Origin: Luteolibacter sp. Y139
Lineage (GTDB): Bacteria > Verrucomicrobiota > Verrucomicrobiia > Verrucomicrobiales > Akkermansiaceae
Direction: 5' to 3'
Assembly: GCF_038066715.1 (NCBI RefSeq)
Contig: NZ_JBBUKT010000006.1
Coordinates: forward strand, 310,001-374,000
Length of the DNA: 64,000 bases
Part shown: piece by piece, positions 1 through 64,000 of the stretch
Numbering within the stretch: position 1 is the first letter of the stretch
Layout: each line of letters opens with the position of its first letter
Program-made: the position numbers and the translations under genes
The notes under the pieces: generated by a model
Told to the model about the DNA's origin: nothing
The model's database searches: none
What the model saw: the letters and a program-made list of their open reading frames with translations, nothing else

Positions 1-248
1 TAGCTCTCCAGGCCCATCCCGGAGGCGAGGTAGAGCTTGGCGTCCCCGGCTTTCTGGAGGTCGGTCGCGACCGGCTCGAAATGATGGGGATCGCCATTCT
101 TCCCGATGAGGTCCACGACCTCGACCCGGTCGCCACCCACTTGCTTCGCCAGATCGCCGATCAGCGGGTGAAGGCTGGCCACCTTCAGATCAGCGGCGGC
201 CAGTGGCAGCGAGAGGAGTCCGGCAAATAGTGCTGTCAGGCGACGCAT
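1..248 (-). CDS. Metal ABC transporter substrate-binding protein, ZnuA/TroA family (3' part cut by window edge)
   Basis: The first 82 codons are present; the rest lies beyond the left edge. A signal peptide (MRRLTALFAGLLSLPLAAA) is followed by a mature start resembling cluster A-I metal-binding proteins: a histidine in SLHPLIGDLAKQ and the segment GDPHHFEP, both of which supply metal ligands in ZnuA/TroA-like proteins. The protein would bind Zn2+ or Mn2+ in the periplasm and deliver it to an ABC permease. The partner genes are not in the window. Metal specificity cannot be told from this fragment. It is too short for the usual ORF cut-off but reads cleanly from ATG to the edge. Confidence 0.8.
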   Translation of the reverse strand, partial: MRRLTALFAGLLSLPLAAADLKVASLHPLIGDLAKQVGGDRVEVVDLIGKNGDPHHFEPVATDLQKAGDAKLYLASGMGLES

Positions 249-295
249 GGCGGTGACTGTGGAGCGGGGTGGTGTTCATGCAAGAAAATTGCGGT

Positions 296-327
296 ATTGA
301 ATCCTTGTGAACAACTTGAGGTTCAAT
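296..327. promoter_or_regulatory. Nested dyad upstream of the metal-binding protein gene (candidate operator)
   Basis: ATTGAA and TTCAAT lie 20 bases apart and enclose the palindrome TTGTGAACAA at 305-314. The element is about 50 bases upstream of the metal-binding protein start, in an AT-rich gap. A metal-responsive repressor such as Zur or MntR could bind here. That is inference from position and symmetry only. Confidence 0.25.
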
Positions 328-483
328 CAAACGATCGTCAGAGTTTTGGAACCATCGCGCTATCGATTGATGTATTCTAAATCAAAGAGATACGAGATTC
401 AATCAGTCGCTCCAATCAAGCGATGGATTCAGCTGTTTCTTGTGAATAACCGGTGAACAACGGTGAATGGAGGTGCCAACAGG

Positions 484-660
484 CTACTTCTTGTCGTCCA
501 CTTTGATGTCGACGTCGCCGCTGGTTTTGTCGCGCTCGACCTTGATCCCGCCGCCGGGAGTCTGGATATCGAGGACTTTTTCCTTCCGGTGGCAGGCGGT
601 AGCTGCAAGCAGGCTAGCGGTGGCGAGAAGCAGGGTGATGGGGCGGATGGGGTTTTTCAT
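484..660 (-). CDS. Small predicted lipoprotein, 58 aa
   Basis: ATG-to-stop frame encoding MKNPIRPITLLLATASLLAA then TAC, a signal peptide ending in a lipobox-like A-T-A-C with the lipidated Cys near residue 25. The mature peptide is about 34 residues and very charged, with a Gly-rich GGGIKVERD stretch and a Lys/Asp-rich tail (DIKVDDKK). I do not recognise a family. It sits alone between two gaps, facing away from the aminotransferase. Small lipoproteins like this are often missed by gene callers. The signal and lipobox support reality; the function is unknown. Confidence 0.6.
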   Translation of the reverse strand: MKNPIRPITLLLATASLLAATACHRKEKVLDIQTPGGGIKVERDKTSGDVDIKVDDKK

Positions 661-873
661 GGTGAGGATTTGGATCGTGGGTCGGCGGAAATGTCGCCCT
701 TTCTCATGTTAGACCCGTTTTCGCGATCGCGCCAGTGGTTGAAGAAGATGGGTCCCGGAGGGGTGGCGGGCAGAACAGTACAGGGAGCATGTTTAACCCA
801 TCTGAATCTGTTCCCCACCGTTGACGCCGTCGGCTTTCCCCCCTGAAATGCGCGCCCCCGGCAGGATCCGGGT

Positions 874-2049
874 ATGTATATGGACTATTCGCAGAAAATC
901 GCCCGTCAGATCGCAGGCATTCCCCGCTCGGGAATCCGCGATTTCTTCGAGCTCGTCCAAGGCCGTGAGGGAGTCATTTCCCTCGGCGTTGGTGAGCCCG
1001 ACTTTACGACTCCTTGGCATATTCGCGAAGCCGCCATCTACGCCTTGGAGAAGGGCCATACTTCTTACACTTCCAATTTGGGCCTTCCCGCGCTGCGCAA
1101 GGCCATCGCCCGCTACGTCTCGGATTTCTTCCACGTGGACTATGACGGTCTCACCGAGGTGCTGGTCACCGTCGGTGTTTCCGAGGCCATCGACATCGCC
1201 CTGCGCGCCTTGGTCAATCCGGGCGACGAGGTGATCTACCACGAGCCGTGCTACGTCTCGTACTCGCCCAGTATCGTGATGGCCTATGGCACCGCGGTCG
1301 GCGTTCACACCAAGAAGGACGATGGCTTCTCGCTGAAGCCGGAGGCGCTGGCCAAGGTGATCACGCCGAAGAGCCGGGTGCTGATGCTGAATTTCCCGAC
1401 CAATCCGACCGGCGCGACCGCGAACCGCGAGGATCTGGAGGGCATCGCCAAGCTCTGCATCGAACACGACCTCTTCGTGCTGACGGATGAGATCTACAGC
1501 GAGCTGCGCTACGATGCGAATGAGGAGCATGTCTCCATCGCGTCGCTGCCGGGCATGAAGGAGCGCACGGTGCTGCTTCATGGCTTCTCGAAGGCTTTCG
1601 CGATGACGGGCTTCCGCCTGGGCTATGCCTGTGCGCCGCAGCCGATCACCGAGGCGATGATGAAGATCCACCAGTACTCGATGCTCTGCGCGCCGATCAT
1701 GAGCCAGATGGCCGCGATCGAGGCGCTGGAGAATGGAGCGCCGGAAGTTGCGAAGATGCGCGATGCCTACCATCAGCGCCGCGATTTCCTGGTGAAGCGC
1801 CTGAACCAGATGGGCCTGAGCTGTCACTCGCCGGGCGGGGCCTTCTACGTCTTCCCGGATATCCGTGAGACGGGGCTTTCCTCGAAGGAATTTGCCATGC
1901 GCCTGCTGGAAGAAGAGGGCGTCGCCGCCGTTCCGGGCAGTGCCTTCGGTGTTTCCGGTGAGGGCTTCCTCCGCTGTTGCTACGCGACCGGCTTCGATGA
2001 CCTGAAGCTGGCGATGGACAAGATGGAGCGCTTCGTCGGACGACTCTAA
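874..2049 (+). CDS. Pyridoxal-phosphate aminotransferase, class I/II (aspartate aminotransferase-like)
   Basis: This 391-residue protein is full length for fold-type I aminotransferases. It transfers an amino group between an amino acid and a 2-oxo acid using PLP in the cytoplasm. Visible landmarks are the substrate/PLP motif NFPTNPTGA (Asn near 177), the downstream DEIYSELRY segment, and the Schiff-base lysine in HGFSKAFAMTGFRLGYA (Lys240), followed by the phosphate-binding Arg. An alternative ATG two codons downstream gives MDYSQKIAR. The closest general group is the subgroup I-gamma enzymes that act on aspartate or aromatic amino acids; exact substrate is not decided by sequence. The next gene starts 26 bases downstream on the same strand. 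Confidence 0.92.
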   Translation: MYMDYSQKIARQIAGIPRSGIRDFFELVQGREGVISLGVGEPDFTTPWHIREAAIYALEKGHTSYTSNLGLPALRKAIARYVSDFFHVDYDGLTEVLVTVGVSEAIDIALRALVNPGDEVIYHEPCYVSYSPSIVMAYGTAVGVHTKKDDGFSLKPEALAKVITPKSRVLMLNFPTNPTGATANREDLEGIAKLCIEHDLFVLTDEIYSELRYDANEEHVSIASLPGMKERTVLLHGFSKAFAMTGFRLGYACAPQPITEAMMKIHQYSMLCAPIMSQMAAIEALENGAPEVAKMRDAYHQRRDFLVKRLNQMGLSCHSPGGAFYVFPDIRETGLSSKEFAMRLLEEEGVAAVPGSAFGVSGEGFLRCCYATGFDDLKLAMDKMERFVGRL

Positions 2050-2075
2050 CGAACTTCACCGGGGCCCGATTTCAC

Positions 2076-2873
2076 ATGGACGAAAATCCTGATCGGGCCC
2101 CGGCTTCCCAGCTTCGGATGGAGAACTCCGATGCCTGGGTGCGGGCCCAGATCGTGCCCTTCGGGGTCTTCATGGGGTTCCTGTTGCTGTTGCAGGTCTT
2201 CAGCAGCTTGTTTGGCTGGTCGCATCCCGCGGCGCCATGGTGGAGGCACTGGCCGGAGCAGTGGATCTATCCGCTGCAGACGCTGGTGTGCCTTGTCCTG
2301 CTGGCTCGCTGGTGGAAGTACTATGAATTCCGTTGGTCGTGGAAATGGTCGATCGCGGGCGTGATCTTCGGCGCGGTGGGCATTGGGTTCTGGCTGCTGC
2401 CGACAGTGATGTATGATCGCCTCGGGCTGACCGGGGAAACGACCGGTTTGCAGAAGTGGCTGGGGCTTGCGGCGCGCACGAAGGGCTTCAATCCCGCGGA
2501 GGCGTTTGGTGACGGCACGCCGGTCTTCTGGACGGCGCTGATCATGCGCTTCGTCCGCGCGGTCGTGGTCGTGGCGCTGGTGGAGGAGATCTTGTGGCGC
2601 TCTTTCATGATGCGCTTCTCGGTGGATTGGGAAGGGGACTACTGGAAGCGGCCCTTTGGCCAGGCCTCGTGGAAATCGTATGCGATCGTCACCGGGCTGT
2701 TCATGGTGGCGCATGCGCCGGTGGATTATGCCGGAGCCTTTGTCTACGGCTCGCTGACCTACCTGCTCTGCATCTGGAGCAAGAACCTCGGCGCCTGTGT
2801 GATCATGCACGGAGTGGCGAACCTGCTGATGGGACTGTTCGCGATCGCCTACGGGAAATACGGCCTCTGGTAG
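2076..2873 (+). CDS. CAAX prenyl protease-related (CPBP) intramembrane protease, PEP-CTERM-associated type
   Basis: 265 residues with about seven hydrophobic segments. The diagnostic CPBP/Abi triad is present: an EE-x3-R motif in VEEILWRSF (Glu 170-171), a His in MVAHAPVDY, and a His in IMHGVANLL near 245. The overall architecture, with the WW/YY-rich N-terminal helices, matches the 'CAAX prenyl protease-related' family that occurs in genomes with exosortase/PEP-CTERM sorting. A PEP-CTERM substrate is indeed encoded at 60384-61157, but no exosortase is in the window. It probably cleaves membrane-embedded peptides in the inner membrane. It lies between an aminotransferase and a rhomboid gene on the same strand. 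Confidence 0.8.
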   Translation: MDENPDRAPASQLRMENSDAWVRAQIVPFGVFMGFLLLLQVFSSLFGWSHPAAPWWRHWPEQWIYPLQTLVCLVLLARWWKYYEFRWSWKWSIAGVIFGAVGIGFWLLPTVMYDRLGLTGETTGLQKWLGLAARTKGFNPAEAFGDGTPVFWTALIMRFVRAVVVVALVEEILWRSFMMRFSVDWEGDYWKRPFGQASWKSYAIVTGLFMVAHAPVDYAGAFVYGSLTYLLCIWSKNLGACVIMHGVANLLMGLFAIAYGKYGLW

Positions 2874-2937
2874 GGCCGGTGGCGATGCCCTGAATTCGAT
2901 TGGCGCGGTGGCGAATCGTGGGGGAGAGTCGCGATAG

Positions 2938-3789
2938 ATGGACGAGAACGCGAGCGAGGAAGAACTGCCGGACCTGGTGCCGGTCGGCGCGTGGCCATCG
3001 CTGGGTGAGGCGCAGGAACACGCGCTGGTGGTACTGGCGATGAATCTGGAATGCTGGATTTTTCCTGCCGCTGGCCAGTATGCGTTGCTCGCTCCTCCTG
3101 CCGAGGCACCGGGGATTCACCGGGAGTTCGCGCTGTATGAAAGCGAGCAGTCCGATCGGCGGGTGCGTATCGAGCCGCCGGTCTTTCCCGCGGGCATCGA
3201 ACTCGCCTTGGTGTGGGCGCTTTCGCTGCTGGTCGTTTTCTGGTGGCAGGGGCAGGACCTCTCGCTGGTGGACCGCTTCTGCAATTCTAGCAAAGCGCTC
3301 GTCGAAGGTGGGGAGTGGTGGAGGTCTTTCACCTCGCTCTTCCTGCACGCGGATGCCGGACACCTGCTGTCGAACATCGGCATCGGCGGGATCTTCTGCG
3401 TGATGGTTGCCCATACGGTTGGCGCCTGGCGTGGATGGGCGCTCATCCTTGCCGGCGGAACGTTAGGAAACTTGGCTAATGCTTGGGCACGCTATCCCAC
3501 GCCCTTCGAATCGATCGGGGCCTCCAGCGCGACCTTCGCCGCAGTCGGCATCCTGACCGGAGTGGCGACCTTGCGAGCGTGGCGTTTTCATTCATTGCGG
3601 GAGCTGCGGCCGTTGATGGTGCCCTTGCTGACCGGCCTGATCGTGCTCGGCTGGTATGGCAGTGGGGGCGACGGCCCGGACGCGGCGAGGACCGACGTCG
3701 CCGGGCACGTCGCGGGCTGGACGGGTGGTTTCTTGTTAGGAGCGGCGGTACAGAAATTCGAGCGGACGAAATCCACGGATATGGTCTAA
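2938..3789 (+). CDS. Rhomboid-family intramembrane serine protease
   Basis: A 283-residue protein with an N-terminal cytoplasmic region of about 80 residues and then six or so transmembrane segments. Rhomboid signatures are WRSFTSLFLHADAGHLLSN (the HxxxN loop), the catalytic serine in SIGASSATFAA (near 196, in the GxSx motif), and the catalytic histidine in DVAGHVAGWTGG (near 257). It would cut transmembrane substrates in the inner membrane. The genes on both sides are colinear, and the adenosyltransferase begins 10 bases after this stop, so they may share a transcript. The N-terminal extension is not a recognisable domain to me. Confidence 0.88.
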   Translation: MDENASEEELPDLVPVGAWPSLGEAQEHALVVLAMNLECWIFPAAGQYALLAPPAEAPGIHREFALYESEQSDRRVRIEPPVFPAGIELALVWALSLLVVFWWQGQDLSLVDRFCNSSKALVEGGEWWRSFTSLFLHADAGHLLSNIGIGGIFCVMVAHTVGAWRGWALILAGGTLGNLANAWARYPTPFESIGASSATFAAVGILTGVATLRAWRFHSLRELRPLMVPLLTGLIVLGWYGSGGDGPDAARTDVAGHVAGWTGGFLLGAAVQKFERTKSTDMV

Positions 3790-3798
3790 GCTCCGGGC

Positions 3799-4323
3799 AT
3801 GAGCATCATTACCGGCCGCGGCGACGATGGCGAAACCGACCTGCTTTTCGGTCGCCGCATTTCGAAGACCTCGCAGCGCATTGAGGTATTGGGGACGGTG
3901 GATGAGCTGAATGCCGCCCTTGGTCTGGCGCGTGCCGCGGGGGCGACAGAAGAGGTCGAGGCGATCATCGACCGGGTGCAGGACTTGCTGGTGGCCTTGA
4001 TGGGGCAGTTCGCCTGCCTGTCGTGCGACGAGGAGCGCTATGTCAGCGCGGGGTATGCGCGGGTGACGGAGGCGGACTTGGAGTGGATCGAGACCACGGC
4101 GCGTGATTTCGAGGCACGGGGCATTGTTTTCAAAGGGTGGGCGCGGCCAGGTGTGGAGCATTCGATGGCGAGAGCCGGGATGGACTTCGCGCGGACCATC
4201 GCCCGCCGGGCGGAACGGGCGGTGCTGAAGCACCATGATGCGGGCGGGGAGGTGTCGACGATGCTTAGGCTCTTTTTCAACCGGCTGTCGGACCTGCTGT
4301 GGATTCTGGCGCGGGCGGCCTGA
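3799..4323 (+). CDS. pduO: Cob(I)alamin adenosyltransferase, PduO/ATR type
   Basis: The enzyme transfers the 5'-deoxyadenosyl group of ATP to cob(I)alamin to make adenosylcobalamin. The 174-residue length and the N-terminal ATP-binding motif (TGRGDDGETDLLFGRR), the VLGTVDELNAALGLAR helix, and the C-terminal FFNRLSDLLWILAR motif are typical of the PduO-type trimeric enzymes, not of CobA/BtuR. Its 3' end overlaps the convergent Smr gene by 47 bases. No B12-dependent enzyme or cobalamin riboswitch is visible nearby, so it is probably a housekeeping copy. Confidence 0.9.
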   Translation: MSIITGRGDDGETDLLFGRRISKTSQRIEVLGTVDELNAALGLARAAGATEEVEAIIDRVQDLLVALMGQFACLSCDEERYVSAGYARVTEADLEWIETTARDFEARGIVFKGWARPGVEHSMARAGMDFARTIARRAERAVLKHHDAGGEVSTMLRLFFNRLSDLLWILARAA

Positions 4324-4585
4324 GGACAACCCACGTCGCGCCCCAGCCGCCGTCGGCTGCTGGATAGTGGAATTCTGCCACCTCCGGCAACCGTCGCAGC
4401 AGGGCATGGACGCCTTCCCGGAGAGTGCCGGTGCCTTTTCCATGGATCACCCGGACGCCGTGGATCCCGAGGCGCAGGCACTCCGAGAAATACTCCGGCA
4501 GCAGGTCCCGGATCTCGGACGGGCGGAAGGTGTGCAGGTCCAGCTCATTCGTCACCGGGACCGGATGGGGTTCATCATCATCCAT
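4277..4585 (-). CDS. Smr-domain protein (MutS2 C-terminal-like)
   Basis: A stand-alone Smr domain of 102 residues. The conserved LDLHTF motif near the start and the HGKGTGTLREGV motif are both present, followed by the usual FHYPAADGGWGATWVVL end. Smr domains bind or nick nucleic acids, and stand-alone versions have been tied to DNA or mRNA processing; the target here is unknown. The chosen ATG gives MDDDEPHPV. A longer frame would need a TTG codon 30 bases upstream and has no better ribosome binding site. The last 47 bases overlap the end of the convergent adenosyltransferase gene. Confidence 0.82.
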   Translation of the reverse strand: MDDDEPHPVPVTNELDLHTFRPSEIRDLLPEYFSECLRLGIHGVRVIHGKGTGTLREGVHALLRRLPEVAEFHYPAADGGWGATWVVLRPPAPESTAGPTAG

Positions 4586-4707
4586 GGGCCCGGGATTCTC
4601 AGCTCTACCGTGCAAAATGGCGAAGGGCGAAAGACGGCATGTAAGAGCAATTTTTACCTTTGCAAGCTAGGGGGGCTTCGCGTAGTTCTCCGGCCCGCCG
4701 GTGAAAT

Positions 4708-4783
4708 GGTGGCCGTAGTTCAATGGTAGAGCCCCAGATTGTGATTCTGGTTGTTGCGGGTTCGAGTCCCGTCGGTCACCCCA
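4708..4783 (+). tRNA. tRNA-His (GTG anticodon)
   Basis: A complete cloverleaf. Acceptor GTGGCCG pairs with CGGTCAC; there is an extra G at position -1 opposite C73, the hallmark of tRNA-His. Anticodon stem CCAGA/TCTGG holds a seven-base loop TTGTGAT with anticodon GTG. The T arm is GCGGGTTCGAGTCCCGT. The CCA end is encoded. It lies directly upstream of the rnc gene, with a stem-loop between. Confidence 0.97.
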
Positions 4784-4823
4784 CCTCTTTCTTCGGGAGC
4801 CAAGCGGCTCCGGTTTGAAGAGG
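4784..4823 (+). promoter_or_regulatory. Stem-loop between tRNA-His and rnc (possible RNase III autoregulation or processing site)
   Basis: An imperfect hairpin. The inner stem GGAGCC/GGCTCC closes a four-base AAGC loop, and the outer stem CCTCTTTC/GAAGAGG has one bulged T. There is no T-tract on either side, so a simple terminator is unlikely. It ends 22 bases before the rnc start codon, where E. coli rnc carries a hairpin that RNase III itself cleaves. Confidence 0.5.
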
Positions 4824-4845
4824 CGGAAACGGGTGGTTAAGCCGT

Positions 4846-5532
4846 ATGGAAAGCCTCGAGAGTCGCCTCGGATACAAGTTTCGTAACTCGCTTCTACTAG
4901 CCGAGGCGATGACCCATCCGAGCCTCGCTTACGAGTCTCAACGGCCCCACTTCGATAACCAGCGCTTGGAGTTCCTCGGCGATGCCGTGCTCCAGCTGAT
5001 CCTCACGGAGGACCTTTACCGGATGTTCCCGGATTTCCCGGAAGGACGTCTGACCAAGCTGCGGTCGCAGCTCGTTTCACGCCGGGCGCTCGCACGCTTC
5101 GCGCTGAGCATCGACCTCGGCAGCTATGTCCTGCTCGGCAAGGGCGAGGAAGCCACGGGTGGCCGTCGCCGGATGTCCACGCTGGCGGATGGCTTCGAGG
5201 CCCTGATCGGTGCCGTCTATCTGGACATCGGCTATACCGGTGCCCGTGATCTGGTGCTGCGGCTTTTCCAATCCGAGATCGAAGCACTGGCCGGCAGCCC
5301 GGAGGAGCGGAATCCCAAGGGCGAGCTTCAGGAGTGCCTGCAGGCGATCCATCCGCAGGCCCCCAGCTACCGCATGCTCGGCGAGAGCGGTCCGGACCAT
5401 CGCAAGGTTTTCCAAGCCGAGGTTTCGTGGCGTGGCTTGGTGCTCGCGGTGGGGAAAGGGAAGAGCAAGAAGGAAGCAGAAGCCCGTGCGGCCGGAGAGG
5501 CGTTGCGGACGAGGCTGTGGGAGAAGGCTTGA
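4846..5532 (+). CDS. rnc: Ribonuclease III
   Basis: 228 residues, the normal size. It cleaves double-stranded RNA in rRNA and mRNA processing. The N-terminal catalytic domain carries the family signature QRLEFLGDAVLQ (residues 39-50) with its acidic metal ligands, then a second acidic cluster in ADGFEALIGAVYLD. A C-terminal dsRNA-binding domain runs from about residue 158 (NPKGELQECLQ) to the end (KGKSKKEAEARAAGEAL). A GGGTGG ribosome-binding-like run lies nine bases before the ATG. The leader contains a strong stem-loop directly after tRNA-His. Confidence 0.97.
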   Translation: MESLESRLGYKFRNSLLLAEAMTHPSLAYESQRPHFDNQRLEFLGDAVLQLILTEDLYRMFPDFPEGRLTKLRSQLVSRRALARFALSIDLGSYVLLGKGEEATGGRRRMSTLADGFEALIGAVYLDIGYTGARDLVLRLFQSEIEALAGSPEERNPKGELQECLQAIHPQAPSYRMLGESGPDHRKVFQAEVSWRGLVLAVGKGKSKKEAEARAAGEALRTRLWEKA

Positions 5533-5559
5533 TTTGGAAGTGCCGATCCCGGCAATCCT

Positions 5560-6384
5560 TCAGACTTCCTCCATCGCGTGGATGGTGATCGCGTGCTCTT
5601 GGCAAAGCCGGAAGACGGTATCCCGCTCTAACAGCAAGGTCTTGTTCGCTTCCACGGTGATCGAACCCACGCTGGCTTCGATGCAGGTTTCGATCGTGAG
5701 CGGACCCACCACGGGAACGTCGAAACGGAAATCCTGGCTGGGCTTGGAGACCTTCACGAGCATCACGTCCTTGCCGCGGCCGAGTTCGCCGCCGCGCTTG
5801 ATGCAGGCATTGGTGCCTTCGAAGGCCTCGACTGCGAGCACGGTGCCGTGGCGGACGACCACGGTCTGTCCGATGTCGAGGCGGCTGGTTTCCTTGGCGA
5901 TCTTGAAGCCGTAGGTGGCGTCCTCGAGCTGGCGCTTTTTGAGGACCGGGCCGCAGACGTGACCGGCCTTTGGCAGCAGGTCTTCGAGGAAGGTGGTGGC
6001 CGGGAGCAGGTGGATGTGGTCCTTGGCCAGCTCGTCGGCGATCCCGCCGAAAAGCGACTCGGCATTCCGCTGCTTCAGGCGGGCCAGCAGCATCAGGGTC
6101 CTCAGGTCGGGGCGGAGGTCGAAGAGGTTCTTCGGCGCGATCTGGCCGACCATGATCGCCTCGGTCGCCTTCTGGGACTTGAAAAACTTGATCAGCTTGC
6201 CGAGCTGGCCGACGCGGAACCAACCGGAGGCGTCGACGAGGTCGAGGAATTCGGGCTTGGTTTCGCCCTCGAAAGCGGCGGCCACCAGACGGATATCCGG
6301 GCACTTCGCGCGCGCCGCGCGGGCGAAAGTCTCGGGGTATACGCCGTTACCTGCGATAATACCAATAGTGCGTGTCTCCGCCAT
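5560..6384 (-). CDS. lpxI: UDP-2,3-diacylglucosamine diphosphatase, LpxI type
   Basis: A 274-residue member of the LpxI (DUF1009) family, which hydrolyses UDP-2,3-diacylglucosamine to lipid X in lipid A biosynthesis, replacing LpxH in many phyla. Support comes from the N-terminal IGIIAGNGVYPETFAR, the central KIAKETSRLDIGQTVVV and EGTNACIKRGGELG motifs, and the C-terminal VGPLTIETCIEASVG, in the family order. The start chosen is MAETRTIG; the open frame extends 60 bases further but runs toward the tRNA-Leu gene. Together with the lpxL-like gene at 54135 it implies a lipid A-containing outer membrane. Confidence 0.92.
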   Translation of the reverse strand: MAETRTIGIIAGNGVYPETFARAARAKCPDIRLVAAAFEGETKPEFLDLVDASGWFRVGQLGKLIKFFKSQKATEAIMVGQIAPKNLFDLRPDLRTLMLLARLKQRNAESLFGGIADELAKDHIHLLPATTFLEDLLPKAGHVCGPVLKKRQLEDATYGFKIAKETSRLDIGQTVVVRHGTVLAVEAFEGTNACIKRGGELGRGKDVMLVKVSKPSQDFRFDVPVVGPLTIETCIEASVGSITVEANKTLLLERDTVFRLCQEHAITIHAMEEV

Positions 6385-6417
6385 GCCTCGAAAAAAAGGG
6401 GGTCCGGAGAGCACCCG

Positions 6418-6497
6418 TAGCGGCTGTGGGACTCGAACCCACACTCGTTAGAACTCGATTTTGAGTCGAGCGCGTCTACCAATTCCGCCAAGCCGCC
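6418..6497 (-). tRNA. tRNA-Leu (CAA anticodon)
   Basis: Read on the minus strand: acceptor GGCGGCT pairs with AGCCGCT (one G-U), and the D arm contains GCGGAATTGGTAGACGC typical of bacterial tRNA-Leu. Anticodon stem CTCGA/TCGAG holds loop CTCAAAA with anticodon CAA. The variable arm is long, as in class II tRNAs. The T arm is GTGGGTTCGAGTCCCAC. CCA is not encoded. It ends 33 bases before the lpxI start. Confidence 0.96.
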
Positions 6498-6553
6498 CTT
6501 CGGTGTGCCGGGGAGAAAAGCGTGCCTGCCGCCGTGGCGCAAGCGGCAAGTTT

Positions 6554-7960
6554 TCAGGAAAGGCCGCGAAGGCCGTCCTTGGCGTCGCCGAGTTCGTGGG
6601 CTTGGACCCCGGCGGATTCCAGCATGTTGATCCAGAGTCCGCAGAGCGGGGTGCCGGGGTCGTAGACGACGTGCTTGCCGGTCTTCAGCCCGGCCTTGCT
6701 GCCGCCGGCGACGACGATCGGGACGTTTTTCGGGTCGTGGGAATTCCCGTCGCGGATGGGGGAGCCGAAGGCGACCATGGAGTGGTCGAGGAGGGTGGCG
6801 TCGCCTTCCTTGATCTCCTTCATGCGGTCGAGCATGTAGCTGTACTGCTCGACGTGCCAGCGATTGATCTTCTCGTACTGGTCGAGCTTCTTGATGTCGT
6901 TGCTGTGGTGGGAGAGGTCATGGTGGCCGCCATTGACGCCTTCGAGGAAGGAGAAGTTCCGGCCGGTGACGTCGTTGCCAAACATGAAGGACGAGACGCG
7001 GGTCGAGTCGGACCAGAAGGCGAGGACCATGAGGTCCATCATGATGCGGCAGTGTTCGCCGTGGTCGAAGCGGGTGATCGCGTTGAGTTCGTCCTCGCGG
7101 CTGGCCTTGCCCATGGCGTTTGAGATCCGCTTGTCGAGTGCGTCCATTTTCTTGAGCAGCTCGGGCGGGAGGTTTTCGCCAGCGCCGAGTGAGGCGGCTT
7201 CGGCTTCGATGCGGCGTTCCACTTCACGGACGGATTCGAGATATTGCTCCAGCTTCGCCTTGTCGGAGCTGCCGAGCTTCGACTGCAAGCGCTTGGCGTC
7301 CTGGCTGACCAGATCGAGCACCGACTTGTCATCGGCGGCTTGCTTCTCGCCGCCCTTCGAGCGGGTGCGGAAGAGACGGTCGAAGGCGACGCGGGGATTG
7401 ATCTCGCAGGGCAGGGGGACGGTGGAGGTCTTCCAGGAGATGTGGGAAGCGTAGAGGCGGGTGTAGTTGACGTTCGTGTCGATGCCCGTGGCGACCGGTT
7501 CCGTGCCGAGTTCCAGTGAGGGGAGCTTGGTGTCCTTCCCGATCTGTTGGGCCGCGATCTGGTCCATCGAAGTGGCACCCGCGGCAATGTCGGAGCCGGT
7601 GGTCTTGGTGATGGTGGTGCCGGTCAGCCAGCCGCCGGTCTTCACGTAGTGACCGTCGCCGCTGAAGGACGCCTTGTTTTGAAGGCCGGTGAGGATGAGT
7701 AGGTCCTCGCGGTGTTTCTCGATGGGCGAGAGGATGGGAGAGAGCTTGAACTTGGAACCTTCACCCTCCGGCGTCCAGCGGTCCGCGCGCACGCCGTTCG
7801 GCATGTAGAGCAGCGCGATCCGGATTGGCAGCGAGCCTGACGTGCCCGCTGCCATCAGGGGGCGCATGGCATCGAGGAATGGCAATGCAAGCGTGGCCCC
7901 GGCGCCGCGTAGGAAGCTGCGGCGAGGCATGAGCCATTTGTGGGATTGGATATTCGCCAT
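6554..7960 (-). CDS. DUF1552 protein with Tat-type signal
   Basis: 468 residues. The N-terminus PRRSFLRGAGATLALPFLD (Arg 13-14) is a twin-arginine signal, so the protein is likely exported folded. The body has the DUF1552 hallmarks: RIALLYMPNGVRADRW, ILTGLQNKA, a GDGHYVKTGGWLTGT block, and the C-terminal GGHHDLSHHSND. DUF1552 proteins are related to the sulfatase/phosphatase-like DUF1501 group, and in Planctomycetes and Verrucomicrobia are almost always encoded with a DUF1592/DUF1588 heme protein, as here (13-base gap upstream). The biochemical role of the pair is not established. Confidence 0.9.
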   Translation of the reverse strand: MANIQSHKWLMPRRSFLRGAGATLALPFLDAMRPLMAAGTSGSLPIRIALLYMPNGVRADRWTPEGEGSKFKLSPILSPIEKHREDLLILTGLQNKASFSGDGHYVKTGGWLTGTTITKTTGSDIAAGATSMDQIAAQQIGKDTKLPSLELGTEPVATGIDTNVNYTRLYASHISWKTSTVPLPCEINPRVAFDRLFRTRSKGGEKQAADDKSVLDLVSQDAKRLQSKLGSSDKAKLEQYLESVREVERRIEAEAASLGAGENLPPELLKKMDALDKRISNAMGKASREDELNAITRFDHGEHCRIMMDLMVLAFWSDSTRVSSFMFGNDVTGRNFSFLEGVNGGHHDLSHHSNDIKKLDQYEKINRWHVEQYSYMLDRMKEIKEGDATLLDHSMVAFGSPIRDGNSHDPKNVPIVVAGGSKAGLKTGKHVVYDPGTPLCGLWINMLESAGVQAHELGDAKDGLRGLS

Positions 7961-7973
7961 GGGGGAATCGTGG

Positions 7974-9830
7974 TTAGCGTTTCGCGCTGCGGTTCTGGAA
8001 AGGATAGGACTCGATGACGGAAAGAATCAGCGTCTGCATCTTGAGGTCATCCTGGCGGAGTTTGGCGACGAGGTCGGTGATGACCGGCTCGTCGTAATAT
8101 TCCAGCGGACGCCCCAAGGCGTAGGCTAGCATCTTGCGGCAGAGGTTGCGGAGGAAAAGTTCGTCCGAGGAGAGCAGGAGCTGCTTGAGTTCCTTTGGGG
8201 TTGAGAAGGAGACGTTGCCGGGCAGGGTGGCCTTGGAGTCGATGGGGTTGCCGTTCGGGTCCTTGGTGCGCCAGCGGCCGATGGCATCGAAGTTCTCCAG
8301 CCCGAAGCCGAGGGGATCGATCTTCTCGTGGCAGCCGGCGCAGGAGGCTTTGGTTCGATGCACTTCCAGGGTCTCACGGAAGGAAAGTCCTTCGGTGGAT
8401 TTGTCGTCTCCGGGAAGCACGCCGGCATCGGGTGGCGGAGGTGGAGGCGGTGTTCCTAACAAGGTGTCGAGGATCCACTTGCCGCGCTTTACCGGGCTGG
8501 TGCGCAGCGGCATGGAGGTGGCGGTGAGGATGGCGGCCTGGCCGATCACGCCGCCGCGATTTGGATCTGTTAGGGTGACGCGCTGGAATTGGGAACCGGA
8601 GACGTCGGGGATGCCGTAGTGCTTGGCAAGTTCGGCATTCGCGAAGGTGTAATCCGCATTCAGGAGTTCCGACGCGGGGCGATTGGCGTGGACGAGGTAA
8701 TTGAAGAACTCAACTGACTCCCGATACATCGCCACGCGCAGGCTTGGGGTGAAGGTGGGGAAGCGGGTCGCATCGGGAGCGGAGACTTCACGCAGGTCAT
8801 CGAAACCGAGCCACTGTCCGGCGAAGTGGCGGGAGATCGTTTCCGAGCGCTTGTCCTCTAACATCCGCAGTGCCTCGGCTCGCAAAGTGGCGGGATCGGA
8901 GAGCTTGCCTTCGTCGGCGAGCTTGAGCAGGCGGCGGTCGGGCATCGAGGCCCACAGGAAATAAGAGAGACGCGTGGCGAGTTCGAAGTCATCGATCTTC
9001 CACTCGGTCTTGTCCGGTTGATCGGCTTCGATGCGGAACAGGAACGATGGATGAATGAGCAGCGCTTGGAGCGATGGCTTGAGCGCTTCCTCGTAGGTTG
9101 CTCCGGCAGCGAGCTTCTTCTCGAACAGCGCCAACATTGGCGCGAGGTCTTCATCGCTCACGCGACGGCGGAAGGCGAGTGAGGCATGGCTGAGCAGCAC
9201 GGTTCGCGCCGCCTTGGCGGGAGGCAGCTTGTCACTGGGCTTTGCGATCAGCACGCGGTCGAGTTGCTTGGGATCTTCGTAGATGGCGGTGACGATCCGC
9301 TTTGCCGCGCTGAGATACTTTTCCATCAGCGCGGGCTGCACGAACATCGCGTCGCCGACATTATCGAAGCCCTCGCCGCCCGCGCCATCGGCCGGGAAGT
9401 CCTTGCCCGGTTGGAAGTCGATGCCGACCAAGTCGCGGACGGTGTAATTGTACTCGTTGCGATTGAGCCGGCGCACCGTTGGCCGTCCGGGATTGCGGGG
9501 GAAATCGCCGGCATCGAGTTTCTTCAGTGTGCCGCGGATCTGATCCACGAGCAGCTTGCGCTCGGCGTCGGAGGGGAGGACGTCCTCGTCATCGGGAGGC
9601 ATGTCGCCGGACTCGACTTGCTTGGCAATATTTTCGAGAAAGCGATGGTTCCGGAAGGCCGCTTCGGTGGAGGTCAGGTGATGGGTCTCGACCCCGCCCT
9701 TCTGCTTCTTCTCGCCGTGGCACTCGAAGCAGTATTTGGAAAGCAACGGCGTCGCCTTGTCCGCGAACTCGTCGGCAAGGGCCGGCGAACACAGGGCAAA
9801 CAGCAACGCGAGGGAGCGACGGACGGGCAT
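7974..9830 (-). CDS. Planctomycete-type heme protein, DUF1587-DUF1592-DUF1588-DUF1585 architecture
   Basis: 618 residues with a signal peptide (MPVRRSLALLFALCSPALA). A first c-type heme motif, CFECH, follows at about residue 34. The middle has the DUF1592 features (YFLWASMPDRRLLKLAD). A second CxxCH (CAGCH) lies near residue 500 within the DUF1588 signature EKIDPLGFGLENFD, and the C-terminal DUF1585 ends the protein. The ATG gives the signal peptide directly; the frame could also begin at a TTG 15 bases earlier. It precedes the DUF1552 gene in one apparent operon and probably acts as an extracytoplasmic redox protein. Substrate unknown. Confidence 0.9.
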   Translation of the reverse strand: MPVRRSLALLFALCSPALADEFADKATPLLSKYCFECHGEKKQKGGVETHHLTSTEAAFRNHRFLENIAKQVESGDMPPDDEDVLPSDAERKLLVDQIRGTLKKLDAGDFPRNPGRPTVRRLNRNEYNYTVRDLVGIDFQPGKDFPADGAGGEGFDNVGDAMFVQPALMEKYLSAAKRIVTAIYEDPKQLDRVLIAKPSDKLPPAKAARTVLLSHASLAFRRRVSDEDLAPMLALFEKKLAAGATYEEALKPSLQALLIHPSFLFRIEADQPDKTEWKIDDFELATRLSYFLWASMPDRRLLKLADEGKLSDPATLRAEALRMLEDKRSETISRHFAGQWLGFDDLREVSAPDATRFPTFTPSLRVAMYRESVEFFNYLVHANRPASELLNADYTFANAELAKHYGIPDVSGSQFQRVTLTDPNRGGVIGQAAILTATSMPLRTSPVKRGKWILDTLLGTPPPPPPPDAGVLPGDDKSTEGLSFRETLEVHRTKASCAGCHEKIDPLGFGLENFDAIGRWRTKDPNGNPIDSKATLPGNVSFSTPKELKQLLLSSDELFLRNLCRKMLAYALGRPLEYYDEPVITDLVAKLRQDDLKMQTLILSVIESYPFQNRSAKR

Positions 9831-9890
9831 GAGGCAGTCCGACAACGTGGCCGCACAGCCCGGACTTTCAGCAGGATTGTCCCGGGTGCA

Positions 9891-11189
9891 TCACGGTGTC
9901 CCGAGCTTCGTCAAAGCCACGAGGTCCGACCACGTCTGCCGCCGCGATTCGCTCCAGCCGGAGAAGTCCGGTTGGCTCTCCGGGTTCGCTTTCAGCCAAA
10001 TATCGAAGGCTTGGACAAGGTATTCGCCGCGCCGCTCCGGGTCGAAGCGATCCACCCAATCCAGGGTCTCAGTCAGGGATGAAGCTGCCTGGCCCCGGAC
10101 ATACTCGCTGGTGGCCCAGCTCGCGTCTTTGCCTGACAAGGACTCGATCCAGGCACGGCAGGCGGCAGGATCGGTAGTGGCCCATTCTTTCGCGATGATG
10201 GTCGCGGACGAAGGTCTCTGTCTTTCCGACACCGACGCGAGTTTCTCTTGAGCGGCCTTTTCGCGCTGATCTGCCGGAACTTCCGCCCATTCCTTGGCCG
10301 TGATCGTGACCGCTTCGAAGGAATTTTCCGGCAGGTAGCTGACGTAGCTGGAATTCCGGAAGCCGTCCGGGTCCAGCTTCCTCCAGAGCCGGAGCAAGGT
10401 CTGGGCGTGGGTCTCCGGGCCTAGTGTGAAAGGCTTGGTCGCGTCGCGGGTTTTGAGCACCTCGATCATCTCCGGGGGGAAGGCCTGCATGGCTCGTTCG
10501 ACCAGCCGCGGGTCGGTGAGGGTGTCTTCCCAACGATCGTCGTGTGAGGAGAAGCCACCGCGTTTCAGGAAAACCTCCATGCCGAGCTTGGGGTCTTCCC
10601 GGAGCAGCCACCCGGAGATCAGGTTGAGGTCGGCGAATTTCAAGCCGGGTGCGTCGAGATTCTTCGCCTGCTCGATGGAATAGTCATCGAAGAAATCTTT
10701 CCCCCGATCCGGAGGGCGGGCTTCCAACTGGGCAAGCGTCCATGCCTTGAGCCCTTCGGGATCCCGCCATGCCCATGCCGGACCGATTTGTTGGAAGGCC
10801 GTTTTCCATGCCGGCTTCGACCGGAACTCCTGCCATGCCCAAGCGATCGCCGCTTCGGGATCCTGGGATGCCCAGCGAATGAGCAGGGCCTTGGCGGATA
10901 GGGTCAGCTCTCCATCGCGAGTGGTCTGGATGGATGAGAGGGCGGAGAGAATTTCGGTGGATGGAATCCTTTCGAGACGCAGGGCCGCCTGTAGCTTCTC
11001 TCCGTCCGACTTCGCGTTCTCGATGGCTGCGACGAGGGCATCCAGTTCGTCTCGTCGCCATGGCTTCGCGGCGGGTTCAGGGACTGCGGCGGCGACGGGC
11101 TCCGCTGGCGTGCCCGGCCAAAGCACGATCCAGCCAATGGCGGTCACCGCGCAGGTGGCCAGGAAGACCGCTGCGGATTTCGCTCTCAT
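9891..11189 (-). CDS. Membrane-anchored repeat protein, paralogous to the C-terminal half of the adjacent sigma-factor fusion
   Basis: 432 residues with an N-terminal transmembrane segment (SAAVFLATCAVTAIGWIVLW, about 5-25) and an extracytoplasmic remainder. The body is built from helical repeats recognisable by a DP-x-AA-x-W pattern: QDPEAAIAWAW, RDPEGLKAWT, DPAACRAWIE, each preceded by a Trp-Ala or similar. The first 70 residues after the anchor align by eye with the matching part of the upstream sigma fusion (LRLERIPSTEILSALSSI against LRATLERISITELPAFFSL). The ATG overlaps the upstream stop by four bases (ATGA), so the two are translationally coupled. I know no named family. A sensor or ligand partner for the fusion is a guess. 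Confidence 0.78.
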   Translation of the reverse strand: MRAKSAAVFLATCAVTAIGWIVLWPGTPAEPVAAAVPEPAAKPWRRDELDALVAAIENAKSDGEKLQAALRLERIPSTEILSALSSIQTTRDGELTLSAKALLIRWASQDPEAAIAWAWQEFRSKPAWKTAFQQIGPAWAWRDPEGLKAWTLAQLEARPPDRGKDFFDDYSIEQAKNLDAPGLKFADLNLISGWLLREDPKLGMEVFLKRGGFSSHDDRWEDTLTDPRLVERAMQAFPPEMIEVLKTRDATKPFTLGPETHAQTLLRLWRKLDPDGFRNSSYVSYLPENSFEAVTITAKEWAEVPADQREKAAQEKLASVSERQRPSSATIIAKEWATTDPAACRAWIESLSGKDASWATSEYVRGQAASSLTETLDWVDRFDPERRGEYLVQAFDIWLKANPESQPDFSGWSESRRQTWSDLVALTKLGTP

Positions 11190-13234
11190 GGGGTGGTCTT
11201 CGCGAGCTGTTGGAGTTCTTCGCGAATTGCCGCCGGGAGATCCTTGCGCTCCAGGATGCCGGGCACGTCGCCGGGGATTTGACATTGCAGGCGGCGGAAG
11301 GCGCCGCGGCAGATTTCCCTGGCAGATTCCTGGTCGCTCAGGCGCGAGGCCAATTCGATGATCCGGGCGTAGGGCGTATCGCCGACGACCCATCCGGTCA
11401 CCGGGCCGGCGTATTTGCCGAGCCTTTCGTGCAGAAGATCGTCGAAAGAGGTCTCGGTCTGGTGGTCGTCGATCCACGCGAAGGCCCGCTTGAGGTCTCT
11501 TTGGTCGAGAAGCGCGGTGGCGACGGCATTCAGCACCTCGCCGCGCGAGAGGCCGGCGGCGATGCCGGATTCGATGAGTTGTCGTTCGTTCAGCGCCAAG
11601 GGTTCGACGGGTTCGGAATGGCTGGTGTAGCCGCCGCCTGCCATGGGGGTATTGTGGGTATGCCGATGGCGCACTCCGAGTTCTCCCAGTTCGCGGGCGA
11701 AGTGGTCGGCGGGTGTCATCATGGACTCCAGTTGCGCGGCCTTCTCCGGCTGGTCTTCGAGGGTCTTTTGCCAGATGATGGCGGCAATGGAGCATCCGAA
11801 CGCCCGGTCGTTCAGCTTTTGGGTCTCGCGGAGCATTTCATTGAGCCGCGTGGGATCAATATTGTGCCACGCGTTCATGTAGGGATTAGCACCTGTTAGA
11901 GCGATCAAGGCGCGCCGTCTCATGGCTTCGTCGGGCAACGAGGCGATGAAGGAAAAGGCAGCGTTCGCGCTTTCGTGGAGGAGCACTTCATCGGCAATGC
12001 TCATCGCCAGGAACTCACCGAGAGTGGAGTCAAAGGCTTCTTTCCGCAGGGCCGCGGCTTGCCAATGGTCCACCAGCCATGCGCGGGATGCGGAAAGATC
12101 GGCATACATCCACCGATCGAAGATGTTGTTGATCAGGTTGGTGCCTCGCGCCTTGTCCACGTCATCCCATAGCGGATGCTCGATCATGAAGGTCAGCGCG
12201 GCGTCCGGGTCTGACTGAACCCACCGCTCGAGCAGCAGGTTGAAGCAAACTGCTTGCTCGGCGGTGGTCAGCTTGTCATGGGCTAGGGAAAAGAAAGCGG
12301 GGAGCTCGGTAATCGATATCCGCTCCAGGGTCGCACGTAGTTTCAGCGTCGTGAGCGAGTGCTTCGGGCCGGCTTGGATCCGCTTGATCTCGGCGATCAG
12401 GTCTTCGTTGTTAGTTGGCTGTGAGGCTGGGCGAGGTACCGCTTTCGTGGCCAGAGATGGCGAAGCGGGCGGGGGAGAGGCTTGATCCCGGATCGCCAAG
12501 GCAGTGCCGGCGATCAATGAGGTGGCGAGCACTCCGCTGATAACCGGTATCAGCCAGTCCGCTTTCCATGAGGCTCCCGTGAGAGGGGCGGATTGGAACG
12601 CGTGAGTGGCGACTTGGGTCACCAGCGAGGCGGGAACGGGTGTGGTTCCAAAGCTCGCCATGGTGGTGCCGAGCGAGGCGCTGCCGACGGCGATGCCGCG
12701 CTTCCGCAGGGTGGCGGCGAGTTGGTCGAGGGCGCGGGTGACACGCTTGCGAGCTGCTTCTTCGGTGGTGCCGAGGGCTGAGCCGAGTTTCCGGAAATCG
12801 TGCCCTTCGAAGAAGCGGAGCACGAGGGCGTCGCGGGCTGGGGAGGGCAGGGAAAGCATCGCCGCGTCGACTTCACCGCTGAGGGCTTCGCTCGCGAAGG
12901 ATGTTTCGGTTTGTGACGGGTCCATCATGCTGGCGGCGACGAGTTCCCGCTGGCGGCGGCGGCTTTCGGTTCGGGCGTGGTTCGCGGCACGCCGGCAGGT
13001 TTGCCGGTAGAGCCAGGCGGACAGGATGACATCGCCAAGACTGCCTGCTTTCCTCGCCAGCAGTGTGAAGACTTCCTGCATCACATCCTGCGCCGCGGCA
13101 CGGTCACCGCCGAGCATCCGCAGTGCGGTGCCGTAGACGACCGGCGAGTGCAGGCGGACCAGCTCACGGAAGGCCCGTTCCGAGCGTTCGCGGGCGAATT
13201 CACCCAATAGCCGTTTCGTCTCATCCGCCATCAT
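11186..13234 (-). CDS. ECF-type sigma factor fused to a transmembrane helix and an extracytoplasmic repeat domain
   Basis: 682 residues. Residues 1-85 look like sigma-70 region 2 (FRELVRLHSPVVYGTALRML, DVMQEVFTLLARKAG, SAWLYRQTCRRAANHAR). Residues 125-178 look like region 4 (LPSPARDALVLRFFEGH, then the helix-turn-helix RKLGSALGTTEEAARKRVTR). A linker leads to one transmembrane helix at about 226-247 (VISGVLATSLIAGTALAI), then a Pro-rich stretch and about 420 extracytoplasmic residues with DP-x-AA repeats (SDPDAALTFM). The sigma half would be cytoplasmic. Similar sigma-TM fusions are known in Planctomycetes and Verrucomicrobia; this C-terminal domain I do not recognise. No anti-sigma gene is adjacent. 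Start may be either of two tandem ATGs. Confidence 0.85.
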   Translation of the reverse strand: MMADETKRLLGEFARERSERAFRELVRLHSPVVYGTALRMLGGDRAAAQDVMQEVFTLLARKAGSLGDVILSAWLYRQTCRRAANHARTESRRRQRELVAASMMDPSQTETSFASEALSGEVDAAMLSLPSPARDALVLRFFEGHDFRKLGSALGTTEEAARKRVTRALDQLAATLRKRGIAVGSASLGTTMASFGTTPVPASLVTQVATHAFQSAPLTGASWKADWLIPVISGVLATSLIAGTALAIRDQASPPPASPSLATKAVPRPASQPTNNEDLIAEIKRIQAGPKHSLTTLKLRATLERISITELPAFFSLAHDKLTTAEQAVCFNLLLERWVQSDPDAALTFMIEHPLWDDVDKARGTNLINNIFDRWMYADLSASRAWLVDHWQAAALRKEAFDSTLGEFLAMSIADEVLLHESANAAFSFIASLPDEAMRRRALIALTGANPYMNAWHNIDPTRLNEMLRETQKLNDRAFGCSIAAIIWQKTLEDQPEKAAQLESMMTPADHFARELGELGVRHRHTHNTPMAGGGYTSHSEPVEPLALNERQLIESGIAAGLSRGEVLNAVATALLDQRDLKRAFAWIDDHQTETSFDDLLHERLGKYAGPVTGWVVGDTPYARIIELASRLSDQESAREICRGAFRRLQCQIPGDVPGILERKDLPAAIREELQQLAKTTP

Positions 13235-13300
13235 CGCCTGAAAGACACCGCAGGTGGGCGGGACCGGACAGGAAATTTTCGGCGGGGTCGAAGCGTTCGG

Positions 13301-14125
13301 TCAGCTCGAGCTTGTCTTCACCAGCAGGCCCTTTTCCCGGGCGGTGCGCAGGACCGAGGCAAAGATCCAGCCAGCGAGGGAAAGGTAAACGGCATTCAAT
13401 CCGAGGCCGATGAGGAAATGTCGAAGGTCGAAGCCGCCGTGCCCGATCGCGCCGCGCATGCCTTCGAAAACATGCGAGGGCGGGAAGAGCGAGGCGATCG
13501 CCTGCATCCAGCCGGGCAGTGCGCTCATGGGGTAGAAAACGCAGGCGAAGGGCTGGATCATGAAGGGCAGGGCCCATGCCAAGGACTCCGCGCCATGGCC
13601 CCAGCGCAGGATCAGGGCGATCGAGAGAATTCCGAGCGCCCAGCCGAAGATCATCAGGTTCGCGTAGTAGGCGATCACCCCGAATTTGAACTGGAGCAGG
13701 TTGAACGAGTAGGCGGAGTAAGCCACGATCGTGAGGACGATGGCGGTGATGCCGACGCGCAGCAGTCCCACGCCGAAGGTGGCGGCGATGTAGTCCGTCA
13801 TCCGGACCGGGGCGGCGAAGATATTGAGCAGGTTGCGGGTCCAGACGTCTTCCAGGAAGGAAATCGAGACCCCCTGTTGGGCCCGGAACAGGGCATCCCA
13901 CAGCATGATGCCGCCGATGAGGAAGGTGATGTAGTGCGGGAAACTTTTCCCGCTGGCTGCCATTTGCCCGCCGCTGCCGGCCTCCTGCAGGAACTTCGTG
14001 ACGAAGCCCCAGACCAGCAGCTGTACCAGCGGCCAGAAGAACAGCTCGAAGGCCCGCATCGGGTTCTTCGCGTAGAGGAGCACGTAGCGGGTCAGCAGGG
14101 CTCGGATGACGGACGGGCGGAACAT
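13301..14125 (-). CDS. ABC-2 type transporter permease
   Basis: 274 residues with six predicted membrane helices and the ABC-2 family segments FELFFWPLVQLLVWGF near the start, the ITFLIGGIMLWDALFRAQQG block, and a final FYPMSALPGWMQAIASLFPPSHVFEG motif, the conserved Pro-rich loop of this family. It would form the membrane channel of an exporter of drugs, lipids or polysaccharide. The start MFRPSVIRALL removes 16 upstream residues without homology. A fitting ATPase (18133-18909) is on the same strand about 4 kb upstream, separated by two oppositely oriented genes. Confidence 0.88.
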   Translation of the reverse strand: MFRPSVIRALLTRYVLLYAKNPMRAFELFFWPLVQLLVWGFVTKFLQEAGSGGQMAASGKSFPHYITFLIGGIMLWDALFRAQQGVSISFLEDVWTRNLLNIFAAPVRMTDYIAATFGVGLLRVGITAIVLTIVAYSAYSFNLLQFKFGVIAYYANLMIFGWALGILSIALILRWGHGAESLAWALPFMIQPFACVFYPMSALPGWMQAIASLFPPSHVFEGMRGAIGHGGFDLRHFLIGLGLNAVYLSLAGWIFASVLRTAREKGLLVKTSSS

Positions 14126-14263
14126 GGGGCGCGGGGCGGCGCAATGTGTGCCTGCGGAACCGTATGACGCCAATGGAAAAGCCGCGGGGCGTTCTTTCGA
14201 TAAGATCGAACTTGTCTCCCCGTAGATCGCCCGCTCCGATTGGAAGCCTAGACCTAATTACCC

Positions 14264-15106
14264 ATGAAATTCATCCGCCCGCTCGCGCTCCTTTCCCTTT
14301 CCCTGGCATCTGCCGTTCATGCGGATCCCATCCCTGAAAATCTCCGCCAGGCAGGCTGGTTTATCGGTGCCCAAGCCTACACGTTCAAGGAGTTCTCTGC
14401 CTTTGAAGCGATTGCGAAGACCAAGGAAGCCGGCGGGAACATGATCGAATTCTTCCCGGGCCAGACCATGAAGCCGGGCTCGGACGTGAAGGTCGGCCAC
14501 ACGATGCCGGAGGCGGCGATGAAGGAACTGCTCGCCGAGTGCGAGCGCCAGGGCGTCAAGCCCGTGAATTACGGCGTGGTCGGTGCCGGGAATGCCGAGG
14601 AGGTCAAGGCCATCATGACTTTTGCCAAGAAGATGGGCCTGTACTCGATCTGCACCGAGTCGACCGAGCAGGTCGCCGCCTGGGAAGCCGCCGCCAAGGA
14701 GTTCGACATCAAGGTCGCCTTCCACGAGCACGGCGGCTCGATGAGCAACCCGAAATACAAGGTCTGGAATCCGCTCTATATCCGCGGGGTGGTCGAAAGC
14801 CGGGATCCTCGCGTCGGTGCCTGCGCTGACCTGGGACACTGGTGCACCTCCAATCTCAAGCCGGTCGAGTGCCTGAAAATTCTCGAGGGCCACATCGTCA
14901 GCGTCCACCTCAAGGACAAGGAAAAGAATGGCAATGCCCAGGTCGTGGTCGCGGGCAAGGGCGTCGTGGACGTCGCCGCCTGCCTGGAAGAGCTCAAGAG
15001 ACAGAAATTCGACGGTCACATTTCCGTGGAACACGAAGCCGACTGGAAGGACAGCGTGCCGCAGGTGAAGGCCGACATCGACTTCGTGAAGTCCCATCCG
15101 AAATAG
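14264..15106 (+). CDS. Secreted sugar phosphate isomerase/epimerase-like TIM-barrel protein
   Basis: 280 residues, with an N-terminal signal peptide (MKFIRPLALLSLSLASAVHA). The rest is an AP-endonuclease/xylose-isomerase-type TIM barrel: GAQAYTFKEFSAFEAIAKTK, the metal-ligand Glu/His regions IEFFPG and FHEHGGS, then ACADLGHWCTSNLKP, and SVHLKDKEKN near the end with SVEHEADW. It probably isomerises or epimerises a keto-sugar in the periplasm. Export and the neighbouring secreted sugar oxidase suggest work on carbohydrate breakdown products. The exact substrate is unknown. Confidence 0.85.
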   Translation: MKFIRPLALLSLSLASAVHADPIPENLRQAGWFIGAQAYTFKEFSAFEAIAKTKEAGGNMIEFFPGQTMKPGSDVKVGHTMPEAAMKELLAECERQGVKPVNYGVVGAGNAEEVKAIMTFAKKMGLYSICTESTEQVAAWEAAAKEFDIKVAFHEHGGSMSNPKYKVWNPLYIRGVVESRDPRVGACADLGHWCTSNLKPVECLKILEGHIVSVHLKDKEKNGNAQVVVAGKGVVDVAACLEELKRQKFDGHISVEHEADWKDSVPQVKADIDFVKSHPK

Positions 15107-15342
15107 GATCCGCGCCCGGAAGGGAAGCCAGACGCCGCCGGTGGATGGCCGGAATGTTTCAGGAGGAGGCCCGCCGAGGGTCTCCTCTTCGTCTTGTACT
15201 CGTTGGTCCCGTGGCGCTGGCGAGCGTCGTGGGAATGCTTGGCCGGGTATGTGCACCCTACTCATTCGTGGCAGGGAAATTCCTCGCGGCCCTTTGAGGC
15301 CCCGGATAGATCGCAAGGCGCTCCTTCGTTCCGATTCGCCAC

Positions 15343-18123
15343 ATGATCCGTCCTTCGACCCTCCTGCCAGCTTCCCTGTGCGGCTCGTTTTCCCTGCTGC
15401 TCGCGGCTACCTCGATGGCGGCGACGTTGCCGCCTGGATTTGCCGAGACCAAGGTGGCCGATGGGCTCAACCCGACGACGATGACCTTCGCGCCGGACGG
15501 GCGGCTGTTTCTCTGTGAAAAGCACGGGAAACTGCGGGTGATCGAGGATCAGAAGCTGTTGCCGGAGCCCGCGCTGGACATCAGTTCCCAGATCGATGCC
15601 TGGAACGAACGAGGGTTGCTGAGCGTGTGCTTCGATCCGGACTTCGCCCGGAACGGCTGGATCTACGTTTACTACACCCACAACCGCGAGCCGGAGAAGA
15701 AGGATCACACCGCCAGCAACAACCGCGTGAGCCGCTTCACCCTCAAGGGGAATGTGGCGGACGTACGGAGCGAAAAGGTGATTTGGGAACTCAACAACCT
15801 TTCCAAGACCGGCTGGCACAATGGCGGCGGCCTGGTCTTCGGCAAGGACGGCAAGCTCTACTTGAGCACCGGCGAGAACGCCAAGGATGCGAACGCCCAG
15901 GACGGCACCAACCTGCTCGGCAAGCTGCAGCGGATCAACAAGGACGGCTCCATCCCCGAGGACAATCCTTACTACAAGGAGTTCGAGGGGAACAACCGTG
16001 CGATCGTCGCACTCGGGCTGCGCAATCCCTTCAGCCTCTCCGTGCAGCCCACGACCGGCCTGATCTATGTGAGCGATGTCGGCGCGACCTACGAGCAGAT
16101 CGAGGGATACGACAGCAGCGTGGCACCAGTTGCCGTGAACTACGGCTGGCCGGGCATCGACGGACGGTCGAAGAACCAGAACAAGCCGAAGGGATACCGG
16201 GAGCCAGTTTATCCGTATGATCATGGTCGCGACGATGGTCTGGCCCTGTGTTCCGGGGGATTTTACAATCCAGCCAAGCCCGGTGCGGGAGCGTTTCCCA
16301 AGGAATACACCGGCAAGTTCTTCTTCGGTGATTACAAGGGCTGGATCAAACTGATCGATCCCGCGAAGCCGGAGGTGCGGGAGGATTTTGCCAAGGATAT
16401 CAATCGTGCGTTGGACGTGGAGGCTGCTCCGGATGGGACGCTCTGGTACATCTCCCGCGGGGGAATTCCGGGTGGTTCGGACGAGGCGAATAGCGCCAGC
16501 ACCAATGGCTCGCTGTGGCGCGTGCAGTGGACCGGCGGAGGCCAAGCGGCCAAACTCGCGGTGATCCAACAGCCGGCGAATGCGAATCTGGGAGCGCCGC
16601 TCGGAGTGGTGAAAGTCGCGATCCAGGACTCGACCGGCAAGACGATCGAGACGGCCAATGACACGGTCACCCTGACGCTCGATGGGGGAGTGCTCACCGG
16701 CGCTACCAAGATCGCGGCGGTGAACGGGGTGGCGACGTTTCCAGCGCTGGCAATTGGCAAGCCGGGGCGTGGCTACACGCTGCGAGCGAGCAGCGGCAGT
16801 CTGGCTGCGGCGAGCAGCAGCACGTTCGATATCGCGGATCAACTCGCCGCTCCGGCGATTGCACCAGCCAGTGGCAAGTTCACCGGGCCGGTGTGGGTGC
16901 GGATGTCGAATTCCACGCCTGGGACGACGATCCGGTTCACCACTGACGGGAGTGCTCCGGGGGCGAGTTCGCCGGCTTATACCGAGCCTTTCCAAGTCAG
17001 CTCCGGCACAACGACGATCAAGGCCATCGTTCAGAGGCCCGGTCTAACCGATAGCTCAGTGACCAGTTCGAGCATCGCGATCTCTGGCAACACGGCTTAT
17101 GGCCTCGACCTGCGTCCGCCTGTTAGTGGACTGAAGCTGCCGGCTACCGCAGGGGAAGGACTACCGCCGACGCTTTCGGCCACCGGCATCTTCTCAGACA
17201 AGAATCTTACTCCCAAGGCGGGAGTGGTTCCGTATTCGCTCAATAGTCCTGCATGGGCCGATGGCGCGGAAACACAGCACTGGGTGATCCTGCCGGAAGC
17301 GGGGAAGATCGGTTTTGCTCCCACCGGGGAATTCAAGTGGCCGGGTGGCACGATCTTCCTCCAGCACTTCGAGATCGTGACCAACCAGGCGACCAAGGCA
17401 CGTCGCCGGCTTGAGACGCGGGTGCTGGTTTTGGATGCGACTGGCAGCTTCGGCTATGGAGCGACCTATCGCTGGCGACCGGATCAAAGCGACGCGGATC
17501 TGGTCGATGCCGCAGGCAAGGACGAGGTGCTGAAGATCACCGATGCCTCGGGCCAGACCAAAGAGCAGGCTTGGAGCTATCCTGGCAGCGGATTGTGCTT
17601 CATGTGCCACACGCCGAATGCGGGTTTCGTGCTCGGTCCCAAGGCTCGCCAGCTGAATGGCGAGCATGCCTATCCGGGTGGTCGGAAGGACAACCAGCTC
17701 CGCACGTGGAGCTACCTGCAGATGTTCACGGAGGCCTTGGATGAAAGTGCGATCGCAGGGTATGCGCGCACCTGTCGTGTCGATGACAAAAGCGCTTCGT
17801 TGGAGGATCGGGTTCGGTCCTACATTGATGGCAACTGCGCGCAGTGCCATCGGCCTAACGGAACCGGTGCACTATGGGATGCGCGTTTCGATACGCCGCT
17901 TGCGAAGCAAGGTCTGATTAATGGCGAGGTGCGCAACACTTTCGGCATCGAGAACGGAAAGGTGGTCACTCCCGGCGACTTGGAGAAGTCACTGCTTCAT
18001 CGCCGGGTGAGTTCCACCTCGCTGGCAGAGCAGATGCCGCCGCCACCGGTGGCGAGGAAAGTGGTGGATAGTGTGGCGGCCGATGTGATTGCCGAGTGGA
18101 TCCGCTCGCAGGACTCCAAGTAA
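15343..18123 (+). CDS. Sugar dehydrogenase (PQQ-type) fused to Ig-like, chitobiase C-terminal and diheme cytochrome domains
   Basis: 926 residues with a signal peptide. Residues about 30-390 form a glucose/sorbosone dehydrogenase beta-propeller (DGRLFLCEKHGKLRVI, ERGLLSVCFDPDF, NRVSRFTL, GLRNPFSLSVQPTTGLIYV). Residues 400-500 look like a bacterial Ig-like fold, and 505-575 match the chitobiase/hexosaminidase C-terminal domain (PGTTIRFTTDGSAPGASSPAY). Residues 600-925 are a cytochrome module like SO2930-family diheme proteins, with CFMCH near 752 and CAQCH near 832. Electrons from sugar oxidation could pass directly to the hemes in one chain. It stands alone on its strand, 236 bases after the isomerase gene, and that gap holds no gene I can see. 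Confidence 0.87.
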   Translation: MIRPSTLLPASLCGSFSLLLAATSMAATLPPGFAETKVADGLNPTTMTFAPDGRLFLCEKHGKLRVIEDQKLLPEPALDISSQIDAWNERGLLSVCFDPDFARNGWIYVYYTHNREPEKKDHTASNNRVSRFTLKGNVADVRSEKVIWELNNLSKTGWHNGGGLVFGKDGKLYLSTGENAKDANAQDGTNLLGKLQRINKDGSIPEDNPYYKEFEGNNRAIVALGLRNPFSLSVQPTTGLIYVSDVGATYEQIEGYDSSVAPVAVNYGWPGIDGRSKNQNKPKGYREPVYPYDHGRDDGLALCSGGFYNPAKPGAGAFPKEYTGKFFFGDYKGWIKLIDPAKPEVREDFAKDINRALDVEAAPDGTLWYISRGGIPGGSDEANSASTNGSLWRVQWTGGGQAAKLAVIQQPANANLGAPLGVVKVAIQDSTGKTIETANDTVTLTLDGGVLTGATKIAAVNGVATFPALAIGKPGRGYTLRASSGSLAAASSSTFDIADQLAAPAIAPASGKFTGPVWVRMSNSTPGTTIRFTTDGSAPGASSPAYTEPFQVSSGTTTIKAIVQRPGLTDSSVTSSSIAISGNTAYGLDLRPPVSGLKLPATAGEGLPPTLSATGIFSDKNLTPKAGVVPYSLNSPAWADGAETQHWVILPEAGKIGFAPTGEFKWPGGTIFLQHFEIVTNQATKARRRLETRVLVLDATGSFGYGATYRWRPDQSDADLVDAAGKDEVLKITDASGQTKEQAWSYPGSGLCFMCHTPNAGFVLGPKARQLNGEHAYPGGRKDNQLRTWSYLQMFTEALDESAIAGYARTCRVDDKSASLEDRVRSYIDGNCAQCHRPNGTGALWDARFDTPLAKQGLINGEVRNTFGIENGKVVTPGDLEKSLLHRRVSSTSLAEQMPPPPVARKVVDSVAADVIAEWIRSQDSK

Positions 18124-18132
18124 GGAGTTTGG

Positions 18133-18909
18133 TCACTGCACGGGCCCGCCGCGGGCGATCTTGATGAAGACGTCTTCCAAGTCGTCTTCCTGGAAGTGCC
18201 TGGTGATCTCATCAGGCGTTCCTGCTGCCAGGATTTTGCCGGCGTGGAGGAAGAGCACGCGGTCGCAGACTTCCTCGATGTCCCGCATGTTGTGCGAGGT
18301 GTAGAGGATGGCCGGGTGGCGTTCCTTTTGGACGTGACGGACCAGCTTTCGGACCTTGTCGGCGATGTCCGGGTCGAGCGAGGCGGTCGGCTCGTCCAGG
18401 AGAAGTAGATCGGGATCGTTGAGCAGGGCCTTGGCGAGATTGACGCGGGTGGATTCACCGGCGCTGAGCTGGCCGGTGGGTTTCTCGGCGAGCTTTGAGA
18501 TTTCGAGCAGTTCCAGCAGCTCGGTGACCTTCTGTTTCGGCTTCGGCACCGAGTAGAGGCGGGCGAAGATCTCCAGATTGTGACGGACCTTCACGTTGCC
18601 CGGCAGGGTGGCGTAGGTGGTGCAGAAATTCGCGCGCTGGAGAATTTCCAGCCGGTGCTTCTGGAGGTCCATGCCGAAGGCCCGGATCGCCCCGCCGGTT
18701 GGGGTGATGAGGCCGAGGATCATGTTCATCAGGGTGGTCTTGCCGGCGCCGTTCACGCCCAACAGGCCGACGGTTTCCCCGGCGCAGACCTTGAAGGAAA
18801 CGCCGTCCACCGCGGTGAAGTCGTCGAACTTCTTCACCACTGCATCGACATCCAGAATCACTTCGGCCACGGGCCGGAGCATCGGGCGGATTTTTTCGGC
18901 GTCCAGCAT
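18133..18909 (-). CDS. ABC transporter ATP-binding protein
   Basis: About 258 residues, one nucleotide-binding domain of the NatA/CcmA export type. Walker A is GVNGAGKTT, the ABC signature is LSAGESTRVNLAKALL, Walker B is LLLLDEPTASLD, and the switch histidine is in ILYTSHNM. It would energise an ABC-2 permease such as the one at 13301. The start is uncertain: ATGs exist at 18930, 18909 and 18882. 18909 has GGAGA directly before it but lies inside a perfect inverted repeat; 18882 would put both dyads fully upstream. The gene is divergent from the ThuA gene. Confidence 0.9.
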   Translation of the reverse strand: MLDAEKIRPMLRPVAEVILDVDAVVKKFDDFTAVDGVSFKVCAGETVGLLGVNGAGKTTLMNMILGLITPTGGAIRAFGMDLQKHRLEILQRANFCTTYATLPGNVKVRHNLEIFARLYSVPKPKQKVTELLELLEISKLAEKPTGQLSAGESTRVNLAKALLNDPDLLLLDEPTASLDPDIADKVRKLVRHVQKERHPAILYTSHNMRDIEEVCDRVLFLHAGKILAAGTPDEITRHFQEDDLEDVFIKIARGGPVQ

Positions 18910-18927
18910 TCTCCGATGGGGGAGAAT
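18908..18927. promoter_or_regulatory. Perfect 7-bp inverted repeat at the ATPase start (operator or RNA hairpin)
   Basis: ATTCTCC and GGAGAAT are separated by six bases (GATGGG on the plus strand). On the minus-strand mRNA the GGAGA and one candidate ATG lie in the same arm, so the fold could hide the ribosome binding site. It may equally be a DNA operator in the divergent promoter. Confidence 0.4.
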
Positions 18928-18928
18928 C

Positions 18929-18953
18929 ATTGCACAAAGATGCAATATTTTGC
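18929..18953. promoter_or_regulatory. Dyad in the divergent ABC ATPase/ThuA promoter region
   Basis: ATTGCA-CAAAGA-TGCAAT is a perfect six-base dyad, and its right arm overlaps a second one (GCAA-TATT-TTGC). It sits 49 bases upstream of the ThuA start and just beyond the ATPase start, in the only AT-rich stretch of the gap. It is a candidate binding site for a regulator shared by both directions. Confidence 0.35.
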
Positions 18954-18994
18954 GGAAAGGCTGCTCTTATCGGCCACGTTTTTGTTCATCGGAG

Positions 18995-19837
18995 ATGAAA
19001 CCCAAGATGCTCCTCAAAGTCCTATTGTTTCTAACGGCGATCGCCGTGTGCCCTTCCTTTGCTCGAGCCCAGGAAGCTGCGAAGCCTTTCAAGGTCGCGG
19101 CTTTCTACACCGGCAAGGAGGATCAGGCGCACATCAGCTTCATGAAGGAGGCGAACGAGTGGTTTCCGGCGATGGCCAAGGAACACGGTTTTACTTATGA
19201 AACGACGAACGATTGGAAGAAGCTGAACGCCGGTTACCTCGCCGATTGCAAGGTGGTGGTTTTCCTCGATACGCGGCCGGAAGGTGCGGAGCAGAGGCAG
19301 GCTTTCCAAGAGTATATGGAGAAGGGTGGGGCGTGGATGGGGTTTCATTTCGCGGCCTTCGCGTTGAAGGACTCCGCGGTGAAGCCTGATTGGAGTTGGT
19401 ATCACGATACCTTCCTCGGCTCTGGCGAATATGGGAGCAACACGTGGCGACCGACTTCCGCGGTGTTGAAGGTGGAAGCGCAGGATCACCCGGCGCTGAA
19501 GGGCTTGCCGGGGACTTTCAAGTCGGCACCCAACGAGTGGTATCGCTGGAAGAAGAACCTGCGCGAGAATCCGGACATCACTGTGCTGCTTTCGATCGAT
19601 CCCTCCAGCTTCCCGCTTGGCACCGGTCCGAAGCCGCATGAGATCTGGCACGAGGGCGACTACCCGGTGGTATGGACGAACAAGAAGTACCGCATGGTCT
19701 ATTTCAACATGGGCCACAACGACATCGACTACGAGGGCAAGACCAACAAGGAACTGTCCTTTACGTTCAAGAATGAGGTCCAGAACCAGCTCGTGCTGAA
19801 TAGCCTGCTTTGGCTTGGCGGGAGGACTGAGAAGTAA
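18995..19837 (+). CDS. Secreted ThuA-domain protein (first of two)
   Basis: 280 residues with a signal peptide (LLKVLLFLTAIAVCPSFARA). ThuA is a class I glutamine amidotransferase-like fold named from trehalose utilisation. Typical features are FYTGKEDQAHISFMKEA early, the KVVVFLDTRP strand, YMEKGGAWMGFHFAAF, and the C-terminal EIWHEGDYPVVWTNKKYRMVY with FNMGHND. In Verrucomicrobia and Bacteroidetes such proteins are encoded with glycosidases and sugar dehydrogenases; the biochemical role is not settled. GGAG lies at the ATG; a second ATG four codons on would have better spacing. The stop overlaps the GH9 start by one base. Confidence 0.85.
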   Translation: MKPKMLLKVLLFLTAIAVCPSFARAQEAAKPFKVAAFYTGKEDQAHISFMKEANEWFPAMAKEHGFTYETTNDWKKLNAGYLADCKVVVFLDTRPEGAEQRQAFQEYMEKGGAWMGFHFAAFALKDSAVKPDWSWYHDTFLGSGEYGSNTWRPTSAVLKVEAQDHPALKGLPGTFKSAPNEWYRWKKNLRENPDITVLLSIDPSSFPLGTGPKPHEIWHEGDYPVVWTNKKYRMVYFNMGHNDIDYEGKTNKELSFTFKNEVQNQLVLNSLLWLGGRTEK

Positions 19838-21618
19838 TGATCACTCCCATGCGCCTCTACGCCTCAACACTACTCGGGATCCTGCTGATTTCTCATACGC
19901 TGGCTGCGGATGAAAAGGAGCCGCGCTCGACCGTGGAGCCAGTAGCGATCCACGCGAACCAAGTGGTGTATGATCAGAAGGCTCCGAAGGTCGCGGTGGT
20001 GGAGGCTGCGGAACCTTTCGCGGAGGGCGCGCGTTTCCGGATCGTGGGGGAAAAGGGGAAGGTTTTTGAAGGGCCTCTCGCGGGCGGGGTGAAGTGTGAG
20101 GACTGGTTCGCGGGGCGGAATTTCTACCGGGTGGATTTTTCGGTTCTAACAGAAGTGGGGAAGTTTCACATCGAGATCGAAGACAAGAGCAAGAGCTGGA
20201 GGTCGGCGGATTTCGAAGTCGGTGAGCAGGCGCTGGCGAAGCTTGCGATTCCGGCGGTGACCGGGTTTTTCAAGCACCAGCGAGCGGACTCGAAGGAGGA
20301 GTTGGAGGCGGACAAGCAGCTGCTGCTTCATGGCAGCGACAAGCGCGTGGATCTGCGTGGCGGTTGGTGCGATGCCTCGGGCGATGTCAGCAAGTATTTC
20401 TCCCACCTCGCCTACACGCACTACATGTGCCCGCAGCAGACGCCGATGGTCGTATGGTCGATGGTGAACACGTTGGAGACGGCGGGGCCTTTGTTAGAGA
20501 AGATCGGTGCGAAGGATGCCCTTCAAGAGGAGGCACTGTATGGGGCGGAATACCTGCTGCGCTCGCTTTCGCCCGAGGGTTATTTCTACATGACCGTCTT
20601 CAGCTACTTCAAGAAGGACGCTGCGGAGCGTCGTGTGGTGGGCCTGTTGGCGGATAGCAAGACGACGAACGATTACCAGTGCGCTTTCCGTGATGGCGGG
20701 GGGATGGGTATCGCGGCCTTGGCTCGCGTTTCGAAGTGGAAGAAGGATGCGGGCTATCTGGAAGCGGCGGAGCGGGCCTTCGCTCACTTGCAGGTGAACA
20801 ACCTGAAGTACGCCGACGACCATAAGGAGAACATCATCGACGACCACTGTGCGCTGATGGCGGCCACCGAATTGTGGATCGCCACGGACAAGCCGGAGTA
20901 TCGCGATGCGGCGCGGGATCGCGCTGGCAAACTGATCAAGCGTCAGAGCCCCGACGGCTACTTCATCGCCGATGGGGGCAAGCGTCCTTATTGGCACGCT
21001 TCGGATGCCGGACTGCCGGTGCTCGCGCTTATCCGCTATCTGGACAAGGAGACGGACAGCGGAGCCTGTGAACAGGCGCTCGCGGCCATTCGCGGTTTCC
21101 TCGACTACCAGCTCCGCGTCACCGGCAAGACGGCGAATCCTTTCGGTTATGCGCGGCAGTCCTTCCTTTTCCGGAACGAGGTGAAGGATGGCTTCTTCAT
21201 CCCGCACGAGAATGAGAGCGGGTGGTGGTGGCAGGGGGAGAATGCCCGGCTCTCGTCACTCGCTGCTGCGGCGATCACCGGCGGCCGGCTGGTTTATCCT
21301 GACAAGGCGGCGCCCTATGGCGTGAAGCCGGAGCTGGGACGTTTCGCGGCGGATCAGGTGGCGTGGATTCTCGGCGGGAATCCCTACGATGTCTGCTTCA
21401 TGTATCAGTATGGGAAGACCAACGTGCCCTACATGAAGGCGATGTTTGGCCACGGTTCCGGGCGAGGGGGGATTTCCAACGGGGCCACTGGCAAAAATGC
21501 CGATGGCTCAGGCATCGAGTTCCATTTCCACGCCAACGGCAATGAGTGGCGCTGGACCGAGCAGTGGATTCCGCACTCCGCGTGGTTCCTGCAGGCCGTC
21601 ACTGCCATGTCCAACTGA
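19837..21618 (+). CDS. Glycoside hydrolase family 9 (endoglucanase-like) with N-terminal Ig-like domain
   Basis: 593 residues with a signal peptide ending in HTLAADE. Residues 30-130 match the CelD_N Ig-like domain (IHANQVVYDQKAPKVAVVE), common in theme B GH9 enzymes. The catalytic barrel follows: DLRGGWCDASGDVSKYFSH contains the paired Asp (nucleophilic water activation), a conserved NPYDVCFMYQYGKTNVPYMK region comes late, and the acid Glu is expected in WRWTEQWIPHSAWFL. The enzyme should cut beta-1,4-glucans or related polymers outside the cell. It is coupled to the upstream ThuA gene, and another ThuA gene begins 16 bases after its stop. Confidence 0.88.
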   Translation: MITPMRLYASTLLGILLISHTLAADEKEPRSTVEPVAIHANQVVYDQKAPKVAVVEAAEPFAEGARFRIVGEKGKVFEGPLAGGVKCEDWFAGRNFYRVDFSVLTEVGKFHIEIEDKSKSWRSADFEVGEQALAKLAIPAVTGFFKHQRADSKEELEADKQLLLHGSDKRVDLRGGWCDASGDVSKYFSHLAYTHYMCPQQTPMVVWSMVNTLETAGPLLEKIGAKDALQEEALYGAEYLLRSLSPEGYFYMTVFSYFKKDAAERRVVGLLADSKTTNDYQCAFRDGGGMGIAALARVSKWKKDAGYLEAAERAFAHLQVNNLKYADDHKENIIDDHCALMAATELWIATDKPEYRDAARDRAGKLIKRQSPDGYFIADGGKRPYWHASDAGLPVLALIRYLDKETDSGACEQALAAIRGFLDYQLRVTGKTANPFGYARQSFLFRNEVKDGFFIPHENESGWWWQGENARLSSLAAAAITGGRLVYPDKAAPYGVKPELGRFAADQVAWILGGNPYDVCFMYQYGKTNVPYMKAMFGHGSGRGGISNGATGKNADGSGIEFHFHANGNEWRWTEQWIPHSAWFLQAVTAMSN

Positions 21619-21634
21619 CCAAGCTCAAAGATCC

Positions 21635-22399
21635 ATGAAGACCCTTCTCACTGCCGCAGCGCTTTTCCTCACCTCATTGCTTCCCACCGCCCGGGCGGAG
21701 GAGACGCCCCGATTCCGTGCCGTGGTCATCGCGGAGAAGGACGGGAACCACGGACCTTTAGTCACCGCAGCACTGGAGTGGCTGAAGGTTACCGCTGAGA
21801 AGGAGCATTTCGCCTTCGATGTGTTCGAGGAGCCCAAGGGCTTCAACAAGGAGTTCTTGGCCAAGTATCAGGTCTTCATCCAGCTGAACTATCCACCCTA
21901 TCGCTGGAGCGATGAGGCCAAGGCCGCGTTCCAAGACTACATCGAGAACGGCCGCGGTGGCTGGGTGGGGCTGCACCATGCGACCCTGCTTGGCGAGTTC
22001 GACGGTTACCCGATGTGGCAGTGGTTTTCCGACTTCATGGGCGGGATCCGCTTCAAATCTTACATCGCCAAGCGCGCCTCCGGCACGGTCGAGGTGGAGG
22101 CGGGGGATCATCCTTGTTTCAAGGGGCTGCCCAAGACCTTCACCATCGATGAGGAGGAATGGTACACTTACGACAAGAATCCCCGGCCCAATGTCCAGAT
22201 TTTGGCCAAGGTGGACGAGGCCTCCTACAAACCGGATTCCGAGATCAAGATGGGCGACCATCCCGTGGTTTGGTCGAACCCGAAGATGAAGGCCCGGAAT
22301 GTGTACATCCTCATGGGCCACCACCCGACGCTGATCCAGAACGAGAACTATACCGCGCTGCTGAGGAATTCGATTTTGTGGGCGGCCGGTCAGAAGTGA
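21635..22399 (+). CDS. Secreted ThuA-domain protein (second of two)
   Basis: 254 residues with a signal peptide (MKTLLTAAALFLTSLLPTA). The ThuA core is clear: VVIAEKDGNHGPLVTAALEW, YQVFIQLNYPPYRW, YIENGRGGWVGLHHATLL, then GDHPCFKGLPKTFTI and KMGDHPVVWSNPKM with ILMGHHP near the end. It is only a distant paralogue of the ThuA at 18995, so the pair is not a recent duplication. It starts shortly after the GH9 stop. It lies in the same presumed polysaccharide operon as ThuA and GH9. Confidence 0.85.
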   Translation: MKTLLTAAALFLTSLLPTARAEETPRFRAVVIAEKDGNHGPLVTAALEWLKVTAEKEHFAFDVFEEPKGFNKEFLAKYQVFIQLNYPPYRWSDEAKAAFQDYIENGRGGWVGLHHATLLGEFDGYPMWQWFSDFMGGIRFKSYIAKRASGTVEVEAGDHPCFKGLPKTFTIDEEEWYTYDKNPRPNVQILAKVDEASYKPDSEIKMGDHPVVWSNPKMKARNVYILMGHHPTLIQNENYTALLRNSILWAAGQK

Positions 22400-22443
22400 G
22401 AAGTCTTCGATAGACAGTTGAGCACGGTCCGGTATTCACCGGT

Positions 22444-24894
22444 GTGCACTTTTTTAGGTATTTCCTGTTGTTGATGCTTGTTTTGAGGCTGGGGGCAGCT
22501 GATCTCCCTGTCGTGCCGGCGGTTCACGAGTGGGTGCCGGGACAGGGTGTTTTGGCGGTGTCGGCGTTCACGCTTGATGTCGCTCCTGACCAAGCCGCCG
22601 CCCTGAAGTCGACGGCGGCTGCGATCCGCGAGGACCTCGCCGCTCTTCATGCGGAGGCCGGGCAGGGGCAGAAGCCGGTCACGCTGCTGCTCGCGCTGGA
22701 CGGAGGGGATTCCAAGAATCCGGAGAGGCACACGATCGAGATTTCTGACAAGGTGGTCGTCCGCGGGGCGTCTCCCGCCGCGGTTTTCCTTGGCTCACGG
22801 ACCGTGTTACAGCTGCTACGGCAGTCTCAGGAGTTGCCGAAGGGCGTCATTACCGATTGGCCGGACTACAAGGGCCGGATGCTGATGCTGGATGTCGGCC
22901 GCAAGCCTTATCCGATTTCCGCGCTCAAGGACTTCATCCGGCTGATGGCCTGGTACAAGATGAACGAGCTGCACCTGCACCTCAGTGACGAGGCCTTCGG
23001 CGGCGGCTATGCGGCGTTCCGGGTGGAGAGCAAGACCTTCCCCGGGTTGGCGGCAAAGGACGTCTTCTACACCGCGGCGGACCTGCGCGATTTGCAGGAC
23101 TTTGCCAAGGCGCGTGGGATCATCATCACGCCGGAAATCGACATGCCGGGCCACGCGCGCTGTTTCACGAACTACTGGCCGGAGATCACGCTCAAGGACT
23201 ACCCGAACTACATGGACGTCACCAACCCGAAGACGATCGAGGTGATGAAGAAGCTGCTGGATGAAATGATCCCGCTGTTCGATGCGCCGGATTTCCACAT
23301 CGGCACCGACGAATACCGGGTCAGCGGTCCGCGGAAGGAGGAGCTGCACGAAGGCTTCCGCCAATTCATCAACACGATGAACGCCCATGTCCGTTCGCGT
23401 GGGAAGAATTGCCGCATCTGGTCGGGATTCGAACACATGGGCGGCACCACGGAGATTGACCCGACGGTGATCATCGACATGTGGGAGACGGACGATGCCA
23501 AGGGCCAGATCGCGAAGGGGCACTCGATCATCAATTCCAATCACGGCCGCACCTACATCGTGCCCGGCGCCCACTACTACGGGATCAATCGGGCGGGGAT
23601 CTATCAGGGTTGGGAGCCTTGGATGGTGAGTGGAGATCTGGCGAAGAACCCGACGAAGGACGATCCGAAGCTGCTCGGCGGAAAGCTCCACGTCTGGTCC
23701 GACCAAGGGCCGACGGGATGGACCATGACGGAGATCGCGGAGACGACGCTGACTGGCATGCAGGCGTTTTCCGAAAAGCTGTGGGGCACCAAGGGCTCGC
23801 CGGACTATCCCGCTTTCACGAAGCGCGTGGAGAAGACGCTGCCGGTGCCGGCGGTCAGGGTGCTCGACCGTCTCGCTGGCGGGAAGGATGGCGTGCTGCT
23901 CGATTTGCCGCGCGAGGTGGAATTGAAGGATGAGTCGTCGGTATTCCCCCTGCCGTTGGCCAAGGCGGAGCGCGCCGATCTGGAGTCGCCCTGGACGCTG
24001 ACAATGGAGGTCCGCCGCCATGGGACAACCAAGGGCCGCGGGGTGCTGCTGTCCTCCGGTCTTGCCGAGATCTGCGCGAACTACTCGCGGCAGGAAGAGA
24101 TCACGGTCACCGATCCGAACGGCAGCACGCGCAAGGACAAGCTGTCTTTCCAAGGGATCTCGACGCTCCGCGCCGCGGGCACCTTCGAAGGCGATGGCAC
24201 GCCGGGCAAATCCCGGGTGGGGCATGACACCGCCAAGTCCTCCGGCAAGCTACTTCCCGACGGGGAATGGGCGACGCTCACGGTGGTCGGCGAGGCCGGA
24301 CGCAACACGATCTGGCTGAATGGCGAGAAGATCGCCGAGTCGGGAAACCAGCTGGTTTGCCCGCTGCGTCAGCTGGGTGGGGGAGCCGGCGAATCCTTCG
24401 TGGGGACCGTCCGGAAGCTCCGGGTGGTCAATCGAGCCCTGTCGGCGAAGGAAATCGGCCGGGCGGCCGGGCTCGATATTCCGGAGAATCTTGCGGCAGG
24501 GGCCAAGGTCACCGCGAGTGCCTCGGATACCGAACACGGCTTCACGCCTGAGCTGGCAACCGACGACGATCCGAAGAGCCGGTGGTCATCCGGTCCTACC
24601 CAGGCCGAGCACTCGGTGACACTCGACCTCGGAAAAGCGGCGACTTTCAACACCGTGGCAATCGATTGGGAGGCCGCCGTGCCCGGCGAATACCGGGTGG
24701 AAATCTCGCGTGACGCCAAGGCGTGGAAGCCGGTCTTCACCGGTGAAGCCAAGCCCGGCCGCACGACTGCGACCTTCCCGAACGTCACCGCCGGCCAGGT
24801 GCGCATCACGATGAGTAAACCGCGGACCCCGTGGGGTTACTCGATCTTTAACGTGGAAGTCCTTTTGGCCAAAGCGCCAGCAACGAGGCGGTGA
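22444..24894 (+). CDS. Glycoside hydrolase family 20 (beta-N-acetylhexosaminidase-like) with LamG-like and F5/8 domains
   Basis: 816 residues. The frame begins at a GTG followed by a hydrophobic signal ([18 protein letters not shown]); an internal ATG would truncate the signal. Residues about 20-130 form the GH20 N-terminal domain. The barrel has [34 protein letters not shown], and the catalytic Asp-Glu pair in [10 protein letters not shown]. Residues 500-670 resemble a LamG/concanavalin fold, and the last 140 residues an F5/8 type C (discoidin) carbohydrate-binding domain ([29 protein letters not shown]). It should release terminal hexosamines from glycans outside the cell. Confidence 0.88.
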
Positions 24895-24958
24895 CGGCGG
24901 GGAGCAGGGTCAGAGACGGAAATGGGCTCAAAATCCGAGAGTCCGGGGTTGCCATTCT

Positions 24959-24982
24959 GCGACTTCCGACTATGGAAGTCGC
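24959..24982 (+). promoter_or_regulatory. Perfect 9-bp stem-loop in the fusA leader
   Basis: GCGACTTCC and GGAAGTCGC enclose a six-base loop GACTAT. It ends 43 bases before the fusA ATG and 65 bases after the GH20 stop. No T-run follows, so rho-independent termination of the upstream gene is unlikely. It may protect the mRNA end or regulate fusA. Confidence 0.45.
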
Positions 24983-25025
24983 CCCGGCGCGTTCCGGCTG
25001 CCCCAACCACATCACACTCAAGAGC

Positions 25026-27116
<2,091 letters not shown>

Positions 27117-27141
27117 TTCGCGAGCCGTTGTTTTACCAAAG

Positions 27142-27173
27142 GCCCGCCATCCGCAAGGGTGGCGGGCTTTTTT
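27142..27173 (+). terminator. Rho-independent terminator of fusA
   Basis: Stem GCCCGCCA/TGGCGGGC with a ten-base loop, followed directly by six T. It begins 25 bases after the fusA stop codon. Confidence 0.88.
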
Positions 27174-27177
27174 GTGA

Positions 27178-27207
27178 TGTAGCGGCGATTATGGACGCGC
27201 CGCTACA
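27178..27207. repeat. REP-like palindrome, copy A
   Basis: TGTAGCGGCG and CGCCGCTACA, 10-bp perfect arms, enclose ATTATGGACG. It lies in the convergent gap between fusA and the GNAT gene, just after the fusA terminator. A related element with the same TGGACGC core is at 52085-52116. Confidence 0.5.
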
Positions 27208-27233
27208 TGAGAGGGATGTCCCGGAACGGCTTC

Positions 27234-27677
27234 TCAGCCCAGTCGCTTCTCCATCCGCACGTGCGGGATGCCGACTTCGGTGAAGGTCTCGCCGACGACG
27301 TGATAGCCGCTATTCTGATAGAAGCCGGTCGCTCCCTCGCGGGCGTTCAGCGCGAGATGGTGTATGCCTTCCGCCAAGAGGCGCCGCTCGACTTCTTCTA
27401 ACAGCGCACGGCCACAGCCCTGTCCACGAAGGCTGGGATCGACCCACATCTGGCGGAGTTTTGCGGTGTCCGTCCGGGTTGGATTCGCGATTAGCCCGCC
27501 GAGGATGACTTCATTCCAAAGCAGGGCGAAGTGGCGCTGTGTTTCTTCACCGGCGAGATCCTCTTCGCTCATTCGCAAGCCGATCGGCTGGCGCAGATGC
27601 AGGTCGCGCAGCCGCACGAGTTCAAGATAGCCGGGGCTGCCATGAGGGATCTCAACGATGGCCATGCCCGGTGTCAT
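27234..27677 (-). CDS. GNAT family N-acetyltransferase
   Basis: 147 residues. The acetyl-CoA-binding core is LRQMWVDPSLRGQGCGRALLEEVE, containing the R/Q-x-x-G-x-G/A motif of GNAT enzymes. It is followed by the HHLALNAREGATGFYQNSGYHVV segment typical of motif B. Acceptor unknown; small-molecule or protein acetylation are both possible. The ATG lies three bases after the stop of the LacI regulator, so the two are almost certainly cotranscribed. A second ATG four codons in would give MAIVEIPHG. Confidence 0.88.
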   Translation of the reverse strand: MTPGMAIVEIPHGSPGYLELVRLRDLHLRQPIGLRMSEEDLAGEETQRHFALLWNEVILGGLIANPTRTDTAKLRQMWVDPSLRGQGCGRALLEEVERRLLAEGIHHLALNAREGATGFYQNSGYHVVGETFTEVGIPHVRMEKRLG

Positions 27678-27680
27678 GAC

Positions 27681-28727
27681 TCAGGCCTCGGCTGGCCCCA
27701 CGCTTTCCCGGGGCGTGTAGACGGTGGCGAATACTTCCTGACGCGGTGGCAGTGCGGTAGGATCGGCTGCTTCGATGCGCGAGATCAAGAGGTCCGCCGC
27801 GGTGCGGGTGATCTTCTTGTAGCGCTGGCGGATCGAAGTGAGCGTGATCGGCAGGTAGGAGCAGAGCGGCACGTCATCGACGCCGACGATGGAGAGGTCG
27901 GCGGGAATCGAAAGACCGGCCTCGATAGCGGCGCGCATAGCTCCGATGGCGGCGAGGTCGTTCATGGCGAACAACGCGGTCGGCCGCTTGTCGGGGCGCT
28001 TCTTCAGGAAACCGGCAAAGGTCTCGCAGGCGCTCTCGACCGTGTGACCGGTGCGGAGGATATCGATATTACCGGCAGGAATGCCGCGGGCTGCGAGCAT
28101 CTCTTGGAAGAGGCGCGGGCGCTGGCCGTCGGCTTGGCCTTCCGCAAGTGCGCTGACAAAGGCGAATCGCTTGTGGCCGAGCTGGCAGAGGGCTTCGACG
28201 GCATCGGTCAGGCCCTGGGTGAAGTCGGAGAGCACGGCATCGACCGGGATCGGTTTCTCGGGGATGCCGTTGCCGAGGACGACCACGGGCTGTTTCGCCT
28301 CGGCGATGGTGGCGAGCTCGGGGCGGAAGACTTCGTTGTCGGAAAGCCACAGCACGCTGCCGTCGACTTCTAAGTCTTCGAGATCGGCGAAGAGGTGCTT
28401 CTCGCGGACGAGCGAGGAGCGGCAGTTTTCCACGAGCAGGTCGTAGCCGCGTTCCTCGACGGCGGCTTCAAGCTCGTCCGCCAGAGTCGAGAAGAAGGGG
28501 TTGGTGAGGTCCTGAATGAGCAGACCGATCGTGTGATAGCGGCCGGAGCGCAGCGCGCGCGCTGTCTTGGATGGCCGGTAGCCGAGCTCGCGTGCTGCTT
28601 GGAAAACACGGGCTTCGGTCTCCTTCGACGCCCAGGAATTGGGCCGGCGATTGAGAATGGTGGAGGCCGTGTTGACGGCCACACCGGCGCGCTCGGCGAC
28701 ATCTTTGAGGCGAATCCGCTTATTCAT
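27681..28727 (-). CDS. LacI-family transcriptional regulator
   Basis: 348 residues. The N-terminal helix-turn-helix RLKDVAERAGVAVNTASTILN and hinge (GYRPSKTARALRSGRYHTIGLLI) are textbook LacI, followed by a periplasmic-binding-protein-like sensor domain ending near TLTSIRQRYKKITRTAADLL. It would repress target genes until a small effector, usually a sugar, is bound. The only cotranscribed gene is the GNAT enzyme. A strong dyad lies eight bases upstream of its start, suggesting autoregulation. Confidence 0.93.
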   Translation of the reverse strand: MNKRIRLKDVAERAGVAVNTASTILNRRPNSWASKETEARVFQAARELGYRPSKTARALRSGRYHTIGLLIQDLTNPFFSTLADELEAAVEERGYDLLVENCRSSLVREKHLFADLEDLEVDGSVLWLSDNEVFRPELATIAEAKQPVVVLGNGIPEKPIPVDAVLSDFTQGLTDAVEALCQLGHKRFAFVSALAEGQADGQRPRLFQEMLAARGIPAGNIDILRTGHTVESACETFAGFLKKRPDKRPTALFAMNDLAAIGAMRAAIEAGLSIPADLSIVGVDDVPLCSYLPITLTSIRQRYKKITRTAADLLISRIEAADPTALPPRQEVFATVYTPRESVGPAEA

Positions 28728-28734
28728 GCAGGAA

Positions 28735-28768
28735 CAGTTCCTATCCGGTGATTCCGGTGTAGGAACTG
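28735..28768. promoter_or_regulatory. Dyad operator candidate upstream of the lacI-type gene
   Basis: CAGTTCCTA (28735-28743) and TAGGAACTG (28760-28768) are perfect nine-base inverted arms around a 16-base centre made of two TCCGGTG repeats. In addition GGAACAGTTCC at 28731-28741 is itself an 11-base palindrome. Position directly before the start codon fits autorepression by the adjacent LacI protein. Confidence 0.5.
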
Positions 28769-28799
28769 ATTCGTGGCAAGAGGATTCCGGGACACGCTG

Positions 28800-29366
28800 C
28801 TACTTCAGCGTCGCAGCGATCTCGCCGGCGAGTTGGCCTAGCAGGCGGCTTTGTGCCGCGGCCATCTCGTCGTAGCCGTCCTTCTTCATCGGCTCGCTGC
28901 CGGACCAGCTCTTCGAGGTGATCATGCGGCGGTCGGGCAGGGAATAGACGCGCCATGCGGCGTCGAGCACGGCTTCACCATTGGAGGTGCCATGGAGCTG
29001 GCGGATATCGATGCTGACCTGATAGCGGATCTCGCCATCGCTGCCCCATGGGTAGACGCGGACATTGCCGGTGCCGAGACGGCGGCCGAGGTTGGTCGCG
29101 GTGACGCGGGCAATGTTCTCCTCGAGGTCACCGGCCCAGCGATGGGACTCGGCGACGGCCATGCGGTTGCCGCTCTCCTGATAGACGAGATTGGCGCGAT
29201 CAAGATAACCGGCGAGGGAAATGGGGCCAACCCCGACACCCATGCCACCTCCAGAAGGCGGTGGGCCTTCCGGGGTGAGGACGTAGAAGGACTTGGCGGG
29301 GGCGCAGGAGAAAAGCTGCATCGCCAGGGCGCCAATGATGCCGAGTTTGAAGAGGGAGCGGAGCAT
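28800..29366 (-). CDS. pqiC: PqiC-like ABC transport auxiliary lipoprotein
   Basis: 188 residues. The signal peptide ends in the lipobox LFSC (Cys 21), so it is an outer-membrane or periplasmic lipoprotein. The family features FYVLTPEGPPP just after the lipobox, ISLAGYLDRANLVYQ, and AESHRWAGDLEENIARV match the PqiC/YmbA (DUF330) group. In E. coli PqiC is an outer-membrane lipoprotein that joins the PqiB tunnel for lipid movement between membranes. It is the last gene of the pqi operon, 14 bases after pqiB. Confidence 0.9.
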   Translation of the reverse strand: MLRSLFKLGIIGALAMQLFSCAPAKSFYVLTPEGPPPSGGGMGVGVGPISLAGYLDRANLVYQESGNRMAVAESHRWAGDLEENIARVTATNLGRRLGTGNVRVYPWGSDGEIRYQVSIDIRQLHGTSNGEAVLDAAWRVYSLPDRRMITSKSWSGSEPMKKDGYDEMAAAQSRLLGQLAGEIAATLK

Positions 29367-29380
29367 GGCTGGAAAGGGTG

Positions 29381-31036
29381 TTATCGCTTTGCGCGCGGCT
29401 TTGGATCTCCGGAGCCTTCGCGACCGAAGAGCAGGGAGTTCGGCTTTTCTTCGATGGAGTCGGAGAGGACCTTGAAGGAGCGGAGAGCGGCGCGGAGTTC
29501 GTCGAGGGTGCGGGCGAGGTCGCCTTGCATCGCGCCATTCGGCCCGAGGCTGTCGACGCTGCTGCGGACTTGCTTGAGCGTGGCTTGCAGCTCGGCGGTT
29601 AGATTCTGGGTCTCGTCCTTGGCGAGCAGCTTCTTGGCTTGGGCGAGCGCGCCTTCGGCTTCATCGAGCGTGCCACGGACATCCTTGACGGTGATGGCGA
29701 TTTCGTCGGCGGCGGTGCCGAACTTGTTCAAGGTCTCGTCCAGCGGAAGGGCTTCGATCTTGGCGAGGATGGCATTGACCTTGTCCTGGAGCTGGGCGAG
29801 GCCGGAGGCATCAGCGGTCGGGATTACGTCGTATTCGCCGAGCTTGACCAGTTCGGCCGGAGCGACGCCAGGTACGAAGTCGAAATCCACATAGAGTGCA
29901 CCGGTAAGCAGCGAGCCGGTGCTGAGCTTGGCGCGCAGGCCACGGCGGACACATTCGGCAAGGGTGTCGGTCGGTGCCTGGATGTTCTCGACGGCTTTCC
30001 GGAGGGTCTCGGAATCAATTTCGACTACTACCGGCACACGCGAGTCGCCGGGCGGCGAGTGCCTGAAGCTGATCTCGGATACCCGGCCGAGATGGATGCC
30101 GCGGAATTCGACCGGAGCTCCAATCGAAAGGCCGCGGACCGATTGGTCGAAGAACAGGAGGACGCGACGATCCGGCTTGAAGATGGATTTCTCCGCGGCT
30201 TCCTGATCCGGATAGAGCTGGAAGACCGCGCCGTCCTGCACTGGTGCGCCGGGGTCACCGCCTTTCGGCACGGAAAAGACCGCGCCGCCAGAAAGCATGG
30301 CCTGGAACGATGGCGTGCTAACCTTCACGCCATCGGCACCGGCCGTGACATCGATGCCGCTGGTGTTCCAGAAGCAGGTGCCTTGGCTGACGAGCGAGGA
30401 GTATTCGTCCTTCAGGAAGATATCAAAGCGGATCCGGCGGTTGGCGATGTCTAGCGTGCGGCGCTCCACGCGGCCGACTTCGAAGCCGCGGTAGTAGATG
30501 GGCGCGCCAACCGCCAAGGAACCGGCGTCTTCCGAGATCAGAGTGAGGCGCAAGCCTGGCACGCTCGCGGGAGTGACCGGGGGCTCCTCCAGACCATCGT
30601 AGTGATTCACCGTCTGGTTTCCGTCGCCGGGCTCGAGTTCAAGGTAGGCGCCTTCGATGAGCGTGCTCGCGCCGGAAAGGGAGCCGGCGGAAAGGCGTGC
30701 CTTCACCACCCAGAAGCGGGTGCCCTGGCGTAGCAGATGGGCCGAGCCGGGGTCCATGCGAACTTCCGCGACCACGGAGAGGAGATCGTCGGCCAGGTCG
30801 ATCTTCTCCAGCATGCCGACCCGGACGGAACGGCAGCGAACCTCGGTGGCGCCTGCCTTGATGCTGTCGGCAGTCTCGAAGCGGACGTAGGCAAGCGGTC
30901 CGCGCCCGGCGTAGTGCTTCCACACCAGGCTGCCTGCTACGATGAGGGCAAGCAAGGGCACCACCCACACGCTGCTCCAGCGGCGGCGGTGGCGGACGAT
31001 GGCGCGCGGTTCGTGCTCGGGCGTCTCTTCGGTCAT
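29381..31036 (-). CDS. pqiB: PqiB-like MCE-domain protein
   Basis: 551 residues, close to E. coli PqiB (546). One N-terminal transmembrane helix (WVVPLLALIVAGSLVW) is followed by three MCE domains: about 45-150, 160-265 and 285-395, recognised by GAPIYYRGFEVGRVERR and GAPVEFRGIHLGRVSEI. A long helical C-terminus (VRGTLDEAEGALAQAKKLL) forms the needle in PqiB. The hexamer bridges inner and outer membrane for lipid transport. ATG overlaps the upstream pqiA half by four bases. Confidence 0.92.
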   Translation of the reverse strand: MTEETPEHEPRAIVRHRRRWSSVWVVPLLALIVAGSLVWKHYAGRGPLAYVRFETADSIKAGATEVRCRSVRVGMLEKIDLADDLLSVVAEVRMDPGSAHLLRQGTRFWVVKARLSAGSLSGASTLIEGAYLELEPGDGNQTVNHYDGLEEPPVTPASVPGLRLTLISEDAGSLAVGAPIYYRGFEVGRVERRTLDIANRRIRFDIFLKDEYSSLVSQGTCFWNTSGIDVTAGADGVKVSTPSFQAMLSGGAVFSVPKGGDPGAPVQDGAVFQLYPDQEAAEKSIFKPDRRVLLFFDQSVRGLSIGAPVEFRGIHLGRVSEISFRHSPPGDSRVPVVVEIDSETLRKAVENIQAPTDTLAECVRRGLRAKLSTGSLLTGALYVDFDFVPGVAPAELVKLGEYDVIPTADASGLAQLQDKVNAILAKIEALPLDETLNKFGTAADEIAITVKDVRGTLDEAEGALAQAKKLLAKDETQNLTAELQATLKQVRSSVDSLGPNGAMQGDLARTLDELRAALRSFKVLSDSIEEKPNSLLFGREGSGDPKPRAKR

Positions 31037-31659
31037 GGGGTATCGGATAGGTCACGACCCAGGTGCTGGTCCCACAGCAGGCGGGGGTCGAAGCTGATGG
31101 CGGCGAACATGGTCAGAATGACGACCGCTGCAAAGGAAAGGATCGCCGGACCGGGCAAGACATTAGAAAGCGCGCCGACCTGCACCAGCGCCACCAGGAT
31201 GGAGACGACAAAGACGTCCACCATCGACCAGCGGCCGACGAGCTCGGTGATGTGATAGAGCCGGGTGAGGTTTTTCGGCGAGGTGTGGGTCTTTCCCGCA
31301 GCGGCGAAGCAGAGCCAGCAAAGGGCGATCATCTTCAGCACCGGGATCATGATGCTGGCGGAGAAGATGATGACGGCCACGAGGAAGTCGCCCTTCTTCC
31401 AGAAATTCAGCACGCCGGACATGATCGTATCGTGCGAGGCGCCGCCGATCGTGCCAACCGACATGATCGGAAGCATGTTGGCGGGGAAATAGAGGGCGAT
31501 CGAAGCGACGAGGAAGCACCAGGTGCGCTCCAGGCTATGGGGTTTTCGCAGGTGCAAGGGGCTATGGCAGCGCGGGCAGTGGCCGAGTTCGACGGGGCTC
31601 ACCTTCCCGCACAGGTGGCAGGAGGCGAGTCCTTCGGCGGCAGCGCTGCGAATCTCCAT
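31033..31659 (-). CDS. pqiA: PqiA-like membrane protein, second half (split pqiA)
   Basis: 208 residues. It starts with a zinc-ribbon pair (CHLCG and CPRCH), then four membrane helices, with the PqiA hallmark FPANMLPIMSVGTIGG and LYHITELVGRWSMVDVFVVSIL. This corresponds to one of the two homologous halves of the 417-residue E. coli PqiA. The ATG overlaps the stop of the other half by one base. It would be the inner-membrane component feeding lipids to the PqiB tunnel. The open frame extends upstream but only into the neighbouring gene. Confidence 0.88.
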   Translation of the reverse strand: MEIRSAAAEGLASCHLCGKVSPVELGHCPRCHSPLHLRKPHSLERTWCFLVASIALYFPANMLPIMSVGTIGGASHDTIMSGVLNFWKKGDFLVAVIIFSASIMIPVLKMIALCWLCFAAAGKTHTSPKNLTRLYHITELVGRWSMVDVFVVSILVALVQVGALSNVLPGPAILSFAAVVILTMFAAISFDPRLLWDQHLGRDLSDTP

Positions 31660-32318
31660 CAGTCGTGCTTGTGAAGGGCGATTTCCAGCCGGTCCCACAG
31701 TTCCAAGCGGTCGATTCCCGCAACTGCGCAAGCGGTGCAGATCACGAGGCCGGTCATGGCCCACATGCCGGTGCCGAGATGAATGTCGCCGATCGCGCCG
31801 AGCTTCAGCAGGGCGATGAGGATACCGAACAAGAAGACCTCCAGCATGCTCCAAGGCTCACAAAGCTGGAACCAGCGGGTCACCACCTTGGCACCGGGGA
31901 GGGCGATCCCGAAACGCAGTGGGGCGGACACGTAGAGCAGCCCACCGACCAGCACCAAGGGGGCGACCATCGTGAAGAAGACGGTGCCCACGGCGATCAG
32001 CGGATTGCCTTCCCTCAGCATGGCATTGGCAGCCTGGAGGATGGTCAGCTCGTGCCGCACGCTGCCGGAATCGACGGTCACGCTGGGAAAGATGTGGACC
32101 AGCACCATGAAGATCAGTGCCGCGGACGAGAAGGCGGTGGCCCGGGCCAGCGAGCGCGGCCGGTTTTGATAGAGCATCTCGCCACAACGGCAGCAGTGCG
32201 CGGCATCGCCCTCGTGCAGGCGCGGCGCTTCCTGCAGCGCATCGCAGAAATGGCACGCCACCTGGATGGGTCCCTCTTCGATGCGGGGCCAGGAAAGTCC
32301 GGGTGCGAGGCGTTTCAT
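31659..32318 (-). CDS. pqiA: PqiA-like membrane protein, first half (split pqiA)
   Basis: 219 residues. Cys pairs CHFC and CCRCG near the N-terminus, then four membrane helices including SLARATAFSSAALIFMVLVHIFPSV and the WFQLCEPWSMLEVFLFGILIA block that parallels the WSMVDVF motif of the other half. The two halves are different in sequence, as in a single-chain PqiA, so splitting and not duplication explains the pair. The chosen ATG gives MKRLAPG; a TTG 30 bases upstream is the only longer option. It starts 26 bases after the stop of the upstream lysozyme-like gene. Confidence 0.85.
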   Translation of the reverse strand: MKRLAPGLSWPRIEEGPIQVACHFCDALQEAPRLHEGDAAHCCRCGEMLYQNRPRSLARATAFSSAALIFMVLVHIFPSVTVDSGSVRHELTILQAANAMLREGNPLIAVGTVFFTMVAPLVLVGGLLYVSAPLRFGIALPGAKVVTRWFQLCEPWSMLEVFLFGILIALLKLGAIGDIHLGTGMWAMTGLVICTACAVAGIDRLELWDRLEIALHKHD

Positions 32319-32344
32319 GTGGGGAGACTCGAAATGACCCGGCC

Positions 32345-33157
32345 TCAAAGAGGCCGCGCATAGGTGCTGCAGCGATTGAGCCAGCCTTCCTTCCAGCGGG
32401 CTTCGCCGCGGGCGGGCGGGGAGTTTTCAATGCGGCGGGTCAGCATGCGCTTGGCACTGGCGGAGAATTCGGCGGCGGCGGGTTGGCCGGCGGGGACATC
32501 CTTCATGCTGCCGAGCACTTGGAGCAGGCCCCAGCCTTTGCCGTTGTAGCGCTCGCTGGCCTGGATGCCCTCGCCCTTGAAATTCACGTAGTCGATCAGG
32601 GCGTAGGTGCCGTTCGCGGTGCTGGCGACCTTGTAGTAGTTCGCCTGAAGGCGGCCGCGGTCGCTGGCAGGAGCGGCGGCGAGCACCTTCGGCAGGGCCG
32701 CGCGGGAGCGAGCGATGATGAAGTCGGTCTGGAGCGGCACGGTGCTCGCCAGCCACTGGCGGAGCTGGTCGACCTGCGGGCCGCGGAATTCAGCCTTGGA
32801 CTTCCATGGGGCGTGGCGCTGGAGGGCGACCGCTGGCGGGTTCGCGCCCTGCTGGCGGGCGAAGGCGACGAATTGCGGCCAGCTTTCCTCAAAGCGGCCG
32901 TTGAAGCCCTCGGGATACCAGATGAAGTGGCCGATTCCCAGAGACGGGAATTCCTCGCCAGCATTCCAGGTGGTCAGGCCGGCGACGGTGCCGCCGCATT
33001 CGTTTTGCCAGATTTTCTTCCCGATGGCCGCCTTCTGGGCCCCGGTCAGATTCGTCGCGGCAGCGGCGGGCGCGGCGGAGGCGGTGCCGGGCAGGGCGAC
33101 CGGTCCGCAGGCGGCCACGGCGAGCACGAGGGGGAGGATGAAACGGAAAGGTTGCAC
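32345..33157 (-). CDS. Predicted lipoprotein with lysozyme-like motif, function unproven
   Basis: 270 residues from a GTG start that gives a short signal and lipobox (FILPLVLAVAAC, Cys 17). The frame upstream of this start would run into the divergent gene. The mature domain begins IGKKIWQNECGGTVAGLTTWN and continues EEFPSLGIGHFIWYPEGFN. The spacing of the Glu before SLGIGH resembles the E...TIGYGH pattern of phage-type lysozymes, so a muramidase-like fold is plausible. Otherwise I know it only as a conserved uncharacterised family. It lies 26 bases ahead of the split pqiA genes on the same strand and may be in that operon. Confidence 0.72.
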   Translation of the reverse strand: MQPFRFILPLVLAVAACGPVALPGTASAAPAAAATNLTGAQKAAIGKKIWQNECGGTVAGLTTWNAGEEFPSLGIGHFIWYPEGFNGRFEESWPQFVAFARQQGANPPAVALQRHAPWKSKAEFRGPQVDQLRQWLASTVPLQTDFIIARSRAALPKVLAAAPASDRGRLQANYYKVASTANGTYALIDYVNFKGEGIQASERYNGKGWGLLQVLGSMKDVPAGQPAAAEFSASAKRMLTRRIENSPPARGEARWKEGWLNRCSTYARPL

Positions 33158-33200
33158 GGGGGCGTATTTCCGCGAGTTTCGCCCCGACCGCAAGCAGGAC

Positions 33201-33590
33201 ATGGACAAGACCGAACTAATCAACGCGCTCAAGATGACCCCGAAGGATGTGGTGAAGCTCATCATCACTGCCTTCATCATTCTGGTGGTCACCAAGGTGC
33301 AGGTGGTGAATGACCGGCTTTCCGCCCTTCTGATCGCGCTGCCCTTCACCTCGCTAATTGCGATGGTCTGGATGCAGGCGGAGAAGCAGGGGAGCCAGCG
33401 GATCGCGAATCACTCGGAGGGAACCTTCTGGTTCGTGCTGCCGACCCTGCCGATGTTCCTGATCCTGCCGTGGATGCTCCGCAATGGCTGGGGTTTCTGG
33501 GCGGCGCTGGGGGTGAACTGCCTGCTCACGGTTGGCTTTTTCTGGCTCACGGTGGTGATTTTGCGTCGCTTCGGACTGAATCTTATGTGA
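33201..33590 (+). CDS. DUF3147-family small membrane protein
   Basis: 129 residues with four hydrophobic helices. The pattern LSALLIALPFTSLIAMVWMQ followed by SEGTFWFVLPTLPMFLILPWML and FWAALGVNCLLTVGFFWL matches the DUF3147 family of inner-membrane proteins without known function. The start codon is 43 bases from the divergent lipoprotein gene. No partner gene is evident. Confidence 0.8.
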   Translation: MDKTELINALKMTPKDVVKLIITAFIILVVTKVQVVNDRLSALLIALPFTSLIAMVWMQAEKQGSQRIANHSEGTFWFVLPTLPMFLILPWMLRNGWGFWAALGVNCLLTVGFFWLTVVILRRFGLNLM

Positions 33591-33756
33591 ATTTCACGGG
33601 ATTTCCGATTTTGCCCTTGTCATTGTAGTAGTGATTTGGTCTCTCCCGCCTTCCGGCCGTCCATGGCCGGTGAGGAATATACGACCCGGCATGTCTGAAG
33701 AGAATATCGTCCCCTTCGAGCAGCCGAAGTCTCATTCCCGGTTTCCAGGAACACCC

Positions 33757-33969
33757 ATGAAAAGCGATCTTGTCGAGAAGGCGTCCGAGATTATCAGTGA
33801 TCCGCTGGTCCTTATCAACATGGTCTCGAAGCGTGTCCGCCAGTTGAACAGCGGCCGCTCGCCGCTGATCCCGACTCGCCCGAGCATGGGCGCGGCTGAC
33901 ATCGCTTTGACCGAAATCATTGAAGGCAAGATCAAGCTCGCAGACCCGGCGCCAGCCGCCGAGGCCTGA
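33757..33969 (+). CDS. rpoZ: DNA-directed RNA polymerase omega subunit
   Basis: About 70 residues. MKSDLVEKASEIISDPLVL, NMVSKRVRQLNSG and the final ADIALTEIIEGKIKL fit the omega subunit, including the conserved VSKRVRQL helix. An AGGA ribosome binding site lies six bases before the chosen ATG; a longer start 66 bases upstream (MSEENIVPF) is possible. The sequence type is the one I associate with Verrucomicrobia. smpB follows 43 bases downstream. Confidence 0.86.
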   Translation: MKSDLVEKASEIISDPLVLINMVSKRVRQLNSGRSPLIPTRPSMGAADIALTEIIEGKIKLADPAPAAEA

Positions 33970-34012
33970 GATTGATCGAGCGATTCCGCGCCCGAAGGTG
34001 GCGTGAACATCT

Positions 34013-34471
34013 GTGAGTGCGGAGATTTCCAGTAACCGCAAGGCGCGCCGTGATTTCAATATCTCGGACACGTACGAGGCGGGCATTGAGCTGAAAGGCA
34101 CCGAGGTCAAATCGATCCGTGCCGGGAAGTCGAACATTTCCGACGCGTTCGCACGGGTCGAGAAGGGCCAGCTCTTCCTCTACGGCTGCGACATCCAGCC
34201 TTGGGAAACCGCGGCCAAGTGGTTTCAGCACGAGTCACGTCGTCCGCGGCGACTGCTGGTCCACAAGCGCGAGATCCTCAAGCTGGAGCAGGCGACCGCC
34301 ATCAAGGGGGCCTCGCTGCCGTGCCTGAAGATGTATTGGAAGAACGGCAAGGTGAAGGTCGAGATCGGCGTCGGCAAGGGCAAGACCCACTCCGACCAGA
34401 GGCATGACCTAAAGGCGAAGGTGGAACTGCGCGAGGCACAGCGGGAAGTGGCGCGGTTCAACCGGCAGTGA
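34013..34471 (+). CDS. smpB: SsrA-binding protein
   Basis: 152 residues starting at GTG. SmpB binds tmRNA and delivers it to stalled ribosomes for trans-translation. Core motifs are ISSNRKARRDFNISDTYEAG, the LKGTEVKSIRAGKSNISDAF loop, and WETAAKWFQHESRRPRRLL followed by the KGKTHSDQRHDLK tail needed for tmRNA tagging. No tmRNA gene was found in the window. Confidence 0.95.
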   Translation: MSAEISSNRKARRDFNISDTYEAGIELKGTEVKSIRAGKSNISDAFARVEKGQLFLYGCDIQPWETAAKWFQHESRRPRRLLVHKREILKLEQATAIKGASLPCLKMYWKNGKVKVEIGVGKGKTHSDQRHDLKAKVELREAQREVARFNRQ

Positions 34472-34600
34472 CCCGGATTTGTTGGGGCGAAACGCAACGT
34501 TTTGATGCCTTCTCCAAAGTCGGTTTACAGCGAAACTGACTGAGGCTTCTATACCGGGGCGAGCGGCCCACTTGCGGACGCGCGCAAGTGGCCTTCCCTC

Positions 34601-37585
34601 ATGACTTCCTCCGATTCCTCGTCAGGCACTCATCATCCGAACGCCGCAGGTCGAGACCATGCGGAGACGTTGGCGTTCCTCGATCGCCTGACCACGTCGG
34701 TGCTCGGGTTGTCCGATCCTGAGGAAATCATCCAGGTCGCGGAGCGTGCGCTCGGTGAGCACCTCAAAGCATCGCGCGTGTTCGTCGCGGAGGCTTCACC
34801 CGATGAGCAGTTCGTCACGGTGCCACGCGAATGGCTGGAGGCGGGAATGCCTTCAGTCGCCGGCACTCACCGCTTGGACGACTACGGCGAGCAGCTCTTG
34901 AAGGACTACCGGGCTGGCAAGCCCCATATCCGCCGGAATGCGATGCTTGAGAATCCTCCCGGTCCGGAACTTGAGGCGTTGAAGCGCGTCAGGGCGATCG
35001 CTGCGATCGATGTGCCGATTCTGATCGATGGACGTTTCCAGATCCTGTTCGTGGTTCATCAGGCGGCGCCGCGGGATTGGACGGAAAGCGAGATTGCCCT
35101 CGTCCGCCAGGTGGCTGACCGCACGGCTGCGGAGGTGCATCGGGCGCGGGCCCTGAAGGAGGCACGCGCGGAGCGGGAGAACCTCGCGTCGATCGTCGAG
35201 CAGGCCCCTGCTTTCATCTGCGTGCTGAGGGGACCGGATCATGTGCTGGAGCTCGCAAACGACTCTTATCACCGGTTGGCGGGACGGCGGCTCGAGCTTG
35301 GGAAGCCGATCCGCGAGGTGCTGCCGGAGGTGGAAGGGCAGGGTTACTTCGAGAAGCTCGATGAGGTGTATCGCACCGGCCAGCCGTTCATCGCGAATGA
35401 AGTGCCGGTGACGCTGGCCCACGAGAGGGACGCTGATCGCCATCGCCATGTCAGCTTTGTCTATCAGGCGCTGCGCGGGCCTGATCTGAAGACCAATGGT
35501 ATCTTCGTCCACGGAGTGGATGTAACCGATCTTCTGAAGAGCCGGCAGGACGTCTTGAATAGCGAGCGGCTGCGCCGGCAGTCACTGGAGGCGGCGGGGG
35601 TGGGCTCCTTCAATATCGATCCGGGTGGCAATGACTTGGAGACCGATGAAACCTTTCGTCGCATCTTTGGCTGCCAAGGCGCCTCGCTGACCTATGAGGA
35701 AGCATTCGCCATCATTCACCCGGATGATCGGCAACTGGTGCGCGATGCGGTGGCCAAGGCAACCGACCCCGACAATCCTGCACCCTACTATGCGGAATAC
35801 CGGGTGATCCACCCGGATGGGACGGTGCGATGGGTGGCGGCGCGCGGCAAAACCACCACCCGCGAGACTCCCAACGGCGAACTTCTTACCAGCTTCGATG
35901 GTATCGTCGGCGATATCACGGAGCGGAAAAATTCAGAGAACGAGATCGCCTTCCAACGCCACCTTCTGGAATTGGTGTTCCGCGGCTCGCCTGCCGCGAT
36001 GGCGTTGTGGCGCGGCGAGGATCTCGTATTCGAGCGCGTGAACCCCGACTACCAGGCGCTCTTTGGGCGGCGTGAGCTGTTAGGGCGGCCGCTGATGGAG
36101 GCACTGCCGGAACTGGCCGGCCAAGGATTCGATGATCTGCTCTTGAAGGTGCTGAGAACCGGTGAGCCGCATACCGCTACCGAGGTTCTTGCCAAGCTCT
36201 CCAAGAGCGATGACGGCCCGGTGGAGGATCGCTATTTCGATTTCACCTACCTCCAGGTGCAGGATCCTTCGGGCAAGCCCTATGGCGTCTACGATCACTC
36301 GATTGATGTGACCGAGCGGGTTCTGGCGAGCCGGCGATTGGCAGCCAGCCAGCAGGAACTGGAGCAGGCGCTGCACGAGCGGCAGTCCTTGCTGGATGCG
36401 GAACGCTCTGCCCGCAATGACGCCGAGGCGGCGGGGCGTATGAAGGATCAGTTCCTCGCCACGCTCTCGCATGAGCTACGGACACCTCTCAATGCGATTG
36501 TCGGCTGGACCCATCTCTTGCAGATCATGCCCGATCTTTCGGAGCGGGTGGCGGAGGGACTCAAGGTCATTTCCCGCAATGCGAAGGCGCAGACGCAGAT
36601 CATCGAGGACATTCTCGACATGAGCCGGATTGTCAGCGGCAAGCTGACGCTGGATCTCAAGGACGTGGATCTTGCTGGACTGGTCAAAGCGGGCGCGGAG
36701 ACGGTGCAGCCGACGGCGACGGTGAAGGGCGTGGAGCTCGAGGTATCCCTCGGAGCCTCCGACTATGAGATGCGAGGAGATCCGCATCGTCTCCATCAGG
36801 TCTTCTGGAACCTCATCTCGAATGCGGTGAAATTCACGCCGCAAGGTGGGAAGGTCCGGGTCAGTCTCGATCATGCGGGAAGCTCGGTGGTCGTGCGGGT
36901 GGCGGACACGGGGGAGGGAATCCCTCCCGAATTCCTTCCTCATGTCTTTGATCGCTTCCGGCAGGCGGATGCCACGACGACGCGCCGTCATGGTGGCCTC
37001 GGTCTTGGTCTCGCCATCGTGAAGCAGATCGTGGAACTCCACGGTGGTTCGGTCAGCGCGGAGAGTCCTGGCCCGGGTCAGGGATCGGCTTTCATCGTGA
37101 GTCTTCCGGTTTGCGCTCCGGACGACAGCGGGGTGGATGCATCGGTTTCCTTACCCGAGAGAGCTGCCACAGCCGATCACGTGGCATCGGATCGGTTGGC
37201 CGGCGTTTCTGTGGTGGCGGTGGATGACGAGCCCGACGCAGTTGCTTTTGTCGAACGTCTTCTCACAGGATGCGGGGCCAAGGTTAGGACCGCCCATTCC
37301 GCAGCCGAAGCGCTGGAGCTGATTCGTAACGAGCCGCCCACGGTGATCGTCAGCGACATCGGGATGCCGGGCGAGGATGGCTATGCCTTCATTGGGAAGG
37401 TGCGTGCGTTGCCAATCGAGGATGGGGGGCGGACTGCAGCTCTTGCCGTGACCGCTTACGCCAGGACGATCGATCGAGTGAAGGCACTGGAGGCTGGTTT
37501 TCAGATGCACATCGCCAAGCCAGTCGAGCCTGCCGAGCTTGTCGCGGCGGTCACTGCCTTGGCCAATCTCCAGCGGCCTGCCTGA
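34601..37585 (+). CDS. Hybrid sensor histidine kinase (GAF-PAS-PAS-PAS-HisKA-HATPase-REC)
   Basis: 994 residues without a transmembrane segment, so cytoplasmic. A GAF domain covers about 20-185, then three PAS domains (195-320, 330-455, 460-590), the second having the PAC-like YYAEYRVIHPDGTVRWVAA. The phospho-accepting His is in LSHELRTPLNAIVGW near 624. The ATPase has NLISNAVKFTPQGG (N box), DTGEGIPPEF and GGLGLGLAIVKQ. A C-terminal receiver has DDEPD, phospho-Asp in VSDIGMPGEDGYAF near 918, and the HIAKP lysine. The signal is unknown. It has no obvious output partner; the following gene is an acyltransferase. Confidence 0.93.
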   Translation: MTSSDSSSGTHHPNAAGRDHAETLAFLDRLTTSVLGLSDPEEIIQVAERALGEHLKASRVFVAEASPDEQFVTVPREWLEAGMPSVAGTHRLDDYGEQLLKDYRAGKPHIRRNAMLENPPGPELEALKRVRAIAAIDVPILIDGRFQILFVVHQAAPRDWTESEIALVRQVADRTAAEVHRARALKEARAERENLASIVEQAPAFICVLRGPDHVLELANDSYHRLAGRRLELGKPIREVLPEVEGQGYFEKLDEVYRTGQPFIANEVPVTLAHERDADRHRHVSFVYQALRGPDLKTNGIFVHGVDVTDLLKSRQDVLNSERLRRQSLEAAGVGSFNIDPGGNDLETDETFRRIFGCQGASLTYEEAFAIIHPDDRQLVRDAVAKATDPDNPAPYYAEYRVIHPDGTVRWVAARGKTTTRETPNGELLTSFDGIVGDITERKNSENEIAFQRHLLELVFRGSPAAMALWRGEDLVFERVNPDYQALFGRRELLGRPLMEALPELAGQGFDDLLLKVLRTGEPHTATEVLAKLSKSDDGPVEDRYFDFTYLQVQDPSGKPYGVYDHSIDVTERVLASRRLAASQQELEQALHERQSLLDAERSARNDAEAAGRMKDQFLATLSHELRTPLNAIVGWTHLLQIMPDLSERVAEGLKVISRNAKAQTQIIEDILDMSRIVSGKLTLDLKDVDLAGLVKAGAETVQPTATVKGVELEVSLGASDYEMRGDPHRLHQVFWNLISNAVKFTPQGGKVRVSLDHAGSSVVVRVADTGEGIPPEFLPHVFDRFRQADATTTRRHGGLGLGLAIVKQIVELHGGSVSAESPGPGQGSAFIVSLPVCAPDDSGVDASVSLPERAATADHVASDRLAGVSVVAVDDEPDAVAFVERLLTGCGAKVRTAHSAAEALELIRNEPPTVIVSDIGMPGEDGYAFIGKVRALPIEDGGRTAALAVTAYARTIDRVKALEAGFQMHIAKPVEPAELVAAVTALANLQRPA

Positions 37586-37647
37586 TCCTCGCAGTTGCGG
37601 ACGACCTTGGGGCTTGGCTCTTCCGCGCAAGTCTCTAACTTCCTGAC

Positions 37648-38838
37648 ATGCGCCGGCTCCGCAATGACCTGCCCTACACCTTCCGGCCGCCAAAGCCGCG
37701 GGCGTGGTTCCGGCCACTCGGGTTGTTCGCCAATCGCTTCTACCTCCAACGGAAGTTCGCGGTCACCCGGCTGGATGATTCGGGCTTCGACAAGGTGAAG
37801 GAGCTTTCGCGCGCCGGTCATGCCGTGCTGCTGGCCCCGAATCACGCCGACCACTCGGATCCCCATGTGATGACCGAGCTGGTCGCGCGGTATGGGATGA
37901 GGTCGCATTTCATGGCGGCCCGCGAGGTTTTCGAGATCAGCAAGCTGGGGTCATTCGCGCTGGAGAGCATGGGTGTTTTCTCCGTCGACCGGGATGGCCC
38001 CGATCTGTCCGCCATCAAGACCGCCATCACTCTGTTGGAAAAGAGCAGCGATCCGCTGGTGATTTATCCCGAGGGGGAAATCTATCACCACCACGAGCGG
38101 CTCGATCCCTTGCACGAAGGTGTCGCGTCGATCCTGTTGAAAGCCGCCGCTCGGATGAAGGATGGCAAGGAGGCGTTCCTCGTGCCCGTGGGCATTCGCT
38201 TTCTCCACGATCCCGCCGTGGAGGCGAGCTTTTGCGATCGCTTGTCGGCGCTGGAGGACCGCATTGGTTGGACGCCGCGACCGGCGATGCCGCTTGACGA
38301 GCGGATCGTCCGGCTCGGCACCGGGCTGCTAGGCCTGAAGGAAATGGAGCACACCGGCGAAACCGGCCGCGGTCGCATCCAGGAGCGCCTCGCTTCGTTG
38401 TGCGATGCCTTGTTGTCGATCGCCGAGGGACGCCATGGTCGTGATGCGAAAAGCGTCACCGCTCCCGAACGTGTGCGTGGCCAGCGCTATCGCATCCGAA
38501 AGCGCCTCCTCGATGCCGAGAAGCCGCCGACCGCCAGCGAGCGAAATGATCTTCTCGATGATCTCGACCGGGTCTTCACCGCACTCCAGGCTCACAGCTA
38601 CATCGGCGACTACTTCCTCGCCGAGCACACGCTCGACCGTCGCGCCGAGACGATCATGAAGCTGGAGGAGGACTTGCTGGGCTTCCCGAACTATCCGGCA
38701 CCGCGCACCGCCCGCGTAATCGCCGGCGAGCCGATTCCGGTGAGCAAGATGCTTGTGGCAGAGGAACTCCCAGCGAAGGGAGGAGCCGCGGCGCTGACCG
38801 CTCTGTTAGAAGAACGGTTGGGCGGGCTGCTGGTGTGA
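37648..38838 (+). CDS. PlsC-type glycerolipid acyltransferase family protein
   Basis: 396 residues. The acyltransferase motif H-x4-D is NHADHSD (His66, Asp71), and the second block is LVIYPEGEIYHHHERLDPLH (near 140), typical of 1-acylglycerol-3-phosphate acyltransferases. The last 170 residues are a helical extension not found in short PlsC proteins (IRKRLLDAEKPPTASERND), so the substrate may differ from simple phosphatidate. It begins 62 bases after the hybrid kinase on the same strand. Confidence 0.82.
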   Translation: MRRLRNDLPYTFRPPKPRAWFRPLGLFANRFYLQRKFAVTRLDDSGFDKVKELSRAGHAVLLAPNHADHSDPHVMTELVARYGMRSHFMAAREVFEISKLGSFALESMGVFSVDRDGPDLSAIKTAITLLEKSSDPLVIYPEGEIYHHHERLDPLHEGVASILLKAAARMKDGKEAFLVPVGIRFLHDPAVEASFCDRLSALEDRIGWTPRPAMPLDERIVRLGTGLLGLKEMEHTGETGRGRIQERLASLCDALLSIAEGRHGRDAKSVTAPERVRGQRYRIRKRLLDAEKPPTASERNDLLDDLDRVFTALQAHSYIGDYFLAEHTLDRRAETIMKLEEDLLGFPNYPAPRTARVIAGEPIPVSKMLVAEELPAKGGAAALTALLEERLGGLLV

Positions 38839-38845
38839 CCGGGAT

Positions 38846-41068
38846 TCAATCGTTCGCAGGACTCACCGAGAAGTAGAAGGTGGAACCGGCCTGGGGCTCG
38901 GACTCGACCCAGATCCGGTGGCCGAGCCGCTGGACGACCTGGGCGCAGAAGGCGAGGCCGATGCCGGTGCCCTTCACTTTGTTCGCGCGGTCGCTGAAGA
39001 AGTATTCGAAAATCTTGTCCCGCTTTTCCGGCGGTATGCCGCGGCCATCGTCGCGCACGTAGATCACCGTGTCTCCGTTCTCGTCGGCACGGGTTCCGAT
39101 TTCGATGCGGAGCTGCTTGGACTCGGACCGGGCATGAGTGAGGGCGTTGCGAACCAGATTGCTGAGCAAGTGCTCCATCTGTGACTTCGGCCCGCGGATG
39201 CGCGGCAGCGAAAGGATCTGGATTTCTGCGCCTTCCGTGCGGCCGCTTGCTTCGAGTTGCTCGACGACCTCACGGGCCATCTTTGCGAAGTCGATGTCCT
39301 CGATGTTCGAGTTCATCTCCGTTTCGGAGAACTCGAGCATGTCGTTGGTGAATTTGGCCAGGTTCGTGAGCGAGGTGCTGGCGAGGCCGGCGAGTTGCGA
39401 GACCGTGGAATCCATTCCTTCCTTCCGGCTCTCCAACAACGAGAGTGCCATGATGCCGGACTGGAGCTGATTCTTGACCTCGTGGGCGATGATGCCGGCG
39501 AAGCGACGGAGGTCCTGATTGGAGCGTTCGAGCAGGATATTGCGCTTTCTCACCAGCTCCAGGATGCCGGAGCGGACTTCGGTGGTGAGCTGGGTGGTGG
39601 AGTCTGGCCATGGCAGCGATTGACCGCGAACGGTCTCTTGCCAGGCGGCAAAGCTGCTTCGCGGCGAGAGGGTGCCGCTGGCATCGCGTGATTTTGCGTT
39701 GTTCGGATCGCCCGCCCATTTGACCCGCTGGATCGCTTCATCCCTGAAGAGGACCAACCATGCTTGCTCGCCGAGATGGATTGCCACGAGTCCTGCTGCC
39801 CGGGGCAAGCCTTCGGCCAGTGATGGAAACAGGGAAGAGGCCTCGTGGCTGATGAGGATGCCCTCGTTGCGGTGCTTCTCCAACTGCTGCCGCAGCGAGA
39901 TCAGTTCAAGGTCGTCCGGAGCGGAGCCCTCGGAGCGCAAGCCTTGCGGGGACAGAATCGCGGCCCCGTCCGCCTTGAACAAGTCGCGCTGGGCGGGAAG
40001 GGTCCCGCCAAGGCTTCCGACCGGATCCGAGTAGTCCTTCAGGCCGGTGATGAGATCGAGCGCCATCCGGCGGGCCGAGGACATCCGGAGGTTCTCCAAG
40101 CTCGCCTGTTTCGCCTTCAGCTGCGCCGACATGACGATGGCGTAGAGACAGGCTGTAGCCCGCACGGCGTAGGAGACGAAGCGCGGCGTGCGATGATGGC
40201 AGGCGATGAGTCCCCATAGCTTGCCATCGACCACTAGGGAGATCGAAAGGGAAGCGGCCACTCCCATGTTCTTCAGATACTGCACATGGATCGGCGACAT
40301 GCTGCGAAGCACTGCGCGGCTCATGTCGAGGGGCGCTCCCGTCTGCGGGTGGAGGGCAGGAACAAGCGGCACCGGAACGGCTTGCACGTCTTGTAGGAGG
40401 CGGACCGGATTCTTAAGATACAGCTCGCGCGCCTGTGGAGGGATGTCACTCGCCGGGTAGTGGAGGTCCAGGTAGGGCTCCATCTCCGGCTCCTTCGCCT
40501 CGGCGATCACCATCCCGTGATAGTCGGGCGCGAAGTGATAGATCATCACCCGGTCAAAGCCGGTGAAGCCCTTCACCTCGCGTGCCATCACGGCTGCGAT
40601 GTCGCGCGCATGGCACACGCCGGAGAGTTCCGCGAGGGAGCGATGGACGATCTGCAAGTAGTTGTCCAAGCCCTCGGTCGACTCCATGTCGCGGGGTGAT
40701 TCAGGATCACGCTCCAATTCGACCACCGTCTCGCCGGTTTCGAGAATGTGGACAATGCCGTCGAAGAACTTTAGTTCGTCGCCCACGGCTACGGGAACGC
40801 GGAAGGGGTTCACGTAGGTCGTCGCGGCATCACGCACCAAGCGCTCCACTGCGCCTTGCGCGTCATCAGGGATGAGTTGCAAGAACCGGGTTCCGGGAAG
40901 CTCGGTGGCCTCGCGGCCGATCAAGATTCCCGAATTCGCACTGACTTGAAGAATCGTCAGCTTCGCAGTCTCCAGAACGAACAGCACTCCATGAGGCTGG
41001 ACCGAGCCGGGGATGTGAATCGGCTCGCGGGCGCAATCATCGGTATTCGGAAGCGGTGACTCGTTCAT
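38846..41068 (-). CDS. bphP: Bacteriophytochrome histidine kinase
   Basis: 740 residues. Cys12, in DDCAREPIHIPGSVQPHG, is the N-terminal biliverdin-attachment cysteine of bacteriophytochromes. PAS (15-115), GAF (about 130-310) with the YPASDIPPQARELYLKN motif near 204, and PHY (to about 500) form the photosensory core. The kinase has its His in GIIAHEVKNQLQSGIMAL near 527, then the ATPase (NLVRNALTHARSES, RDDGRGIPPEKRD, GTGIGLAFCAQVV). No receiver domain is attached. The start MNESPLPNT overlaps the heme oxygenase stop by four bases. It should sense red/far-red light; the response regulator is not adjacent. Confidence 0.94.
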   Translation of the reverse strand: MNESPLPNTDDCAREPIHIPGSVQPHGVLFVLETAKLTILQVSANSGILIGREATELPGTRFLQLIPDDAQGAVERLVRDAATTYVNPFRVPVAVGDELKFFDGIVHILETGETVVELERDPESPRDMESTEGLDNYLQIVHRSLAELSGVCHARDIAAVMAREVKGFTGFDRVMIYHFAPDYHGMVIAEAKEPEMEPYLDLHYPASDIPPQARELYLKNPVRLLQDVQAVPVPLVPALHPQTGAPLDMSRAVLRSMSPIHVQYLKNMGVAASLSISLVVDGKLWGLIACHHRTPRFVSYAVRATACLYAIVMSAQLKAKQASLENLRMSSARRMALDLITGLKDYSDPVGSLGGTLPAQRDLFKADGAAILSPQGLRSEGSAPDDLELISLRQQLEKHRNEGILISHEASSLFPSLAEGLPRAAGLVAIHLGEQAWLVLFRDEAIQRVKWAGDPNNAKSRDASGTLSPRSSFAAWQETVRGQSLPWPDSTTQLTTEVRSGILELVRKRNILLERSNQDLRRFAGIIAHEVKNQLQSGIMALSLLESRKEGMDSTVSQLAGLASTSLTNLAKFTNDMLEFSETEMNSNIEDIDFAKMAREVVEQLEASGRTEGAEIQILSLPRIRGPKSQMEHLLSNLVRNALTHARSESKQLRIEIGTRADENGDTVIYVRDDGRGIPPEKRDKIFEYFFSDRANKVKGTGIGLAFCAQVVQRLGHRIWVESEPQAGSTFYFSVSPAND

Positions 41069-41646
41069 CGGGACACAACGGCGGGGGATCCAGCACCGAA
41101 GGCGGTGGCGAATCGCTCGAAAGCTTCGACCGCGGCGGCGGTCGCTGGTTTTACGAAATCGTCTCCGGTATCGAGGCCTTCGAGCCACGAAGCGAAGTCT
41201 TTCCAATGGCTGCGGTTCTGGTCGCCAAATCCCCGCATGAAGCGGCAGGTGTCCGCAGGGAGTGGGCCAGCATTTCGCTCGAGTTCCGAGAGCAGAATGG
41301 CGCCGCCGTGGATGCTACCCTCCAGCACGTAGAGGAATCCGACGGCCGATGCTGCCTGATGTGATTCATGCCTCATTTCCAGCCGTGGCACCGGATGTCC
41401 CAAGGCATGAAGATCGGCGGTCAAGGAGTGATAGCGAGCTTGGCGAGCGGCCAACTGCGGAAGTCCCAAGCTCGCGAGGAGCGCCCAATCAAGCTGGGGC
41501 CAGCAAGCGGCCAAGCCTTGGTAAAAGCGCTCCAGATACCGGGCATACGAATCCCTGCTCGCCGTGACTTCTCCTGTGGAAATCTGACGGTCGAGCTGCT
41601 GGTGGGACGCTTGAGTGGCGTTCCTCAGTGCTTGCAAGAGGGTCAT
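41065..41646 (-). CDS. bphO: Heme oxygenase, biliverdin-forming
   Basis: 193 residues. It cleaves heme to biliverdin, CO and iron; biliverdin is the chromophore of the phytochrome encoded next. The N-terminal ATQASHQQLDRQ contains the proximal-histidine-like position, and FLYVLEGSIHGGAILLSEL is the heme oxygenase distal helix motif (GxxxG type). CRFMRGFGDQNRSHWKDF completes the fold. ATGA overlap with bphP fits a coupled photoreceptor operon. Confidence 0.9.
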   Translation of the reverse strand: MTLLQALRNATQASHQQLDRQISTGEVTASRDSYARYLERFYQGLAACWPQLDWALLASLGLPQLAARQARYHSLTADLHALGHPVPRLEMRHESHQAASAVGFLYVLEGSIHGGAILLSELERNAGPLPADTCRFMRGFGDQNRSHWKDFASWLEGLDTGDDFVKPATAAAVEAFERFATAFGAGSPAVVSR

Positions 41647-41739
41647 GGGGCTGCGGTTGGGAACGTCGCTTGAACGCGTGTTCCGGTCTCAACCTGTCCC
41701 CAAATCCATGAGGGCGCAATGAATTCGTGCCTCGAAGGA

Positions 41740-41756
41740 CTTCGGTAAAACCGAAG
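41740..41756. other. Perfect hairpin CTTCGGT-AAA-ACCGAAG between GH106-like gene and bphO
   Basis: A seven-base stem with a three-base loop, extendable with weaker outer pairs. It lies 50 bases past the GH106-like stop and 94 bases upstream of bphO, both read leftward. No T-tract follows in the leftward direction. It could stop the first transcript or regulate the second. Confidence 0.4.
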
Positions 41757-41805
41757 GGTCCCTTAGGAAAAATGTCGCAGTTGCTTGGAAAACAGGAGCT
41801 CCCAA

Positions 41806-44403
41806 TTACTTCACCGGCACCAGCGTGACCGGGCCTAGCAGGCCTGACGGCAACGGCTTCCAGCCGGAGGCATCGAAGTTCTTGTAGTCGATGTTCACGA
41901 AGTTGATCTCGTGGAATGCCTTCCAAGGGACCTTGCGGCGGTCGAGGTCGGCGATGCGGTTGGCAGCGAGGTTGGTCACTTCAACTTCAAGGACGTTCTT
42001 GCCGGTGACTAACAGGTCGCGGACATCCAGCCGGTGCGGAGGTGCCCAGCAGGTGCCGGCGTCCTTGCCGTTGATCCGCACTTTTGCGGTGTGGTCGACC
42101 TCGCCGAGGTCGAGTAGGGCGGGAGTTTTCTCCTGCAGGTCGAACTCCAGGCGGTAGAGGGCGGTGCCGGAGAAGTTTTGGTAAGCATCGCCTGCTTGAT
42201 TGGTCCATGAGCCGAGGGCCGAGGTTTCAAAGGCAGCAGGCAAAGCTGGGCCGCCATCGAGGAAGTTGACCTTCCACATGCCGGTCAGCGCGATGGGTGT
42301 GCCGGCGGGTTCTGGATCGGTCCAGCGCGGGCCTTCGGCTTGCTTGTTAGAGTAGGTGCGGATGATGCGAGATTCGCCGAGTGCGAGGACGAGACGGATG
42401 CCGTCCTTTGTCTCGGCGACGCCGCTCTTGCCGGTCATGGGATCGAGTAGAACGGCGGACTGATGCGAGCGGGCGAGCTTGATCTTGGCATCGACTGGCT
42501 TGCCCGAAGAGTTCACGAGAAAGTAGGCATGGCCGTCGTCCAGGGTGCGGCGAATGAAGCGGATGCCGAGGCTGGCAAGTGCCTCTTCACACGCCGTGCC
42601 ATCTTTCACGGCGGCGGACTTGGCATCGCCGGGATCGGCTCTGGGGATGGAAGGAAGGCGAGCCCCGGCAGGCATTCCGGGCGCCCGACTCGAACCACCG
42701 AAGGACTGTCTCGAAAGCAACTTGATGATGGCTCCTTGTTGCTGGAGCGCTTCGATTCTTTTCGCGGTAGAATCCGGCAAGTGACGGCAGGGGGGAATCA
42801 GGAGCTCGCGGTAACGGGCTTTGCCACTGATCAATTGGGCATCCTCGACTTTGATGTCGTCAAGCATTCGATCCGATACGAAGTCGCATGGGATGCCTGC
42901 TTTCCATAGATCCATCGCGGCCTGATAGAATTCCGTGGGCTGCAGCCACTTGTCTTGGTTGTGCATCGTGAAGAGCGGCAAGCCTTCGCTGCCATCGCTC
43001 CAGATGTCGTGGATCGGAAAATAGAGCAGCACCTCTGCGTCGGGCTTGCCTGACTGGAGGACCGACTGCACGCGGGTCATGTAGGCAGTGAAGGCTGGAA
43101 GGTCCTTCCAGAGTCCGCCATTTGGGCCCATGTGGGTTGAGGCGTAGAAAAGCCAGCCGGGCCAGGGAGCATCCTCGGGCGAGTAGGGGATACCGTGGAA
43201 GAAGATGTGATTCACTCCGCCAAGCCAGACGAAGTCGGCGGCTTCCTTGAGCTGGGCGGGTGTGACTTGGAAGTGCTCGCCGAGCCAAGTGAAGGTTTCG
43301 GCTGAGACGAGTTTTTTGCCGGTCACGTGCGCGGCTGAAGATGCGAACTGGAGCATCGGAATCTGGGCTTCATCCACGTGGCGGAAGATCTCCGTCTCGG
43401 GGATATCGGCGACGGCGTAGTGGTCTAACAGATTACCCGGGGAGCCGTGGGCCTGGTTGCGGGTGAGGCTGCCACGCTCCTTTGCCCAATCGTGCCACTT
43501 GGCGAGATACTCGCGGTGTAGGTCGCTGAGCGTTTCGCGGTAGTCGGCGCGGACGCGAGCGATGGTTTCGGCATCGCCTTCGCCGTGGAAGGCGGGGAGC
43601 TGCGAGCGCAAGTCGTAGCCGCGGAGCTTTTCGAACTGTGCGAGCAAATCATCGGTCCACTCCGCGCCATAGTACTCGAAGGAGTCATGGAAGTGCGCTC
43701 GGGGCTCGGGAACATCCGGCCGGTCGAGCGCGGCACTGAAGGGCTTGAGGTAGGACTCGATGGCTGCGGGTGAAAAGGGATCGAGCACCCAACCTGCGCC
43801 ACCGGGAGCGGCGCGCTTTACTTTCTGAATGGCGTGCTTGGTGACCAGGCCGTGGATGCGCCAGTTGCCCGCCGGGGGCGTCCACTCCAGCTTGCCGTCC
43901 TTCACTTGGCTGGTCAGATCGACCGGTTCGCCCTGATCCGGCCATGCGGAAAGCGCTTCCACCTTGCCCTTTGGCAGAGCCAGCGAGAACGGCTTTCCTC
44001 CCTCTGCCTTAGCCTTGATGTTTTCCAGCGAGGCCGACGCGTCCTTCTCCTCGACCCATGGTCCGCCGAACGGCCAGCCGGTGCCAGTGGTGAGGTCCAC
44101 ACCCATGCCGAGCCGGGCGGCTTCCTTCGCGGTATGGGCGTAGGCGGCCGTCCATTTGTCGGAAAGGAACGGCAGGTCGCGGTCTTCGTAGCCCTTGGCG
44201 CCATAGATGGGACAGATCTCCACGCCGCCTAGGCCGGCCTTGGAAAAGGACTCCAGCTCGCTGGTCAGATTCTTTGCATCCACGCCGCTGCCGAGCCACC
44301 ACCAGCGGGTCCATGGCTTGGCTTCGTTCGTGACGGTCGGCCAGGCCGTGTCATCGGCGCAGGCGAGGGATGCGAGCAGGAGCAAGGCGAGGGCAGGGCG
44401 CAT
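41806..44403 (-). CDS. GH106-like glycoside hydrolase (alpha-L-rhamnosidase-type)
   Basis: 865 residues with a signal peptide (MRPALALLLLASLACA). The start of the mature protein, KPWTRWWWLGSGVDAKNLTSEL, and AGLGGVEICPIYGAKGYED are typical of the GH106/rhamnosidase-related family. MGVDLTTGTGWPFGGPWV and YGAEWTDDLLAQFEKLRGYDL continue the barrel. The C-terminal 150 residues resemble a GH2-type sugar-binding jelly roll (LYRLEFDLQEKTPALLDLG, VRINGKDAGTCWAPPHRLDV). The enzyme probably removes deoxyhexoses from pectin-like or algal glycans. Activity is inferred from family only. Confidence 0.78.
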   Translation of the reverse strand: MRPALALLLLASLACADDTAWPTVTNEAKPWTRWWWLGSGVDAKNLTSELESFSKAGLGGVEICPIYGAKGYEDRDLPFLSDKWTAAYAHTAKEAARLGMGVDLTTGTGWPFGGPWVEEKDASASLENIKAKAEGGKPFSLALPKGKVEALSAWPDQGEPVDLTSQVKDGKLEWTPPAGNWRIHGLVTKHAIQKVKRAAPGGAGWVLDPFSPAAIESYLKPFSAALDRPDVPEPRAHFHDSFEYYGAEWTDDLLAQFEKLRGYDLRSQLPAFHGEGDAETIARVRADYRETLSDLHREYLAKWHDWAKERGSLTRNQAHGSPGNLLDHYAVADIPETEIFRHVDEAQIPMLQFASSAAHVTGKKLVSAETFTWLGEHFQVTPAQLKEAADFVWLGGVNHIFFHGIPYSPEDAPWPGWLFYASTHMGPNGGLWKDLPAFTAYMTRVQSVLQSGKPDAEVLLYFPIHDIWSDGSEGLPLFTMHNQDKWLQPTEFYQAAMDLWKAGIPCDFVSDRMLDDIKVEDAQLISGKARYRELLIPPCRHLPDSTAKRIEALQQQGAIIKLLSRQSFGGSSRAPGMPAGARLPSIPRADPGDAKSAAVKDGTACEEALASLGIRFIRRTLDDGHAYFLVNSSGKPVDAKIKLARSHQSAVLLDPMTGKSGVAETKDGIRLVLALGESRIIRTYSNKQAEGPRWTDPEPAGTPIALTGMWKVNFLDGGPALPAAFETSALGSWTNQAGDAYQNFSGTALYRLEFDLQEKTPALLDLGEVDHTAKVRINGKDAGTCWAPPHRLDVRDLLVTGKNVLEVEVTNLAANRIADLDRRKVPWKAFHEINFVNIDYKNFDASGWKPLPSGLLGPVTLVPVK

Positions 44404-44539
44404 GGAATGAACCCTGAGCAAATCCCCGCGGAGGAGAAGTCTGCAATCCCCCGAAAAGGGTTAGGGATGGATTGAAAAAAGTGCAGTCGCCGGAGAGGAG
44501 CGAGGACTGCGGCGTTGCGTGGATCGGGCGGGATGCCCT

Positions 44540-45250
44540 ATGTCAGATATGGCCGCGAAGAAAACCCCGGGAGGGAGTCTTGAAACCGCGCTGGCTGCTC
44601 TCAAGGAGCGGGCTACCCAAGCCACCCTTGAGGGGATGGCCCGCTACGCCATTCCCTCCGACCATGCCTTCGGCGTGGCGATGCGGGACGTGCAGGCGGT
44701 GGCGAAGTCCCTCGGGAAGAACCATGCGCTCGCTGGCGAGCTGTGGGCGAGCGGGTGGTATGAGGCGCGTCTGCTGGCCTGCTACGTGGACAATCCCGCC
44801 GAGGTGACCGCGAAGCAGATGGACGATTGGTTCCGGGACTTCGATAACTGGGCGGTCGTGGACACGGTCTGTTTCGCCCTTTTCAAGCGGGTGCCCCATG
44901 CGTGGGGAAAGGTGGAAGCGTGGTCCTCGCGCAAGAAGGAGTTCGAGCGGCGAGGGGCCTTTGCGCTGATGTGGGGACTGGCCGGCGGGGATGGCGAGGA
45001 TGAGCCGTTTTTCCGCGGGCTCCAGCTCATCGAGCAGGCGGCGACCGACGAGCGGAATTTCGTGAAGAAGGCGGTGAACATGGCCCTGCGGGCCACCGGC
45101 AAGCGGAGCTTGCCCCTCCACAAGGCGGCAGTTCAGACCTCGAAACGCCTCGCTGCTTCCGAGAACCCGGCGGCCCGCTGGATCGGGAAGGATGCTTTGA
45201 AGGAGCTCGAAAGCCCGAAGGTCGTAGAAAGGCTCAAAAAGGGAGCCTGA
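44540..45250 (+). CDS. DNA alkylation repair protein (AlkD-like HEAT-repeat glycosylase)
   Basis: 236 residues, nearly all helical. The family motif DNWAVVDTVCFALFKRVPH matches the DNA alkylation repair enzymes, and the series of HEAT-like helices (KEFERRGAFALMWGLA, VKKAVNMALRATGKRS) is as in AlkD. It should excise bulky or cationic alkylated bases without base flipping. The ATG was chosen over a GTG 21 bases upstream. A TTGAAG-type junction with the topoisomerase gene leaves 136 bases with no gene. Confidence 0.88.
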   Translation: MSDMAAKKTPGGSLETALAALKERATQATLEGMARYAIPSDHAFGVAMRDVQAVAKSLGKNHALAGELWASGWYEARLLACYVDNPAEVTAKQMDDWFRDFDNWAVVDTVCFALFKRVPHAWGKVEAWSSRKKEFERRGAFALMWGLAGGDGEDEPFFRGLQLIEQAATDERNFVKKAVNMALRATGKRSLPLHKAAVQTSKRLAASENPAARWIGKDALKELESPKVVERLKKGA

Positions 45251-45386
45251 GCCGGGTTCGCCCTCAAGACCCGTAATCCGCTGAAAGTGAACTTTCTGTA
45301 CTGAAATCCGACGTCTTCGGCCGGATTGGCCACAGTCCGCTTCCGCACTTGCACCCCCCGCCCGGACGGCCCAGCCTCCGCCCTCC

Positions 45387-47366
45387 ATGATGCCCGATCC
45401 GGACCAGCACGCCTCTCTGAAGGCGATGTATTCCGACTACTTCCTCGACTACGCCTCCTACGTCATTCTCGAGCGCGCGGTGCCGCACCTCAACGACGGC
45501 CTCAAGCCCGTCCAGCGGCGCATTCTCCACTCGATGAAGGAGCTGGACGACGGCCGCTACAACAAGGTGGCCAACGTCGTCGGAAATACGATGAAGTACC
45601 ACCCGCATGGCGATACTTCCATCGGCGACGCGATGGTGCAGATCGGCCAGAAGGACCTGCTCATCGACTGCCAGGGAAACTGGGGAAATACCCTGACCGG
45701 CGACGGCGCGGCTGCCCCACGATACATCGAGGCCCGGCTCACGAAGTTCGCCCTCGACATCACCTTCAATCCGAAGACGACCGATTGGACGCCGTCCTAC
45801 GACGGCCGCAACAAGGAACCGATCACCCTGCCGGTGAAGTTCCCACTGCTGCTCGCGCAGGGAGTGGAGGGCATCGCGGTCGGCCTTGCTTGCAAGATGC
45901 TGCCGCACAATTTCATCGAGCTCATCGATGCCTCGATCGCGGCCTTGCGGAAGGAACCTTTCGAACTGCTGCCTGATTTCCCGACTGGCGGGATCATGGA
46001 CGCGACCGATTACAAGGATGGTCTGCGTGGCGGCCGCGTTCGGGTTCGCGCGCGCATTTCGACGGAGAAGAAGGGCATCCTTCGCATCACACAAATTCCC
46101 TTCGGCACCACCACTGGCGCGGTGATGGATTCCATCGTCGCCGCTGCGGACAAGGGGAAGATCAAGATCGCCAAGATCGAGGACAATACGGCGGCCGAGG
46201 TGGACATCCTCGTCCATTTGCCGTCTGGCGTGGATGCTGAGAACCTTCGTGACGCGCTTTACGCCTTCACCGATTGCGAGCTTAGCCTCTCGCCGAATGC
46301 GTGCGTCATCGTCGATGACAAGCCGCAGTTCCTCGGTGTCACCGAGATCCTCAAGCGCAATGCGGAGAATACGAAGGAACTACTCCGCATGGAGCTGGAG
46401 ATCCGTCTCGGCGAACTAGCCGAGAAGTGGCACTTCAGCTCGCTGGAGAAGATCTTCATTGAGAATCGCATTTACCGCGACATCGAAGAAGAGACGACGT
46501 GGGAAGGCGTGATCGGTGCGATCGACAGGGGCTTGAAGCCCTTTAAGAAGCTCCTCAAGCGCGAGGTGACCGAGGAAGACATCGTTCGCCTCACCGAGAT
46601 CAAGATCAAGCGCATCTCCAAGTTCGACTCCTTCAAGGCCGACGAGGAGATCAAGGCGCTGGAGAAGGACATCGAGGAGACCGAGAAGAATCTCAAGCAA
46701 CTCACGAAGTACACCATCCGCTGGTTTGAGGACTTGAAAAAGAAGTATGGCAAGGGCCGCGAGCGGAAGACGGAGATCACCACCTTCGACCGTGTCGATC
46801 GCAGCCAGGTCATCCTCGCCACCGAGACGCTCTACCTCGACGACAAGAACGGCTTCGCCGGCTACGGCCTGAAGAAGGAGACGCCGCTTGAGAGGTGCTC
46901 CACGCTCGATGATGTCATCATTTTCGGCCAGGACGGCAAGATGCGGATCGTGAAGGTGGCGGACAAATTCTTCGTCGGCCAGCGCCCGTTGCGGGTGGCG
47001 ATCTTGAAAAAGGATGAGGATCTCATCTACTCACTGATCTATCGCGACGGAAAGGAAGGCGCGATCCTCGCCAAGCGCTTCCGGGTTGGCGGTGTCACCC
47101 GCGACAAGGAGTATGACCTGATGAAGGGCACGCCGGGCAGCCGGATCTTCTACTTCGCCGTTCACAAGAGCGAAGCGGAGAGCGCGGAGCAGATGCTGAT
47201 CGTCCACATCAAGCCGGCCCTGCGTCTGAAGAATGTCAGCCGTCCCTTCAACTTCGGCGAAGTCCCGATCAAGGGCCGCAGCAGCGGCGGTAACATCGTG
47301 ACGAAGCTGCCGATTGACCGGATCGTCCGTGCGCCGAAGGACTTCGATCCGGAAGTCGGGGCTTAA
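45387..47366 (+). CDS. parC: Type IIA topoisomerase subunit A (ParC/topoisomerase IV-like)
   Basis: 659 residues, short compared with GyrA, as the C-terminal wheel is reduced. The winged-helix domain carries LKPVQRRILHSMKELDDGRYNK (QRR), KYHPHGDTSIGDAMV, and the catalytic tyrosine in AAPRYIEARLT (Tyr113), which forms the covalent DNA link. A coiled-coil gate region (EEIKALEKDIEETEKNLKQL) follows. It decatenates or relaxes DNA together with a B subunit. No parE/gyrB lies beside it. Its stop overlaps the convergent methyltransferase stop by four bases. Confidence 0.9.
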   Translation: MMPDPDQHASLKAMYSDYFLDYASYVILERAVPHLNDGLKPVQRRILHSMKELDDGRYNKVANVVGNTMKYHPHGDTSIGDAMVQIGQKDLLIDCQGNWGNTLTGDGAAAPRYIEARLTKFALDITFNPKTTDWTPSYDGRNKEPITLPVKFPLLLAQGVEGIAVGLACKMLPHNFIELIDASIAALRKEPFELLPDFPTGGIMDATDYKDGLRGGRVRVRARISTEKKGILRITQIPFGTTTGAVMDSIVAAADKGKIKIAKIEDNTAAEVDILVHLPSGVDAENLRDALYAFTDCELSLSPNACVIVDDKPQFLGVTEILKRNAENTKELLRMELEIRLGELAEKWHFSSLEKIFIENRIYRDIEEETTWEGVIGAIDRGLKPFKKLLKREVTEEDIVRLTEIKIKRISKFDSFKADEEIKALEKDIEETEKNLKQLTKYTIRWFEDLKKKYGKGRERKTEITTFDRVDRSQVILATETLYLDDKNGFAGYGLKKETPLERCSTLDDVIIFGQDGKMRIVKVADKFFVGQRPLRVAILKKDEDLIYSLIYRDGKEGAILAKRFRVGGVTRDKEYDLMKGTPGSRIFYFAVHKSEAESAEQMLIVHIKPALRLKNVSRPFNFGEVPIKGRSSGGNIVTKLPIDRIVRAPKDFDPEVGA

Positions 47367-48166
47367 GCCACCGGCTCTTCCAGTCGATCCTTCGTGACGG
47401 ACAGGTAGTAGTCGTCCAACTCGATGCCGGTGAACTCCTTCACGCCCTGGCGTTTCGCCGCCACGGCGGAGCTGCCGATTCCCAGGAACGGATCCAGCAA
47501 ACGCGTCTCTTCGCCCTTACCGTGGAGGCGGATGCATTGCTCCACCAGTGCGATCGGGAAGCTGGCTGGATGGGGGCGGTCGTTTTCGCGGGACTTGATG
47601 GTGTCGTAGGGGATGAACCAGGTGTTCCCGCGGCAACGCTTGTCGACTCCTCCGGTGTGTCCCCAGCGCGCGATGTTCGACTTGTCCTGATACGGAACCC
47701 CAGCAGCGCGGCGATCGAGCTTCACGTTGCCGGATTTGGTCAGGTGGAAGACGTATTCGTGGCAGTCGTTGACGAAGCGTTGTGAGTTGATCGGCTTGAA
47801 GTGCCCGGCGCTGATCTGCTCTCCGCCGCGGGTCTCGACGGTGATCGACTTGATCCAGTGGAAGGTGTTCTGGAGAGTGAAAAGCGCGCCGGGCCCCTCG
47901 GTGAATGCGAGCACGATCTGGTGCGGCATCAGGGGATTCGCGGGGGCAGCGCCGACGTTGAGGAAGAAGGAGCCGTCGTCTGTTAGGACGCGCTTCAGCT
48001 CAGCCGCCCAAGCCTTGCACCATTCGATAAACTCGGCGCGTCCTGCAGTGTCGTCGAAGCTGCGGTAATTGATGCCGAGATTATACGGCGGCGACGTGAC
48101 GACGAGATCCACCGAACCCTCGGCCAAGGTTGGTAGAACTTTCAAACAATCGCCGTGGTAGAGCAT
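47363..48166 (-). CDS. Orphan DNA methyltransferase, beta-type (SPPY motif, N4-cytosine or N6-adenine)
   Basis: 267 residues. Motif IV is TSPPYNLG (Ser25-Tyr28) near the N-terminus, and the AdoMet-binding FxGxG motif is LLDPFLGIGSSAVAA near the C-terminus, the beta-class order. SPPY is typical of N4-cytosine enzymes, while N6-adenine enzymes mostly have DPPY, so m4C is favoured. No restriction endonuclease, specificity subunit or Vsr gene is adjacent. It may be a solitary epigenetic methylase. Confidence 0.88.
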   Translation of the reverse strand: MLYHGDCLKVLPTLAEGSVDLVVTSPPYNLGINYRSFDDTAGRAEFIEWCKAWAAELKRVLTDDGSFFLNVGAAPANPLMPHQIVLAFTEGPGALFTLQNTFHWIKSITVETRGGEQISAGHFKPINSQRFVNDCHEYVFHLTKSGNVKLDRRAAGVPYQDKSNIARWGHTGGVDKRCRGNTWFIPYDTIKSRENDRPHPASFPIALVEQCIRLHGKGEETRLLDPFLGIGSSAVAAKRQGVKEFTGIELDDYYLSVTKDRLEEPVA

Positions 48167-48183
48167 GGAGAGAGGGCGGAGGA

Positions 48184-48215
48184 TTCCGCCGGAGTTGGGC
48201 TAGGGTTCGGCGGAA
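48184..48215. other. Inverted repeat between DUF2185 and methyltransferase genes
   Basis: TTCCGCCG and CGGCGGAA, eight-base perfect arms, with a 16-base loop. It is downstream of the DUF2185 stop and upstream of the methyltransferase start, both read leftward. It may be a weak terminator or an operator; no T-tract follows. Confidence 0.3.
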
Positions 48216-48259
48216 AAGTCGGGAGGATTGAGGTCGGTGATCTTCATCTCATGCATTCC

Positions 48260-48616
48260 TCACGCTTCTTCCTGATCCAGTTCTTCTTCCTCAAAACGGT
48301 CTGTTCCTTCAATCCGCCCGAACGCAGAGCCTGCCGGGCTGCCAAGATGGGGAATAATCGCCGGGTCGTAGTTGCAGATCGTGTTGACCTCATAGAGCGC
48401 CCAATTCGTGGGCATGTCTGCATACTCTTGGCTTTCATCGCCGGAGAGAAAGCGCCAACCGGAGTCGATCTCGTTGTCTGGCTCCTGGCGATACATGTAG
48501 CCGACTTTCAAACCGTCAATGGTAATGCGGTCCGTTGCAAAACAGGACCCCATCGGCGGGATCAGTTGTCTGATCTCATCGGGAGCGATGCAGAAATTGG
48601 AATCGCGGGAGGCCAC
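48260..48616 (-). CDS. DUF2185 protein (Imm33-like)
   Basis: 118 residues starting at GTG. The segment SCFATDRITIDGLKVGYMYR, then EPDNEIDSGWRFLSGDESQEY and VNTICNYDPAIIPHLGSP, match DUF2185, a family grouped with immunity proteins of polymorphic toxin systems (Imm33-like). No toxin gene is near; it begins four bases after the gatB stop. It may be a domesticated or housekeeping member. The C-terminus is acidic (EEEELDQEEA). Confidence 0.8.
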   Translation of the reverse strand: MASRDSNFCIAPDEIRQLIPPMGSCFATDRITIDGLKVGYMYRQEPDNEIDSGWRFLSGDESQEYADMPTNWALYEVNTICNYDPAIIPHLGSPAGSAFGRIEGTDRFEEEELDQEEA

Positions 48617-48620
48617 GCCG

Positions 48621-50072
48621 TTACTGGAGCTTTCCCTTCAGGAGATCCGTCACCTGCTTCGGGTTCGGCTTGGTGGAGGACGCTTTCATTACTTGGCCGG
48701 TGAGGAAGTTCAGGAGCTTCTCATTGCCCCCTTTGATCTCCTCAACTTGCTTGGGATTGGCGGCGATGACTTGGTCGCACAGTGCGTCAAGTTCGCCAGC
48801 ATCGGCGGGCTCGAATCCGAGCTCCTTTGCCACTGCGGCGGGGTCTTTGTCGGGCGCATCGAGCAGCACGGCGAGGACTTCCTTCGCCTGACTTGAGGCG
48901 AGGGCTCCGCTTTCGACCAAACCTAACAGCGCGCCGGTTTTCTCCGCGGAAAGCGGCGAGTCGGAGATGGCCACGGAACGGTCGTTGAGTGCTCCGAGCA
49001 GGTTGTTGAGCAGGAAGTTTGCAGCCTTCTTGCCGGGGACGCCGGTGGCGGCGAGGGCTTCGAAGTATTTTGCGAGAGGAAGATCAGAGGACAGGACCGA
49101 GGCATCGTAGGCGCTCACGCCGTAGTCGGCTTCGTAGCGTGCCGAGCGTTCGTGCGGGCGCTCGGTCAGCAGCGGGCGGACCTTTTCCAAGATGGGCGCG
49201 GTGACGATTGGTAGCAGGTCGGGGCATGGGAAGTAGCGGTAGTCGTGCGCATCTTCCTTCGTTCGCATGAGTTGCGTTTCACCGCGGTCGTCATCCCAGC
49301 GGCGGGTCGATTGGATCTGTGCGATGCCTGCGTCGAGTTCCTCGGCCTGGCGCTCGACCTCGTGCGCGATGGCGCGACGGACGGCGGAGATGGAGTTGAG
49401 GTTCTTCAGCTCGACCTTCGCGCCGAGTGGATCGTTTTCCTTTAGGCGCAGGGAGATATTCACGTCGCAGCGCATCTGGCCCTTTTCCATGTCGGCATCG
49501 GAAATGCCGCCCTGTTGCAGGATCATCTGGAGCGAGCGCAAGTAGGCACCGGCTTCTTCGCCGGATTCAAGGTCGGGCTCAGTGACGATTTCCATCAGTG
49601 GCGTGCCGGCGCGGTTGAAGTCGATGAGTGAGGAGCTCCCGAGGTGCGTTGACTTCGCGACGTCCTCTTCAAGGTGGATGCGGTTCAGGCGCACCTTGTG
49701 ACCGGGGCGGGCGATGTTCTTCCGTGCGTCGGTCGGGTAGCAGTGATCGTAGAGGGGGACGGCGCCGCCGAGGCAGAGGGGGAAGTCCATCTGCGTCGTC
49801 TGGAAATTCTTCGGCATGTCCGGGTAGAAGTAGCTCTTCCGGTCCCAGCGGGAGATTTCGGGCGATCCGCAATCCAGCAGCAGGCCGGCGAGCAGGGTCT
49901 TCTCAATGGCGTAGCGGTTCAGGACCGGCAGGGCGCCGGGGAGGCCGAGGCAGACCGGGCATGTGCGGGTATTCGGCTCCTCGCCGAAGGAGGTTTCGCA
50001 GGCGCAGAACATCTTCGTGCGCGTCTTGACCTGGCAGTGGACTTCGAGGCCGATGGTGACGAGGTAGGGCAT
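48621..50072 (-). CDS. gatB: Aspartyl/glutamyl-tRNA amidotransferase subunit B
   Basis: 483 residues. GatB converts Glu-tRNA(Gln) or Asp-tRNA(Asn) to the amide form with GatA and GatC. The start MPYLVTIGLEVHCQVKTRTK is the canonical N-terminus. Zinc-binding cysteines follow (CACETSF, CPVCLGLPG), then SYFYPDMPKNFQTTQMD, LEEDVAKSTH and the tRNA-binding YqeY-like tail (NEKLLNFLTGQVMKAS). gatA and gatC are not adjacent. The long open frame upstream is spurious. Confidence 0.95.
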   Translation of the reverse strand: MPYLVTIGLEVHCQVKTRTKMFCACETSFGEEPNTRTCPVCLGLPGALPVLNRYAIEKTLLAGLLLDCGSPEISRWDRKSYFYPDMPKNFQTTQMDFPLCLGGAVPLYDHCYPTDARKNIARPGHKVRLNRIHLEEDVAKSTHLGSSSLIDFNRAGTPLMEIVTEPDLESGEEAGAYLRSLQMILQQGGISDADMEKGQMRCDVNISLRLKENDPLGAKVELKNLNSISAVRRAIAHEVERQAEELDAGIAQIQSTRRWDDDRGETQLMRTKEDAHDYRYFPCPDLLPIVTAPILEKVRPLLTERPHERSARYEADYGVSAYDASVLSSDLPLAKYFEALAATGVPGKKAANFLLNNLLGALNDRSVAISDSPLSAEKTGALLGLVESGALASSQAKEVLAVLLDAPDKDPAAVAKELGFEPADAGELDALCDQVIAANPKQVEEIKGGNEKLLNFLTGQVMKASSTKPNPKQVTDLLKGKLQ

Positions 50073-50229
50073 TTCGGGAAAGCGGCTGGCGGTGAGCGTG
50101 ACGGAGGATTTCCCGCTGGCCAATCCCGAATGCGTCCCCGCGGTGATGGCTTGTCCGGGGCTTGCCATTTCCGGCCTCCCGGTGCATGGCCGGGGCCGGT
50201 CGACCCCACACGGGGAGACGAAAAATCCC

Positions 50230-52080
50230 ATGATGACTTTCCAAATCGGCCTGACCTTGGCGGTCATCGCCTTGACGCTGATCGCGTTCATCCGCGAGTG
50301 GGCGGCCCCGGATGTGATCGCCCTGACGGTGCTGTGCGGCGTTGTCGCGCTCGGGCTGGTCGGCATGAACGAGATGACCTCGGTCTTCAAAAACGAGGCG
50401 CCGTTGGCGATCGCTGCGCTTTTCATCATCGGCGGTGCCCTGGAGGCGTCCGGGGCGGTCGATCACATCGGCCGTGTGCTGCGGGACAAGCTGCCGAGCA
50501 ATATCCGCCTCGCGATCCTCGGGTTCTCCATCCTGACCTGCTTTTTCAGTGCCTGGATGAATAATACCGCCATCGTGGCAATCCTGCTGCCGGTGGCGCT
50601 TGGCTTCGCTCGTTCCCGAGATTTTGCGCCGTCCCGGCTGCTGATGCCGCTGTCCTACTGCTCCATTCTCGGTGGCGTCTGCACCCTGATCGGCACCTCC
50701 ACCAACCTGCTCGTCAACGGCACGCTGAAGGATCTCAAGATGGAGCCGATGACGATGTTCCAGCTCGCCCCCATCGGCATCCCGCTGTCGATCGCAGGCG
50801 TTGCCTATCTCTCGATCTTCGGGCCGAAGCTGATCCCATCGCGGACCACGATTTCAGGCAGCTTGGACATCAAGGATCGCGCGACGCCGCTCTATCACAT
50901 TCTGATCGGCGAGAATTCGCCACTGATCGGCAAGCGGCTGAGTGAAACCCCGCTGTTTGATCACGGCCGGCATGTCCACATCATGGAAGTCCGCCGCAAA
51001 GGTGCGCGGGAAATGCACGCACTCAATACGCTGACGATCGAGAAGAACGACCGCTTCCTGATCGCCCTGCATGGTCGCAGGGCGAAGGCGGGCAAAGCCG
51101 AGGATCTCTGTGCGGAAATCGGCGCGAGTTTGCTTTCGACTATCGATGGTGTGGTGACCGAGCTCGTGGTTCGTGACGAGTCTTCGCTTGCTGGCCAAAC
51201 ACTGGCCCGGTCGGATTTCCGCCAACGCTACAATAGCGTCGTGATGGCGGTGCATCGCAATGGGGTAAACATCACCCATCAGCTCGCCGAGATTCCGCTG
51301 GATGCAGGGGACACGCTGCTGGTCATCACGGGGCTCAATAATCTCGATACCCTTGAGGCGACCCGTGACTTTATCCTGACCGATGCGCCGGAGGACACGC
51401 CGGTGTCGACTGAGAACAAGAAGCCTCCGCATCATGCCTGGGTTTCGTGGGCTGTGCTGATTGGTGTGGTGGTTGTCGCTACCTTGACCGATCTCCTTTG
51501 TGGCGAAGGAAATCTGTTCCCCAAGGCACCTGTCATCCCGATCCACTACGCGGCCATGGTCGGCGCGCTGATCCTGCTGTGGTCGAAGATCGTCACGCCA
51601 CGCGAGGCCTATGCCAGCATCGATTGGCAGGTGCTGCTGATGCTCTACGGCTTGTTAGGCCTCGGTATGGCGATGCAGTCGACGGGCACCGCGAAATGGT
51701 TGGCCGAGGGTTTGGTGACCGTGGCAGGGGGCTTCGTGGCTCCACAGTGGATGCCGCTGGTGATGCTGTGGTTGGTATTCCTTCTCACCATTCTCCTTAC
51801 GGAGGTGCTCTCGAATAACGCCACGGCGGTGATGATGGTGCCCATCGTGGTAACGCTCGCCCACAGCCTCGGCGTCAGCCATTGGCCGTATGTGATGGGC
51901 GTGACCGTCGCGGCCTCGACTGCCTTTGCCCTCCCCATGGGCTACCAGACGCACATGATGGTCTATGGTCCCGGCGGCTTCAAATTCACCGACTTCCTGC
52001 GCGTCGGCATCCCGCTGAACTTCATCTGCTGGATCGTCTCTTGCCTGCTGATCCCGCTGATCTGGCCGTTTCATCCGTGA
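50230..52080 (+). CDS. SLC13/DASS-type transporter with two RCK_C (TrkA-C) domains
   Basis: 616 residues and about 11-12 membrane helices. Both family signatures of the permease occur as inverted repeats: FFSAWMNNTAIVAILLPVALG and TEVLSNNATAVMMVPIVVTLA, the substrate/Na+ loops. LGGVCTLIGTSTNLLVNGTL and FALPMGYQTHMMVYGPGGF follow the same logic. Between them lie two regulatory TrkA-C domains (about 210-290 and 300-385). It should import anions such as sulfate, dicarboxylates or citrate with sodium; the substrate is not determined. Confidence 0.9.
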   Translation: MMTFQIGLTLAVIALTLIAFIREWAAPDVIALTVLCGVVALGLVGMNEMTSVFKNEAPLAIAALFIIGGALEASGAVDHIGRVLRDKLPSNIRLAILGFSILTCFFSAWMNNTAIVAILLPVALGFARSRDFAPSRLLMPLSYCSILGGVCTLIGTSTNLLVNGTLKDLKMEPMTMFQLAPIGIPLSIAGVAYLSIFGPKLIPSRTTISGSLDIKDRATPLYHILIGENSPLIGKRLSETPLFDHGRHVHIMEVRRKGAREMHALNTLTIEKNDRFLIALHGRRAKAGKAEDLCAEIGASLLSTIDGVVTELVVRDESSLAGQTLARSDFRQRYNSVVMAVHRNGVNITHQLAEIPLDAGDTLLVITGLNNLDTLEATRDFILTDAPEDTPVSTENKKPPHHAWVSWAVLIGVVVVATLTDLLCGEGNLFPKAPVIPIHYAAMVGALILLWSKIVTPREAYASIDWQVLLMLYGLLGLGMAMQSTGTAKWLAEGLVTVAGGFVAPQWMPLVMLWLVFLLTILLTEVLSNNATAVMMVPIVVTLAHSLGVSHWPYVMGVTVAASTAFALPMGYQTHMMVYGPGGFKFTDFLRVGIPLNFICWIVSCLLIPLIWPFHP

Positions 52081-52084
52081 ATGC

Positions 52085-52116
52085 GGGAGCGCCGGTAGTG
52101 GACGCCGCGCTGCACG
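52085..52116. repeat. REP-like palindrome, copy B
   Basis: An imperfect palindrome (AGCGCCGG paired with CCGCGCT) with centre TAGTGGACG. It sits in the 43-base gap between the convergent SLC13 and GT4 genes. Its sequence parallels copy A at 27178-27207. Confidence 0.4.
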
Positions 52117-52123
52117 ATATGGC

Positions 52124-53221
52124 CTATCGTTTCAGCTCGTCATAGACGGCCATGGTCCCTTCCAGCATCGCTTGCAGCGTGAAGGGATGGTCCGTCGGCA
52201 CGGGTGGCGGATCCTCTAACAAACGCCTCACCACAGGCACGGCAGCGGCAGGATCATTCGCTGGAATGCGGCCTGCAGGATAGAGTAGGGCTAACTGCTC
52301 TCCCACGCCGCCATGATCGTATCCGGCGACCGGGATGCCCAAGCCGAGCGCTTCCAGAGTGGTGCGTCCGAAGGACTCGGGCTGTGTCGTGAGCGATAGG
52401 ACCACGGATGAGATGGCAAGGATATCCTTCAGGTCCGAACGCCCACCCGTGAATGTCACTCGCTCGGCCAAGCCTTCCACCGTGAACAGGGCGCGGATCT
52501 CGTCCAGATATGCAGCCTTCTTCGGATGTGCTCCACCGGCAATCACCGCATGCAGGCGCTCATCCGGGGACAATGCTTTCAAGATCTTCGCGAAGTCCTC
52601 GTGTCCCTTCAACCGGGTGATCCGGCCGGGCAGGGTGAGGAGGTGCTTGCCGTGCGTCTCGGGAAATTCGTGGAAGAAGCCTGCTTTCCATTCGTTCGAT
52701 GGCTCATAGCCATGGGGGTAGTCGGCGGGATCGATACCTCGGTGAACGACTCGCAGCTTGTCCGGTGAGGCCTTCGGGTAGTGCTTCAGAACATGATCGC
52801 GGATGCTCTCCGAAACGCAGATCACCCGCTCGCCGCAGGTCATGATCTCGGAGTAGCGGTTCACCGAGTTGAAGCCGTGGACCGTGGTCACCAAACGTGG
52901 TCGTGTCGCCGGGTCCATGCCACGCCACGCGAGCCAAGCCAGCCATGCGGGCACTCGCGAACGCAGGTGAAGGACGTCCGGCTTCTCCTCTGCAAAGAGA
53001 CGTCGCAGCTTCGATACCAGCAGCAGAGATGACAGGCGCTTGCGGCCGACCGGCATCGTGATGTGGCGGGTGCCGCAGGCTTCGAGCTGCTGGAGCATTT
53101 TGCCGCCGCCAGAGACGACCAGCGATTCGTGGCCGAGCTCTCCCAGATGACGGGCGAGCTCCAGCGTGCCGCGTTCGACGCCGCCGGACTCCATTTCGGG
53201 GATCATTTGGAGCACCTTCAT
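52124..53221 (-). CDS. Glycosyltransferase family 4
   Basis: 365 residues, GT-B fold. The N-terminal QMIPEMESGGVERGTLELAR is the common GT4 acceptor-side motif. The donor side has LPGRITRLKGHEDFAKIL and TTQPESFGRTTLEALGLGIPVA, containing the E-x7-E-like element. It probably adds a sugar to an envelope glycolipid or polysaccharide. It is the third gene of an operon with the acyltransferase and ELM1-like genes (ATGA overlaps). Confidence 0.9.
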   Translation of the reverse strand: MKVLQMIPEMESGGVERGTLELARHLGELGHESLVVSGGGKMLQQLEACGTRHITMPVGRKRLSSLLLVSKLRRLFAEEKPDVLHLRSRVPAWLAWLAWRGMDPATRPRLVTTVHGFNSVNRYSEIMTCGERVICVSESIRDHVLKHYPKASPDKLRVVHRGIDPADYPHGYEPSNEWKAGFFHEFPETHGKHLLTLPGRITRLKGHEDFAKILKALSPDERLHAVIAGGAHPKKAAYLDEIRALFTVEGLAERVTFTGGRSDLKDILAISSVVLSLTTQPESFGRTTLEALGLGIPVAGYDHGGVGEQLALLYPAGRIPANDPAAAVPVVRRLLEDPPPVPTDHPFTLQAMLEGTMAVYDELKR

Positions 53222-54138
53222 GAGGATGGCGAGATGAGTCTTTCCAGCACAATGGCAGCGCAGCGGTCGGCCTCGCGAAGCACTTGCGGTGCCTCGGCCA
53301 AGCCGGTCGATGGCGACCAGTCGGCAAAGCGAGTGACGAATCCTTCTTCCGCCAGTCGCTCGATGCCGCGCGCCACCCGGCCGGCTTTCTTGGTGGCGGG
53401 CACAGGCAGTAGTCCGACCTTCGCGCCGCTACTAAGGGCCTCGTAGATCATGGAGATGCTTTCCTCGGTCACCCAGACCTCGGCGGCCTCCGCCAGCATC
53501 TGCGGCAGCCAGTCGCGACCGGTTTCGGAATGGGGAAAGGCGGCCAGGGCCGGGCAGGCCTTGGTCAATGAGTCCAAGGTTCCTGCCGGAGAGCGTCGCG
53601 AATCGGTGACTCGCCAAGGACGATCCTTGTCGGCGGAAACGATCTCGCAAATCGCCGCTTCCACTTCCGCCGCGTCCCAGCCATGTGATGAGGATGGCCC
53701 GCCTAACAGAATCAATCCGCCATGCCGTGGCCGTCCATCGGGAGGTGGCACACGATTGAGCGCACCGATGGTGGGAATCACGTGATCCTGCGGCTCGCGT
53801 CCTCCCAAGTCGTGCTCGGGCACCAGACACAGATCGAAAAGCGCCGCGGGCAAGGTCGGCTTCATCATCAGCACGCACGGGACGTCATGCGCGCGTGACA
53901 AGGCCAACAAGGCCGGATGGACCGCGTGGCCCGCCCCGACCAAGAGCCTGGGCTTGGGCAGTTGCTTTGTTTCCTTGAACGCCTTTTTCAGCCGCGAGAA
54001 AGGGCCTCGTAACCCGGCGAGATGGATCTTTGACGTGGTCACCGGTCGCAAGCGGCCGATCGCTTCGGCCAGCCCGTAGGATTGGTTCTCGTGGCCTGGC
54101 TTGCCGTCGGACAGGACATGGATCTCCAGCGGAGTCAT
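53218..54138 (-). CDS. ELM1-like (DUF1022) protein
   Basis: 306 residues. EIHVLSDGKPGHENQSYGLA at the start and EVWVTEESISMIYEALSSG late are the markers of the 'mitochondrial fission ELM1' family, which in bacteria is usually encoded among lipopolysaccharide genes and has a GT-B-like look. It is coupled to the flanking acyltransferase and GT4 genes by four-base overlaps at both ends. A role in lipid A-linked sugar chemistry is inference. Confidence 0.85.
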   Translation of the reverse strand: MTPLEIHVLSDGKPGHENQSYGLAEAIGRLRPVTTSKIHLAGLRGPFSRLKKAFKETKQLPKPRLLVGAGHAVHPALLALSRAHDVPCVLMMKPTLPAALFDLCLVPEHDLGGREPQDHVIPTIGALNRVPPPDGRPRHGGLILLGGPSSSHGWDAAEVEAAICEIVSADKDRPWRVTDSRRSPAGTLDSLTKACPALAAFPHSETGRDWLPQMLAEAAEVWVTEESISMIYEALSSGAKVGLLPVPATKKAGRVARGIERLAEEGFVTRFADWSPSTGLAEAPQVLREADRCAAIVLERLISPSS

Positions 54139-55508
54139 GCTTTGCGGTTCTTTGTGGTGAGCACCATATCCTCAGCCATCCGCCGCCAGCCCTCGGCATC
54201 GGAGGGCGTTGGAAAGGTCTTGGTCCACGGCTTGCCGGTGACCCCGGCACCGAGGATGGCGCGCAGCCCCATTCGCTTTGCAGCCTCGGCGATGGATAGC
54301 TCCCCGCCAAGTAGCAGCACGAAATCCAGGGGAACCGGGTGCGATGCATCACACTGCTCTAACAGGCCATCGCCGAGATGTCCGGGCACCTCGCGGTCCC
54401 AAGGAAAGCGCACAATCCGCGAGTCGTCAGGCAGCGCTGGCAGATTGCCGGGGTCGAGGACATCGATCCGCACATCCGGCCGCAGTTCAAGCAACGTGAC
54501 CAGCGTCTCCACCGCCTCGGGCTTGCCATCGGGCAGGGTGACGGCAAAGCGGGTCGGCACCGTGGCCGCGAGGGCGGGTTCGGCCGGTGCTTGTTTGGCG
54601 AAGAAGCAAAGCGGGCGCGCCTTGTCGATGCGCCAGCGGTCGTGAAACCAGAAGACATCGGTCAACCGGTCGCGCATCGCGGTTTCCAAATGCGCGACGA
54701 CCTCAGCGGTGCGGGCCTTTTCCGGCACCGGGCGCAGCTTCAGCCGCCAACGGCCGGTGCCGACGCAAAAAACCGAGAGCGTCACCATGGCGGCACCGGT
54801 GCGGCGGGCGAGCAGGGCGGGCAGGGGAGTGCAGGAGGAAAGGCGGCCAAAGAAGGGGCACAGCTCGCCATGGCCGCCCGCACGCTGGTCGGTCATCACC
54901 GTGACGACGCCACCCTCGCGGAGAAGTGCCGCGGGACCGTTGAAACCATCATGCTTGTCGAAGAGCACCGCGCCCTGCTGCGTCCGGCGCTTTACGGTCA
55001 GTTCGTCGAGAAGCGGGTTTTCGAGCCTCCGGAAAATCGGTCCGCCCTTGGCATTGGGACCGAGGGTTTTCACGAGCTGGGCGAGCACTTCCCAATTTCC
55101 CATGTGGGACCACACCAGCACCACGCCGCGGCCAGCGTGGACCGGACCTAGCAGGTGTTCCAATCCCTCGAATTCGATGTGATTTTCCAACTGCTCCGGC
55201 GTCATCAGCGCGGCGCGCTGGCTACTGAGCATATTATTGCCGGCGCGCCTGAAGGTTTCGCGGACCCGGCGGCGGATTTCCGCTTCATCCGGAGCCTCGG
55301 CCGCGGTGGCAATCCGCAGGTTGCGGGCGACCAGCTTGCGCCACTTCGGGAACAGCGCCCAAGCGATCAACCCCAGCCCCTGGCCGACCCGGACCGTGGT
55401 TTCCAGCGAGACCAGCGAAAGCAGCCCTTCCGCCGCCCGGAAAGCCGCATACTGCACCCGGTGCCTCAGGTTCGGGGGTTTGGGGGTATCATCGGCAGCT
55501 TCGCTCAT
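54135..55508 (-). CDS. LpxL/HtrB-type lauroyl acyltransferase with extra C-terminal domain
   Basis: 457 residues, about 150 more than LpxL. The first 300 residues are a lipid A secondary acyltransferase: FRAAEGLLSLVSLETTVRVG, WRKLVARNLRIA, and the catalytic H-x4-E in VWSHMGNWEVLAQLVK near 135, then VTVMTDQRAGGHGELCPFFG. From about 315 a separate alpha/beta domain follows (PEAVETLVTLLELRPDVRID, LDFVLLLGGELSIAEAAKRM) that looks like the N-terminal half of a heptosyltransferase. The ATG chosen gives MSEAADDT. It is first of a three-gene operon. Confidence 0.85.
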   Translation of the reverse strand: MSEAADDTPKPPNLRHRVQYAAFRAAEGLLSLVSLETTVRVGQGLGLIAWALFPKWRKLVARNLRIATAAEAPDEAEIRRRVRETFRRAGNNMLSSQRAALMTPEQLENHIEFEGLEHLLGPVHAGRGVVLVWSHMGNWEVLAQLVKTLGPNAKGGPIFRRLENPLLDELTVKRRTQQGAVLFDKHDGFNGPAALLREGGVVTVMTDQRAGGHGELCPFFGRLSSCTPLPALLARRTGAAMVTLSVFCVGTGRWRLKLRPVPEKARTAEVVAHLETAMRDRLTDVFWFHDRWRIDKARPLCFFAKQAPAEPALAATVPTRFAVTLPDGKPEAVETLVTLLELRPDVRIDVLDPGNLPALPDDSRIVRFPWDREVPGHLGDGLLEQCDASHPVPLDFVLLLGGELSIAEAAKRMGLRAILGAGVTGKPWTKTFPTPSDAEGWRRMAEDMVLTTKNRKA

Positions 55509-55598
55509 GCGCGCCGGGACTTTCCACATCTCCGCGGTCCCCGGCAAGCCCTTGGGCTTGCCAGCCTGCCAACCCCACCGCTAGCCTCCCGCCGCTCC

Positions 55599-55670
55599 GC
55601 TCCCATAGTTCAACGGATAGAACAAGGGTTTCCTAAACTCTAGATCTGGGTTCGATTCCCGGTGGGAGTA
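55599..55670 (+). tRNA. tRNA-Arg (CCT anticodon)
   Basis: A complete cloverleaf. Acceptor GCTCCCA pairs with TGGGAGT (one G-U). The D stem is GTTC/GAAC. Anticodon stem AGGGT/ACTCT holds loop TTCCTAA with anticodon CCT. T arm is CTGGGTTCGATTCCCGG. CCA is not encoded. Confidence 0.95.
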
Positions 55671-55992
55671 TTTCCTCACAATATGGGGACTCTGTGGCTG
55701 ATCCGAAGGACCGAGCAGGTCATTCGTAATGATCAGGTTGGGAAACGAACCGTGGGTTCGAATCCCACCCCTTCACGACCTTTTAACCAATTGGTCCTGG
55801 GTCCGAGATCGGCGCTCTTTATACGCCAGAACCTAAATCAGGTGAGTCTATCGAGGCGTTAACCACTAGGTCGTAGGTTCCTCTAGGGACTCCGCGTCGT
55901 TCTGAGGATCCTGTTGCCTCAGCACCCCCAAGGAGGGATTTCCTGCTTGATTCAAATGTGAAATTAAAATGCACTGGTGAAAAGAGAGGGAA
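55671..55992 (+). other. Structured intergenic stretch after tRNA-Arg
   Basis: The stretch holds no believable protein gene. It contains a tRNA-like fold (see next entry) and several short hairpins: ACCAATTGGT palindrome, GGCG/CGCC at 55811-55827, ACCT/AGGT near 55830-55843, and CTGAGG/CCTCAG at 55902-55922. A second degenerate T-arm-like string (GTAGGTTC) occurs near 55874. A GAGAGGGAA ribosome binding site at the right end belongs to the IclR gene. Confidence 0.5.
55688..55776 (+). pseudogene. tRNA-like sequence with long variable arm, probably a decayed tRNA
   Basis: Anticodon stem GGTCA/TGATC is perfect and holds a seven-base loop TTCGTAA with U33 and anticodon CGT. A 17-base variable arm (GGTT/AACC stem) follows, then a perfect T arm GTGGG-TTCGAAT-CCCAC. 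However the 3' acceptor CCCTTCA has no good partner at the expected 5' position, and the D loop is too long. A class II arm with a Thr-type anticodon is abnormal. It is best read as a relic or an unusual RNA. Confidence 0.4.
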
Positions 55993-56778
55993 ATGGACAC
56001 CGCGACACTTTCACCGCCACGACGCTACGGCGCGCCTGCCTTGGACAAGGGGCTCGATATCCTGGAGCACCTTTCGAATGAGATGGTGCCGCTGGGACAG
56101 CTTGAGATCGCGCGGGCGCTGGGGCGGACGCCGGGGGAGATTTACCGGATGCTGATGTGTCTGGAGGAGCGGGGCTATGTGATGCGCGAGGAGGGGACGG
56201 GGAAATTCCGGCTGACGCTGCGCCTCTACGAGCTGAGTCATCGGCAGAATTCGACGACGTTGCTGCTGAAGGCAGCGCGGTTGCCGATGGAGATGCTCTG
56301 TGAGTCGGTGGGGCAGGCGTGCCACCTCAGCGTGGTCAATGGGGTGAACCTGATGGTGCTGATGGAGCGCATGCCCTCGTGTCAGGTGTGCCTCGCGGTT
56401 GGCGAGGGGTCGCGGATGCCGGTGCTACGAACGACCTCCGGCAAGCTGCTGCTAGCGCAATGGCCCGAGCGAGGGCGGGAGGAATTCCTGAACCAACTCG
56501 ACGACTTCGCGGAGGCCTCGAGGGCGGAGCGCGAACGGATGTTGAAGACACTTTCTGAATTGAATGGAGCCACGCATCTTCAGACGGCGAGCGGTCTAAC
56601 AGAGGGCGTGACGGACATTTCAGTGCCGGTGGGCGTTCCGGGTTCCGAAGTCGCGGGTGCCCTGGTCATTTCGTATCTCTCCGGCACCAAGAGCGGCGAG
56701 AAGAACGCGCCACGTTATCTGAAGGCGTTGCTGGCGAGCGCCGCCGAGATCAACCGCAACCTGGGGATCGCACGATGA
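55993..56778 (+). CDS. IclR-family transcriptional regulator
   Basis: 261 residues. The N-terminal winged helix (ALDKGLDILEHLSNEMVPLG, IARALGRTPGEIYRMLMCLE) is typical of IclR, followed by the effector domain with CHLSVVNGVNLMVLMERMPS and the conserved TTSGKLLLA. Family members control sugar or aromatic-acid catabolism. GAGAGGGAA precedes the ATG. The stop overlaps the start of a LacI-type gene by four bases. Confidence 0.92.
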   Translation: MDTATLSPPRRYGAPALDKGLDILEHLSNEMVPLGQLEIARALGRTPGEIYRMLMCLEERGYVMREEGTGKFRLTLRLYELSHRQNSTTLLLKAARLPMEMLCESVGQACHLSVVNGVNLMVLMERMPSCQVCLAVGEGSRMPVLRTTSGKLLLAQWPERGREEFLNQLDDFAEASRAERERMLKTLSELNGATHLQTASGLTEGVTDISVPVGVPGSEVAGALVISYLSGTKSGEKNAPRYLKALLASAAEINRNLGIAR

Positions 56779-57785
56779 ACGGGACGCTGGATGCAGAGGC
56801 GATCCGTGAGCCGATAAGCCAGCGGGACATCGCGCGGCACTTCGGCGTCAGTCACGTGACGGTGTCGCTTGCGCTGCGCCATAGCCGACGGGTTTCAGCA
56901 TCGCTGTCGGAGGAGATTCGCGTCTATGCCGAAAAGGTGGGCTATCGCAGTGACCCGGTGTTGCTCGCGTTGTCCGCCTATCGGGATCGCAAGAGAACCG
57001 GCCAAGTGCGTGGGGCGATTGCCTGGGTGAATGCCTGGTCGAAGCCCGGCGAGCTGCGGGCGCATCCTGAAGTCGAGCGCTTCTGGCTTGGTGCCTTCGC
57101 GGCGGCGGGAGAGAGACGCTACCGGCTGGAGGAATTCAGATTGGGCTCCGAGCTATCGGCCGAGCGTTTGCATGAGGTGCTGGAGACCCGTGATATTCGC
57201 GGGCTTATCGTGCCGCCTCATGTCTCATCGGAAGGATGGAACGGGTTTCCCTGGGAGAAGTATGCGGTGGTGAGTTTCGGACGATGCTGCAACGGACCAC
57301 GGGGACACAGCGTGGTGCCATCGGCCGCGGCGAACCTTCTGCTCGCGATCCGCAAGCTGCGCGAAGCGGGGCATCGGCGGATCGGTTGCCTGACCGGTTC
57401 TTCGCTACTCAGGCAGGCGGGCTACTGCATGATGGAATGTCTGCCGATGGTGAAGCGCGGCCTGCCGGGTGACGATGACTTGGCAATTCTGGACCTCACG
57501 GGCGTGAGCGGAAGCAAGGTATCGGCAAAAGTCAGAGCCTGGGTAAGAGCGAATGAACTGGATGCCATTGTGGCGGACGACGCGACGACGATTGAAGCGA
57601 TCGAGGTTCCCCATGGGGTGACGATGGTCACGCTGGCGGGTGCCGGAAGTGCAGGCGTCGATCCCGGAAGTGAAGAGATCGGTCGCACTGCGGTGCAGAT
57701 GCTGGATTCACTGATGGAGGAGCGGGCGAGGGGAAACCGTGTGCTTTTCCGTGAGGTGGCGGTGGAGGGCACTTGGCGAGGGTAG
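56775..57785 (+). CDS. LacI-family transcriptional regulator, coupled to IclR
   Basis: 336 residues. The helix-turn-helix is SQRDIARHFGVSHVTVSLAL with the hinge region EEIRVYAEKVGYRSDPVLLA. The sensor domain is divergent but keeps EAGHRRIGCLTGSSLLRQAG and ends VLFREVAVEGTWRG. It differs in the hinge from classic LacI (an ALSAYRDRKRTGQVRG linker), like other Verrucomicrobia homologues I know. The GH43-like gene downstream is a likely target. Confidence 0.88.
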   Translation: MNGTLDAEAIREPISQRDIARHFGVSHVTVSLALRHSRRVSASLSEEIRVYAEKVGYRSDPVLLALSAYRDRKRTGQVRGAIAWVNAWSKPGELRAHPEVERFWLGAFAAAGERRYRLEEFRLGSELSAERLHEVLETRDIRGLIVPPHVSSEGWNGFPWEKYAVVSFGRCCNGPRGHSVVPSAAANLLLAIRKLREAGHRRIGCLTGSSLLRQAGYCMMECLPMVKRGLPGDDDLAILDLTGVSGSKVSAKVRAWVRANELDAIVADDATTIEAIEVPHGVTMVTLAGAGSAGVDPGSEEIGRTAVQMLDSLMEERARGNRVLFREVAVEGTWRG

Positions 57786-57947
57786 TGCAGTCAGGTTGGA
57801 TTTTGCCGGTTCTGCAGTGGTGCTATAGAATTGGTATGAAAACGACGATGATTGAGCCGTGACGGCTGTTGGCTTCCCCCACGTTTGGGGGGCTTGGGCA
57901 TTGGAAGATGGACGGCAGCCGCGGGCTGGGGGAAGCTGGGGATCCGA

Positions 57948-59069
57948 ATGATCTCATCGACCATGAATCTGCTTTCCGCTTTTCTTCCGGTTGGGTGCCG
58001 GGTGCTTCCTTTGGCTGCGCTCTTCGCCACCCTTCATGCTGCCGAACCGATGACGTCCATCCGCTCCGGAGAAGTTTGGCCCGATACCGAGGGCAAGATG
58101 ATCGATGCCCACGGCGGCGGGATGCTTTTCCACGAAGGGACCTACTACTGGTATGGCGAGATCAAGCAGGGCAAAACCTACCTGCCTGACGTGAACAAGT
58201 CGTGGGGCGGCACGCGCGTCGATGTGACCGGTGTTTCCTGCTATTCCTCGACCGACCTGCTGAAGTGGAAAAAGGAGGGGAATGTGCTGCCGGCGGTGAA
58301 CGATCCGGCGAGCGACCTGCATCCCGGGAAGGTTCTGGAACGGCCGAAGGTGATCTACAACGCGAAGACCAAGAAGTTCGTGATGTGGTTCCATGCCGAC
58401 AGCCTCAATTACGCGGCGGCGGGCTGTGGCGTGGCTGTATCCGACACTCCGAACGGGACCTTCAAGTATCTCGGCAGCTTCCGTCCGGACAAGGGTGTGT
58501 GGCCGGTGAATGTGACTGAAGAGGACAAGAAGGATCCGAAGTCACCGCTGGCTCGCGATTTTGAAAAGGGGCAGATGGCCCGTGATCTGACGGTGTTCGT
58601 GGATGATGATGGCAAGGGTTACCTCTTCGCCGCCTCGGAGGACAATGCGACGATGCACATCTCCGAGCTTTCCGATGACTATCTGAAGACGACCGGCAAG
58701 TTTGCCCGCGTCTTCCCCGGCCGGTTGATGGAGGCGCCGGCGGTTTTCAAACGGGGTGGCAAGTATTACATCATCGCCTCCGGCTGTACGGCGTGGGCAC
58801 CGAATGCGGCGCGCTCGGCGGTGGCGGATTCGATCTGGGGACCATGGAAGGAACTCGGGAATCCATGCCAGGGCGAGAAGGCTGACATCACCTTTCAATC
58901 CCAAGGAACCTATGTGCTCCCGGTGGCTGGAAAGGCGGACAAGTTCATCTTCATGGCGGATCGCTGGAACAAGGACAACCTGCCGGACTCGCGCTACATC
59001 TGGCTGCCCATCGGCTTCGAAGGTGAGAAGCCGGTGTTGCACTGGATGGGCGAGTGGAGCCCGAAGTGA
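57948..59069 (+). CDS. GH43-like secreted glycosidase
   Basis: 373 residues with a signal peptide (MISSTMNLLSAFLPVGCRV through ATLHAAE). The five-bladed propeller is recognisable: IDAHGGGMLFHEGTYYWYGE with the expected Asp base, then SSTDLLKWKKEGNVL, ERPKVIYNAKTKKFVMWFH, and MEAPAVFKRGGKYYIIASG with the likely acid Glu. This resembles the GH43 branch that acts on galactans. A possible -10 (TATAGA) is at 57824, but the -35 spacing is poor. It follows the IclR-LacI pair on the same strand. Confidence 0.83.
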   Translation: MISSTMNLLSAFLPVGCRVLPLAALFATLHAAEPMTSIRSGEVWPDTEGKMIDAHGGGMLFHEGTYYWYGEIKQGKTYLPDVNKSWGGTRVDVTGVSCYSSTDLLKWKKEGNVLPAVNDPASDLHPGKVLERPKVIYNAKTKKFVMWFHADSLNYAAAGCGVAVSDTPNGTFKYLGSFRPDKGVWPVNVTEEDKKDPKSPLARDFEKGQMARDLTVFVDDDGKGYLFAASEDNATMHISELSDDYLKTTGKFARVFPGRLMEAPAVFKRGGKYYIIASGCTAWAPNAARSAVADSIWGPWKELGNPCQGEKADITFQSQGTYVLPVAGKADKFIFMADRWNKDNLPDSRYIWLPIGFEGEKPVLHWMGEWSPK

Positions 59070-59154
59070 GCGAGCCATCGTGGAGGATCGATTGCTTCAC
59101 TTTCCCTTACTCTTCGGGCTTTCCGGGGAATCGGGATCGTGGTAACGCCTTGCC

Positions 59155-59913
59155 ATGAAATATCCGTTCGTGGTGGCGATGCTGGCTTTGTGCGCAGTGT
59201 GCTTTCATTGCAGCCAGGTCGGCCCCATCGACGGAAGCGACGAGGTGGTCGGGTCATTCGGAGTGCCTGCTCCGGGATCTTCGCCGCAGCATCCGGTGAC
59301 GGCGGGAGGGGGGATGTCTTCTTCCGCTCTCGCCCGCGAGATCAACCTGAAGGTGGACATGGTCGCCAAGGGAACCCACGGCCGGAAGGTGGTGCGGCCA
59401 ATGAGGCCACGCTACATCACGATCCACTCGACGCAGAATTATTCGGCGGACGCGGAGCGGCATTCGCTGGCCCTGAAGCGTGGCGCGCTGCGCTCGGCGA
59501 AGCGGCCGGGTGGCAACCGCATTGGCTATTTGATCTGGCATTTCACGGTGGATGACCATGTGGCGATCCAGCACATGCCAGTGACCGAGCAGGGGGAACA
59601 CGCGGACTTCGATGGTCCCGGCAACCGCTACTCGATCGGGATCGAGATGTGCGAGAACCGCGGCAATAACCAAGCCGCCACGATCGAGCGTACCGCGAAG
59701 CTCACGGCCAAGCTGATGCATGAGAACGGTATCCCGCTCAGCAACGTGGTGCCCCACTACCACTGGCCGCGCCGCGGGAAGAATCCGCCGAACAAGAACT
59801 GTCCGCATTTCCTGATGGATAATGGCCGGCCGGGCGCGAAGTGGCGGTGGTTCCTCGGTCGCGTGGATTACTACTACAAGCGTGCCTACCAGCAGAGCTA
59901 CGTGGCGCGATGA
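59155..59913 (+). CDS. N-acetylmuramoyl-L-alanine amidase, amidase_2 type
   Basis: 252 residues with a signal peptide or lipoprotein-like N-terminus (CAVCFHCSQ). Zinc ligands are His91 in RYITIHSTQN and His/Cys in NVVPHYHWPRRGKNPPNKNC; LIWHFTVDDHVAIQHMP and SIGIEMCENRGNN are typical amidase_2 blocks. It should cut the amide bond between MurNAc and the stem peptide in peptidoglycan turnover. The stop overlaps the next start by four bases. Confidence 0.9.
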   Translation: MKYPFVVAMLALCAVCFHCSQVGPIDGSDEVVGSFGVPAPGSSPQHPVTAGGGMSSSALAREINLKVDMVAKGTHGRKVVRPMRPRYITIHSTQNYSADAERHSLALKRGALRSAKRPGGNRIGYLIWHFTVDDHVAIQHMPVTEQGEHADFDGPGNRYSIGIEMCENRGNNQAATIERTAKLTAKLMHENGIPLSNVVPHYHWPRRGKNPPNKNCPHFLMDNGRPGAKWRWFLGRVDYYYKRAYQQSYVAR

Positions 59914-60320
59914 CCGGACCTACTCGTGAACCTTCCAGTGGCAGCCCGGGCAATCGCGAGACGCTGCTGGATCCAGAGCGCTTCTACGTCTGCCAACGCT
60001 GCACCGCGTGCTGCAAGTGGCCGGGCGATGTGCGGATCGAGGAAGATGAGATTGCCCCGATCTCTGCTTTTCTCGGCATGACCGAGGAAGAGTTCATCGC
60101 TCGCTACACCCGGCTGCGGACCAATCGCAACGGGCTGTCCCTGATCGAAAAGGACAATCACGAATGCATCATGCTGGAGGCCGGTGGATGCCGCATCCAT
60201 CCGGTGAAGCCGGAGCAGTGCCGGGGCTTTCCGAACAAGTGGAACTTTCCCGGTTGGCGGGAGGTGTGCGAGGCCAAGCCGGTGCCGATGGAAGAGGCGC
60301 GGGCGAGGGGATGGGTATAA
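59910..60320 (+). CDS. YkgJ-like cysteine-cluster protein (CxxCxxCC)
   Basis: 136 residues. The cluster CQRCTACC (Cys28, 31, 34, 35) and later CRIHPVKPEQCRGFP form the zinc- or iron-chelating motif of this family. Function is unknown in general. It is translationally coupled to the amidase gene upstream. The rightward transcript meets the terminator of the PEP-CTERM gene. Confidence 0.85.
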   Translation: MTGPTREPSSGSPGNRETLLDPERFYVCQRCTACCKWPGDVRIEEDEIAPISAFLGMTEEEFIARYTRLRTNRNGLSLIEKDNHECIMLEAGGCRIHPVKPEQCRGFPNKWNFPGWREVCEAKPVPMEEARARGWV

Positions 60321-60327
60321 CCGGACC

Positions 60328-60363
60328 ACAAAAAAGCCCGGGCTGCTGAGGCAGACCGGGCTT
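60328..60363 (-). terminator. Rho-independent terminator of the PEP-CTERM gene
   Basis: Read leftward, AAGCCCGG/CCGGGCTT with a 14-base loop is followed by a run of T (plus-strand AAAAAA). It begins 20 bases after the PEP-CTERM stop. Read rightward there is no T-run, although the YkgJ-like stop is close. Confidence 0.8.
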
Positions 60364-60383
60364 GGTGGTAGAAAACGATTTTC

Positions 60384-61157
60384 CTAGCGACGGCGGCGGC
60401 GCAGGAGGGCCAAGAGGCCAATGCCCCCGAGCAGGGCCGTGGCAGGTTCCGGAACGACGTAGACCGAGACGCTGTCGACTGTCAGGCCTGCGGCTGAGCC
60501 CGCAGCGCCTTGGCGGAAGTGGACCGAAGCGAGCGAGGTGGCGTCGGTTCCGATGGTGGTCGCGGCGACATAGGCTGTATCGCCGGTGCCATCTTCGGTT
60601 GTTGGGTTGATGAACAACGCGCCGGTGTCATTGCCGGTGCCGCTGACCACGTCGTAGCGCACCAGAATCGAGTAAGACTGGCCGAAGCTCAAGACGGTGG
60701 TACCGTAGGTCACGGCTCCCGAGCCGGTGCCGAGCGCCATGACGAAGCCGGCACCAGAGCTCTTAATGAAGGTGCGGGCGTAGAAGTTGTTCGCTCCACC
60801 GTCGCCCAAGTGCAGGAAGTAGTCGCCGGTCGCCTGAGCGGATCCCACGGTAATCTCCGCCAGCATGTAGATGCTGCCGCTGGTGACGGCAGGAGTGAAG
60901 GTGTGCCTCAGGTCTTCGCCGGAAGTGGTCAAGCTGATCGTTCCGTCGGTGGCGGAATTGGAGACTACCGGGCTATTGGTTCCGGCACCGCTGATGGCGG
61001 ACCAGCCATCTTGACCGGCCAAGGCAATGTTGGAGTAGGTGGGAGCGTTGAAGTCCGTGCTGTAGAGGACGGTGGCTGCTTGGGAGGAGGCAGGCGCGGC
61101 CCACAGGGTGCAGGCAGCAAGGGCGCAAAGGAGGGATTTTAGACGTGGGGAGTCCAT
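60384..61157 (-). CDS. PEP-CTERM surface protein
   Basis: 257 residues. A signal peptide (SLLCALAACTLWAAPASSQA) is followed by a Ser/Thr/Gly-rich jelly-roll-like body. The C-terminus is VPEPATALLGGIGLLALL followed by five Arg: the PEP motif, a transmembrane helix and a basic cluster, the sorting signal cut by exosortase. The protein would be processed and exported to the envelope or matrix. No exosortase is in the window, but a CAAX-like protease of the same system is at 2076. Confidence 0.9.
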   Translation of the reverse strand: MDSPRLKSLLCALAACTLWAAPASSQAATVLYSTDFNAPTYSNIALAGQDGWSAISGAGTNSPVVSNSATDGTISLTTSGEDLRHTFTPAVTSGSIYMLAEITVGSAQATGDYFLHLGDGGANNFYARTFIKSSGAGFVMALGTGSGAVTYGTTVLSFGQSYSILVRYDVVSGTGNDTGALFINPTTEDGTGDTAYVAATTIGTDATSLASVHFRQGAAGSAAGLTVDSVSVYVVPEPATALLGGIGLLALLRRRRR

Positions 61158-61294
61158 GGGGCGGCTTTTTTTAGGGAGTTGGAGAGGTAAACGATTCTTT
61201 TACCTCCTGAAAAATCCCGTCTAGGAGAGCAGCCCCAATGCCACAGGGGAAGGAAAACCGTTCATTGGGTCGAACGCGTCACATGAATGAACCA

Positions 61295-61331
61295 ACAAAA
61301 AATGCCTCCCGCCGGGATGGCGGGAGGCATT
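61295..61331 (-). terminator. Rho-independent terminator after ilvN
   Basis: Read leftward, a 13-base perfect stem AATGCCTCCCGCC/GGCGGGAGGCATT with a five-base loop, then a T-run. It lies 34 bases past the ilvN stop. It closes the ilvB-ilvN transcript. Confidence 0.9.
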
Positions 61332-61364
61332 CTGCAATTTTACGCAATGAGGGCCGGGGCGATT

Positions 61365-61910
61365 TCAGGTCGCCTGCTCGCCGCGGGCCATCACGACCTT
61401 GCCGGTGCGGACGGTCTCGATGATGTCGAACTGCGAGAACATGCCGACGGCGGCATCGATTTTCAGGCTGTCGCCGGTGATCATGACGATCATCGAGGCC
61501 GGGGTGAGATCGACGGTTTTGCCGCCGAAGTGCTCGGTGATCTGGAGGGCCTGCGAGCGATCTTCCGGGGAGCACTTGATCTTGATCAGGATCATCTCCT
61601 TGGTCACCGAGTCCGCCGAGGTGTGCTCGAAGCAGTGGATGACGTCGATGAGCTTGGAGACCTGCTTGATGATCTGATCGAGGCCCTGTGGGTCGCCGCT
61701 GATGCCGATGGTCATCCGCGAGAAGTTCGCGTTGCGGCCTTCGGAGACGACGAGGGAGTCGATATTGAAGCCGCGACGGGAGAAGACCTGGCAGATCCGC
61801 ATCAGGACGCCCGGCTCGTTATTCACGAGAATGGACAGCGTGTGGATGGCCCCACGGCGCGGGATGAAACCGGTGCCGGGTTCTTCGGTAGTGACGATGG
61901 TTTGGGACAT
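61365..61910 (-). CDS. ilvN: Acetolactate synthase small (regulatory) subunit
   Basis: 181 residues. The ACT domain is HTLSILVNNEPGVLMRICQV and FSRRGFNIDSLVVSEGRN, where valine binds for feedback control. A second half (EMILIKIKCSPEDRSQAL, KIDAAVGMFSQFDIIETVRTG) is the IlvH/IlvN C-terminal domain. With IlvB it makes acetolactate for valine, leucine and isoleucine synthesis. It follows ilvB by 115 bases. Confidence 0.94.
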   Translation of the reverse strand: MSQTIVTTEEPGTGFIPRRGAIHTLSILVNNEPGVLMRICQVFSRRGFNIDSLVVSEGRNANFSRMTIGISGDPQGLDQIIKQVSKLIDVIHCFEHTSADSVTKEMILIKIKCSPEDRSQALQITEHFGGKTVDLTPASMIVMITGDSLKIDAAVGMFSQFDIIETVRTGKVVMARGEQAT

Positions 61911-61920
61911 CGGAAAGAAA

Positions 61921-62000
61921 GTTTTCAGTGAGAAGTTTTCAGTTTTCAGGAACAGCCGATGCGAGGGTCAGTGTTCAGCCAGGAGGTCCTGAAAACTGAA
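61921..62000. repeat. Three GTTTTCAG repeats and a 13-bp inverted repeat between ilvB and ilvN
   Basis: GTTTTCAG recurs at 61921, 61935 and 61942. The last copies form TTCAGTTTTCAGG (61938-61950), perfectly complementary to CCTGAAAACTGAA (61988-62000). The spacer of 37 bases is GC-richer. The stretch lies inside the ilvBN transcript and could fold as a long hairpin, or be a copy of a dispersed repeat. Confidence 0.6.
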
Positions 62001-62025
62001 CACTGGAAACTCGCAAACTTCGACG

Positions 62026-63753
<1,728 letters not shown>

Positions 63754-63922
63754 GGCAAAATGGGGTTCCGGGACGGAAGTAAGCCGGAAGTTTGCCTTGG
63801 GCAATCTGAAAATTGCGATTTTCTGCCTAAATTGAGCGATCGCTTTTCCTTGGTTGGTGAAAATCGGCGAATTTTAGGTCAAGTTTCCGAAATTACCGCG
63901 GTGATCTGACTGAAAATCGGGA

Positions 63923-64000
63923 TCAGAAGGGAATCAGCTTCAGGGCCACCGCATAGAAGCCCTTGGGACCGGTAGCGTCGACGTAGGCGGACACGGTTCC
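63923..64000 (-). CDS. C-terminal end of a gene that continues past the right edge
   Basis: Read leftward from the edge, the last 25 codons are GTVSAYVDATGPKGFYAVAL then KLIPF and a stop. The GPKGFY pattern near the end is common at the C-terminus of secreted Verrucomicrobia proteins. Too short for a function. It lies 170 bases upstream of ilvB in the same direction. Confidence 0.45.
   Translation of the reverse strand, partial: GTVSAYVDATGPKGFYAVALKLIPF

Follow-up and report, generated by a model that had tools for sequence, protein, structure and literature searches.

The locus described here lies in a window of 64,000 nucleotides from the genome of Luteolibacter sp. Y139, and it comprises two overlapping genes on the minus strand (P0001 and P0002) with a putative promoter just in front of the first. 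Its features are as follows:

13244..13274, (-): putative autoregulated ECF promoter, TGTCCG-N14-CGGTGTC, present in exact or close form at 9/9 orthologous genes
13265-13270, (-): -35-like TGTCCG, with a 14-nt spacer to the -10-like block
13244-13250, (-): -10-like CGGTGTC, 9 nt before the P0001 ATG
11186..13234, (-): coding sequence of the tethered ECF sigma factor P0001, 682 aa (open reading frame, profile matches, full-length orthologues)
12956..13162, (-): sigma-70 region 2, residues 25-93 (Pfam PF04542 Sigma70_r2, 31.5 bits, cut-off 24)
12719..12874, (-): sigma-70 region 4, residues 121-172 (Pfam PF08281 Sigma70_r4_2, 30.6 bits, cut-off 25.7)
12554..12718, (-): linker from region 4 to the membrane segment, residues 173-227, partly conserved in alignments of the orthologues
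12497..12553, (-): single transmembrane segment, residues 228-246 (hydropathy; similar position across the family)
11189..12496, (-): presumed extracytoplasmic part of P0001 (related to P0002; family consensus)
11186..11189, (-): ATGA stop/start overlap of P0001 and P0002, 4 bp, seen in the sequence
9891..11189, (-): partner gene P0002, 432 aa, N-terminal membrane anchor and related helical domain (ATGA overlap, BLAST, AF2)
11121..11177, (-): partner anchor, residues 5-23 (Kyte-Doolittle 2.11)

The sequence-only reading of this DNA had proposed a single chain with sigma regions 2 and 4, one transmembrane helix and a large outer domain, and this description is borne out. The gene is a single intact open reading frame without an internal stop, and PF04542, PF08281 and TIGR02937 (63.5 bits, cut-off 42.9) all match above their cut-offs, the combination of regions 2 and 4 that places P0001 among the ECF (group 4) sigma factors; with TIGR02989, the Rhodopirellula/Verrucomicrobium sigma family, it scores 43.2 bits, below the curated cut-off of 124.55. 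Residues 228-246 form the most hydrophobic segment of the chain, with a Kyte-Doolittle mean of 1.95 against 1.23 for the second best. The GC content at the three codon positions follows the coding-frame pattern both in the sigma part, with 0.71/0.52/0.77, and in the outer part, with 0.64/0.44/0.75, and deviates from it in the Ala/Pro-rich linker and helix (0.61/0.66/0.69). The positive-inside rule was dropped as evidence of topology since the flanking charges do not discriminate: among 82 fusions, the excess of K+R is on the inner side in 20 and on the outer side in 31, the others being equal. In agreement with the earlier remark that no recognisable anti-sigma factor accompanies the gene, neither P0001 nor the next gene, P0002, has a match to the anti-sigma Pfam domains at E 0.1. 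A zinc-finger anti-sigma factor encoded elsewhere was also considered and dropped, there being no zf-HC2 match (E 0.001) in the organism's own genome, which is 96.7% complete.

With respect to the outer part, Pfam gave no match in the approximately 435 residues behind the membrane segment, nor anywhere past residue 172. According to the family consensus it begins with a Pro/Ala/Ser/Thr-rich stalk (about residues 247-272) and continues as a helical domain of DPxAA repeats. In other family members the corresponding membrane segment is followed by a TonB_C or an alpha-2-macroglobulin domain, and because of these relatives the outer domain of P0001 is presumably located outside the cytoplasm. The AF2 models, built from two sequences each, predict a helical outer domain for P0001 (low confidence, mean pLDDT 57.5) and an all-alpha protein for P0002 (mean pLDDT 70.4). 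When the outer domain was compared with solved HEAT/ARM/TPR-type solenoids and other structures, Foldseek found no match at E 0.001, its top hits being mostly helical solenoids, and the best VIA-align result (Z 8.0, rmsd 4.3 over 136 residues) is within the generic range of that tool. We have consequently assigned no fold, considering the matches to importin, AP2, aminopeptidase N and others to be those of generic helical repeats, and the lack of a match to be uninformative with models of this kind. As read from its sequence, P0001 is an ECF sigma factor to which a predicted alpha-helical repeat domain is fused by way of a linker and a single hydrophobic segment.

This architecture recurs widely. 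Eight orthologues at six other loci align with P0001 over its entire length (35-47% identity), and a search with the sigma profile, which follows the earlier suggestion to look for the same fusion elsewhere, yields 98 fusions across the window plus 90 fetched regions, the nine orthologous genes included. The hydrophobic peak behind the sigma part, taken as the best value over about 100 residues, exceeds 1.4 in 96/98 of these and is at least 1.6 in 82, two being below 1.4. Among the matches listed, a scan of genome contigs gave one full-length relative and 79 other loci that match in the sigma part. The family profile A2 also finds fusions, in frames of 541-1374 aa, in 4/7 planctomycete genomes, and it matches these over all or nearly all of its length. 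The sigma fusions are a large modular family and look like built-in sensors.

The partner gene encodes a membrane-anchored protein with a domain related to the outer domain of P0001. One to one, and without composition correction, BLAST relates the two proteins at 3e-9; in a pool with the correction on, the value is 0.2, and the partner proteins align poorly to the full P0001 chain. Counting only downstream genes no shorter than 240 aa, 35/98 fusions show the same ATGA overlap. Among the fetched fusions with enough downstream sequence, a helical protein directly follows 49/62 of those with a helical outer domain, versus 1/32 of those with other domains (Fisher 2e-13); it is absent from this position at 13/62 helical-domain fusions, and for one set of 11 fusions there is no matching partner. 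In three fusions with one different type of outer domain (L022, L072, L104), the partner is of that same type (3/3). Moreover, the distances between outer domains correlate with those between partners (r 0.55 for 41 pairs, with 0/1000 permutations as high), and the nearest neighbour is identical for both in 28/41 pairs. At the level of sequence, this correlation shows co-inheritance of outer domain and partner, not binding.

The cassette carries a conserved promoter of its own, predicted to be of the ECF type. All nine orthologous genes have the block pair 8-12 nt 5' of their start, while the remaining upstream sequence and the upstream genes differ by eye among the nine loci. We have accordingly dropped the idea that the ABC-2 permease gene upstream (13301-14173) forms an operon with the cassette, since other genes take its place at orthologous loci and the cassette has a separate promoter. 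A motif search in 97 upstream windows reached a log-likelihood of 356.6, whereas six shuffled sets, run with fewer restarts, did not exceed 99.9, and TGTC is present in 71/97 windows versus a mean of 23 and a maximum of 32 in 40 shuffles. When the motif was trained on half of the sigma clades, 26/39 and 37/58 held-out windows scored above the 95th percentile of 373 control genes. In the 70 usable windows the -10-like block tracks sigma relatedness (r 0.24-0.29, 0/300) and the spacer gives r 0.08 (11/300); in 27 thinned windows the -10-like block does not track it (26 and 43 of 300), and the spacer does better (3/300). With a relaxed motif in six genomes, 9/18 matches were at sigma-fusion starts and 9/18 within open reading frames; in the window, three matches with up to two mismatches compare with 2.6 expected, a chance level. 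The conserved promoter supports a functional sigma factor and a putative autoregulation of the cassette.

Tethered ECF sigma factors as such are already known. IutY of Pseudomonas putida (ECF243) combines a cytoplasmic ECF sigma factor and a periplasmic domain in one chain, and this one-piece sigma/anti-sigma protein is released by Prc and then RseP (PMC5411451, PMC8999054). The periplasmic part of IutY is an anti-sigma domain that works with an outer-membrane receptor, whereas P0001 has helical repeats and a co-encoded related partner; Pfam at E 0.1 shows in P0001 no fused anti-sigma domain of the IutY kind. PMC5826349 describes the ECF52 protein SCO4117 of Streptomyces coelicolor as an ECF sigma factor, a membrane region, a Pro-rich stretch and an outer domain in one chain, an arrangement that P0001 shares; activation by release is proposed there, a truncated form having given the reported autoregulation, and ECF52, with its zinc-finger and carbohydrate-binding domains, is described as exclusive to Actinobacteria. 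In P0001 there is no Pfam match (E 0.1) for such a zinc finger between sigma part and helix, nor, past residue 172, for a carbohydrate-binding outer domain, this region being helical in the low-confidence model. The planctomycete ECF57 factors, the ECF01-Gob of older work, have C-terminal extensions and come from the same superphylum, and P0001 is set apart from them by their description. According to PMC8999054, some ECF57 members have WD40-like repeats and two cysteines link regions 2 and 4, whereas P0001 has no WD40 match (E 0.1) and Cys80 as the only cysteine in residues 1-228. The RseA/RpoE and FecR or FoxR types sense the periplasm by proteolysis, as we propose for P0001, but here sigma factor and tether are one protein and the partner resembles the sensor domain; a periplasmic partner can guard the anti-sigma factor from cleavage in canonical systems (PMC11637429). 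In our search of the literature we have found neither a description of a matched partner with a related sensor domain nor a paper on the present sigma-fusion family, and we make no claim of their absence in print. The review PMC8103513 names the control of ECFs without an apparent anti-sigma factor as an open question.

We propose, with a probability of about 0.5, that the locus is a two-gene self-activating cassette, in which P0001 is a one-piece receptor and sigma factor freed by proteolysis and P0002 its co-receptor or guard. Both the cleavage of P0001 and the pairing of the outer domains are steps that we infer. With the repeat domains outside the cytoplasm, the sigma part would in the resting cell be kept at the membrane, distant from most promoters, and the two related outer domains would pair, the partner either shielding the sigma protein or bearing the ligand site. 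A periplasmic signal or damage would upset this pair, whereupon a site-1 protease (Prc-like) would trim the outer domain of P0001 and a site-2 M50 protease would then cut within the membrane. The freed sigma part would read its own promoter, giving more of both proteins and of any further targets. The net scheme would be a canonical sigma/anti-sigma relay in one chain, as in IutY, with the outer domain present once more in the role of co-receptor. The sequence-only reading had recognised the tethered ECF and its large outer domain, and it had missed the coupled partner, the promoter and the extent of the family.

The alternative that survives best, although we consider it only a tentative one, is that the outer domains are themselves the product and the sigma part a gauge, so that their cutting or loss would order more of the cassette without any wider regulon. 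With the relaxed motif, a single match of the five in the organism's own genome, the cassette's promoter, lies outside an open reading frame, and the searches revealed no second target promoter there, so that an output of P0001 beyond its cassette is unproven. The outer domain of one relative is alpha-2-macroglobulin, a protein that is cleaved under protease attack. Nevertheless, plain regulators frequently autoregulate as well, and a one-promoter motif can miss targets because ECF promoters tolerate variation.

Somewhat more doubtful is the idea that P0001 acts while tethered, the helix merely positioning it so that RNA polymerase is recruited, without cleavage, to promoters near the membrane. 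The linker of about 55 residues from region 4 to the helix would suit such action, and the operon contains no protease gene. The own genome has M50 protease matches (six rows, five frames) and one Prc gene, to which no sigma fusion is adjacent. The suggestion that two intramembrane proteases of the window might be involved finds no support. One matches the PEP-CTERM-type CAAX (CPBP) model TIGR03008 (86.4 bits, cut-off 81.05) and the other has a Rhomboid domain; both are encoded on the opposite strand, their genes ending 6-7 kb away from the cassette and 7.4-8.3 kb away from the sigma gene, with several genes between and no shared operon. However, three orthologous short-tailed relatives from three species are each followed, after 76-142 nt, by a Prc gene (Pfam-confirmed for L122 and L315), which points to processing; behind a further short-tailed fusion, L083, the next gene encodes a helical protein and not Prc. 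Because Prc adjoins these relatives, and because Prc and RseP process IutY (PMC5411451), release of the sigma part by proteolysis in general is by analogy more plausible than the sequence-only reading could judge; the release proposed for SCO4117 in PMC5826349 argues in the same direction.

It is less probable still that the partner is a true inhibitor of a new form, one that binds the outer domain of the sigma protein and is itself the degraded component; the conserved coupling and co-inheritance are compatible with this, but its anchor starts at residue 5 and leaves almost no cytoplasmic part that could cover the sigma domain directly. Finally, an artefact, in which a frameshift or assembly join has fused a sigma gene to that of an unrelated membrane protein, a case that the earlier reading had raised, has a negligible probability and is excluded by the eight full-length orthologues at six other loci and the 98 fusions in all.

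The family supplies numerous natural one-piece receptor/sigma proteins, each with a predicted promoter of its own, which makes the control step directly testable with reporters, and the set of promoters lends itself to studies of sigma/promoter specificity. From the matched partner one may derive a design rule in which a sensor domain is made twice, with and without the sigma part. It is conceivable, if rather unlikely on present evidence, that these cassettes make up a class of modular, self-reporting surface proteins in the Verrucomicrobiota and their relatives, in which loss or cleavage of the domain frees the sigma factor and the gene itself is transcribed anew. Each cassette would then combine the roles of receptor, switch and product under a private promoter, and would need no anti-sigma factor; in many, a second, matched version of the domain would be re-transcribed as well, and the outer domains would vary from helical repeats to TonB_C, alpha-2-macroglobulin and others.

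The sequence-only reading had taken P0001 for an ECF sigma factor tethered to the membrane, and a one-piece ECF sigma factor with a membrane segment and an outer part is what we find, encoded as an uninterrupted chain with a partner gene directly behind it:

Window 11186-13234, minus strand: P0001, membrane-tethered ECF sigma factor
P0001 residues 228-246: single hydrophobic segment
P0001, behind the hydrophobic segment: stalk rich in P, A, S and T
Window 9891-11189, minus strand: partner gene P0002, starting within the P0001 stop codon (ATGA)

ECF sigma regions 2 and 4 exceed curated cut-offs, and in Foldseek the sigma part matched ECF structures (sigma-E, AlgU, SigW), none of them at E 0.001. 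The long C-terminal part has no match in Pfam or NCBIfam. AlphaFold2, given two sequences in each case, produced a poor model of P0001 (mean pLDDT 57.5) and an all-helical one of P0002 (mean pLDDT 70.4), and comparison of such two-sequence models gave the helical outer part a solenoid likeness of a generic kind. According to passages of PMC8999054, one-piece membrane ECFs are already known (IutY, ECF52, groups ECF48 and ECF53) and ECF57 is another group with extensions. In the literature searched, we found no description of a matched second outer-domain copy, of the promoter family or of the Prc neighbours discussed below.

The same plan recurs in eight further chains (512-679 aa as open frames) of the genome carrying the window (7.1 Mb, 31 contigs). 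With its near relatives included, matches reaching E 1e-20 come from 17 of 29 genomes, 106 in total and up to 23 in a single genome. A profile search of the window and of fetched regions (80 around part of these matches, 10 in the window's own genome) yielded 98 fusions, the window's counted in; picked for their similarity to P0001, these do not amount to a census, and in a few the outer part is shorter than 100 residues. A profile over sigma part, linker and helix, run on 145 genomes of the phylum, gave a clean split between a top group above 180 bits and the next matches at 151 bits and below, which are mostly plain sigma factors. Matches of the top group span the model almost completely; they come from at least 13 of the 145 genomes, and their open frames measure 431-2319 aa (counts are lower bounds, at most 18 candidates having been scored per genome). 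Thirteen further genomes were searched: seven planctomycete, one opitutal, four acidobacterial and RYN_631, an Akkermansiaceae bacterium. In four of the planctomycete genomes the matches span the full model or almost all of it (frames of 541-1374 aa), the opitutal genome has three, and the four acidobacterial genomes have none to this profile.

P0002 consists of an N-terminal anchor and a domain related to the P0001 outer part (39/139 identical residues; 3e-9 in a one-to-one BLAST without composition correction). Composition-corrected BLAST within the partner pool places the pair at 0.2, rank 13, so that by itself it is weak evidence; the proposed relatedness of outer domain and partner is carried by the family. 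BLAST clustering yields one helical (DPxAA-repeat) group that unites 57 outer domains with 49 downstream proteins and contains both members of 41 pairs, a second of three outer domains and their own three downstream proteins, and a third of three outer domains with one outer-domain/downstream pair. A group of 11 fusions showed no matching partner in this clustering, and elsewhere downstream proteins cluster among themselves (L082, L128 and L093; L070 and L107). Clustering and profile together assign helical outer domains to 66 of the 98 fusions. A helical protein stands behind 49 of the 62 helical fusions with at least 900 bases downstream, versus 1 of 32 other fusions (Fisher 2e-13); because the helical-domain profile was trained on both outer domains and partners, this contrast is the fair part of the result. 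For 55/94 fusions an anchored protein of at least 240 aa lies within 80 bp, and in 32 of the 55 the overlap is exactly 4 bp. Outer-domain and partner distances are correlated over the 41 pairs (r 0.55, as high in 0/1000 permutations, whose mean is 0.00 and sd 0.04), as are sigma and partner distances (r 0.42), which, as far as sequence distances go, shows co-inheritance, not binding. Two genomes carry two whole cassettes of fusion and partner gene in tandem (L061, L062).

Some loci depart from this arrangement. At L029:5715-9202 a plain 213-aa sigma factor is divergent from two partner-type proteins (425 aa, clear anchor; 445 aa, weaker anchor), which looks like an unfused version of the cassette. 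One sigma fusion is followed by a different kind of partner, a DKNYY-family protein (L082:2532-3707, minus strand; 120.7 bits). Among the 40 matches listed in the window's own genome, the DPxAA domain also occurs in frames away from known fusions (for example C3:457704 and C1:1014033), from which it seems to be a general repeat of Luteolibacter sp. Y139.

At all nine orthologous genes (that of P0001 and eight full-length orthologues) the start codon is preceded, at 8-12 nt, by CGGTGTC or a close variant, with TGTCCG or a close variant 14-15 nt upstream of that block (both distances by eye), and the upstream genes differ among these loci. Both blocks are exact in three promoters with a 14-nt spacer, the window's among them, and in one with 15; against the strict form the first block differs in two of the nine and the second in four. 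Across the wider family an A/T-rich stretch precedes TGTC, and its spacing to the start varies rather little: this motif reaches 6 bits or more in 80 of 97 upstream windows, with a median of 48 nt (quartiles 46-52) from its first base to the start codon. The closeness of these promoters to the start predicts near-leaderless mRNAs. The motif search scored 356.6 versus at most 99.9 in six shuffled sets (run with fewer restarts), and in held-out clades 26/39 and 37/58 windows exceeded the 95th percentile of 373 other genes. Downstream of TGTC the block looks clade-specific by eye. This -10-like block is clearly linked to sigma relatedness in all 70 windows, but the link is gone in a thinned set of 27, where the spacer does better; sigma/promoter specificity is thus only suggested. 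Searching six genomes with a relaxed motif produced 18 matches, versus one for a reversed control pattern; nine of the 18 stand directly at sigma-fusion starts (seven orthologues and two further fusions), the other nine within ORFs. Of the five matches in the window's own genome, four lie within ORFs and the remaining one is the cassette's promoter; in G015, a relative's genome, the relaxed motif was not found, the orthologous promoter reading TGTCTC. The strict form gave 18 matches, four at sigma fusions, and its control two.

As to mechanism, release of the sigma part is the best reading, at about even odds. Protease genes beside fusions and in the window are:

L117:1690-5140, minus strand: short-tailed sigma fusion and Prc/Tsp (S41) gene
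L122:1877-5132, minus strand: the same pair
L315:3542-6931, minus strand: the same pair
Window 2076-2873, plus strand: CPBP protease
Window 2938-3789, plus strand: rhomboid protease, adjoining the CPBP gene

In three species an orthologous short-tailed relative (open frames of 334-382 aa, the tails ending in mostly apolar residues) is followed 76-142 nt behind by a Prc gene, identified by Pfam in all three (S41, TSP_NTD, DUF3340); in a search of 57 genomes only these three matches extend to residue 318 of 324 or further. At L315 Prc is followed by another anchored protein, 345 aa long and with no Pfam match. The window's own genome has M50 protease matches and one Prc gene, with no adjoining sigma fusion. 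The window's CPBP protease scores 86.4 with TIGR03008 pepcterm_CAAX (cut-off 81.05) and the rhomboid 28.4 with the rhombosortase model, below the cut-off of 84; perhaps these two serve protein sorting rather than sigma release.

Other relatives join the common sigma and helix part to different outer parts:

L237:1213-7965, minus strand: ECF sigma, membrane segment and giant extension
L238:1356-8303, minus strand: the same layout
L256:3526-4854, minus strand: ECF sigma, membrane segment and TonB C-terminal domain in one chain
L240:3032-4360, minus strand: the same layout

Pfam, run on the first of the giant frames, assigns alpha-2-macroglobulin domains to it (L237, 2251 aa; L238 has 2316 aa), and both loci have in common a near-identical upstream stretch with TTTTTGTAACAATCCG. 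Carboxypeptidase-regulatory repeats were found by Pfam in a planctomycete chain (L244) and TonB_C at L256 and L240; six of the ten relatives scanned with Pfam have no outer-domain match. TonB_C, alpha-2-macroglobulin and carboxypeptidase-regulatory domains act outside the cytoplasm, and an extracytoplasmic outer part is therefore better supported than by charge. The TonB-fusion chains may offer a direct route from TonB-dependent receptors to transcription.
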